DNA from: Azospirillum sp.
Lineage (GTDB): Bacteria; Pseudomonadota; Alphaproteobacteria; Azospirillales; Azospirillaceae
NCBI GenBank assembly: GCA_027483805.1
Contig: JAIXTS010000095.1
Coordinates: forward strand, 1-36,349
Direction: 5' to 3'
Length of the DNA: 36,349 bases
A program made the position numbers and the translations under genes. This document shows positions 1-36,349 of this stretch, one piece after another. Numbering within the stretch: position 1 is the stretch's first letter; each line of letters begins with the position of its first letter. The notes beneath the pieces were generated by a model, which saw only the letters and a list, made by a program, of their open reading frames with translations, was not told the origin of the DNA and did no database searches.

Positions 1-44
1 ATCACCCAGGCGAAGACCGGGCGATCAATGAAAAACTTCGCCAT
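1..44 (-). CDS. RND efflux inner-membrane transporter, N-terminal fragment
   Basis: The minus strand from the ATG at 44 reads MAKFFIDRPVFAWV and runs off the window edge. This is the signature N-terminus of AcrB/MexB-type hydrophobe/amphiphile RND pumps, which start with a short cytoplasmic FFIDRPxFAWV motif before the first transmembrane helix. It lies 21 bp downstream of the adaptor gene on the same strand, the standard adaptor-pump order, so the two form an operon. A GGAG about 11 bases upstream could serve as ribosome binding site. Only 14 complete codons are visible, so substrate class cannot be judged. The ORF track misses it because it is so short. Confidence 0.85.
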   Translation of the reverse strand, partial: MAKFFIDRPVFAWV

Positions 45-65
45 TTCGGTTCACTCCGGGAACGG

Positions 66-1253
66 TCAATGGGCCGGTGCCGGGGCGGGGCCCGCGGCGG
101 CCGGGGCCGGGTTGTAGGGGATGGGTTTCACCGGCGCGCCGGGGGCGGCCTTCAACACACCCTGGACGATCACGCGGTCCTGGGATGCCAGTCCGTTGGT
201 CACCACCCACTGGTCGCCAACCGCCTTCACGGCCGTGACAGGACGGATTTCCACCTTATCGTCCTTGCCGACAACCATGGTGGTCGCAGCACCGCCGGGA
301 CCGATGATCACCGCCTGCTGCGGCACCAGGATGGCATCGGCGCGCGTGGCCTGGTCAACGACGGCGCGGACAAACATGCCGGGCAGCAGTTCCAGATGCT
401 TGTTCGGGAAGGTGGCCCGCAGACCGACCGTGCCCGTGCCTTCATCCACCGTGATGTCGGAGAAATCCAGAACCCCTTCCTCGCCATAGACGGTACCGTC
501 GGGCAGGATCAGCTTCACCTTCAGCTTGCCACCGTCAGCCATTGTCGCTTCGCCCCGGGCCACCTGGCGGCGCAATGCAGCGACCGCGTCGGCAGACTGG
601 GTCAGGTCGATATAGATCGGGTCGAGCTGTGTGACGCTGGTCAGCATGTCCGCCTGACCCGCGGTGACCAACGCACCCGGCGTCACACGCGACCGGCCGA
701 CCCGGCCGCCGATGGGGGCGGAAAGGCTGGCATAATCCAGGTTGATGCGGGCGGTCTCAACGGCAGCCCGGCCGGCAGCCACCGCCGCTTCCCGAGCGCC
801 GAGATCGGATACGGCGTCATCATATTCCTGCTGGCTGACCCCCCTGACCGCCACCAGTTCCTTGTAGCGGGTGGCCTTGGCCTTTACGGCAGTCAGCTGC
901 GCCTCGGCACTTTTCAGGTCGGCCTGCGCCTGGGCCAGTGCGGCACGATAGGGTGCCGGGTCGATCTGGTACAAGGGCTGGCCGGCCGTCACATCCGTGC
1001 CCTCGGTAAACAGCCGGTCCTTGATGATGCCCGAGACCTGGGGCCGGATCTCGGCCACGCGGTAGGGCGTAACACGCCCCGTCAACTCCGCCGTCAGGGT
1101 GTAGGGCGCCTGGTTCACCGTAACCACGGTCACTTCCGGCGGCGGCATGGCACCCATCATGCCATCCCCCCCACCGCCCGCATCCTTTCCACAGGCCGTG
1201 AGTGTCAGAGCCAGAAGCATAAGAGGAGCGGAAAGCCGCGGTGTCATACGCAT
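66..1253 (-). CDS. RND efflux periplasmic adaptor (membrane fusion lipoprotein)
   Basis: This 395-residue protein is the periplasmic adaptor that links an RND pump to an outer-membrane channel. The N-terminus is a lipoprotein signal (LALTLTAC, lipidated Cys about residue 21). A barrel-sandwich/lipoyl half-motif follows (VTAGQPLYQIDPAPYRAAL), then a long alanine-rich α-helical hairpin (about residues 100-170), the second lipoyl half (APIGGRVGRSRVTPGALV), a β-barrel and a membrane-proximal domain. Length and motif order fit the AcrA/MexA family. The start has an AAGGA about 8 bases upstream. The pump gene follows after 21 bp. The C-terminal tail is Pro/Ala-rich. Homology to AcrA/MexA is clear; the exported compounds are unknown. 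Confidence 0.93.
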   Translation of the reverse strand: MRMTPRLSAPLMLLALTLTACGKDAGGGGDGMMGAMPPPEVTVVTVNQAPYTLTAELTGRVTPYRVAEIRPQVSGIIKDRLFTEGTDVTAGQPLYQIDPAPYRAALAQAQADLKSAEAQLTAVKAKATRYKELVAVRGVSQQEYDDAVSDLGAREAAVAAGRAAVETARINLDYASLSAPIGGRVGRSRVTPGALVTAGQADMLTSVTQLDPIYIDLTQSADAVAALRRQVARGEATMADGGKLKVKLILPDGTVYGEEGVLDFSDITVDEGTGTVGLRATFPNKHLELLPGMFVRAVVDQATRADAILVPQQAVIIGPGGAATTMVVGKDDKVEIRPVTAVKAVGDQWVVTNGLASQDRVIVQGVLKAAPGAPVKPIPYNPAPAAAGPAPAPAH

Positions 1254-1301
1254 GGTGAGTTCCTTGAACGTCGTCGTTGCCGGCGCCGCCGGTCATGGAA
1301 T

Positions 1302-1321
1302 TACATCCGATCCCGGATGTA
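1302..1321. promoter_or_regulatory. inverted-repeat operator candidate upstream of RND operon
   Basis: The sequence TACATCCG-ATCC-CGGATGTA is a perfect inverted repeat with 8-bp arms and a 4-bp spacer, 49 bp upstream of the adaptor start. Position and symmetry fit a dimeric repressor site (TetR or MarR type are typical for such operons). No regulator gene is visible in the window. Confidence 0.5.
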
Positions 1322-1717
1322 TCATGAAGCGTCGCCCAGGGGAATGGTGGCGGGGGCCAATCCCATTTAGCACTTTCGTGATAGATGGACCGGTTCCTGC
1401 CGATGGCCGGCCTGCCAAAACGGCGGCCTTGAAGGTTTCGTGGCTTTTATCGGGTGAACACGGATCATTTCCAGTGATCCCAATCACAAGTCCTGCCTGA
1501 AGCCACAGGCAAGTCGCCGTTGCAAAATTTCATGTATCGCAAAGCGCAAATATGTGAACAAAGCCCCTTCCCCGTCGCCAAAGCACGAAACCCTTGGTGA
1601 TTAACAGGAAGACGGACGGGGCTGCGGGAATCCGACAGGCAGGCAGGATGTATTTTTACCCATCCGCGACCATGGCTTGCCCGGCACAGGGCGCGGCGGA
1701 TGGCGAAGGGTGATTGT

Positions 1718-1753
1718 GCCCCACGGCGTAAGGATTCCCCCGTGGGGTAAGGA
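1718..1753 (+). repeat. pair of dispersed iteron-like 17-mers
   Basis: Two direct copies, GCCCCACGGCGTAAGGA (1718-1734) and CCCCCGTGGGGTAAGGA (1737-1753), match the consensus of the array upstream of repA (CCCCC-N4-S-GTAAGGA). They lie just beyond the 3' end of the minus-strand gene at 1760-2422, about 8.7 kb from the origin array. Confidence 0.75.
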
Positions 1754-1759
1754 TTGGGA

Positions 1760-2422
1760 TCAGAAGCCGCCTGGCACGCGGTAAATGTCGGGTTCACCCG
1801 GCTTTTCCACATAGGACAGGCGCAGGCTGGCACCCGATACTTCCGGCTGGGCATCCGGCTTGGCCGGTGGCCGTTTCAGGATGCCCAGGATCAGCTCCGT
1901 CAGCCGGCCCTGTGTGTCTGTCCCCTGGAAAACCAGGATGTTATCGCTGTCCAGCGGCTGGTTCAGGATCAGGCCCGTTTGCTGATAGCCCTGGGCCAGC
2001 AGATAATTGCGCAGGGAATTGGCAGTCCCCACGATCTGCTCCGGCTTGACAGGCGATCCGATCTCCTGCCCCCAGATCACATTCACCCGGAACAGCTTTT
2101 TGGATTTGTACCCCAGGAGGTAAGCAACGACGGCCGGTCCGCTGTCAGGCAGCAGATCCTTGACCTTTACAATCAGGGCACTGGTCCGCTCCGTCGGATC
2201 TTCGACCTTCTGGATGTCATCACCCGACAGCTTGAAATCCTTACCGATGGCCTCACGGAGCTGGGCCTCGGTCATGCCGAAGCGGGCATTGCGAAAGCCT
2301 TCGACTCTTGCCTGCTTGGCTGACGGCGCTGCGGGCGACTGACCGGAAACAGCAGAATTCTGCGCTGTTGCGGGCAATGTCGCCATCAGGCTCACCAGAA
2401 GTGCAGCCGCGATTTTGCGCAT
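1760..2422 (-). CDS. secreted protein of unknown function
   Basis: The 220-residue product starts with a clear Sec signal peptide (MRKIAAALLVSLMATLPATAQ, cleavage after ATAQ or near it). The mature part opens with a FRNARFGMTEAQLREAIGKD segment, a pattern seen in exported proteins that start with an FGM-(S/T)-xx(Q/E)-(V/L) motif. No catalytic motif or metal site is visible, and the C-terminal third is Pro-rich. It lies directly downstream of parB (79 bp gap) on the same strand. The gap holds the candidate parS palindrome and two iterons, and two more iterons sit at its 3' end, so the gene is framed by replication-type repeats. I infer a periplasmic location; function is unknown. Confidence 0.75.
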   Translation of the reverse strand: MRKIAAALLVSLMATLPATAQNSAVSGQSPAAPSAKQARVEGFRNARFGMTEAQLREAIGKDFKLSGDDIQKVEDPTERTSALIVKVKDLLPDSGPAVVAYLLGYKSKKLFRVNVIWGQEIGSPVKPEQIVGTANSLRNYLLAQGYQQTGLILNQPLDSDNILVFQGTDTQGRLTELILGILKRPPAKPDAQPEVSGASLRLSYVEKPGEPDIYRVPGGF

Positions 2423-2434
2423 GGCTCTGCCTCA

Positions 2435-2479
2435 TCCTTACGCCCTGGGGGAGAATCGGCTATCCTTACGGCTTGGGGG
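2435..2479 (-). repeat. pair of dispersed iteron-like 17-mers
   Basis: Two copies on the minus strand, 2435-2451 (CCCCCAGGGCGTAAGGA read on minus) and 2463-2479 (CCCCCAAGCCGTAAGGA). They occupy the upstream region of the secreted-protein gene and sit next to the parS-like palindrome. They point the opposite way to the pair at 1718-1753. Confidence 0.78.
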
Positions 2480-2482
2480 CCA

Positions 2483-2498
2483 CTTGCGACGTCGCAAG
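2483..2498. promoter_or_regulatory. candidate parS centromere site (copy 1)
   Basis: CTTGCGACGTCGCAAG is a perfect 16-bp palindrome two bases beyond the parB stop codon. A parS directly next to parAB is a common arrangement. The same core recurs at 11736-11751 and 14902-14921. The alternative is an operator for the gene starting at 2422. Confidence 0.6.
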
Positions 2499-2500
2499 AC

Positions 2501-3349
2501 CTATCCCTGGATCAGGCGATCAATCCGGTCACGCAGGGCCGTCAGTGAGGCCACCTCGTCCGCCGCCAGATGACCCGCACGATCGGACAGTTTGTCCAAG
2601 CTGCGCCCCAGTTTGCGCGCAACCAGAAGAACCGGGCTTTCATTCGCCCGCTCCTGCGGGGCGGGCTTCTGCTTGGCGACCCTCAGTTCCTTGATGGTGG
2701 CACCATCCTTGATGCGCGCCCACAAGGCCAGCCGCGCTTCGTCCCCCTCCGTATCGGCCAGGACAAACAGGTGGCTCTTTGTCACCCGGTCACGGAAGGT
2801 GGGGTATTCGGTCTGCACCTTCTCCGGCAACCCGCGCAGGGCCAGCAGCCGGGAGACCTCCGACTTGGACAGGCCGACAATGGCGGCCAGCTGTTCTTGT
2901 GCGTAATGGTGTCTCTCTCCCAGTCGGCCCAGGGCGGACGCCGTTTCCAGCGCATCGAGATCCCGACGCTGGAGATTTTCCACCAGTGCCACTTCCTCGA
3001 TGTCGCCCTTGGTGACGACGGCGAAGATGGTGGGCTTGCCCAGCAGACCATGTGCGCGCCAGCGCCGCTCCCCCGCCGCAATGATATAGCCGCCCTCGGC
3101 GTGCTTTTTCACCAGGATAGGCTGCAGCAGGCCGTTGTGGCGGATGCTGTCAGCCAGTTCCATCAGGGCGGTGGGGTCGAAATGGCGGCGCGGCTGATCC
3201 GGATTGGGCCGAACCTGGTCCAGGTCCAGTTCCACCAGTTCCGGAAAATCGGCCGATGTTCCGAACAGCCGGTTCAGCCCGCTGTCGCGGGGCACCAGCG
3301 ACGTGGCAGGCGCCAGTGCCGGGTTGGTGCGGGCGAGCTTACGCGACAC
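2501..3349 (-). CDS. parB: ParB-type partition / centromere-binding protein
   Basis: ParB-family protein that loads on parS sites and works with ParA in segregating this replicon. The N-terminal ParB/Sulfiredoxin-like domain holds LDLDQVRPNPDQPRRHFD, then the box II CTPase motif GERRWRAHGLLG and VENLQRRDLDALE. A helix-turn-helix follows (QEQLAAIVGLSKSEVSRLLA). I place the start at the GTG at 3349, because GGAGGAAG stands 3 bases upstream and VSRKLARTN is a plausible N-terminus; this gives 282 residues. The ORF-track start lies inside parA. The GTG overlaps the parA stop by 11 bp, implying translational coupling. It is more like plasmid/chromid ParB proteins than a chromosomal Spo0J. Confidence 0.92.
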   Translation of the reverse strand: MSRKLARTNPALAPATSLVPRDSGLNRLFGTSADFPELVELDLDQVRPNPDQPRRHFDPTALMELADSIRHNGLLQPILVKKHAEGGYIIAAGERRWRAHGLLGKPTIFAVVTKGDIEEVALVENLQRRDLDALETASALGRLGERHHYAQEQLAAIVGLSKSEVSRLLALRGLPEKVQTEYPTFRDRVTKSHLFVLADTEGDEARLALWARIKDGATIKELRVAKQKPAPQERANESPVLLVARKLGRSLDKLSDRAGHLAADEVASLTALRDRIDRLIQG

Positions 3350-4328
3350 GGGCTTCCTCCGTCTGGTCGGCTTCAAGCAGGGAACTGGCCACTTCACGGA
3401 AGGGCGCGACAAGGGCCGGGTCCGTGGCCACATCCACCGTGGGGGTGGCGGCCGCCACCGATTGCGGGAAGATGGTGGAGCGCGGCACCGGCGTAAAGAT
3501 ACGCAGCGACCCGCCGAACCGTTCCGTCAGATCGGCCAGGGTGGCGCGGTCCTGGGTATGGCGCGAGGTGAACATGGTCGGCAGGATACCGATGATCGAC
3601 AGGTCCGGGTTGCCGCGCCGCCGTACCTTGGCAATAGTATCCAGCAGCAGCGGCACGCCCATCATGGCCAGCATTTCGGTCTGCACCGGGATCAGCACGC
3701 CCGTGGCCGCCGCCAGGGCGTTCAACGTCATCATGCCCAGATGCGGCGGGCAATCCAGCAGGATATAGTCATAGGCGCGGGACACCGTCGACAGCTTCTC
3801 CCGCAGCACCAGCGTGCCCATCGGCTCTGCCATCAATTCCGTCTCCGCCGCGGACAGCAGGATGGTGGAAGGCAGCAGGTGGAAGCGCCCGTCACAGACC
3901 GGCAACACCGCACTGGCCACCGGCTGGTCCTTCAGCATGACATGGTAGGTCGTACGCCCGGCCTCCGACGCGTCGGCCTGGGAGATACCCAGATGGACGG
4001 TGGCGCTGGCCTGCGGGTCGGCATCGACCAGCAGCACACGCTGCCCGAGGGCCGCCAGGGCGGCGGCGATGTTCACAGCAGCGCTGGTCTTGCCCACACC
4101 CCCCTTCTGGTTGGAAATGGCGATGATGGTGGCGCGGTCGCGATGGCGGCGGACCGGCGTCACCAGGATGTCGGCAACGGCTTGCGGGATCTTCTCCGTC
4201 CCACCCTCCCAACGGGAGATGCGACCCTTGTCATAGCGACGACCCAGGCGGGCATTCAGCCAGTCGGCAAAGGCCTGTTGCGTATCCCCCCGCGCTTCCC
4301 GCGCAGCCCTCAACGCCGCCCCATCCAT
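3339..4328 (-). CDS. parA: ParA partition ATPase with N-terminal HTH
   Basis: 329-residue ParA ATPase that positions replicon copies together with ParB. The deviant Walker A KGGVGKT is at residues 75-81, VDADPQASAT (Walker A') at about 101-110, and YILLDCPPHLG (Walker B) at about 187. Residues 1-60 form an extra domain resembling an XRE-type helix-turn-helix (TQQAFADWLNARLG ... GRISRWEGG). N-terminal DNA-binding extensions are typical of type Ia ParA proteins, which repress their own operon. The gene is the first of parA-parB and overlaps parB. The ATG at 4328 is preceded by a G-rich GGGGGCAGG. Confidence 0.95.
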   Translation of the reverse strand: MDGAALRAAREARGDTQQAFADWLNARLGRRYDKGRISRWEGGTEKIPQAVADILVTPVRRHRDRATIIAISNQKGGVGKTSAAVNIAAALAALGQRVLLVDADPQASATVHLGISQADASEAGRTTYHVMLKDQPVASAVLPVCDGRFHLLPSTILLSAAETELMAEPMGTLVLREKLSTVSRAYDYILLDCPPHLGMMTLNALAAATGVLIPVQTEMLAMMGVPLLLDTIAKVRRRGNPDLSIIGILPTMFTSRHTQDRATLADLTERFGGSLRIFTPVPRSTIFPQSVAAATPTVDVATDPALVAPFREVASSLLEADQTEEARVA

Positions 4329-4379
4329 GACCTGCCCCCAGTGCTAGTGGCTGTACTTTCGGCGGGAGCATAGGGGTTG

Positions 4380-4396
4380 GTTGACGGGGTGTCAAC
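4380..4396. promoter_or_regulatory. inverted repeat upstream of parA
   Basis: GTTGAC-GGGGT-GTCAAC has 6-bp arms and overlaps the stop codon of the neighbouring gene, about 52 bp upstream of parA. It could be an operator for the HTH of ParA or a weak hairpin; the sequence alone does not decide. Confidence 0.3.
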
Positions 4397-4775
4397 TGGT
4401 GGGGTTGTGGGTCGTCAACAGAGGGCTGCCCGCCCGGTCCAGGAGGATGGCGCCGTTGGCCTTCTCTCGGATCAGCAGACGGCCATCATGATGGAACTCC
4501 GCGAAATGCCGGTTCAGTTCCACGCGGCGGCCGCCGGGCATATCTGACCAGGCCATGTCGACATGGGGTGGGGGCAGATACATGCGCGCGCCCCAGCCCC
4601 AATTGCCGGCCCGGTCATCGGCCACCAGGGTCCATTCATCTTCCACCTGCTTCAAGGCCCGCTCCACATCCTCCATGGCACTGGCGGCATCGCTGCTGGG
4701 CGGGCCGGCGGCCAGCAATGCCAGCACCTTTTGCAGGCGGTCGCGCTTGGGGGCTTTCTCCAAGCCTGTGTTCAT
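4392..4775 (-). CDS. hypothetical protein, last gene of unknown cluster
   Basis: The likely product has 127 residues starting at MNTGLEKAPKRDRLQKVL. The ORF-track start at 4943 reads through the palindromic spacer and gives low-complexity Arg-rich sequence, so I reject it. The protein has a basic N-terminus, an acidic helical stretch (SAMEDVERALKQVEDEWTLV), then a short β-rich segment with NWGWGARMYLPPPHVDM. I do not recognise a family. There is no signal peptide or membrane segment. It follows two paralogous unknown genes on the same strand, with a 187-bp spacer that carries the conserved hairpin element, and may be co-transcribed with them. It resembles neither paralogue. Confidence 0.6.
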   Translation of the reverse strand: MNTGLEKAPKRDRLQKVLALLAAGPPSSDAASAMEDVERALKQVEDEWTLVADDRAGNWGWGARMYLPPPHVDMAWSDMPGGRRVELNRHFAEFHHDGRLLIREKANGAILLDRAGSPLLTTHNPTS

Positions 4776-4799
4776 GGACAATGACCCTGCGCGGTGGAC

Positions 4800-4918
4800 G
4801 CCGAGGGTCATGATCATGACCCTCGGCAGGGCGGCGACGACCGCCGCGCGGCACATACCGCGTAGGCAAGCCCACGGATGTAGGCGCCGGCGATCGAGAG
4901 GCGGGAACTCTTGACCAT
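4800..4918 (-). repeat. structured intercistronic element, copy 1
   Basis: The spacer between 4775 and 4963 contains a perfect 28-bp palindrome at 4800-4827 (centre TGATCA). A small hairpin at 4870-4885 (GCCCAC-GGAT-GTAGGC, one mismatch) is followed by the run GGCGCCGGCGATCG and by AACTCTTGACCAT at 4906-4918. The whole order recurs at 5949-6067, with the same box spacing but a different hairpin sequence. It may be a structured RNA leader or an extragenic repeat. Confidence 0.65.
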
Positions 4919-4962
4919 AGGCCAATATTTCCAACGCTCGCATGACGCCACGGCCGCCATGG

Positions 4963-5862
4963 TCACAGCCCCAGATATTGCTGCGCCGGCATCACCACAG
5001 CGAACAGCATGCGCGCATTGCTGGCGGTTGAAGTGATCGTGGTGGTCATCTGCCCGCTGGTGGCGTTGAAGCTGGCCTTGGTATTGATGCCGCTGCCCGT
5101 CAGATAGTGTGGCCACAGCCCGTTGGGCAGGCCGGCGGCGATCAGGGCCTGTTCCGGCGGCGAAAAGGACGTGCTGCTGTTCGCCGTGATGTCGATGCCC
5201 GAAACCACCACCAGGGCGGCCAGCATTTGCTGAAGCATGCCCCCTTCACCGAAGGTCGTCTGCCAGGTGACGGGGGAAGCGGGATTCCATGGGGCACCCG
5301 TCTTGTTGCGATAGGCCAGCGATATGGCCGTGGAAACGTACCAGTCGCCGGGGGTCGGCGTGAAGGACAGCAGGTGCTTGAACGCCGTCGATACCGACAC
5401 CGAACCGGCGGCATAGCTGTCCGATGGGCCGGTGATGGGGGATGAATGGCCCCACAGACCCCAATAGCCGGGATCAGGTGTTGCGGGGTTGTTGAAGTTG
5501 AAGGAAAGGCGCGATGCCGCCTGCAACGCCCTGGACAGGGCTTCCACCCCCTGGTTCCAGGTGGGGGGCTTGCTTCCCCAGGCCGCCAGCCTCGACTGGG
5601 CGACCTTCACCGGGTCCAGCGGATTGGTGCCCGGCACCAGCGCATTGATGAGGGTCGAATAGCCGGTGAAGAAGGCCAGTATAGATGGCGCATAAAAGGT
5701 GCCGCCTGCCGTCGGGATGGTGTTGAACAGGGCCCACAGGTCGGCATCGGTGGCCGGCACGGTAACCCCGGGCTGGAACAGCCGTGCGGTGGCGGACTGA
5801 AGCCCAATCGCGCGCAATTCGCTACTGACATAGGCCTGCTGGAGGTCGTCGAAGGTGCTCAT
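4963..5862 (-). CDS. unknown protein A, paralogue of the adjacent upstream gene
   Basis: A 299-residue protein starting at ATG 5862, with an excellent AGGAGGGA ribosome binding site; the longer ORF-track start is within the spacer. It has no signal peptide and no obvious membrane helix. The C-terminal ~170 residues align with protein B (6093-7274): GLWG, a PG-WY-S-A--LA--N motif, the N/TFG--G-MQ/LQ stretch, GLWPxY, a β-rich M-TTITS segment and the terminal (M/L)PAxQYLG. The N-terminal parts share a D-LW--(F/L)N-IP motif. I do not recognise the family and assign no function. Both copies lie in the same orientation and look like a tandem duplication that has diverged. Confidence 0.75.
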   Translation of the reverse strand: MSTFDDLQQAYVSSELRAIGLQSATARLFQPGVTVPATDADLWALFNTIPTAGGTFYAPSILAFFTGYSTLINALVPGTNPLDPVKVAQSRLAAWGSKPPTWNQGVEALSRALQAASRLSFNFNNPATPDPGYWGLWGHSSPITGPSDSYAAGSVSVSTAFKHLLSFTPTPGDWYVSTAISLAYRNKTGAPWNPASPVTWQTTFGEGGMLQQMLAALVVVSGIDITANSSTSFSPPEQALIAAGLPNGLWPHYLTGSGINTKASFNATSGQMTTTITSTASNARMLFAVVMPAQQYLGL

Positions 5863-5894
5863 GGCATTCCCTCCTGGAACGAAACAAAGGGACA

Positions 5895-5920
5895 GGTGGG
5901 GCGGCATCCACCGCCCCACC
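5895..5920 (-). terminator. hairpin in leader of protein A gene (attenuator-like)
   Basis: On the minus strand GGTGGGGCGG-TGGATG-CCGCCCCACC forms a perfect 10-bp stem with a 6-nt loop. It is followed by TGTCCCTTTGTTTCG and then by the ribosome binding site of protein A. The T-run is broken, so it could be a weak terminator or attenuator, or simply a structural part of the leader. Confidence 0.45.
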
Positions 5921-5948
5921 CTTGACCATTGCGTATCCGGCCGGATCA

Positions 5949-6067
5949 TACCGGCGGTCTGACTTATGACCGCCGGTACGGCGGCGACTGCCGCCGCGCG
6001 GATCGTGCCGCGTGCCCAAGCCAACGGAAGTTGGCGCCGGCGATCGGGGGCGGCAACTCTTGACCAT
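5949..6067 (-). repeat. structured intercistronic element, copy 2
   Basis: Homologous to 4800-4918. It has an 11-bp stem at 5949-5978 (TACCGGCGGTC with an 8-nt loop) at the position of the copy 1 palindrome. A perfect hairpin GCCAAC-GGAA-GTTGGC follows at 6020-6035, then GGCGCCGGCGATCG and AACTCTTGACCAT. Stem base pairs differ from copy 1 in a compensating way (A-T for G-C and G-C for C-G), which argues for conserved structure. Confidence 0.65.
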
Positions 6068-6092
6068 CGGTCAGAGGGTACCGCCACCAGCA

Positions 6093-7274
6093 TCAGGCGG
6101 CCGCGTAGAAGTTGGTGGTCAGCAGTTCGGACGCCTTGACCTCATGGCCCAGATATTGGGCCGCCGGCAGGACGATGCAGCCGATGACCACGGGCACGCC
6201 CGACTTGCTGGTGATGGTGACCTGCATGTTGCCCGACGCCGTGAAGGACACGGACGTGCTGGACCCGCTGCCGCCGCCGCTGCTGTAGAAAGGCCACAGT
6301 CCGGCCGAGGAGTGGGACTGGATTTCCTTCTGATCTGCATCAGAATAGGTCGCGTTGGATGTGACCACGATATTCATGCTGTTGGCGATCAGCAGGCTGG
6401 TGCAGAAGCGCTGCATATTGCCGTTCGGGCCGAAGGTATTGGCCCAGTTGATCGGGCTGGACGGCGCCCAGGGCGCCTTGCCGGGATTGTTGAAGGCAAG
6501 ACCGAACGCCGAGGAGGAGTACCAGACACCCGGCACGGCATTGAACGGCAGCACATTGGCGAATTTTGCCGTCAGACCGACGCCGCTGCTGGCGAACTTC
6601 TCGCTGAGGGTGGAAGAGGAGGAACTGCCGCCCCACAGGCCGAAAATGCCGCTGGTCGAACCCTTGGTCCAGGTGCTGCTGACATTGGTGTTCCAGTTGC
6701 CCGCCGCCACCTGGAACGCCCGCGACGGCGCGTTCTTCAGTTGCTTCAGCATGGTCTTGTAACCGGGGCTGAAATCCACCGGATCGGTGCCGGCCGGCTG
6801 ATAGGGCAGGACATTCATCTGGGCCGCGAAGATCGGGTCCAGCATGGCCCGCGCCAGGGCCGACGCGCCAGACACGGCAACGCTGGAACAGGCGCCATTG
6901 ACCAGCGCCCAGTTGCGGAACTGCACCGGCCCCGGCTTCACGGCACCGTCCTTCAGCGCCTGCTGATAGGCCGCGAAGCAGACAGGCCCCACGGTCGCCT
7001 GAAAGTCGTTCGGGGCCGCCTGCAGCGCCGACATCACGCCCTGATAGTCGGCCAGAAACTGGTTGCCGCCGGAAAAAACCGTGTTCTGCGTCAGCGAGAA
7101 CGGCGGAATGGCGTTGAGATAATTCCAGAGCAGCTCATCTTCGTCATCGCCGGACACCAGCGGCGGCGAGGGTTGGATGACTTGAAACGGATCGCTGGGG
7201 GAGTAACCCAGCCCTTGGGCAAGGGCGTTATAGAACCCTGCCTGCAGATCCACGAAATTCTTGGTATCCGACAT
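6093..7274 (-). CDS. unknown protein B, paralogue of protein A
   Basis: A 393-residue protein starting at ATG 7274 with GGAGGTCACA as ribosome binding site (the ORF-track ATG at 7310 is 36 bases further up and has no comparable site). The N-terminus MSDTKNFVDLQAGFYNALAQ is not a signal peptide. The middle contains a Ser-rich linker (GLWGGSSSSSTLSEKF), and the C-terminal half matches protein A as described there. Late in the chain come GLWPFYSSGGGSGSSTS and a β-rich VSFTASGNMQVTITS. It is about 95 residues longer than A, with an extra central region and a C-terminal tail. It appears to be the first gene of the cluster, downstream of a very AT-rich region. Function is unknown. Confidence 0.78.
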   Translation of the reverse strand: MSDTKNFVDLQAGFYNALAQGLGYSPSDPFQVIQPSPPLVSGDDEDELLWNYLNAIPPFSLTQNTVFSGGNQFLADYQGVMSALQAAPNDFQATVGPVCFAAYQQALKDGAVKPGPVQFRNWALVNGACSSVAVSGASALARAMLDPIFAAQMNVLPYQPAGTDPVDFSPGYKTMLKQLKNAPSRAFQVAAGNWNTNVSSTWTKGSTSGIFGLWGGSSSSSTLSEKFASSGVGLTAKFANVLPFNAVPGVWYSSSAFGLAFNNPGKAPWAPSSPINWANTFGPNGNMQRFCTSLLIANSMNIVVTSNATYSDADQKEIQSHSSAGLWPFYSSGGGSGSSTSVSFTASGNMQVTITSKSGVPVVIGCIVLPAAQYLGHEVKASELLTTNFYAAA

Positions 7275-7811
7275 TGTGACCTCCGATTTCCCGTGATGGC
7301 GTTTTCCCATGGCGCTTCATCGGCCATGTACGGGAATTTTATGGTGCATTTTTATCTTATAACAAGAGTTAGTTAGATGATTCTTAATCCTATAATCATG
7401 TTTATTGAATTTAATATACTAGTCTATGTATTTTATAGCACCGGCGTGGCCAGCAAACGAGAGTCTTTCACTTTCTTGAAGGATTATTGAAAAGTGAATC
7501 ACCCGGCTGGGCAAAATCTATAAACTAATGTTCATATAGATCAATATCAAGATTTTGTATAATATACTTTATATGTACCGCCGCTTGATTCCACACGACT
7601 TGATCCCGCACCGCACCAATCCAGTGATTAATGCATAAATGCCGCTAAGCCTATCTTCCAAAAGAAGGAACGCCGGAGTGCCGGGCGTCAGGGCTGTTGC
7701 ATTGCAGCATCCGCGACCTTCCCACCCTGGATCAATCGAGTCGGCCAAAACAAAGCCCCGGATGCGACGGGGCATCCGGGGCTGGCTGTTACGCGAACGG
7801 TCAAGGCGATA
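7275..7811. other. AT-rich intergenic region between unknown cluster and hydrolase
   Basis: About 540 bp without a convincing gene. From roughly 7325 to 7640 the base composition drops from the surrounding high GC to clearly AT-rich (runs such as TTTATCTTATAACAAG and AATATACTTTATATG). An imperfect inverted repeat, TTCACTTTC at 7467-7475 and GAAAAGTGAA at 7489-7498, lies inside it. The stretch ends at the hydrolase terminator. Such AT-rich upstream DNA fits a silenced or regulated promoter region of transferred genes; this is inference. The 68-aa ORF at 7569-7775 has no supporting feature. Confidence 0.6.
7754..7783 (-). terminator. Rho-independent terminator of the hydrolase gene
   Basis: AGCCCCGGATGC-GACGGG-GCATCCGGGGCT is a perfect 12-bp stem. 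On the minus strand it is followed by TTTGTTTTG. It lies 28 bp past the hydrolase stop codon. Confidence 0.85.
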
Positions 7812-8627
7812 TCAGAAATCCACCCCATGCAGGAAATCCGCCGCCGCGTTGGCCCATTCCACCGGATGCTGATCCAGAATATCGATGCCACCGCCTTCGA
7901 TGGCGTGGAAGGCAAAGTCAGGGCGCATGCGATGGGCCTCCAGCGCCGCCGGATAGATCATGTCGCCGGTATTGGTCAGGATCAGGGTCGGCTGGCGCAG
8001 GGCCATCAGCGGGCCCTCCTGGTGATAGGCGAAGGCGGCGGCGTGGCCGTACCAGTAGGTGCCCATGGCAAAGGCCTGCATGGCCTGGACGACATAGTCG
8101 GTGATCCGTGCCAGACTGACGGTACCTGCTGCGTAGCGTTCGCGGATTTTCGCAACCTCCACCATGTGGGCGGCGTCCGGCAACGCGGTGAAGGCCTTCT
8201 CCCGCGTGACGATGTCGGTGATCAGCGCCTGACGCACGGTATCGGGGATCAGCAGCGGGCCGCCCAGGATGCAGGCGCTGATCCGGTCCGGATACAGGTT
8301 CGCCGCTTCATTGCTGACCAGTGCCCCCGTATGGTGGCCCCCGATGGCCGCCCGGCGGATACCCAGCGCATCCAGCAGCGGCGGAATGGCGGCGGCATAG
8401 TCGGCAATGCTGGGCGGTGCTTGCGGGGGGTCTGACAGTCCGAAACCGGGCAGGTCCAGGGCGATGGGACGGATACCGCGTTCCAGGAATGGCTGGAACA
8501 CATAATCATATTCGTTGGCCGACATGATGGCCTGATGCACCAGAACCAGGGGCTTGCCGACAGCCCCATCCCAATAATGGATCTGGCCAAAGGGACCATC
8601 CACATATCCACGCCGCAGCCTTGCCAT
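7812..8627 (-). CDS. α/β-hydrolase fold protein with non-canonical nucleophile elbow
   Basis: 271 residues from the ATG at 8627 (MARLRRGYVDGPFGQIHYWD); the upstream ATG at 8648 is also possible. The fold is clear: HQAIMSANEYDY after strand β3 (oxyanion region), the LDLPGFGLSD motif, the nucleophile elbow, a late GD (LTNTGDMIYPA) and a final His (DQHPVEWANA). The elbow reads IGGHHTGAL (about residues 95-103), so the usual Ser, Asp or Cys nucleophile is replaced by His in G-H-H-T-G. The protein may therefore be a divergent hydrolase or a non-hydrolytic member. Its terminator follows directly. The gene stands alone; substrate is unknown. Confidence 0.88.
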   Translation of the reverse strand: MARLRRGYVDGPFGQIHYWDGAVGKPLVLVHQAIMSANEYDYVFQPFLERGIRPIALDLPGFGLSDPPQAPPSIADYAAAIPPLLDALGIRRAAIGGHHTGALVSNEAANLYPDRISACILGGPLLIPDTVRQALITDIVTREKAFTALPDAAHMVEVAKIRERYAAGTVSLARITDYVVQAMQAFAMGTYWYGHAAAFAYHQEGPLMALRQPTLILTNTGDMIYPAALEAHRMRPDFAFHAIEGGGIDILDQHPVEWANAAADFLHGVDF

Positions 8628-8725
8628 AACCCTGCTCCCTGGTTCCACACAATTCAGGCAGCATCACCGGAAGCGGCGGCGCGAGCATCGGGTCGCAGCC
8701 TTTGTGTTCGGCAGGCGGTCAGAGG

Positions 8726-8938
8726 TCAGGCCTTCTTGACAAAACAGGTCTTCAGCACCAGCCCCTTGACCTTCTCCACCTTGCCCTCAATCTCCTCCGG
8801 ATCGTTGGTCAGGTGGATATTCTTGACCACCGTGCCCCGCTTCAGCGTGACATTGGCGCCCTTTACCTTCAGGTCCTTGATCAGGGTAACGCTGTCACCC
8901 TCGGCCAGGATATTGCCGTTGCAGTCCTTCACATCCAT
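8726..8938 (-). CDS. PhnA/YjdM-like small protein
   Basis: A 70-residue protein with the conserved C-terminal PhnA (YjdM) domain: DVKDCNGNILAEGDSVTLIK, DLKVKGANVTLKRGT, IEGKVEKVKGLVLKT, and a C-terminal FVKKA. The N-terminal zinc-ribbon found in full-length YjdM is absent; short forms like this are common in proteobacteria. GGAAGGG lies about 8 bases before the ATG. The historical name refers to phosphonate use, but the gene lies near no phosphonate genes, and the biochemical role of the family is not settled. It is monocistronic as far as I can see. Confidence 0.9.
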   Translation of the reverse strand: MDVKDCNGNILAEGDSVTLIKDLKVKGANVTLKRGTVVKNIHLTNDPEEIEGKVEKVKGLVLKTCFVKKA

Positions 8939-9057
8939 GGTCGGCGCCCTTCCGATCTCGTCCGGCGCGGACCATAAAGCAGCCGGCGCAAGGCCGGGAT
9001 TGAGGAATGCACATCACGCCCCGTCCCGATTGTGCATCTGTTGATATTGGCGCCCGT

Positions 9058-10380
9058 TTATCGACCGGCGCGTGCTGCCTGGAACTCCACCTCTGCGATG
9101 CTGCCGGAGGTCAGGGAGGAGAGCACCGACCTCATCGTGGCCTCATGGCTGCGCCGCGCGGTTTCGGCGGTCGCAGCGTGGCCGGCGCGCAGCACCAGTT
9201 TGCGGGTGCCGCGTGCCGTCTCTTCGATCCCGACAACCGACAGGTCGCGCAGCAACGGCGATGGCACCTGCTTCTGGCTCAATGCATGGCGGGCCGCAGC
9301 CCACAGCGCTTCGGCATCATCGGCATCCGGCAGCGGCGGCGCGGGTTCGGGCAGGGTTGACCGTGCCGCACCGGCAAGTAACGGCTTGCCCCCCTCCCCC
9401 GCCCCTCGGCGGACCTTGCGAACGGTGGAACTGCGCTCGCGTTCAAGGAATGTGTCCGCCGCCTCGTCCTCATCCTTGGCATGGAAATCAAGGGTCACTT
9501 CCTCGATCTTCCGGCCTTTGCGCTTCATCTTGTCTTCAGGCATTTCCACACGGAAGGGGGCCAGCTGGTTGACCTCCGCCATCGCGCGGTCAATGGTCCG
9601 GGTGCGCAGGATGCCAAAATCCTTGTAGGCGCCTTCCGGCACGTTCAGCAGCTTGCGCAGCGTTTCGATATCCAGCGTCAGGGACGGATGATCCATCTGG
9701 TAGCGCTGCATCCCGATCTCATAGAGCTTCAAGGCATAGGTGCTGGTCACCTTCACCATGGCCGGACCCGACAGGCGGGCCCAGAGCTGCGACGACCTCT
9801 GCAGTTCCAGAAAGGCGTCGGTGAACTGGAAATGGATATCGGCGCTGTCGATCTCCACCTCATCTTCCGGCCGGACATAGGAGGAGAGGATGCGCAGTTC
9901 GGCGCGGCTGCGGCGACCCCGGAACGGGCCGATCACGACGAGCGAGCTTTCGTAAATCTCCTTCAGCGCGTCGAAAATGCGCTCATTGCCCTTGTGGTTG
10001 CCCCTCACCACCTTCTTGGGCAGGCGGTAAAGTTTGTTGGCGAAATTCTGGCTGCCGGCCAGATGGATCATGAAGTTCAACATTTTCTGCGCCGGCAGCG
10101 ACAGGCGCGACCCGTTGGCCGGATAGGAATAGACAGCTTCGGCCGCCTTGATCAGGTGCTTGTATCCATCCCGCTCGAACGTGGCGGCCGCGACGCGCGC
10201 GGTTTGCCCTGCCCGATCGATCGCGGGCAAGGTTGGCGCCGACTTGCCATCGACAAGGCTGCCTTCCACGTCAATGACCACACCGGTATCGCCGACCGTC
10301 GGCACATAGGGTACGATCGCCGCCAGTGCCTGGTCGCGTGCCGGTTCGGCACTGCTGGTCTTGCGGCGGCTTGGCGGCAT
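9058..10380 (-). CDS. repA: replication initiator, Rep_3-like, with extra C-terminal domain
   Basis: About 440 residues from ATG 10380 (MPPSRRKTSS; AGGGGAA upstream). The longer ORF-track start at 10515 would read through the operator and iterons, so I reject it. The central part shows the two-winged-helix pattern of iteron-binding initiators: LSLPAQKMLNFMIHLA, then ALKLYEIGMQRYQMDHPSLT with LDIETLRKLLNVPEG, and a second wing ending AMAEVNQLAPFRVEM. A charged linker follows. Residues about 357-440 (EALWAAARHALSQKQVP ... RKLVLRAGHAATAETARR) resemble the W/L pattern of DnaA domain I; that is inference. The gene lies beside an iteron array, a DnaA-box-like site and inverted half-iterons, supporting its role as initiator of this replicon. 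Confidence 0.88.
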   Translation of the reverse strand: MPPSRRKTSSAEPARDQALAAIVPYVPTVGDTGVVIDVEGSLVDGKSAPTLPAIDRAGQTARVAAATFERDGYKHLIKAAEAVYSYPANGSRLSLPAQKMLNFMIHLAGSQNFANKLYRLPKKVVRGNHKGNERIFDALKEIYESSLVVIGPFRGRRSRAELRILSSYVRPEDEVEIDSADIHFQFTDAFLELQRSSQLWARLSGPAMVKVTSTYALKLYEIGMQRYQMDHPSLTLDIETLRKLLNVPEGAYKDFGILRTRTIDRAMAEVNQLAPFRVEMPEDKMKRKGRKIEEVTLDFHAKDEDEAADTFLERERSSTVRKVRRGAGEGGKPLLAGAARSTLPEPAPPLPDADDAEALWAAARHALSQKQVPSPLLRDLSVVGIEETARGTRKLVLRAGHAATAETARRSHEATMRSVLSSLTSGSIAEVEFQAARAGR

Positions 10381-10416
10381 GCTGGTTCCCCTGTTCCCTG
10401 CCGGCAAACTAGTCCC

Positions 10417-10443
10417 TTCCTTACAGCCAAGGCAAGTAAGGAA
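10417..10443. promoter_or_regulatory. inverted half-iteron operator upstream of repA
   Basis: TTCCTTAC and GTAAGGAA form an inverted repeat with an 11-bp spacer, 36 bp upstream of the repA ATG. The arms equal the conserved GTAAGGA half of the iteron. In Rep_3 plasmids such as pPS10 and F, Rep dimers repress their own gene through exactly this kind of inverted half-iteron. Confidence 0.7.
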
Positions 10444-10448
10444 AGGCG

Positions 10449-10457
10449 TTTTCCACA
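10449..10457 (+). other. DnaA-box-like site
   Basis: TTTTCCACA differs at one base from the TTATCCACA consensus DnaA box. It sits between the repA operator and the first iteron, as expected for an origin. Confidence 0.5.
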
Positions 10458-10469
10458 GGGAATCATCCG

Positions 10470-11057
10470 GCCTTACCGGGTGGGGGCAAGTCTTACGCCC
10501 TGGGGCGTGTGTCAAAGGCCCCCATCATGTGCGGATACCACCCCCCGCCCTGTAAGGAATATCCTGAAAAAGCCCAGCAAATCCGCGGCTCTCCATGCCC
10601 TTGAATCTTTACTAAGAATCTTGGAACAAAATCAGGACAGGATTTTGGGTGAGGAAGAGAGGGATAGGTGTAGGGACTGTGTCCTCTCCCCATCGCGACT
10701 CGCGGCACCTATTCCTTACTGTTGGGGGGATCGACGACTCCAGCCTATCCGTCCAGGCCTTTTCCTTACGTCCCGGGGGAATCCTTACCGTTTGGGGGGC
10801 TTGGCGGATGCTGTCGCCGTCAGCCCCGGACCGTAAGGAATGGTTCCCCCAGGCGGTAAGGAGACTCGAGGAAAGTATCACCCCGGCGGCAAGGCATCCT
10901 GTCAACCCGGCTATGGTTTCCTGCGCTTCAGCCGCCCCCAGGGCGTAAGGAATTGGCCTGGCAGGGCGAACGGAATGTGCCCTGTGCACTGTGCCCCCAC
11001 GCGGTAAGGAATGCGCGATTCCCTTACCTTTTGGGGGCGCCCCCCGCGCGGTAAGGA
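10470..11057. repeat. iteron array, 12 copies in mixed orientation
   Basis: Seventeen-base copies of CCCCC-N4-S-GTAAGGA start at 10542, 10823, 10846, 10935, 10994 and 11041 on plus, and at 10470, 10490, 10713, 10763, 10782 and 11021 on minus. The G/C-run half and the GTAAGGA half are fixed and the middle varies. The 10490, 10470 and 11021 copies are imperfect. Copies are not evenly phased and face both ways, unlike the regular direct arrays of F or R6K. They probably bind the Rep protein encoded alongside. Confidence 0.85.
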
Positions 11058-11066
11058 TCGGTCTGT

Positions 11067-11639
11067 TCAATCTCCTGACCGCAGGGCATTGGCCAGATCC
11101 AGTTCCATTTCCAGGCCCCGCCATTCGACGGCAGACCGCAATCCACCCCTGGGTAGCAGCATCAGCATGGCGAATCCGATTTCACCGCGATCGTCAAGCA
11201 AAGGCAAAAGCAGACGATGGTAACCCAGCTTTTCGCTGAAAACCCGAAAGCGCCGGTCACTGAAAACCGGGCCGGACATGGTCAACATGCGGCGATAGGC
11301 GTCCCGCACCTCCTGCAATATCTGACCGCTGTAGCACTGGGAGAGAAGGCGGCCGGTCAATGGTCCGCCGAACAACTGCACCAGGTTGGGGCCGGCCCAA
11401 AGATAGCGGGCCTGATCAACCCCCAGACGCAAATCGACAACGGCCAGGTTGCCAGCCAAACGGCGCAGGGCCAACGGTGTAAAGTCCAAGGCGCGGGGAA
11501 TAGCCTGCCCATCCCGGCATTCCCGCCATTGGTCGCGCAGGTCCACCATTTCGTCGGGCGTATGGTCCAGCGGGTCAGGCGCATGGGTTTCCCACATGCC
11601 GAACGGTGCCGCCAGACGGGTGAGGATCACGGTACCCAT
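11067..11639 (-). CDS. PAS-domain protein (PAS_5 type)
   Basis: About 190 residues from ATG 11639. The start is uncertain: no good ribosome binding site is visible, and ATG 11597 is an alternative. The single domain fits the PAS_5 family common in Rhodospirillales: LRDQWRECRDGQAIPRALDFTP near the N-terminus, LRRLAGNLAVVDLR, RYLWAGPNLVQLFGGPLTGR, then RRFRVFSEKLGYHRLLLPLLDDRGEIG and a final amphipathic helix. There is no output domain, so it is probably a stand-alone sensor or adaptor of unknown ligand. It is divergent from the next gene, with a Fur-like box and a parS-like palindrome between. Its 3' end abuts the iteron array. Confidence 0.72.
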   Translation of the reverse strand: MGTVILTRLAAPFGMWETHAPDPLDHTPDEMVDLRDQWRECRDGQAIPRALDFTPLALRRLAGNLAVVDLRLGVDQARYLWAGPNLVQLFGGPLTGRLLSQCYSGQILQEVRDAYRRMLTMSGPVFSDRRFRVFSEKLGYHRLLLPLLDDRGEIGFAMLMLLPRGGLRSAVEWRGLEMELDLANALRSGD

Positions 11640-11710
11640 GGGAAGCCTGACTGGTTGGTTTGCGCAGAATGACGGCCGGTCCTGACCGTGGCAACGGCAA
11701 ATGACATGTT

Positions 11711-11729
11711 GAGAATGATTATTAATAGC
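11711..11729. promoter_or_regulatory. Fur-box-like site
   Basis: GAGAATGATTATTAATAGC matches the 19-bp Fur consensus GATAATGATAATCATTATC at 14 positions. It lies in the divergent spacer, 41 bp before the start at 11770, suggesting metal-responsive control of one or both genes. Confidence 0.5.
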
Positions 11730-11735
11730 GATAAA

Positions 11736-11751
11736 GTTGCGACGTCGCACC
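11736..11751. promoter_or_regulatory. parS-like palindrome, copy 2 (imperfect)
   Basis: GTTGCGACGTCGCACC keeps the inner 12-bp palindrome TGCGACGTCGCA, with one mismatched pair outside it. It sits 18 bp upstream of the ATG at 11770, so an operator role is also possible. Confidence 0.5.
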
Positions 11752-11769
11752 ACTGTCAAGGACGAAACC

Positions 11770-12276
11770 ATGCAGACCGACCGCCGCGCCCCCACCCGTG
11801 CCATCCGCCCCAATATCGCCGGCAACATGCCATTTGTGGCGCTGTATCCATCGGCGCGGCTGGCCTTGTGGGGTTTGCGCTATTGGGCTACCTGTGCGCG
11901 GCAAGGGCGGTGTCCGGCCCTGCTGCTGCGGGATGTCTTTGTTTCTGCCGGCGCGCCGCTGGCGCCGGTCAGCATTGATCGGCTGATGCGCATCTTCGCC
12001 ACGGCATCGCGCCACCCCCCTGCCCTTGGTTGCCCGGCCTGTGCCCGCCTGACCGATGACGAAGCGGCGTTGCTGAATGTCATGCTTTGTATTCAGGGCG
12101 GCGACGGGGTGTCGGTTGAACGGGCATTGTCGGCATGGCTGCCCTTGCAGGCGGCGGAGGTCGCGGGCGAGACGCTCGCCGGCTATGCCCGGTTGCTGTT
12201 GGATGGGGGTTACGACCTGTCGTCGGACAGGGTGCCGGAACTGGTGCGGCCGCCGGCAGGGACCAGACTTCATTAA
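11770..12276 (+). CDS. hypothetical protein heading the copper-gene run
   Basis: 168 residues from ATG 11770 (AAGGACG 4 bases upstream); the ORF-track start at 11737 lies inside the palindrome. There is an Ala/Leu-rich helical pattern, with four cysteines, two of them in GCPACARL. I see no signal peptide and no named domain. Downstream genes on the same strand encode DUF2946-like, PCuAC and SCO proteins, so it is probably first in a metal-related operon. A Fur-like box precedes it. A role in metal handling is inferred from context only. Confidence 0.6.
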   Translation: MQTDRRAPTRAIRPNIAGNMPFVALYPSARLALWGLRYWATCARQGRCPALLLRDVFVSAGAPLAPVSIDRLMRIFATASRHPPALGCPACARLTDDEAALLNVMLCIQGGDGVSVERALSAWLPLQAAEVAGETLAGYARLLLDGGYDLSSDRVPELVRPPAGTRLH

Positions 12277-12341
12277 GTGCCGGCGCCCTTGCGACAACAG
12301 AGCATTGGACAGGCAGGCGCGGGCATGGCATCGCATGAAGC

Positions 12342-12722
12342 ATGGATGGTGCCATGATCATGCGACAGGACGGTTGGCGGGGCTGGGTGGCACACCTGTT
12401 GCTGCCGGCATTGCTGTTTGTTGCATTGCTGCCCCGTGGCTATATGCCGGATATCCAGGCCTTACGCCGGGGTGACCTGGTTCTGACCCTGTGCCGCGTG
12501 GCGGAACCGCGCCGCGGCGATGTTGGAACGCCCGCGATCCTCGATCCACTGGCAGGCTGTCCGTTTGGTCTGCTGCCGGCCCTGTCGACACCGGTAGAGC
12601 CAACCAAGATTGCCCTGCCGCAGCGTTGGACGATTGTTGCAGTCGATCCTGTCATGTCACTGGTTCCAACGATCAGGAACTGGATCATCGGGCTGGGGCC
12701 GCGGGGGCCGCCAGGGGGGTGA
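12342..12722 (+). CDS. DUF2946-like small membrane/secreted protein
   Basis: 126 residues. A basic start and a hydrophobic segment (HLLLPALLFVALLPRGYMPD) form a signal anchor, followed by the LPRGYMPD-type motif and a single Cys (TLCRVAE). This fits the DUF2946 pattern (hydrophobic helix, LPxGFMP, LC). DUF2946 genes often stand next to copper or TonB-receptor genes, and here the next genes are PCuAC and SCO. The start is not certain: ATGs at 12342, 12354 and 12360 all lie close together, and none has a strong ribosome binding site. Confidence 0.65.
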   Translation: MDGAMIMRQDGWRGWVAHLLLPALLFVALLPRGYMPDIQALRRGDLVLTLCRVAEPRRGDVGTPAILDPLAGCPFGLLPALSTPVEPTKIALPQRWTIVAVDPVMSLVPTIRNWIIGLGPRGPPGG

Positions 12723-12774
12723 TGCCCCCTGCTCTGTTATGCCCGACAATCAATGATCCAACAGGAATCCCATC

Positions 12775-13272
12775 ATGCGTATGTTCACCCGCTCGCTTTT
12801 GATCTCCGCCGCTGCCGGTCTGCTTCTGGTCGGTGCTGCCCAGGCCGAGGTCAGCGTCTCCAACCCCTTCTCCCGTGCTTCCGCGCCGCAGGCTAAGGCC
12901 GGTGCGGCCTTTCTGACGCTCAACATCGATGCCGGCGCCGATAAGCTGCTGTCTGCCAGCAGCCCGGTGGCGGAAAGGACGGAGTTGCACACCCACCTTA
13001 TGGAAGGTGGCATTGCCAAAATGCGACCGGTGGAAGGCGGCATCCCTGTCAATGCCGGTACGCCAACCGAGTTGAAGCCGGGCGGCCTGCATATCATGCT
13101 GATGGGGCTGAAGGCGCCGCTGAAGCAAGGCGACAGCTTTCCCCTGACGTTGAAATTTGAAAAGGCCGGCGACGTCTCTGTCACCGTGCCCGTTCAGGGG
13201 CCGGGGGCCATGGCACCGATGCAGGGGCATGATCACACAAACCACGGCGGCCATGCCGGCCATCAGCATTAA
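12775..13272 (+). CDS. periplasmic copper chaperone PCu(A)C
   Basis: 165 residues with a clean Sec signal peptide (MRMFTRSLLISAAAGLLLVG, cleaved after AQA). The PCuAC copper-binding set is present: His at about 72 (ELHTHLMEGG), Met at about 83 (AKMRPVEGG) and GLHIMLMGL with His 106 and Met 108, close to the family motif H-x10-M-x21-HxM. The C-terminus is His-rich (HDHTNHGGHAGHQH), another likely copper site. The family delivers Cu(I) to the CuA or CuB centre of cytochrome oxidase. The SCO gene follows after 15 bp, so the two form an operon. Confidence 0.94.
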   Translation: MRMFTRSLLISAAAGLLLVGAAQAEVSVSNPFSRASAPQAKAGAAFLTLNIDAGADKLLSASSPVAERTELHTHLMEGGIAKMRPVEGGIPVNAGTPTELKPGGLHIMLMGLKAPLKQGDSFPLTLKFEKAGDVSVTVPVQGPGAMAPMQGHDHTNHGGHAGHQH

Positions 13273-13287
13273 GGCGGCCTTGCTTTC

Positions 13288-13905
13288 ATGAGGCGCCGTA
13301 CATTCTGGACCGGCCTGGCCGTGCTGGCGACCGCAGCATTGCTGGGCTCCGTTGTCCTGATCGCTGACCGTTTGTCCCCGCAGAGGGCGGAACAAGGGCA
13401 GGGCAGGGCCGCTATCGGCGGCCCCTTCTCCCTTACCGACCATACGGGGCAGGCGGTCACGCAGGATAGTCTCAAAGGTAAGCTGTCGCTGGTCTATTTC
13501 GGCTACAGCTTCTGCCCTGACATCTGTCCCACTGACTTGCAGCTGATCGCGCAGGCGCTGGATCAGCTGTCGCCAGAAGAGCTGGCCGATACGCAGGCCT
13601 TCTTTGTCTCTATCGATCCCGAGCGCGATACCGTGGCGCAGATGGCGGACTATGTCGCGTTGTTCCACCCGTCGATCCGTGGCCTGACCGGCACGCCGGA
13701 TCAGATCGCCGAGGCCGCCAAATCCTACCGTGCCTATTACAAGAAGGTATCAGCGGCGGAGGCAGGGACGTCAGATTATCTGATGGATCATTCCGCCTTC
13801 ATCTATCTGATGAATCGCGAAGGGGATTTTGTCCGTGTCTTCGGGCATGGGGTGAACCCCGGCGAAATGGTCGAATGGGTCCGCAGGGTAAGGGCGGGTC
13901 AATAG
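13288..13905 (+). CDS. SCO1/SenC family copper-delivery protein
   Basis: 205 residues. An N-terminal membrane anchor (about 8-27) is followed by a thioredoxin fold. The copper-binding CxxxC is in YFGYSFCPDICPTDL (Cys 76 and 80), and the conserved His is in LMDHSAFIYLM. SCO proteins bring or reduce copper at the CuA site of cytochrome oxidase, working with PCuAC, which is encoded just upstream. The final seven bases overlap the 3' end of the convergent oxyR. The C-terminus has the family's typical GHGVNPGEMVEWVR. Confidence 0.94.
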   Translation: MRRRTFWTGLAVLATAALLGSVVLIADRLSPQRAEQGQGRAAIGGPFSLTDHTGQAVTQDSLKGKLSLVYFGYSFCPDICPTDLQLIAQALDQLSPEELADTQAFFVSIDPERDTVAQMADYVALFHPSIRGLTGTPDQIAEAAKSYRAYYKKVSAAEAGTSDYLMDHSAFIYLMNREGDFVRVFGHGVNPGEMVEWVRRVRAGQ

Positions 13906-14792
13906 CCCCCGAGCCGTAAGGATCGGATTGTTTGTGCCATCGCATCCACCGCCTCCCGGCGGGGAAAGGTTTCCCGGAACGCCAGACGCACCGTGCGTCC
14001 GGCGGTTCCGGGAACCAGCGGACGGGCCACGGTGCCCGGTACCGGAACAGCCCGGCCCGCCACCACCAGGGCCGGCGCCAGGGTGCAGCCATAACCGGCG
14101 GCCACCATGTTCAGCAGCATTTCCAGACTGGTCGCCCGCAGATCGGCACGGCCGGCGCGGGATTGTTGACAGGCGGCCAAGGCCTGATCACGCAGGCAAT
14201 GGCCATCCGCCAGCACCAGCATCTCCACCTCTGGCAATTGATCCTCGCGGATCATGGTCTGTGAGGCCAGGGGATGGGCTTCCGGCAGAACCAGCAGGAA
14301 GGGCTCATCGAACAGTGGCAGGCTTTGGATATCGTCTTGGTCTTCCGTCGTGGCCATCAGGATGGCGTCCAGTTCGTGCCGGCGCAGCCGGGCCAGCAGA
14401 TTATCGGTCACGTCCTCCCACAGCACGAGGTCCAATTCTGGATAGTCGCGTCGCAGCGGACCCAGAACACGGGGGATAAGGTAGGGGCCAAGGGTCGGGA
14501 TCACCCCAAGCCGTAAGGACCCGGCGAAAGGGTCTCGCCAACCCTGCGCCAATGATGTGATGGCATCGGCCTTTTCGACCGCGGCACGGGCAAGCGGAAC
14601 GATTTGATCGGCTGCCGGCGTCGGGATGACCGACTTGTTTGTCCGCTCGAACAGGGTGACGCCCAGCATCTCCTCTAACTTACGGATCTGCCCCGACAGG
14701 GTCGGCTGGCTGACATGGCAGGCTTCGGCCGCGCGGCCGAAATGCCTGTGGTCGGCAACGGCGATCAGATAGCGCAAGTCACGCAGGTTCAT
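13899..14792 (-). CDS. oxyR: OxyR, peroxide-sensing LysR-type regulator
   Basis: 297 residues: N-terminal winged HTH (MNLRDLRYLIAVADHRHFGR ... VSQPTLSGQIRKLEE), then the LysR effector domain. The redox-active pair is intact: ADGHCLRDQALAAC places Cys at exactly 199 and 208, as in E. coli OxyR, so it should form the peroxide-induced disulfide. No catalase or peroxiredoxin target is in the window; hemH and the copper genes are neighbours. Two iteron-like 17-mers lie inside this gene, near its end and at codons 91-96, both read as SLRLG. The divergent spacer carries the 20-bp palindrome. Confidence 0.94.
   Translation of the reverse strand: MNLRDLRYLIAVADHRHFGRAAEACHVSQPTLSGQIRKLEEMLGVTLFERTNKSVIPTPAADQIVPLARAAVEKADAITSLAQGWRDPFAGSLRLGVIPTLGPYLIPRVLGPLRRDYPELDLVLWEDVTDNLLARLRRHELDAILMATTEDQDDIQSLPLFDEPFLLVLPEAHPLASQTMIREDQLPEVEMLVLADGHCLRDQALAACQQSRAGRADLRATSLEMLLNMVAAGYGCTLAPALVVAGRAVPVPGTVARPLVPGTAGRTVRLAFRETFPRREAVDAMAQTIRSLRLGGY
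13906..13922 (+). repeat. iteron-like 17-mer within the 3' end of oxyR
   Basis: CCCCCGAGCCGTAAGGA, full match to the consensus. It begins one base after the SCO stop codon and lies in the last codons of oxyR, where it encodes SLRLGG on the minus strand. Confidence 0.75.
14503..14519 (+). repeat. iteron-like 17-mer inside oxyR
   Basis: ACCCCAAGCCGTAAGGA, one mismatch from the consensus at its first base. It encodes SLRLGV on the minus strand. Confidence 0.6.
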
Positions 14793-14901
14793 AAGCTCTT
14801 CTCGCAGATGCGCAATAGGTGGCGCCGATCATAATCATCTGAACAATCAATTGTACCGCCAAAACAGTGGCAGGTACTGTCTTCTTGTGCTGTTTTATTG
14901 G

Positions 14902-14921
14902 CGATTGCGACGTCGCAATCG
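14902..14921. promoter_or_regulatory. parS-like palindrome, copy 3 (perfect 20 bp)
   Basis: CGATTGCGACGTCGCAATCG is a perfect 20-bp palindrome with the same core as copies 1 and 2. It lies in the oxyR / YbaN-like divergent spacer, 14 bp before the latter's ATG. Confidence 0.6.
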
Positions 14922-14935
14922 GTGTCGGGAGAGTG

Positions 14936-15352
14936 ATGTTGAAAGCCCACCGCCCGTTGCCCTCTGCTGTCAGGCGTGGCCTCTATCGGCTGGGGGCCAG
15001 TCTGTTCCTCTTCCTGGGGATGATCGGCGTGGTGTTGCCGGTCATGCCGACGACGGTATTTTTCCTGCTGTCGGTCTGGTGCCTGCTACGGTTGGGCGAT
15101 CATCGGGCAGAGCGGCTGTTGAGCCATCCGCGTGTCGGACCACCCTTGCGCCTGTTCATTGAACAGGGGGCGATGACCCGGCGGGGCAAGATCGCGGCGT
15201 TGGGCGGCTTAAGCCTTGGCGCCGGCCTGCTTCTCCTGATGGCAGGAACCCATGGCTGGCTGGCGGGCGGTGGCATTGGAACCTTGGCCCTGGTGGGTAT
15301 TTACCTGGTCACGCGACCAGAACCACCGCTCCCCCAACCGGTAAGGGTCTAG
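14936..15352 (+). CDS. YbaN/DUF454 family inner-membrane protein
   Basis: 138 residues from ATG 14936 (GGGAG 5 bases upstream); the ORF-track start lies before the palindrome. The family hallmark is LGMIGVVLPVMPTTVFFLLSVWCL (the G-x-LP-x-(L/M)PTTPF type motif). It has three to four hydrophobic segments, at about 15-45 and 85-130. DUF454 proteins are small membrane proteins of uncertain function, often near haem or iron genes. An iteron-like 17-mer overlaps the last codons and a good terminator follows. Confidence 0.85.
   Translation: MLKAHRPLPSAVRRGLYRLGASLFLFLGMIGVVLPVMPTTVFFLLSVWCLLRLGDHRAERLLSHPRVGPPLRLFIEQGAMTRRGKIAALGGLSLGAGLLLLMAGTHGWLAGGGIGTLALVGIYLVTRPEPPLPQPVRV
15331..15347 (+). repeat. 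iteron-like 17-mer at 3' end of the YbaN-like gene
   Basis: CCCCCAACCGGTAAGGG, matching the consensus except for the last base; it encodes PQPVRV at the C-terminus. Confidence 0.65.
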
Positions 15353-15378
15353 CCCCTTTCCTTTCCAGAGAAACTCTA

Positions 15379-15408
15379 AAAGCCCATGGTCGCCAACACA
15401 TGGGCTTT
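15379..15408 (+). terminator. Rho-independent terminator after the YbaN-like gene
   Basis: AAAGCCCATG and CATGGGCTTT form a 10-bp stem with a 10-nt loop, followed by CTTTTTG. The symmetry could also serve the convergent AbrB-like gene. Confidence 0.85.
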
Positions 15409-15423
15409 CTTTTTGTCCGGGAT

Positions 15424-15657
15424 TCAGCCTTTGGCCGTACGGCCAAGCATGCTTTTCAACAGCTTTTCACCGGGCGCCTTCGCCGGGGCCGCCAATTCAA
15501 TACGATGATCGGCAGTCATCAATGCTGACAGTTTATCGCCGGACTTCAGGCCTAGATGCTCAAGCATCTCCGTTGTCAGCACGATGGTACCGTCGGGGCC
15601 GATGATCATGTCCATGGTTTTGGTCCGCGAATGATGAGCCCTCAAAATAGGCTTCAT
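15424..15657 (-). CDS. AbrB/SpoVT-type swapped-hairpin protein
   Basis: About 77 residues from ATG 15657 (AAGGTG three bases upstream). The ORF-track start is a TTG at 15672, and ATG 15615 is a third option. The core MIIGPDGTIVLTTEMLEHLGLKSGDKLSAL fits the AbrB/MazE β-hairpin pattern (G-xxIxLPxExxxxLGLxxGDxL). Such proteins are DNA-binding regulators or antitoxins. No toxin gene is adjacent, so an antitoxin role is not supported. It begins close behind the periplasmic binding protein gene and probably shares its transcript. The last residues are basic. Confidence 0.75.
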   Translation of the reverse strand: MKPILRAHHSRTKTMDMIIGPDGTIVLTTEMLEHLGLKSGDKLSALMTADHRIELAAPAKAPGEKLLKSMLGRTAKG

Positions 15658-15675
15658 CAGCACCTTGGGCAATGG

Positions 15676-16425
15676 TCACGATGGTGGCTTGCCTGTAATC
15701 ACATCCGGCAAGGCACCGTCGACCTGCAATCTGGCCAGTCCCTGATTGAATTGATCCAAAATCTGCTGGGCACGGGGATTGTCACGGGCCACGATCAGAT
15801 GCAGGGTCGTTTCGCTGGCCGCGGGTCCAGGGACCGTCGCCAGTTTCTCCCGCTCTGTCACGGTGGCCCGGCGAGCCTCAGCGATCCGGTCATCCTCCAC
15901 CATGAAGTCAGCCCGATCAGCAATGATCATGGGCAGGCAGCTGCGCTGCTGCGTTGGTGTCACACGCTGCACATCACCTTGTTGGATCAGCAGGTTCAGC
16001 CAAGGGGGCAGACCGTACCCAACGGCGGCACAGAGCCGTCGTCCCTTCATCCATCCGGTGGCCATGGCCGGCCGTTCATTCCCTGCGGCAACCACCAGAT
16101 GCTGGCGCACGATGGTGATGGGGTCGGAGAACAGCACTTCCCGCGCCCGTTGCTCGGTCCGGATATAGGGGAAGGTGGCGTCAAAGCGGTGAGCCAGCAG
16201 ACCTTCGTAACCCTGGCGCCAAGGCTCGACCCTGATATCGGTGCTGAGGCCGGCGTCGCTGAAAATTCTTCGGACCAGCGCCGTAACCGGACCACCATCC
16301 GGCAGGTTGTCATCGACATAAGGGGCATAGTCGCTGCCCGTCACCAGTTTTAAGGGTACGGGTTCCGCCCCCGCTGACAGGACCGGAACAAACACCGCCA
16401 GCAAAAGCGTGCCCCAGTGCCGCAC
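15676..16425 (-). CDS. periplasmic solute-binding protein, SBP family 3
   Basis: 249 residues starting at a GTG (16425) with GAGGA just upstream. A Sec signal peptide (LLLAVFVPVLSAGAEPVPLK, cleaved near GAE) is followed by the family 3 pattern: LVTGSDYAPYVDDNLPDGGP, RVEPWRQGYEGLLAHRFDATF, FSDPITIVRQ, ADFMVEDD and a C-terminal helical pair. The family binds polar amino acids or related small molecules in the periplasm. No ABC permease or ATPase gene is nearby, so it may be an orphan receptor. The AbrB-like gene follows on the same strand. Confidence 0.82.
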   Translation of the reverse strand: MRHWGTLLLAVFVPVLSAGAEPVPLKLVTGSDYAPYVDDNLPDGGPVTALVRRIFSDAGLSTDIRVEPWRQGYEGLLAHRFDATFPYIRTEQRAREVLFSDPITIVRQHLVVAAGNERPAMATGWMKGRRLCAAVGYGLPPWLNLLIQQGDVQRVTPTQQRSCLPMIIADRADFMVEDDRIAEARRATVTEREKLATVPGPAASETTLHLIVARDNPRAQQILDQFNQGLARLQVDGALPDVITGKPPS

Positions 16426-16506
16426 CCGTGTCCTCGCCGGCTGTCACCATCATGGTAAGCGTAGAGTTAACGGTGTCACCGGTCAATATTGCCGTGGTGC
16501 CGGCAG

Positions 16507-16523
16507 CCCCCGGGCAGTAAGGA
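16507..16523 (+). repeat. iteron-like 17-mer downstream of hemH
   Basis: CCCCCGGGCAGTAAGGA, in the spacer between hemH and the binding-protein gene. Confidence 0.68.
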
Positions 16524-16527
16524 TGGA

Positions 16528-17574
16528 TCAGATCCAGCCGGCCAGTTCACGTTCCACAAGGGTCCGCAGCAGGTTGATATGATCAGGATGATCATTCAGG
16601 CACGGGATATAGGTGAAATCAGTCCCCCCAGCGGTAAGGAAAGTCTCCCGGATACCCTGATTGACCTCTTCCAGCGTCTCCACACAATCACTGACAAAGG
16701 CAGGTGCCAGGATGGCGAGCTTCTTCACGCCTTGCGCCGGCAGGGCCTTGACCATCGGTTCCAGATAGGGCTGCAACCATTCTGTCCGGCCGAAACGCGA
16801 CTGGAAGGCATGGGTCAGGGTCTGGGCGTCCAGACCCAGCTTTTCCCGCAGCAGGCGGGCGGTCTTCAGACAATAGCAGTGATAGGGATCGCCCTTCTCC
16901 AGATACATTTTCGGCAGGCCGTGGAAGGACGTGATGATACGGTCGGGCTTCCAGGACAGGCCGTCCAGATGGCGGGAGACGCCGGCAGCCAGCGCCTCAA
17001 TATAGGCGGGATCGTCGTGATAGGTCGGGACTGTGCGGATCGCCGGCTGGCGGCGCAGCGTCATCAGATGACGGAACGCCTGATCACAGGCCGTGGCCGT
17101 GGTCGTTGCACTATATTGCGGATATAGCGGGAATAACAGGATACGCTCGCAGCCCTGTGCGATCAGGCTGTCAATGCCCTTGGCCGTGGAGGGATGGCCA
17201 TAGCGCATGCCCCATTCCACGATGATCCGCCCCGAATGCCTGCTTTCCAGCGCGACCCGCAACCCATCCGTCTGGGCGCGCGTGAACGTCTTCAGCGGGC
17301 TTTCATTCAGATCCTGATTCCAGATGCCGGCATAGGCGTGACCGCTTTTTTTCGGGCGGAAGGTCAGGATGATGCCCTGCAGGATCGGCTGCCAGATGGC
17401 CTGCGGCACTTCCACCACCCGGCGGTCGGACAGGAATTCCGACAGGTATCGGCGCATCGACCAGTAATCGGTCGCTTCCGGGGTTCCCAGATTGATCAGC
17501 AGCACGCCGATCTTGGGGGCCCTGACAGGCGGATGGCCGGCGGGCAGGGCGGGCGGGGGGCTGTTCTGGGTCAA
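16528..17574 (-). CDS. hemH: ferrochelatase
   Basis: HemH inserts Fe(II) into protoporphyrin IX to form protohaem. The protein carries IGVLLINLGTPEATDYWSMR at the start, YLSEFLSDRRVVEVPQAIWQ, the FHGLP motif with the catalytic His (ITSFHGLPKMYLEKGDPY), and a conserved acidic region late on (FVSDCVETLEEVN). I prefer the TTG at 17574 (MTQNSPPPALPAGHPP; about 348 residues), by analogy with related N-termini; GTG 17586 is an alternative. The ORF-track start lies within the small upstream gene. An iteron-like 17-mer lies in the 3' part, read as FLTAGGT. Confidence 0.93.
   Translation of the reverse strand: MTQNSPPPALPAGHPPVRAPKIGVLLINLGTPEATDYWSMRRYLSEFLSDRRVVEVPQAIWQPILQGIILTFRPKKSGHAYAGIWNQDLNESPLKTFTRAQTDGLRVALESRHSGRIIVEWGMRYGHPSTAKGIDSLIAQGCERILLFPLYPQYSATTTATACDQAFRHLMTLRRQPAIRTVPTYHDDPAYIEALAAGVSRHLDGLSWKPDRIITSFHGLPKMYLEKGDPYHCYCLKTARLLREKLGLDAQTLTHAFQSRFGRTEWLQPYLEPMVKALPAQGVKKLAILAPAFVSDCVETLEEVNQGIRETFLTAGGTDFTYIPCLNDHPDHINLLRTLVERELAGWI
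16624..16640 (+). repeat. iteron-like 17-mer inside hemH
   Basis: CCCCCCAGCGGTAAGGA, a full consensus match; read on the minus strand it encodes FLTAGGT near the C-terminus of HemH. Confidence 0.68.
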
Positions 17575-17614
17575 TTCCGGGTACACTCTGACAGGGATGG
17601 GGTACCCGTTCCGG

Positions 17615-17785
17615 TCAGGAATGGGCGCGCACCATCGCCGCCAGTGCTTTGCGGTGACGGTGCGCCTGCAACAAGATATCCGCTGGCGCCAAACCTTCAA
17701 TGACCAACCGGCCGTTTTCCGCCGAAAGACCTGCGCCATGCCGGCGCAGCGACTGAATCAGCTTTTCAAGGGATTTTCGCTGCAT
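17615..17785 (-). CDS. small TubC_N-like protein upstream of hemH
   Basis: 56 residues from ATG 17785 with a very strong GGAGGAAGGA ribosome binding site (4 bases away), which decides the start over the ORF-track M at 17833. The pattern LEKLIQSLRRHGAGLSAENG, RLVIEGLAP and RKALAAMVRAHS resembles the TubC_N docking fold (helix, G-xx-L, β-hairpin, AP-x-x-L, two helices), normally found at NRPS/PKS termini. Here it stands free, with no NRPS in the window. Similarity is by eye and moderate. It may be co-transcribed with hemH, 40 bp downstream. Confidence 0.65.
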   Translation of the reverse strand: MQRKSLEKLIQSLRRHGAGLSAENGRLVIEGLAPADILLQAHRHRKALAAMVRAHS

Positions 17786-17861
17786 TGTCCTTCCTCCATC
17801 ACGATGATCGCAGGATGGCAGGAAGGACGACAACAGGGAAATCGATTGATCGAATTGTGAC

Positions 17862-17878
17862 GATAGGTATGACCTATC
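17862..17878. promoter_or_regulatory. inverted repeat upstream of the small TubC_N-like gene
   Basis: GATAGGT-ATG-ACCTATC is a perfect inverted repeat with 7-bp arms. It overlaps the stop codon of the YchJ-like gene and lies about 80 bp upstream of 17785. It may be an operator; nothing else supports this. Confidence 0.35.
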
Positions 17879-18353
17879 AGGCGCCGCAGCACTTCTTGAA
17901 CTTTTTTCCCGACCCGCAGGTGCAGGGATCGTTGCGGCCGACCTTCACCACGGTGCGCGGGCGCTGGCCCATGACGCCATCCACATACCACCAGCGGCCA
18001 TCCTGGCTTTTGAAGCGGCCGGTTTCGTGATGGATCAGGTCCTTGCCGTCCATCGTGAACTTGGCCACGAACTCGACATAGGCTTCATCGGCGGTCTGGC
18101 CATCGGCGGTGGAGCGCACCTCCAGCCCGGTCCAGATGCTTTTGGACGCCCATTCGGTGACCTGTTCCACATCGAAATCATCCTGCGTGCCCGGCAGCAG
18201 GGTTTCGCCCAGATAGTTGACATCCTGCTTGGCAAACGCAGTGTAGCGCGACCGCATCAGCGCTTCGGGCGTCGGGGCCGGTTCGGTGCGGGCCAGATAG
18301 GGGCCGCAGCAGGCGTCAAATTCACGGCCGCTGTCACAGGGGCACTTGCTCAT
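17877..18353 (-). CDS. YchJ-family (UPF0225) protein with SEC-C motifs
   Basis: 158 residues from ATG 18353 ([20 protein letters not shown]). The N-terminal zinc-binding SEC-C motif (CPCDSG ... CC) is followed by the YchJ core: [20 protein letters not shown], a W--L-V segment and [10 protein letters not shown] second SEC-C motif sits at the C-terminus ([19 protein letters not shown]). This architecture is standard for YchJ. SEC-C motifs bind zinc and occur in SecA and its relatives; the function of YchJ is not established. Convergence with no gene; tdk lies upstream in the same direction. Confidence 0.92.
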
Positions 18354-18427
18354 TTGCTCACTCGTTCCTGAAAGTCGTTTGCTGGGGGCGGGATAGCGCA
18401 TCATGGCGCCATCCACCAGTGCGCTTA

Positions 18428-19012
18428 TCACAGATCCAATGACAGTTCGCGGCCCGGTGCCTCGCTATGGTCGTGCCAATGCAGGTTGCAGCGCGGTTCG
18501 TACAGATCGGCCTGCCCCAGTTCCACGGTGCGGTCATTGCGGTGTTTCTTGAAGCTTTTATGGGCTTCATGGCCGCAGACGGCGCAGCGCGATTTCAGCT
18601 TCCACAGACCATCCGCCATGGCCGCCAGCGTGGCGGTGACGGAAAAGGCCCGACCGCGCCAATCCATATCCAGGCCCGACACGGCGACATCGATACCCCG
18701 GTGCAGCAGGGTACGCACATCCTCCACCAGGTCACCGTGATAATGCGGTTCGACGCAGAATTGCACCTCGTCGATGAACACGGCCTTGATATTGTCGGGT
18801 ACGGCGGGCATGCGGGTGATGGGAAGGGCGTCGAAGCCGATACCATCATGATTGACCACCCGGTTTTCCGCATAGCGCACGTCAAAGGCCGGTTTCAGCA
18901 GCATGATGTGGGAGCCGGTGCCATGCGTGTACCAGATGGCGCGCTTCAGAATCTCCGTGGACTTGCCCGAAAACATGGGTCCGCAGATGACTTCCAGCTT
19001 TCCGTAGCGCAT
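18428..19012 (-). CDS. tdk: thymidine kinase (type II)
   Basis: 194 residues. Tdk phosphorylates thymidine in nucleoside salvage. Motifs: P-loop [18 protein letters not shown] (about 8-25), the Walker-B-like [11 protein letters not shown] (about 79-89, with the catalytic Glu on the family pattern), [10 protein letters not shown], and the C-terminal zinc ribbon starting CAVCGHEA with further Cys and His ([10 protein letters not shown]). The length is normal. The ATG at 19012 is the natural start (MRYGKLEVI). It is divergent from the methyltransferase gene. Confidence 0.96.
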
Positions 19013-19106
19013 GCCTGTTTCCTGTCGAAGGGTCGGGGCTTTCCATAGCCGAGTTCATGGCTTCATGCCATGAAAACAGGGTTCGGGTGGGGCAGGGAAG
19101 GGGATC

Positions 19107-20597
19107 ATGCGGGGCTGGACAGACGGTTATGTGACCGAGATCGGCTATACCTACAGCTTTCATGCGGAGCTGCAGCCCTGGCCCCTGGCCGATGCATTGG
19201 GGGCGCGGTCGCCCATCCAGCCGGGACAGCCGTTTGATTATTGCGAGTTGGGTTTTGGTCAAGGCTTCAGCCTGGCCTTGCTGGCCGCTGCCAACCCACG
19301 GGGCCGGTTCTGGGGCAACGATATCAACCCGGACCATGTGGCCCACGCACGCTGGCTGGCCGATGGCGCGGGCTTGCCAAACCTGACGGTCAGCCCGTTG
19401 GGCTTCGCGGATTATGCCGACACGCACCTGCCTTCCTTCGACATTGTCGCCCTTCATGGTGTGTGGTCCTGGGTGGGGCCGCAGCAGCGGACGGAAATCG
19501 TTGCCTTTCTGGACCGCCATCTGAAGCCCGGCGGGGTCGTTTACCTGGGCTATAACGTCCTGCCGGGCTGGGCCCAATATCTGCCGCTGCGGGAGGTGAT
19601 GCTGGCATCGGCGCGGCGGGGGCAGGGGAGTTTGGCCGACCGTATCGCCGGCTCTCTGGCCCTGGCGGAACGGTTGCGCACACAGGAGGCGGGATATTTC
19701 CGGGTCAATCCCACCGTGTCCACCCGCCTGGACGCGCTGCTGGAACGACCCGTCGATTATCTGGCCCACGAATATTTCAATGAGAACTGGCATCCGACCT
19801 ATTTCACCGATCTGGCGGCGGCCCTGGCGCCCGCAGGTTTGCATCTGGCCGCACAGGCGCGGGCGGCAGACCGGTGGGAGGAAGAGGCGCTGAAAGAGGC
19901 TATCCTTACCGTTGGGGGGAAAGGGGCAGCCGACGACCCGGAATTTGCCGAATTGCTGCGCGACTTCCTGACCAACCGGCCCTTCCGGCGCGACCTGTTC
20001 ATTGCCAAGGGAGGGGTGGAGCGCAGGGCGTTGGAGCGGTCCTGGGCCGCCCTGGGCCATCCCCGCGACCTGCCACGGCGGGCGACGCCCGCCACGCTGC
20101 CGATCGAGGTCCCTTACGATGCCGCCCATGCGGCCCTGACGGCCTTGCAGGCCGGTCCCATGACGCATGCCGCGCTTCTGGCTTGTCTGGGGGACCAGGG
20201 CCCGGCCGCCCTTGCAGTGTTGGCCGCACTGGATCTGGTGGCGCCAGCCCTGCCAGAGGACGGCTTGGCCGACCGCCGTGAAGGGTGCGATCGGCTGAAT
20301 GGTCTGCTGCTGGCCGATGCGGCGACCGCTGACCGCATGCCGGCGCTGGCCAGCCCCGTAACCGGTGGCGGGATTGCGGTGGATCGGGTGGGCAAGCTGT
20401 TCCTGGCCGGGCTGGCAGTCGGGGCGGACCCTGTGCTCCATGCCTTTGGAACGCTGGAAACGGCCGGGCAGCGCGTCCTGCGGGATGGCAAACCCATTAC
20501 AACAGCGCAGCGGCACAAGGTGGAGTTGGGCGAACGCTGGGAGAGCTTTGCCAAACGGCGTCTGCCGGTTCTGCATGCCTTGGGTGCGGTGCCATAG
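19107..20597 (+). CDS. SAM-dependent methyltransferase with regulatory domain
   Basis: 496 residues. A Rossmann-type class I methyltransferase fold: motif I is FDYCELGFGQGFSLALLA (about 43-60), the acidic residue is in GNDINPDHV, and DIVALHGVWSWV and LKPGGVVYLGYNVLPGW follow. The next part, VDYLAHEYFNENWHPTYFTD, fits the methyltransferase regulatory domain (MethyTransf_Reg) found in large bacterial enzymes of this type, and the C-terminal third is helical. The target is unknown. It lies 0.7 kb before the flagellar block, which permits, but does not prove, a link with flagellin or surface modification. An iteron-like 17-mer lies at 19903-19919. Confidence 0.85.
   Translation: MRGWTDGYVTEIGYTYSFHAELQPWPLADALGARSPIQPGQPFDYCELGFGQGFSLALLAAANPRGRFWGNDINPDHVAHARWLADGAGLPNLTVSPLGFADYADTHLPSFDIVALHGVWSWVGPQQRTEIVAFLDRHLKPGGVVYLGYNVLPGWAQYLPLREVMLASARRGQGSLADRIAGSLALAERLRTQEAGYFRVNPTVSTRLDALLERPVDYLAHEYFNENWHPTYFTDLAAALAPAGLHLAAQARAADRWEEEALKEAILTVGGKGAADDPEFAELLRDFLTNRPFRRDLFIAKGGVERRALERSWAALGHPRDLPRRATPATLPIEVPYDAAHAALTALQAGPMTHAALLACLGDQGPAALAVLAALDLVAPALPEDGLADRREGCDRLNGLLLADAATADRMPALASPVTGGGIAVDRVGKLFLAGLAVGADPVLHAFGTLETAGQRVLRDGKPITTAQRHKVELGERWESFAKRRLPVLHALGAVP
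19903..19919 (-). repeat. iteron-like 17-mer inside methyltransferase gene
   Basis: TCCTTACCGTTGGGGGG on plus, that is CCCCCCAACGGTAAGGA on minus. It is the farthest copy seen to the right of the origin and encodes LTVGG. Confidence 0.68.
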
Positions 20598-20680
20598 TCC
20601 GACGTCCGGGGTATTTGCGAAATCGAGGTAATCCATAGGAAGGAGGTGGAAATTCTTGCGGTTGCGGTGCACCATGCTGA

Positions 20681-20719
20681 TGCGCCCACCTGCGTGGGCC
20701 CCTGCGATGGAGAGACGCC
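20681..20719. repeat. possible third, partial copy of the structured element
   Basis: GCCCAC-CTGC-GTGGGC (20684-20699) is a perfect 6-bp hairpin. It is followed by CC-GCGAT-GAGAG with the same spacing as in 4800-4918, about 25 of 35 positions identical. No hairpin or TTGACCAT box is found beside it. It is weaker than the first two copies. Confidence 0.4.
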
Positions 20720-20721
20720 CC

Positions 20722-21030
20722 ATGCCGCGCAAATCCGCCAAATCCGAAGCCTTGTCCGTGCCTGAAACCGAACCGGTGGTGACTGCCCCGCCGGTGAAAA
20801 AAGCCAAGGCCCCTGCCAAACCCCGTACCAAGAAGGTGCCGGCAGCGCCTGTGCTGGCGGCCTCTGCCGTCGCCGTTGAACCCACGACAGACCAGGTGGC
20901 CGAAGAAGCCTACCTGCTCTGGCTGTCCGAAGGGGAGCCGACGGGCCGTGATGTCGAACATTGGCTGCTCGCCGAACAGATTGTGCGCAGCCGCCTGTCG
21001 CTCTTGTCCGCGGCGGTTCATTCCGCCTGA
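20722..21030 (+). CDS. DUF2934 protein
   Basis: 102 residues from ATG 20722 (GGAGAG 7 bases upstream; the ORF-track start at 20656 lies in the leader). A long Lys/Pro/Ala-rich basic N-terminus (KAKAPAKPRTKKVPAAP) resembles histone-like linkers. A C-terminal DUF2934 domain follows (VAEEAYLLWLSEGEPTGRDV and EHWLLAEQI, the pattern AYxLW-x-GxPxGxDxEHWLxAE). DUF2934 proteins are small and of unknown function, common in Rhizobiales and Rhodospirillales. A strong terminator follows the gene. Confidence 0.85.
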   Translation: MPRKSAKSEALSVPETEPVVTAPPVKKAKAPAKPRTKKVPAAPVLAASAVAVEPTTDQVAEEAYLLWLSEGEPTGRDVEHWLLAEQIVRSRLSLLSAAVHSA

Positions 21031-21055
21031 TCCGGACCAGCGCGTTCCGTGGCCC

Positions 21056-21079
21056 ACCCCCGCCCATCCGGGCGGGGGT
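21056..21079 (+). terminator. Rho-independent terminator after the DUF2934 gene
   Basis: ACCCCCGCCC-ATCC-GGGCGGGGGT is a perfect 10-bp stem with a 4-nt loop, followed by TGTTTTTTC. It separates the DUF2934 gene from the flagellar block. Confidence 0.92.
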
Positions 21080-21204
21080 TTGTTTTTTCACCACCCGGCC
21101 ATCCTTGCCGTTTCCAGCTTTTTCCATTCGGCAGAATCTGCCCAGGGTCGATCCTGCCCCCTGCCAGATGCACTGAAATCCTTATAAATCAATGTCATGA
21201 TGAG

Positions 21205-21221
21205 TTGGCCCGCCTGTTGCA
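21205..21221 (+). promoter_or_regulatory. σ54-type promoter of flgK
   Basis: TTGGCCCGCCTGTTGCA has the invariant GG-N10-GC of -24/-12 promoters and fits TGGCACG-N4-TTGCA at nearly all positions. It lies about 67 bp upstream of the flgK ATG. Confidence 0.82.
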
Positions 21222-21287
21222 TTTAACGGTGCGGGCCGGTCATGGGGATCGGTCCTGACGCTTTTGTCAGAACAAGGGACCCGCCCG

Positions 21288-22694
21288 ATGACCAGCCTCT
21301 TCGGCGTTCTCAATCACTCCAGTAACGGCCTGCGCCTGATCCAGGGGCAGTTGGGACTGGTTGCTGAGAACGTGGCCCGCGCGGAGGATCCCAACCGTTC
21401 CCGGCATACGCTGGAACAGACGGTCGACAATCAGGGCAATGCCACCATCGCGCAGTACAAGCGCCAGGTGGATGTGGCTCTGCGCGTGCAGCTGGAACAG
21501 ACCATATCAGAGGAAGCCGGCGCCTCGACGCTTTCCTTGTACATGCAGCGGGCGACGGATCTGCTGGGCACGACCGGCGGCACGCCGCCATTGAGCGACG
21601 CGGTGGACAAGTTCCAGACGGCCTGGAAGGAACTGGCCGCGACGCCGGAAAGCACTGTGGCCAAGGGCCAGGTGATCGTCCATGGCGAGGACTTGGCCCG
21701 TGAAATACGGCGCCTGAATGACGGCGTCGGTGCCATCGAAGAGCAACTGGACAGCGATATCAGCAACTCTGTCCAGGAGTTGAACCAGGCCCTGTCAGAT
21801 ATTGACGGGTTGAACGCCGACATCATGTCGACGCGGGCCGGGGGCGATCCGACCATGAGTTTGGAAGATCGCCGGGACGAACTGGTCCGCAAGGTCGCGA
21901 GCATGATGAGTGTCCGCACCATTGAGCGGGCCGATGGCAAACTGTCGATCTTCACCACATCGGGCATGTCGCTGCTGGACTCGGCACCGGTCACGTTCAG
22001 CTATGAAAAGGGCCAGCTGCGCTCCTCGGCCTCCGACCGCGACCTGACCAACATGGTGCGCGACGGCAAGCTGGGCGCACTGCTGGAGTTGCGGGCAGAC
22101 GGATCCACCCAGGACCCGCCGCAGACCGCCTCCGCTCTGCCGGGCGCTGAAATCCTGCGCAAGCTGCGGTCGCAGGCCCAGGCGGTATCGGAAGCCTTTC
22201 TGGGCGCCACCAAGCCGGGTGAGCCGACCAGCTTTGCCGACGCCTATAACAATGCCAATCCCGTCGCAGAAGGCGAGCTGCCCAATCGCTTTTTCATCGG
22301 TACCGGCGCCGCCAATATCGAACTCAATCCCGGTCTCCTGTCGGGTGATCTTGCGGTGAAGACCAGTGCTGCCCAAGGCGTTTCCGCCGCCATGGAGGCC
22401 ACGGGCCGGTCGTTGAATGCCGATGGCTTGCGCGCGTCCGGTGTCTCCTACTCCTCCATGGTCAGCACGATCATTGGTCAGTGGAGCACAAATTCGAAGG
22501 TGGCCAGCGAGCAGGCCACTATCGCCACCGACTTCAAGAGCGAACTGGACACACGATACAAGAACAATGTTGGCGTCAACATGGATGAAGAAATCGCCAT
22601 GTTGCAGGTGCTTCAGCGCAACTATTCCGCCGCCGCCCGCGTGATGCAGACGGTCAACAACATGTTGGATGCCATTGAGGGGATCGTCAGATGA
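21288..22694 (+). CDS. flgK: flagellar hook-associated protein 1
   Basis: About 468 residues from ATG 21288 (AAGGGA upstream); the ORF-track start is 24 bases earlier. FlgK is the hook-filament junction protein. N-terminal D0/D1: SLFGVLNHSSNGLRLIQGQL and GLVAENVARAED. An α-helical middle (LNDGVGAIEEQLDSDISNSV) and the C-terminal D0 motif NVGVNMDEEIAMLQVLQRNY, with AARVMQTVNNMLDAI, complete the protein. Length and order are normal for alphaproteobacteria. Read from a σ54-type promoter, it overlaps flgL by 4 bp (ATGA), so the two are translationally coupled. Confidence 0.95.
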   Translation: MTSLFGVLNHSSNGLRLIQGQLGLVAENVARAEDPNRSRHTLEQTVDNQGNATIAQYKRQVDVALRVQLEQTISEEAGASTLSLYMQRATDLLGTTGGTPPLSDAVDKFQTAWKELAATPESTVAKGQVIVHGEDLAREIRRLNDGVGAIEEQLDSDISNSVQELNQALSDIDGLNADIMSTRAGGDPTMSLEDRRDELVRKVASMMSVRTIERADGKLSIFTTSGMSLLDSAPVTFSYEKGQLRSSASDRDLTNMVRDGKLGALLELRADGSTQDPPQTASALPGAEILRKLRSQAQAVSEAFLGATKPGEPTSFADAYNNANPVAEGELPNRFFIGTGAANIELNPGLLSGDLAVKTSAAQGVSAAMEATGRSLNADGLRASGVSYSSMVSTIIGQWSTNSKVASEQATIATDFKSELDTRYKNNVGVNMDEEIAMLQVLQRNYSAAARVMQTVNNMLDAIEGIVR

Positions 22695-24757
22695 CCCGCA
22701 TCAGCGCCTATGGCAGCTACATCAACACCATCCGCACCCTTACCGGCGGGCAAAGCGCCATCGACGACTTGTCGGCGCAGCTCAATACCGGAAAGAAATC
22801 GACGGACGTCTCCTTCTACGGCACGCAGTCGCAGCGGCTGCTGGACCTCAAGTCGGAACTGGTGCGGCGGCAAAGCTACTCGCAGACCATCGACCAGACG
22901 ATGACGCGGGTGAAGTCCTACGACAAGCTGATGGAACGGATGGCCGATATGGCCACTGAACTGTCCAGTACGACGCGCCTGCCGCAAGGTCCCGGCGCGC
23001 CGCGGGTCAGCAGTGTCGTCAACCAGTCCAGCGGCGCCATGAAGGTGGCCGTCGATCTGACCAACAGCAGCTTCAAGGCCGAAGCCACCTACACCGTCAC
23101 CTCCACACCCAGCCGCAGCGGCCCGCCGGGCAGCTTCGACGTGACCGTCACCGACGGGCTGGGCGGGCGTGCCACCAACACCATCAACCTGAAACAGGTG
23201 CCGCCGCAGGTGGATGCCGACCGCTTCACAATCAGCGGCGGCCCCGGTGACGGTGCCGTGATCAAGCTGAATGTCGAAAGCCTGGAAGGCACCGGCATGT
23301 CCAGCTTCGATGTCACCTGGCCGGAACTCGCCTCCACCCGGGAGGTGATCCGCGGCATGACGGTGGAACTGGAATCCCTGCTGAATGAGCGGGTCGGCGA
23401 CCGCTACCTTTTCGCCGGCTCCCGCTATAACACCAAGCCGGTGGACGATATCGTCGCCGCCAAGCAGATCACCCGGACCACGATCATCGGGGAACGCGGC
23501 AATGCCGGCGAAACCTATGAGATGGTGCTGAACGGCAAGCGCTTCACCTATACGACCACGGGCGATGAACAGTCGCTGGATGAGGTGCTTACCAACAGCA
23601 ACCGCACCGGCCTGGTTGATCAGATCAGGGCGTTCAGCGATCCGCCGTTCAACGTCACGCTGTCCGTTTCCAATGGGATCGTCACGGCCATCGGCAATGA
23701 TGTGAAGGAAAAATTCACCCTCACCAGCAAGGTCTATGAAAGCGGCACGCACGCCAACACGGTCCTCGCGGCCGAGAACGCCATCGATGCCGGCAACGCG
23801 CCCTACACGGTGCAGGAAGCGACGGAAACCCAGCCTCAGATCGACAATGTGAAGCTGCATGGCGCTGAAGCCGACATTGGTGACGTGTTCAACATGTCCG
23901 TCGGCGCCCGCACCATCGTGCAGAACGACAATGCGCCGCCGCAGGTCATCATTACCCCGCCGACCGAATACAGCTATGTGGTCGGCCCGAAGGATTTTGA
24001 TGAGCTGAAGGAGTATAACGCCACGCAGCCGGCCAATGCCCAGCTGTCCATGTCGGGTTGGGTGGCGCAGAAACTGTCTGCGCAGATCAATGCCGACAGC
24101 ACGTCCGCGGTGACCGCCAGCGTGGATCCTAACGATCAAACCAATATTGTCCTGACCGCCAAGAGCAATAATGGCCAGTTCCAGACCAAAGCGGACATCA
24201 ACAATTCCGGGAATCAGACAAAGCTGATCACCAAGGAAATCCCGCCGCTGGCCGAACAGGACACGTTCGAAGGTATCGTCGACCCGCCAGGCCTGCCCTT
24301 CTATGACACCCAGTATCAGACGAACCGGGATGTTTCGGCGGCCTATGACACCGCGAAGCTGCAGGTCGACGACAATCTGACGGTCAAATACGGGGTCAGC
24401 AGCAATGACCCTGCCATCCAGAAGCTTGTCAGCGGCCTGCGTCGCCTGACCGCCGCGATTTCGCGTCCGGGCGATTATTCGAAGCTGATGGAGGAAGGGC
24501 GCAACCTGCTGACCGATGCACAAAATCAGCTGCGTGGTGTCCATGCCCGCGTCGTGAACGCCGCAGCCACCATGGACAATGCCCAGGGCCGCCACCAGGA
24601 GGGCGTCGCCAAGGCCCAGAACGAACTCGCCGGTATTGAGGGTGTCGACCAGAACGAGGTCGCCGTCCGCTTGCAGGCGGCGATGTCCACCCAGCAGGCC
24701 AGCTACACCATCGCCGGCAAGATGCAGTCCCTGTCCCTGATCAACTTCCTTGCCTGA
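22691..24757 (+). CDS. flgL: flagellar hook-associated protein 3, greatly enlarged
   Basis: 688 residues, against roughly 300-400 for most FlgL. The N-terminus (MTRISAYGSYINTIRTLTGG, DLSAQLNTGKKSTDVSFYG) and the C-terminal D0 (QNEVAVRLQAAMSTQQASYT) are flagellin-like. Between lies a long β-rich insert with two stretches, from about residues 274 and 394, that look like the repeat module of FlgE downstream: GETYEMVLNGKRFTYTTTGD, then IRAFSDPPFNVTLSVSN, and ADIGDVFNMSV followed by QKLSAQINADSTSAVTASVD. Starts inside flgK by the 4-bp ATGA overlap. Function as junction protein is inferred from the termini and location. Confidence 0.88.
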   Translation: MTRISAYGSYINTIRTLTGGQSAIDDLSAQLNTGKKSTDVSFYGTQSQRLLDLKSELVRRQSYSQTIDQTMTRVKSYDKLMERMADMATELSSTTRLPQGPGAPRVSSVVNQSSGAMKVAVDLTNSSFKAEATYTVTSTPSRSGPPGSFDVTVTDGLGGRATNTINLKQVPPQVDADRFTISGGPGDGAVIKLNVESLEGTGMSSFDVTWPELASTREVIRGMTVELESLLNERVGDRYLFAGSRYNTKPVDDIVAAKQITRTTIIGERGNAGETYEMVLNGKRFTYTTTGDEQSLDEVLTNSNRTGLVDQIRAFSDPPFNVTLSVSNGIVTAIGNDVKEKFTLTSKVYESGTHANTVLAAENAIDAGNAPYTVQEATETQPQIDNVKLHGAEADIGDVFNMSVGARTIVQNDNAPPQVIITPPTEYSYVVGPKDFDELKEYNATQPANAQLSMSGWVAQKLSAQINADSTSAVTASVDPNDQTNIVLTAKSNNGQFQTKADINNSGNQTKLITKEIPPLAEQDTFEGIVDPPGLPFYDTQYQTNRDVSAAYDTAKLQVDDNLTVKYGVSSNDPAIQKLVSGLRRLTAAISRPGDYSKLMEEGRNLLTDAQNQLRGVHARVVNAAATMDNAQGRHQEGVAKAQNELAGIEGVDQNEVAVRLQAAMSTQQASYTIAGKMQSLSLINFLA

Positions 24758-24789
24758 ACCAACAACATTCCCACCGAAGGAGAACCGAA

Positions 24790-25074
24790 ATGAACGCCTT
24801 TTCCCCTCATGGTTTTGCCGCCGCTCCGGCCCCGACCAGCGCTTCCAGCAGCGACGAGGCCATCCGAACCCGTCTGTTCGACCAGTTCAATGCCTTTTGG
24901 GTGAATGCCGCCCGCGAAGGGGTGCCCTATGACATGATCGGCACCATGTCGGTGACAGCCGCCATCTATGGGCTGCTGGCCAAGCATGGCGTTGGCACGA
25001 CGGCGGAGTTCCTGGAGGGCATGGCCAACGATGTGCGTACCGGCGTGTTCGCTGTACCGCCGCGGCCCAACTGA
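24790..25074 (+). CDS. small protein of the flagellar block
   Basis: 94 residues, GAAGGAGAACCG ribosome binding site, 32 bp after flgL, so probably the third gene of the flgK-flgL operon. A disordered Ala/Ser/Pro-rich start (SPHGFAAAPAPTSASSSDEA) is followed by a helical core (RLFDQFNAFWVNAAREGVPY, MSVTAAIYGLLAKHG). There is no signal peptide and no motif I recognise. A strong terminator follows. Perhaps a chaperone or regulator of the hook-associated proteins; this is only inferred from location. Confidence 0.75.
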   Translation: MNAFSPHGFAAAPAPTSASSSDEAIRTRLFDQFNAFWVNAAREGVPYDMIGTMSVTAAIYGLLAKHGVGTTAEFLEGMANDVRTGVFAVPPRPN

Positions 25075-25105
25075 CCTTTTGTCCTGTATCGCCCGCGTTC
25101 GCGCA

Positions 25106-25144
25106 AAAGGGGCCGGACCACCCGCCTGGTGGTTCGGCCCCTTT
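25106..25144 (+). terminator. Rho-independent terminator after flgK-flgL operon
   Basis: AAAGGGGCCGGACCACC and GGTGGTTCGGCCCCTTT form a 17-bp stem with one G-U wobble and a 5-nt loop. The T-run is short, but the stem is long and G/C-rich. Its symmetry may let it work both ways. Confidence 0.8.
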
Positions 25145-25290
25145 CCTGTTCATCCCGGCAAAAGACACCGGGAGCCCCCGGCAAATTCCGCCCAGTGTCC
25201 GGAATGCCGGGAAGGCGGGGCAGGGAATGCCGGGTTTGCCAAGGTCTGTATTTTGAATGAAATCATATGGTTATGGCGGACCGGATCAGT

Positions 25291-25306
25291 TGGCATCGAA
25301 CTTGCT
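25291..25306 (+). promoter_or_regulatory. σ54-type promoter of flgE
   Basis: TGGCATCGAACTTGCT keeps GG-N10-GC of a -24/-12 element. It lies about 43 bp upstream of the flgE ATG and matches the promoter seen before flgK. Confidence 0.78.
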
Positions 25307-25348
25307 CAATAGGCTGCGACACGCCATCATCCCAACGGGAGCCCTTCC

Positions 25349-28300
25349 ATGAGCATCTTCGGATCCTTGACCACCGGCATCTCCGGCCTTCAGGCCCAGG
25401 CCGCCGCACTGGGTCATATTTCGGACAATATCGCCAACGCCCGCACCACCGGTTACAAGCGCGTCGACACCGCCTTTACCAATCTGGTGCTGCAGTCCAA
25501 CTCCCGGGTCCATAATCCCGGTGGCGTGGTGGCCCGTCCCAGCTATGCCAACAGCGTGGCCGGCAACATCGAAACGGTGGACCGTACGACCAACCTCGCC
25601 ATCCGCGGCCAGGGCTTCTTCAATGTCAGCCGTCTGACGGAAGTAAATGGCGTTTCGATCCCGACCGGAGAGCGCTATTATACACGTGACGGTTCGTTCG
25701 AACTGAATGATGAGCGCATCCTGGTCAACCGGTCTGGCTTCGCCCTGAACGGCTATATCTACAGCGAAGCCACGAATTCCTTCTCGACCTCGGCGACGCC
25801 GATCCAGGTCACGGCCGATATTGACAGCCCCGTCTCCACCAAGACGATCGAGCTGCGCGCCAACCTGCCGACCAACCCGACGCCGGGTCAGCCGATCCAG
25901 CCGACCACCATTCCGATCTATGACGCCGCCGGTACCCGCCGTGACATCACGCTGGGCTGGCGCCCGGGTCAGACGGATGGCGCCTGGCGCCTGTCCGTCG
26001 ACACGCCGGGCGCGCTGGGCAGCCTGCCCCTGTCGGGCAATCTGGATGGTTTCCCGGTGTCGGCCCAGTCCACCTCCCTGACCCAGGGTGTGACGCCACG
26101 CAAGCAGATTGAAGAAGTGCAGTTCACCTCGCCCAATGGCGATGGCGCCTTCAAGATCGGCGATACCTACCGTGTCACGGTGAATGGTGTCGAATTCACC
26201 GAAAGCGTCAGCCCGACCAACGCGTCGCAGCTGTCCAACCTGAGCGGTGTCGCACAGTCGCTGGCCGACAAGATCAATGGCGCCGTGCCGCCGGTCGGCG
26301 TGACGGCCACCGTGTCCAACGGCCGCCTGCGCATTGCCTCGACCACGGCCGGCAACGATTTCACCCTGACCACGGGTGTCAACAATGCCACCCCGACCAT
26401 CAACACTGCCAACACGCCGGTCACCACGGCCGCGACGTCCAGTCAGCAGCAGCAGTCGGTCATCACCTTTGCCGGCAGTTCGGTCGATATCGGCGACAGC
26501 TTCACGCTGAATGTTGATAACAACTCAACCCAGACCTATACGGTCAAAGTCACGGCGGCTAACATTGGCCAGCTGAAGGATCTGAACGGTGTCGTGACGG
26601 CGCTGGCGGCGCAGGTTAACGCCAACTCCTCCACGGAAAAAGTCATCGCATCGGTAACGGGCAATACCCTGACCCTGCGTGGCACCACCGTGGGCGACAG
26701 CTTCAGTGTGGGCGAACAGTCCGGCACGACGACGACGGTCGCATCGAGCTCCGCGGCGCAGGTGACGGAACTGGCCTATCCCAACCGTGACATCGGCAGC
26801 GACGAAAACGCTATGTCGGTGACGATCAATGGGACCATCATCACCCACACGCCAACGGCCGGTAATGACATGGCCACCGAGTTGGCCGATTTTGTCGCCG
26901 AAATCAACGGGCAGGCATTGGGTGTCACGGCCAGTGTGTCCGGTACCAAGTTGGTCCTGACGGCGGATGCCAACAACACCGCCTTCACCATCAGCGGTCG
27001 TGACCGCTTCATGCAGGCAAATGTCACGAACGCTCCGCCGGCGGACAACACGACCTTCGTCAGCGCGGTCCAGGGCAATATCTCGGGTTCGCGTCAGACG
27101 CAGCGCATCTCCATCACCGGTGTGCCCGGCGATGTCGGCGCCACCTATTCGGTAACGCTGCGCAGCCCGACCACCACGCAGGTCGATCCGATCGCCCTGG
27201 AGGGAACCACGACGACCCAGGCCTCCACCACAGCATCCCAGGTCACCGAGGTGTCCTATCCCAGCACGGCGCCGAAGGTGGGTGATGTTTACAGCGTCAC
27301 GATCAATGGCACGGCCTACAGCTATGGCCCGCTGACCCAGGCCGATCTGGATGGTCTGCCGACCCAGCCGCCGACGCAGTCGGACGCCCTGACCAACCTG
27401 TTCCTGCCGGAGATTACCAGTGCCGACGTGACGGCGACGGTCAGCGGCACCAAGCTGGTGCTGACAGGTGCCGCCGCCGGGACAGCCTTCCGGGTGACCG
27501 GAACGGATGATCGCGCCACCGACCCCTCATCCTCGTTCTTTGACTTCTCGTCCAGCACGGCCGCCCCCGTGGTCGGCAACCGCTATGCCGTGACCATGAA
27601 CGGCACCACTTATTCCGTTCAGATCACCGAGCAGAATATCGGTGATTTTCCGACCGCAGCCAGTGTGCTGGACAACATCATCACCAAAATCGGCAATGAT
27701 TTCGGGGCGCCGTTCACGGCCTCCGCTGTCAAGAATAATGGTGTCACCACGGGTGTGCTGCTGACGGCCAAGGATGCCAGCATCACGCTGAACGGCACCC
27801 AGGAAGTGGCGCCCAACTTCAACCGCACGATCACCTACACCACGACCGGCAACGAAGTGTCGCTGGACGAGATCGCGGCCAACCTGGCGCTGAAGGTGAA
27901 CCAGGAAAGCGGCATCCCGGTGCAGGCCACGTCGGTTGGTGGCGTCATCACCATGACCAGCAACCAGGATGGCATTGCGTTCCTGGGTGAACCCAGCTCC
28001 AACATCGGCACGACGCCGCCCCATATCACGCTGAATTTCGGCGGCACTCTGCCGAATGGCGAAGAGGCGAAGGCCGGCACCCTGTCCAGCCTGTCCTCGG
28101 CCAATATCGGCACGGGCAATGCCACGGTCAGCGCCGTGACGGAAGGTGGGCAGCCGGCACAGGTGTCCTTCACCGTCGACTATGGCAATGGGCCGCAGCG
28201 CATCACCTTGGATCTGGGTACCTTTGGCGAGGCCACCGGTCTTACGCAGTATGAAGGCAGCTCCATCAACGTCACGTCCCTGCTTCAGGATGGCAGTGCC

Positions 28301-28660
28301 CAGGGCACGTTCCGTGATGTGGAAATCCGTGAGAATGGTGATGTCGTGGCCAACTACGACAATGGCCGCAAACGCGTGATCGCCCAGGTACCGCTGGTGC
28401 TGTTCAACAACGCAAACGCCCTGTCCCGTGAAACGGGCGGCACCTTCACCGAAACGGCGGATAGCGGACGCGCCCGCTTCACCTCCACGGGTGTGAATGG
28501 TGCGGGCGTGATCGCGGCCAGCTCGATCGAAGGATCGAACGTCGATATCGCGCAGGAATTCACCAAGCTGATCGTGGCGCAGCGGTCCTATACGGCCAAC
28601 ACCCGCGTGATCACCACCACCGACGAAATGTTGACGGAGACGATCAACCTGAAGCGGTAA
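25349..28660 (+). CDS. flgE: flagellar hook protein, enlarged by repeats
   Basis: 1103 residues, more than twice the usual 400-450. D0/D1 N-terminus: MSIFGSLTTGISGLQAQAAA, ISDNIANARTTGYKRVD, and TTNLAIRGQGFFNVSR. The C-terminus is typical (EGSNVDIAQEFTKLIVAQRS, YTANTRVITTTDEMLTE). Between about residues 250 and 850 there are at least five copies of a β-rich module of about 100 residues, GD-x-Y-x-V-T-(V/I)-NG followed by an aligned helical segment and a V-T-A-(S/T)-V-(S/x)-G-x-L-x-L-(T/x) end. Examples start near residues 254, 370, 472, 632 and 730, and a shorter one near 827. Own σ54-type promoter and GGGAG ribosome binding site. Confidence 0.93.
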   Translation: MSIFGSLTTGISGLQAQAAALGHISDNIANARTTGYKRVDTAFTNLVLQSNSRVHNPGGVVARPSYANSVAGNIETVDRTTNLAIRGQGFFNVSRLTEVNGVSIPTGERYYTRDGSFELNDERILVNRSGFALNGYIYSEATNSFSTSATPIQVTADIDSPVSTKTIELRANLPTNPTPGQPIQPTTIPIYDAAGTRRDITLGWRPGQTDGAWRLSVDTPGALGSLPLSGNLDGFPVSAQSTSLTQGVTPRKQIEEVQFTSPNGDGAFKIGDTYRVTVNGVEFTESVSPTNASQLSNLSGVAQSLADKINGAVPPVGVTATVSNGRLRIASTTAGNDFTLTTGVNNATPTINTANTPVTTAATSSQQQQSVITFAGSSVDIGDSFTLNVDNNSTQTYTVKVTAANIGQLKDLNGVVTALAAQVNANSSTEKVIASVTGNTLTLRGTTVGDSFSVGEQSGTTTTVASSSAAQVTELAYPNRDIGSDENAMSVTINGTIITHTPTAGNDMATELADFVAEINGQALGVTASVSGTKLVLTADANNTAFTISGRDRFMQANVTNAPPADNTTFVSAVQGNISGSRQTQRISITGVPGDVGATYSVTLRSPTTTQVDPIALEGTTTTQASTTASQVTEVSYPSTAPKVGDVYSVTINGTAYSYGPLTQADLDGLPTQPPTQSDALTNLFLPEITSADVTATVSGTKLVLTGAAAGTAFRVTGTDDRATDPSSSFFDFSSSTAAPVVGNRYAVTMNGTTYSVQITEQNIGDFPTAASVLDNIITKIGNDFGAPFTASAVKNNGVTTGVLLTAKDASITLNGTQEVAPNFNRTITYTTTGNEVSLDEIAANLALKVNQESGIPVQATSVGGVITMTSNQDGIAFLGEPSSNIGTTPPHITLNFGGTLPNGEEAKAGTLSSLSSANIGTGNATVSAVTEGGQPAQVSFTVDYGNGPQRITLDLGTFGEATGLTQYEGSSINVTSLLQDGSAQGTFRDVEIRENGDVVANYDNGRKRVIAQVPLVLFNNANALSRETGGTFTETADSGRARFTSTGVNGAGVIAASSIEGSNVDIAQEFTKLIVAQRSYTANTRVITTTDEMLTETINLKR

Positions 28661-28812
28661 CCTGACGGGCGGCAGCGGCCCCTTACCCCAAGCTGCATGG
28701 CGTGTCGATCCCGGCCCCCCTCCCGTGGGGCCGGGATTTCGCATTTTGGGGTTTGGCGCCGCCGTCAGGGGCGATACTATCCCTTGGCCAATCTCCAAGC
28801 TGTTACGAACCG

Positions 28813-29418
28813 ATGCTCGCCCTGTCCGGCATTTCTTCAGCCCTGTTCACACCGCCTGGCGGCGGTGCCAGGATGGCGCGTGGAAATGCTGCGGCGGACA
28901 GCGCCTCCGCCCCCCCCGGATCCCCGGCCGCTGAAAAGAACTTGAGCAGCGAGCAGCAGGCGCAGCTGCGGGAGCTGAAGCAAACCGACGCTGAGGTGCG
29001 TACCCACGAGCAGGCGCACAAGACGGTCGGCGGGCCCTATGCGGGCGCTATTCAGCTTGAATACACAACGGGTCCGGATGGCAGGCGTTATGCCACAGCC
29101 GGTGAGGTCCCGATCGATGTCTCCGCGGTGCGTGGCAATCCGGAAGCCACAATCACCAAGATGGAGGTGGTCAAGCGCGCAGCGCTGGCACCGCAGGCGC
29201 CATCGCCCCAGGATCGGGCTGTCGCTGCCCAGGCTGATGCCACCAAGGCGCAGGCACAGACCGAGCTGCGTCAGTCGCGGAATGAAGACGATAAGGGCGG
29301 GGGCGGACAGGGCGAAGGGGGGGATGGCCTGGCCACAGCGGCCCGTCGGGCGACACAAAGTTATCAACGGGCTGCATCGACGATGCAACCGGCCTTCACC
29401 CTGGCAATTTCCGCGTGA
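28813..29418 (+). CDS. SprA-like putative zinc metalloprotease
   Basis: 201 residues from ATG 28813. The central [20 protein letters not shown] contains HExxH (HEQAH), and then come [20 protein letters not shown] and [17 protein letters not shown]. This arrangement (helical DxEVRxHExAH, then GPDGxxYAxxGEV-ID) fits the SprA-related putative metalloprotease family. The C-terminus is an Ala/Gln-rich helix ending near a Gly-rich region. No signal peptide is present. It lies between flgE and genes on the opposite strand; a role in flagellar assembly is inferred from location only. No clear ribosome binding site was found. Confidence 0.78.
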
Positions 29419-29428
29419 GCTCTGGGGA

Positions 29429-30247
29429 TCAGCCGAACAGGGCGTTATTCAGCTTTGCCGTACCGGACAGGCCGGTATCAAAGCTCTGCGCCGCGGTCAG
29501 CATGTTTTGCAGCTCCAGGGAAGCCGCCGACTGTTGCGGCATGCCGTCACCGGCCTTGGGCTGCTGCGCTACCGTGTCAAAATCCTTACGGTACACGCCC
29601 ATGGACAGCTGCAGGGCATAGTTCTTGGACGTCACCGTGTTGCCCTTGCTGTCCTTTGTCGGGCTGTTGCCATCGTTGGTGATCTTGAGATAATAGTCAC
29701 CGGAGGACAGCTTGAGCTCACCCTTCTGCAATTTTGTGTAATTGTCACTGGTGGAGCCAAGGCCCCCCTTGCTGTCGGCCACCACGGCGCCGAAGCGCGA
29801 CATGACCTGCACCCGCAGACCGGGATCACCCAGGACGCCGAGCTGCGCTTCGCCTGAATTCTGGACACGGAACTTGAAGACGTCGCCCTTATCGTCCTTC
29901 TTCAGGTTACTGTAGACATTGAGACGGGTGCTGTCCTTCACCAGCGTGCCGATGTCGGTCGCGGCGCCGTTCGTGGAATAGGGCGACTTGCGCACCTGCT
30001 TTTCGAAGGTCTCAACCTGAATCTTGGACTGGGCCTCTGCCTTTTTGTTCGCCTTGGCCGTGCTGGCGGCGAACTCAGCAAGTTGCTTTTCGATGTCCGA
30101 CAGTTTCTTGTTGGTATCAGAAATGGCGACATTGGCGGCGGCGGCACCGTTGGCGGTCGTGCTGTTGGACGAATTCACAGTCGTCCCAAGCAGCGAACCG
30201 CTGCTGGACGTCAGAACCGAACTCGATCCACCGACCGACGAGACCAT
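29429..30247 (-). CDS. hypothetical β-rich protein of the flagellar block
   Basis: 272 residues. A Ser/Thr/Asn-rich start (MVSSVGGSSSVLTSSSGSLL) looks secreted by a non-Sec route or disordered. A coiled-coil helix (DTNKKLSDIEKQLAEFAAST) is followed by a β-rich domain (GDVFKFRVQNSGEAQLGVLG, KLQKGELKLSSGDYYLKITN) that resembles a pre-peptidase C-type (PPC) jelly roll, and a C-terminal helical end (LELQNMLTAAQSFDTGLSGT). I do not assign a function. It is convergent with the SprA-like gene and upstream in the same direction as flaF, with a 180-bp gap to it. Confidence 0.72.
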   Translation of the reverse strand: MVSSVGGSSSVLTSSSGSLLGTTVNSSNSTTANGAAAANVAISDTNKKLSDIEKQLAEFAASTAKANKKAEAQSKIQVETFEKQVRKSPYSTNGAATDIGTLVKDSTRLNVYSNLKKDDKGDVFKFRVQNSGEAQLGVLGDPGLRVQVMSRFGAVVADSKGGLGSTSDNYTKLQKGELKLSSGDYYLKITNDGNSPTKDSKGNTVTSKNYALQLSMGVYRKDFDTVAQQPKAGDGMPQQSAASLELQNMLTAAQSFDTGLSGTAKLNNALFG

Positions 30248-30427
30248 GTCACGTCCCTTTCTGCTGGCACCTGGCGTACAGGTGCGGCCACCATGCCCCT
30301 TTCACACCCTCAATCTAACGGCTGTTTTGATAAAATGCAATGCATTCAGGGTGGTTTCCCCAGGGAATCCCCATGGGAAATCGGCCGGCAGCCATGCGGC
30401 AGACAAAAGGGAGCAGCGTATACCGGA

Positions 30428-30898
30428 TCAGATGGAGATGCTGAGCTTTCCGGTTGGGCCGGGAGGTGGTGGCTGGTGCGGCTTGGGTGCCGGCGCTGAC
30501 ATGGCCGGATGTGCCGCCGATGCAGCCGGAGCAGTGCCCACCGCCGGTCGCTGTGACAGCCCTGTTGCCACGGCGCGATTGATATCGATCAACCGGTCCA
30601 GCTTATTGACATCCAGATCGATCAGCCGATCGAATGTCTGTCGATCGACAATGATCGACAAAGCCAGGACATTGTCACGAATATCCTTGGGAAGGGGGCA
30701 TTCCGGATCAACCATCGATGTCTGGAAAATTGTCCAGAGGCGTTGGTTCAGCGACAATGCCTGTCGCAGGAGATCCGAATTCTCCGGCGCCTGCCGGGCA
30801 TGGATCAGCCGGCGGGCCGCTTCGGTGAGGCCCCAGGCCTCCACGTCGCGGGGATCATCGGAGGTGGGACGATTGCTGTAACCCGTCGCAGGCTTCAT
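30428..30898 (-). CDS. flaF: flagellar biosynthesis regulator FlaF
   Basis: 156 residues. FlaF controls flagellin translation or secretion together with FlbT in alphaproteobacteria. Family pattern: SDDPRDVEAWGLTEAARRLI, LRQALSLNQRLWTIFQTSMV, CPLPKDIRDNVLALSIIVDR, and DRLIDINRAVATGLSQ. Most FlaF proteins end near here; this one has an extra ~40-residue Pro/Ala-rich tail ending GKLSISI. It is divergent from the TPR gene, 32 bp away. No FlbT is seen in the window. Confidence 0.93.
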   Translation of the reverse strand: MKPATGYSNRPTSDDPRDVEAWGLTEAARRLIHARQAPENSDLLRQALSLNQRLWTIFQTSMVDPECPLPKDIRDNVLALSIIVDRQTFDRLIDLDVNKLDRLIDINRAVATGLSQRPAVGTAPAASAAHPAMSAPAPKPHQPPPPGPTGKLSISI

Positions 30899-30930
30899 AA
30901 CGGTCGCCGTGCCCTTTGAACGGTAAAACC

Positions 30931-33051
30931 ATGAGGCACACTATTCCACATCAGGGTACGCCCGACAAGGATAATGGCCTAGGATCAGAGACGGGTGGTA
31001 AACCGGTGCCGGTGCATTGGGATAGGATGGGGGCGGGGATGGGTGTGGGCCGGACAGGGTTGACGGCGGAACAGGCGGTGCAGCTGCACCAATCTGGCGA
31101 TGTGGCTGGTGCCGCGTCCGCTTACCGCAAACTGTTGAACACCGATCCGCGCAATGCCCAGCTGCTTAATCTGCTGGGGGTTGCCTGCCTGCAACTGGGC
31201 GATACCGCCGAGGCGGTCAGCCTGTTGACTGACGCTGTGCGGCGGCAGCCATCGGCCCCTGATTTCCAGGACAATCTGGGCAGTGCGTTGCGGGCAGCGG
31301 GCAATCCGGCGCCGGCGGTTGAGGCGCACCGCAAGGCGCTGCGGCTGCGCCCTGACCATGCACCCTATCTGTTCAATCTCGGCAATGCCCTGGCGGCGAT
31401 GGGTGCCCATCGGCAGGCCGCCGATGCCTATGGCAAGTCGCTTGCCATCCGGCCCGGACATATCGGCGCCATGTTCAATCTGGCCAACAGCCGTCGTGCC
31501 TTGGGCGATATGGATGAAGCGGCGGCCAGCTACCGCGACCTTCTGAACACGCAGCCGGATCATGCGCAGGGCTGGAACAATCTGGGGGCGGTTCTGGCAT
31601 CGCGCGGTGAATTGGCGGGGGCGGAGGATGCCTATCGCCGGTCGCTGGCGGCGCGGCCACGTCATGCGGAAACCTTGTCAAACCTTGGCAATGTCCTGGT
31701 GGAGCGTGGGCGCCTGGGTGAAGGTCTGGAATGTCACATGGCGGCCGTCGCGGCCGCCCCCGACAGTGCCGAGGCGCATATCTTTCTAGGTGTGGCGCTT
31801 CAGGAACTGGACAAGCTGGATGCTGCCATCAACGCCTACCGCCAAGGCTTGCGGCTTGACCCGGGCAATATCCAGGGGCTGACCAACCTTGGTGCGGCGC
31901 TGGAACTGTCCGGCCATCTGGCCGAGGCCGAGGCCGTGCTGTCCCAAGCGCTCTCCCTGGCACCGAATTCCGCCGAGGTGTGGGGCAATCTGGGGCTGTG
32001 CCGTCTGGCCCAGGGTGACCGGTGGCGGGCACGCCAGGCCCTTGACCGGGCGTTGGAGATCAACCCGGAACTGGCCCGGGCCCGGGTGTCGCGTGCTTTG
32101 CTGCGTCTTCGTGACGGCGATCTGGCCGCGGGCTGGGACGATTATGGCTGGCGCTTTGCGGCGGGTGATGCGCTGCCCGACCGCCGCTTCGCCATACCGC
32201 AGTGGCAGGGGGCGCCGCTGCCACGGGGACGCCTGCTGATCTGGCGTGAACAGGGGCTGGGGGATGAACTGATGTTCGCCAGCCTGTATCGCGAAGCCAT
32301 CGAGCGGGCCGGGGGACCTCCCGGCGCTGTGGTCATCGAATGCGATCGGCGTCTGTTGCGGCTGTTCACCCGCAGTTTCCCGGCAGCTTCCGTTCGGGCA
32401 CAGCGATTGCCATCGGAACACAGTGATGCACCGGAACAACCCGATATGGATGCCCATCTCCCGGCCGGGGCCGCCGCGACCATCCTGCGCCCGACCCTGA
32501 AGCCCTTCACCGGCGCGCCCTATCTGCTTGCCGACAAGCTGTGCCGGGCCCAGGCCCGTGCCTGGCTGGATGGACTGCCGCCGGGTCTCAAGGTTGGCCT
32601 CTGCTGGCGGTCCCGGTTGGTCACCACCCGTCGTCAGGCCAGCTATGCCACGGCGCTGGACTGGGCGCCGATCCTGGCGCATCCCGGCATTCAGGCCATC
32701 AGCCTGCAATATGGCGCGCAGCCCGGGGAGATTGTGGCCTTGGAAACTGCGGCCAGCCGCCCGTTGCACAGCATGCCGGCGCTGGACCTCACAGACGATC
32801 TCGACGGGGTCGCCGGCCTTATCGCGGAGCTGGATCTGGTTATCACGGCCCCGACCGCGGTGGGAGAGTTTGCCGGTGCGATCGGCACGCCCGTGTGGCG
32901 TATCGCGGGGTCCGCGGATTGGTCAACCTTGGGTACGACGATCCGCCCGTGGTTCGCGTCCATGCGGCTGTTTTCCAATGCTGGAGGCGTTGTTTGCGGG
33001 ATTGGCGACGCGGCCCGCCTGCTTCAGCGGAATTTGCATCCGCATGGCTGA
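30931..33051 (+). CDS. TPR protein with glycosyltransferase-like C-terminus
   Basis: About 706 residues from ATG 30931 (ATGs at 31027 and 31039 are also possible). Residues about 40-390 are a run of about ten TPRs, e.g. AASAYRKLLNTDPRNAQLLN, AVEAHRKALRLRPDHAPYLF, AADAYGKSLAIRPGHIGAMF. The C-terminal part (about 390-706) looks like the glycosyltransferase-like (GT-B/ADP-heptose type) domain often found after TPRs: LRLRDGDLAAGWDDYGWRF, RGRLLIWREQGLGDELMFAS and LDLVITAPTAVGEFAGAIGT. Proteins of this type can glycosylate flagellin or other targets; adjacency to flaF suggests that here, but it is inference. Confidence 0.88.
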   Translation: MRHTIPHQGTPDKDNGLGSETGGKPVPVHWDRMGAGMGVGRTGLTAEQAVQLHQSGDVAGAASAYRKLLNTDPRNAQLLNLLGVACLQLGDTAEAVSLLTDAVRRQPSAPDFQDNLGSALRAAGNPAPAVEAHRKALRLRPDHAPYLFNLGNALAAMGAHRQAADAYGKSLAIRPGHIGAMFNLANSRRALGDMDEAAASYRDLLNTQPDHAQGWNNLGAVLASRGELAGAEDAYRRSLAARPRHAETLSNLGNVLVERGRLGEGLECHMAAVAAAPDSAEAHIFLGVALQELDKLDAAINAYRQGLRLDPGNIQGLTNLGAALELSGHLAEAEAVLSQALSLAPNSAEVWGNLGLCRLAQGDRWRARQALDRALEINPELARARVSRALLRLRDGDLAAGWDDYGWRFAAGDALPDRRFAIPQWQGAPLPRGRLLIWREQGLGDELMFASLYREAIERAGGPPGAVVIECDRRLLRLFTRSFPAASVRAQRLPSEHSDAPEQPDMDAHLPAGAAATILRPTLKPFTGAPYLLADKLCRAQARAWLDGLPPGLKVGLCWRSRLVTTRRQASYATALDWAPILAHPGIQAISLQYGAQPGEIVALETAASRPLHSMPALDLTDDLDGVAGLIAELDLVITAPTAVGEFAGAIGTPVWRIAGSADWSTLGTTIRPWFASMRLFSNAGGVVCGIGDAARLLQRNLHPHG

Positions 33052-33191
33052 CATTTTATCCTTGCCCAGTTTTCATATGTCCGACGTGGTGCTATCGTAT
33101 GCCTGATGGCTGAAATCAAGAGTATGGGGGCTCAGGATTTCAGCGCGCGGTGTGTTTCAAGACCATCGATTGGCTTCGGCGGGCAACGAGC

Positions 33192-36119
33192 ATGTCAGTG
33201 GCGGGTGGAAGTCGGTCAACCGACGCACACGATGGCATTCATGCCTCTCCCTTGGGCTCTCGCCCGGGGCTGGTGCGTGCTGACCGCCGTATGGTGACGG
33301 CCTTTTTCTGCGATATTGTCAATTCAAGCCATATGGTGATCCCGCAGGATCCGGAAGATGCCTACGACCAGCTGTCGGGCCTGATCGATATCATGCGTCG
33401 GCATGTCGCGGCGTTCGGCGGCACGATCTGCCAGACGCTGGGTGATGGGATCTACGCGGTTTTCGGCGCACCGGTTGCGTTGGAGAACCATGCGGTCCGT
33501 GCGTGTTTTGCGGCCGATGGCATCTTGCGGGAAGTGGCGCGCGGCGGGCGGGCCGTCCGCATCGGCATGGCATCGGGCGAGGTGCTGTGGGATCATGATG
33601 TCGGCGGCCAGACCTTCAACCCCGCTACCGGCGCCACTGTCCATATCGCCGCGAAGTTGCAGCAGATTTGCCCATCCAACCGGGCCCTGATGGCGGATAC
33701 GACGGCCCGTCTGGCTGCCGATTGGGTTGAAACCGCGGAATCCTCGCTGGTCGTTCTGGCCGGGGAAGAGCCGTTGCAGACCCATCTTCTGGCGTCGGTG
33801 CGGTCACGGCGGCGGCAATATGAAGATGAATTGCCGATGGTGGGTCGGGAGAATATCCGCTCCTATCTGTTATCCACGCTGGATGGCGTGGCCAGGGGGA
33901 TCAGCGGATTTTCGGCTCATCTGGTCCAGGCGGCGCCGGGTCTCGGCAAGACGCGCCTGATACGGTCAATCGCGGATTCAGCACGGACGGCCGGGGTTCG
34001 TGTGCTGGAATGGCAAGTGCCCCCGGTGGAGCCCGTGGGCGCGGTCAGCCCGATGCATGAGCTTGTCTCTGAGATGCTGGACGGGCCGTTGCCCCGCACG
34101 CCGGAGGGGTTGTCGGCGATGCTGCGCGCGGCGGGTGCGCAGCCTGAACAGGCCGACGCTCTGTCGCGTATCCTGTTGCCCACAGTGACCGACAATCAGG
34201 ACCGCGGGACCTCCGCCATATTGTCGCTGGCGGCGGCGGCCCTGGCGATGCTGGTCCGACACGCGGCCGATCGCCGGCCGATCCTGCTGCTGGTTGAGGA
34301 TGCTCATTGGGCGGACACGGCTGTACAGGCCACCTTGGCGGCCTTGGCGGACCTGCCTGAAGCAACCCGTCTGCTGCTTGTACTGACCAGCCGCGAGGAG
34401 GGCCTGAATCCCGCCATTGCCGGCCATCGACGGTTGTCTCACCACAAACTGGGACCTCTGAGTATCGCTGACACGTCCAGCCTGCTTGACAATTGGCTGG
34501 GCCGGTATCCCGGTCTTGACAGGATCAAGCTGGACTTGTCGCGCCGTGCGCGTGGCAATCCGTTCTTTCTGGTGGAATGCATTCGTGTCCTGATGATGAA
34601 CGGCACCCTGCTGGGTGATGTCGGCGATATGCGGCCGGGAGAGGTGCCCGCGTTCCCGCTGCCGGACTCCCTGCAGGCCCTGTTGTCCGTGCGGATCGAT
34701 ATGTTGACGGAGGATGCGCGCCGCGTGCTGCGAATCGCCGCTGTCACGGGCACCACTTTCGATGCCACCCTGCTGTCCCGGCTGATCGGGGCGGAGGTCA
34801 CAGGACGGTTTCTGCCCGATCTTGTCCGTTTGGGCCTTATCGACGAAACACGTCTTCTGCCGCGGCAGGAATTCTCATTCCATCATGCCTTGCTGCATGA
34901 GGCCGTCTATTCAGGCATTACGCGTCGTGATCGGCGGCATATTCATGGGCAACTGGCAGCGCTGCTGGATCTTGACGATTTTGCGGAATTGTCTGGACGG
35001 CTTGCGGCGCAGGCGCGGCATGCCGCTGCGGGCGAGCTTTGGTCCTTGGCGGTGAGGGCCGGCGTTGCTGCCGGACGGGAGGCGCTCAACCGATCGCTGG
35101 CGGCGGAGGCGGTGTCGCTGTTGTCGATCGCCGTGGAGGCGAATGAAAAGCTGCCGATCAGCCAGGACAGCGTTGTAGCCGGTATTGACCTGCGTATCGC
35201 CTTGGCGAAGGCGGCGATGCCGGCCGGTATGGGCGAGCGGGCCATTGCCGAACTGGATCGGGCCGTGGCCCTGGCCCGCCGCGCGGGCGACGAGTCCCGG
35301 GCAATGGTCGGTCTGGTGCAGCAGATTAACTATGAATGGGTCTATGGCAGCCTGGACCAGGCGCTTGTGCTGGCAGCATCAGCCATCAGCTATTCCGGCG
35401 GCGAGCCGGCGGCGCATCCGGAAGTGCTGATTATTGCCGCGTCCTGTCATATCGAGAATGACGACCCGGCCAGTGCTGTTCGTTTGCTGGATATCGCAGC
35501 CGGTTCCGGTTTGCGGACCGTCCATGTCGCCGGCCGATATACGATGCTGAATGTCGATATGATGATCAGTATCAAAAAGGCGCGCTGCCTGGCTCTGATG
35601 GGGCGGCCGCATGACGCGGAGCCTCTGATTCAGCATGCCCTGCGGTTGGCCGATGCCGACATGTTCCCGTTCAACCGTGTATTCGTCCGCGCCGACATCG
35701 CGGAAATCCGGTTGCGGCAGCGTCGGTTCGGCGACGTCCTGGCCTATAGTTCGGAAAGCCTGTCCCTGTCCCGCTCCACCGGCGCCCCGTTGTTCGACGC
35801 GGTCAATCTGGCCCGCCGTGGTCTGGCGCTGTCTTACATGGGGCGCGGCATCGCCGGCCTTGCCGACATTGACCAGGGGCTGGGGATTGCCATTGCGCGC
35901 GGAGCGGCCTTGCATGTTGCCAAGGCCAGACAATGCCGGGCCCTGGCCCTGGCCTTGACCGGACAGTTGCAGATGGCCCAGCAGGAACGGGCCGCCGCGG
36001 CGATTCTGGCGGATGAACGGGGTTTCCGGCTGCTGGCAGGTCAACTGCCCAGTCTTGCCGAACTTACCGAGATCGCGGCCCAGGCGCGTTCGAACCTCAA
36101 TCTACTTTCCATCCGCTGA
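33192..36119 (+). CDS. class III cyclase - AAA ATPase - TPR signalling protein
   Basis: About 975 residues from ATG 33192 (the ORF-track start at 33150 is a GTG). Class III nucleotide cyclase domain: MVTAFFCDIVNSSHM (first metal-binding Asp) and GGTICQTLGDGIYAVFGAP (second Asp). A STAND-type ATPase follows, with Walker A LVQAAPGLGKTRLI (about residue 255) and Walker B RPILLLVEDAHWAD (about 370), with a winged-helix-like segment near ITRRDRRHIHGQLA. The C-terminal ~350 residues are degenerate TPR helices. The architecture is widespread in soil bacteria (cyclase with predicted ATPase); ligand and product are unknown. The first-residue extension of about 35 residues is unclear. Confidence 0.9.
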   Translation: MSVAGGSRSTDAHDGIHASPLGSRPGLVRADRRMVTAFFCDIVNSSHMVIPQDPEDAYDQLSGLIDIMRRHVAAFGGTICQTLGDGIYAVFGAPVALENHAVRACFAADGILREVARGGRAVRIGMASGEVLWDHDVGGQTFNPATGATVHIAAKLQQICPSNRALMADTTARLAADWVETAESSLVVLAGEEPLQTHLLASVRSRRRQYEDELPMVGRENIRSYLLSTLDGVARGISGFSAHLVQAAPGLGKTRLIRSIADSARTAGVRVLEWQVPPVEPVGAVSPMHELVSEMLDGPLPRTPEGLSAMLRAAGAQPEQADALSRILLPTVTDNQDRGTSAILSLAAAALAMLVRHAADRRPILLLVEDAHWADTAVQATLAALADLPEATRLLLVLTSREEGLNPAIAGHRRLSHHKLGPLSIADTSSLLDNWLGRYPGLDRIKLDLSRRARGNPFFLVECIRVLMMNGTLLGDVGDMRPGEVPAFPLPDSLQALLSVRIDMLTEDARRVLRIAAVTGTTFDATLLSRLIGAEVTGRFLPDLVRLGLIDETRLLPRQEFSFHHALLHEAVYSGITRRDRRHIHGQLAALLDLDDFAELSGRLAAQARHAAAGELWSLAVRAGVAAGREALNRSLAAEAVSLLSIAVEANEKLPISQDSVVAGIDLRIALAKAAMPAGMGERAIAELDRAVALARRAGDESRAMVGLVQQINYEWVYGSLDQALVLAASAISYSGGEPAAHPEVLIIAASCHIENDDPASAVRLLDIAAGSGLRTVHVAGRYTMLNVDMMISIKKARCLALMGRPHDAEPLIQHALRLADADMFPFNRVFVRADIAEIRLRQRRFGDVLAYSSESLSLSRSTGAPLFDAVNLARRGLALSYMGRGIAGLADIDQGLGIAIARGAALHVAKARQCRALALALTGQLQMAQQERAAAAILADERGFRLLAGQLPSLAELTEIAAQARSNLNLLSIR

Positions 36120-36129
36120 TGCCCGAAAC

Positions 36130-36170
36130 GGAAAAAGGCCTGGAAGGCGACGTGCTTCCAAGCCTTTTCC
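36130..36170. terminator. terminator hairpin between convergent genes
   Basis: GGAAAAAGGCCTGGAAG and CTTCCAAGCCTTTTCC pair over about 16 positions with an 8-nt loop. The arms begin and end in A/T runs, so it can work for both the cyclase gene and the minus-strand gene. Confidence 0.78.
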
Positions 36171-36189
36171 AGCCGCGACAGGGCCGCTG

Positions 36190-36349
36190 TCAGAGCTTCA
36201 TGTCTGCGGGCAGGTCGGCAACATCGCGTAGCAGCAATGTGGAGACGCCGCGGGAGACAGCGCGGTAATAGGCGACCAGAAATGCCCGGATTGTTGCGGT
36301 CAGCGAGGCATTCTGATGCTGCCGGCGTGACACAATGGTAATGACCTGG
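36190..36349 (-). CDS. C-terminal fragment of an unidentified protein (LysR-like?)
   Basis: On the minus strand an open frame enters from the window edge and ends in TGA at 36190, reading VITIVSRRQHQNASLTATIR, then AFLVAYYRAVSRGVSTLLLR and ending DLPADMKL. It is missed by the ORF track because the start is outside. The helix plus short strand pattern would fit the C-terminal end of a LysR-type regulator, but 52 residues are not enough to be sure. It is convergent with the cyclase gene and shares its terminator. Confidence 0.5.
   Translation of the reverse strand, partial: QVITIVSRRQHQNASLTATIRAFLVAYYRAVSRGVSTLLLRDVADLPADMKL

Follow-up and report, generated by a model that had tools for sequence, protein, structure and literature searches.

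A repeated module of predicted βββ-α-βββ fold in hook, junction and filament proteins of a Niveispirillum flagellum, with a likeness to domain II of phage tail sheaths

It is usual to call the outer domains of flagellar proteins hypervariable and to treat them as unrelated between proteins. At the Salmonella junction, the protofilaments run without a break through FlgE, FlgK, FlgL and FliC, whose outer domains are exposed (PMC12221982). In Campylobacter jejuni the D3 and D4 domains of FlgE add contacts, and when these are deleted more than 90% of cells are left with flagellar stubs (PMC5097172). The D2 domain of FlgL is also exposed and resembles FlgK D2, and a quasi-homotypic D2 contact has been proposed (PMC6155364). 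As for phage tails, a review notes just a general architectural likeness of flagellin and sheath (PMC9230969). Our literature search, which covered few subscription papers, returned none that connects the sheath domain with surface domains of flagella; this is weak evidence of novelty.

Here we examine a window of 36,349 nucleotides (the whole stretch of DNA that was analysed) from a 5.19 Mb draft genome in 543 contigs. The nearest named FlgL, that of Niveispirillum lacus, is 91% identical to the FlgL encoded here, which places the organism in Niveispirillum (Azospirillaceae). Three flagellar genes form one cluster, with flgK directly upstream of flgL:

21264..22694, + strand: flgK, a 476 aa junction protein between FlgE and FlgL (Pfam FlgK_D1, NCBIfam flgK_ends)
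22691..24757, + strand: flgL, an open reading frame for a 688 aa hook-filament junction protein
25349..28660, + strand: flgE, an 1103 aa hook protein with Pfam Flg_bb_rod, FlgE D1 and Flg_bbr_C on its ends and matches to NCBIfam FlgE models

These reading frames agree with the coordinates and lengths that an earlier note on this DNA had given for FlgL and FlgE. FlgE carries PF00460, PF22692 and PF06429 above the Pfam cut-off. FlgL has flagellin-like helical ends, which match NCBIfam flagellin/FlgL models with scores below cut-off, a variable middle, and a gene beside flgK; its AlphaFold2 (AF2) model has helices at residues 3-92, 211-231 and 574-687, with beta inserts between them. The same contig encodes a Rep3-type replication initiator (window 9058-10515, - strand; PF21205 and PF01051), which suggests that it belongs to a plasmid or chromid. 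In a plasmid collection, the relatives of this FlgL in Azospirillum are encoded by replicons of 0.9-2 Mb, and in annotated plasmid records the long Azospirillum FlgL appears as a hypothetical protein or has no gene listed. Immediately downstream of flgE is a gene for an SprA-related family protein (PF12118; 28702-29418, + strand), and beyond the flagellar genes (30916-36119, + strand) come a TPR-repeat protein and then an adenylate cyclase-AAA ATPase fusion of 989 aa.

The iterated module profile resolves the FlgE insert, which contains 16% Thr and 9% Ser, into six modules of about 90 aa, five contiguous and the sixth split in two. The same profile finds two modules in FlgL. Domain E-values across both proteins range from 9e-5 to 6e-26:

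26099..26380, + strand: FlgE module 1, aa 251-344, E 6e-26, AF2 pLDDT about 90
26441..26713, + strand: FlgE module 2, aa 365-455, E 3e-24
26750..26995, + strand: FlgE module 3, aa 468-549, E 3e-15, the fastest evolving (dN/dS 0.16-0.19)
27092..27205, + strand: N-terminal half of the split FlgE module, aa 582-619, profile positions 3-30, model strands 341-345 and 353-362
27230..27499, + strand: FlgE module 4, aa 628-717, E 6e-22, nested in the split module
27545..27808, + strand: FlgE module 5, aa 733-820, E 6e-19, nested in the split module
27812..27982, + strand: C-terminal half of the split FlgE module, aa 822-878 (profile match aa 811-878), profile positions 22-84
22979..23326, + strand: separate all-beta FlgL insert, aa 97-212, between the N-terminal D1 helices, with AF2 strands and no helix
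23456..23734, + strand: FlgL module 1, aa 256-348, E 2e-22, βββ-α-βββ, sister of the last/split FlgE module
23828..24199, + strand: FlgL module 2, aa 380-503, E 6e-21, βββ-α-βββ with an enlarged beta hairpin

Modules 4 and 5 sit in a hairpin of the split FlgE module. Its two half-matches are read as one interrupted module because the counterpart in the shorter FlgE proteins of relatives is contiguous, and because the predicted strands complete one βββ-α-βββ unit; in the model, the C-terminal half consists of a strand (582-590), a helix (596-609) and further strands (615-642). This arrangement recurs in relatives, as Niveispirillum, Nitrospirillum and two other genera have one or two whole modules inserted in the beta hairpin of FlgE's last/split module. 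The earlier note had counted at least five FlgE copies, to be raised to six once the two half-matches are taken as one module. It had missed the nesting, the flagellin copies described below and the fact that FlgK lacks the module. The peptides that it had singled out as a telling match are present, FTYTTTGDEQSLDEV in FlgL and ITYTTTGNEVSLDEI in FlgE, the latter within the C-terminal half of the split module. The third FlgL insert is a different matter: aa 97-212 gave no significant profile match to the shared module (hhalign 0.3-15.6%). This all-beta insert is conserved in Azospirillaceae.

FlgE and FlgL share a homologous surface module. A starting profile built from an alignment of seven hand-cut modules, later iterated, was run on the whole genome and recovered all seven together with two clear sites on other contigs. 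Two flagellins of the same genome, encoded on other contigs, hold one module copy each, and own-genome matches at E <0.001 are confined to FlgE, FlgL and these two flagellins; the iterated profile found no module in the 476 aa FlgK. Profiles restricted to one protein class also reach across classes. One made from FlgE alone matches both FlgL modules (2.7e-11 and 1.3e-9), one from FlgL alone matches FlgE modules (4e-12 and 7e-13), and one from the flagellins alone matches FlgE at 4e-5, while the best reversed-sequence controls of the three stand at 0.39, 0.44 and 4.6, respectively. The cross-protein match between FlgE and FlgL therefore exceeds what composition accounts for.

The predicted folds agree. 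The AF2 models show a single order of elements, βββ-α-βββ, in the modules of FlgE and in the two of FlgL alike, so that the structure-prediction check proposed earlier, on which unrelated folds would have counted against the claim, came out in its favour. The model of FlgE aa 244-889 (18 sequences) has a mean pLDDT of 79 and a pTM of 0.44, the latter meaning that the relative arrangement of the modules is not predicted; that of full-length FlgL (31 sequences) has a mean pLDDT of 75.7. A single-sequence search of solved structures gave none convincingly matching the module region, and in comparisons with solved FlgE chains the best-matching stretches were the conserved ends and not the modules. 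No structure or mutant of this flagellum was found in the sources searched.

No Pfam model recognises the module, and a PHROGs search returned nothing. Profile and structure comparison nonetheless show that its nearest relative is domain II of the Mu-type phage tail sheath (Phage_sheath_domII, PF17481). In Foldseek searches of the PDB with the module model, the cyanophage A-1(L) tail sheath (8kee) aligned over 99 columns at 2.9 Å rmsd and 21% identity with probability 1.00, accompanied by the phage Mu trunk protein (21% identity) and the PhiTE and Bas63 tail proteins, and, lower in rank, by flagellin D2/D3 and FliD D2-D3; none of the PDB matches reached E 0.001. Several tail sheath proteins were also matched in a library of viral models. 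In PDB sequences a 25-module profile found gp76 of 9zdk (9e-5) together with two tail sheath entries (0.07 and 0.25), and the same profile matches a prophage tail sheath in two alphaproteobacteria (9e-7 and 9e-6) at the position of PF17481. Comparison by hhalign with sheath domain II from 14 Mu-type sheaths gave 97.5% for all modules, 97.5% for FlgE only, 97.2% for FlgL only and 92.5% for flagellins only, while no control exceeded 16%. Searching the other way round, with an HMM made from 12 annotated phage sheath domains, found the last modules of Azospirillum FlgE at 6e-11 to 4e-9, with a best reversed control of 1.1. On the window's own proteins this HMM scored 0.2 for FlgE and 0.001 for FlgL, so for this genome the sheath link runs via orthologues, and its own FlgE modules reach the sheath solely by profile-profile and fold comparison. 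The PF17481 model itself matches neither the window nor Azospirillum FlgE, and when single FlgE modules were compared with phages by tblastn all hits had E-values of about 5 to 10, so that profiles are needed to see the relationship. It seems likely that one mobile module decorates helical tubes of two unrelated classes, bacterial flagella and the contractile tail sheaths of Mu-type phages, having been copied repeatedly among axial genes and having crossed between phage and flagellum at least once.

Two other accounts of what the module is have to be weighed against this one. The FlgE and FlgL inserts are alike in composition, and low-complexity, Thr/Val-rich beta repeats might in principle have converged. 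We regard this as extremely unlikely: the Smith-Waterman score between the two inserts is 162, compared with a mean of 64 and a maximum of 100 over 300 shuffles, neither composition-keeping shuffles nor reversed sequences ever came near the observed scores, and the modules agree both in motifs and in fold. Shuffles and reversed controls together thus reject a resemblance driven by composition. The modules might instead be merely divergent members of the Flagellin hook IN motif (PF07196). The conserved IN and the strands that follow it do align, hhalign against an extended Flagellin_IN region gives 93.3% with all modules (26-91% with single classes), PF07196 scores 12.7 bits at FlgE module 2, and its match overlaps a weak module match in one FlgK. 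All modules tested nevertheless fall under the 22.7-bit cut-off, and the link to sheath domain II is the stronger one (97.5% versus 93.3%). We treat Flagellin_IN as a possible relative of the module, weaker than sheath domain II, and consider simple membership of PF07196 possible but doubtful.

The shared module occurs in 25 of 59 genomes of relatives, all of them Azospirillaceae and nearly all with a long FlgE. FlgE holds 2-6 modules in this family and FlgL 1 or 2, and in these genomes the roughly 450 aa FlgE paralogues are module-free by the iterated profile. Apart from FlgE and FlgL, the proteins that carry the module in these relatives are flagellins. As a rule a genome has two of them, each with a single copy and with open reading frames mostly of 616-690 aa; the sole exception is a reading frame of roughly 3460 aa in one genome (G026). 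A wider draw of 385 alphaproteobacterial genomes yielded matches in 22, at loci encoding FlgE, FlgK, FlgL, flagellins, two Mu-like prophage tail sheaths and a few others. One family from this draw (f38; L282:4325-10896, + strand) has adjacent flgE, flgK and flgL genes with 3, 1 and 5 modules. The earlier note had proposed sharing between neighbouring proteins; FlgE and FlgL do share the module, but the circle is wider, extending to flagellins and, in this other family, to FlgK.

Several further members of the draw may be recorded here. The f38 FlgL is not recognised by Pfam at E 0.01, and has a true module (aa 105-192 of the L282 protein) at about the place of the all-beta insert of our FlgL. 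Giant flagellins occur in other alphaproteobacteria, one of 1021 aa with five module copies (L286:1310-4372, + strand) and one of 1590 aa with about seven weak copies (L296:3876-8645, - strand). A FlgK of 1620 aa (L295:2324-7183, + strand) combines one module with a Flagellin_IN match that overlaps a weak second module. Two unannotated Ser/Thr-rich proteins of 378-395 aa (L287:4048-5181 and L288:3460-4644, both + strand) have one module each; by sequence they are neither flagellin nor sheath, and the one that was checked has no Pfam match.

We built a tree of 114 modules, in which each fork rests on about 87 columns, so that the deep branching order is uncertain. Across all genera the first FlgL modules fall into a single clade (98/92), which is sister to the clade of last/split FlgE modules (union of 29 modules, 98/96). 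Flagellin modules also form a clade (97/81), which groups (100/96) with the modules of the short FlgE proteins. Among the 114 modules, none from FlgL or a flagellin pairs solely with an FlgE module of its own species. FlgE modules 3 and 4 are duplicates, present in other members of the genus and absent from Niveispirillum irakense. When f38 is added, its FlgL modules scatter over several FlgE groups. Among constrained topologies, a Niveispirillum-specific clade of FlgE and FlgL modules was rejected (p-AU 0.0105), a single origin of both FlgL modules was weakly rejected (p-AU 0.0357), and a single clade of all FlgE modules was not (p-AU 0.066). The tree supports a history in which modules were copied between axial genes several times, long ago, with vertical descent afterwards, and it dates the copying to before the split of the Azospirillaceae genera.

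This history bears on what had been proposed for the two proteins. The telling match turns out to reflect a real sister relation, that of FlgL module 1 with the split FlgE module across Azospirillaceae. Exchange between axial genes, one of the suggestions made earlier, holds for old events, as the sister clade indicates, but not for recent ones within the genus, as the rejected Niveispirillum clade indicates. The other suggestion, co-evolution, is not supported as an ongoing process, given that FlgE varies between 2 and 6 modules while FlgL of the same genera holds at 1 or 2. Comparison of our FlgE with that of N. lacus gave dN/dS values of 0.000 for the halves of the split module, 0.02-0.19 for other modules and 0.006-0.009 for the core, with the C-terminal half of the split module the slowest-evolving module part (0-0.02). 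By this measure the modules are under purifying selection, the oldest FlgE module as constrained as the core.

Taking these results together, we think it probable that copies of the βββ-α-βββ module form an outer shell on the polar-type flagellum of Azospirillaceae, reinforcing hook, junction and filament, and that they arose by ancient copying. From the match in flagellin size, we infer that the module-bearing proteins make up the polar flagellum of Niveispirillum. The flagellum exterior would be decorated by the six modules of FlgE, the pair in FlgL and the single copies of the two flagellins, all of them the product of old copying between genes, vertical descent, and tandem and nested duplication within flgE. 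The modules would stand outward from FlgE D2 and, in FlgL, from the place of D2; by touching neighbouring subunits they may form an outer shell and make hook and junction stronger, as D3 and D4 do in Campylobacter FlgE. With one module in the filament, two in FlgL and up to six in the hook, most material would lie at the joint under most strain. Two observations speak against a shell: the FlgK encoded here lacks the module, which would leave a gap in the shell at the FlgK ring, and the number of FlgE modules is free to vary (2-6), which means that no fixed geometry is conserved.

A different function and a different history should be considered alongside this reading. As the main rival, the modules could be a lineage-specific adhesive or shielding coat (for root or surface attachment, as a glycan carrier, or as a decoy for phages or antibodies) and not a reinforcement. 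The Thr/Ser-rich composition of the FlgE insert would suit such a coat. The polar flagellin of A. brasilense is reported to be glycosylated, with 65 kDa predicted and 100 kDa apparent (PMC12826043), and the module-bearing flagellins match it in size; extra sheath domains, moreover, have been proposed to serve adhesion or stability (PMC9230969). Against this, the oldest FlgE module is conserved like the core, which favours a structural contact over a variable coat, and no glycosylation site or ligand has been identified in the modules. A coat is on balance unlikely, though not implausible. As to history, recent recombination between flgE and flgL could be shuffling modules within the genus, given that the two genes are adjacent and that the closest module pair joins a FlgE with a FlgL. 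Since the first FlgL modules of all genera form one clade, a Niveispirillum-only clade is rejected and the best flgE-flgL DNA match spans just 41 bp at 78%, we give this very little credence.

One module is traceable here by sequence through hook, junction and filament and is linked to a phage tail sheath domain. If this reading is correct, the surface domains of helical tubes constitute a shared pool, and Azospirillum and Niveispirillum hooks, with 2-6 modules per subunit in related species, offer a natural series for the effect of outer domains on hook stiffness.

Among described systems, the extra outer domains of Campylobacter FlgE are the reinforcing precedent, being likewise inserted in the hook protein and enlarging the hook surface (PMC5097172); there, however, two extra domains are involved, whereas FlgE here has up to six copies of one module. 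The giant flagellins of Oceanospirillales show an axial protein enlarged through internal duplication of a surface domain (PMC6248924), but in one protein, while hook, junction and filament share the module described here. Xanthomonas and Burkholderia FlgL has an exposed accessory domain, D2, resembling one found in an adjacent axial protein (PMC6155364); that domain is described as an 8-stranded beta-sandwich, and the similarity of fold is between FlgL and FlgK, not FlgE. The Flagellin hook IN motif is also present in several axial flagellar proteins and its helix-IN-strand half aligns, although our module, at about 90 aa, has additional N-terminal strands and remains under the curated cut-off. 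Phage_sheath_domII resembles the modules in being an outer, non-core insertion in a helical tube protein, and differs in its host protein and in that the modules here occur in tandem and nested arrays. The enlargement of axial proteins by surface domains is known; the homology of such a domain to domain II of the phage tail sheath is unexpected.
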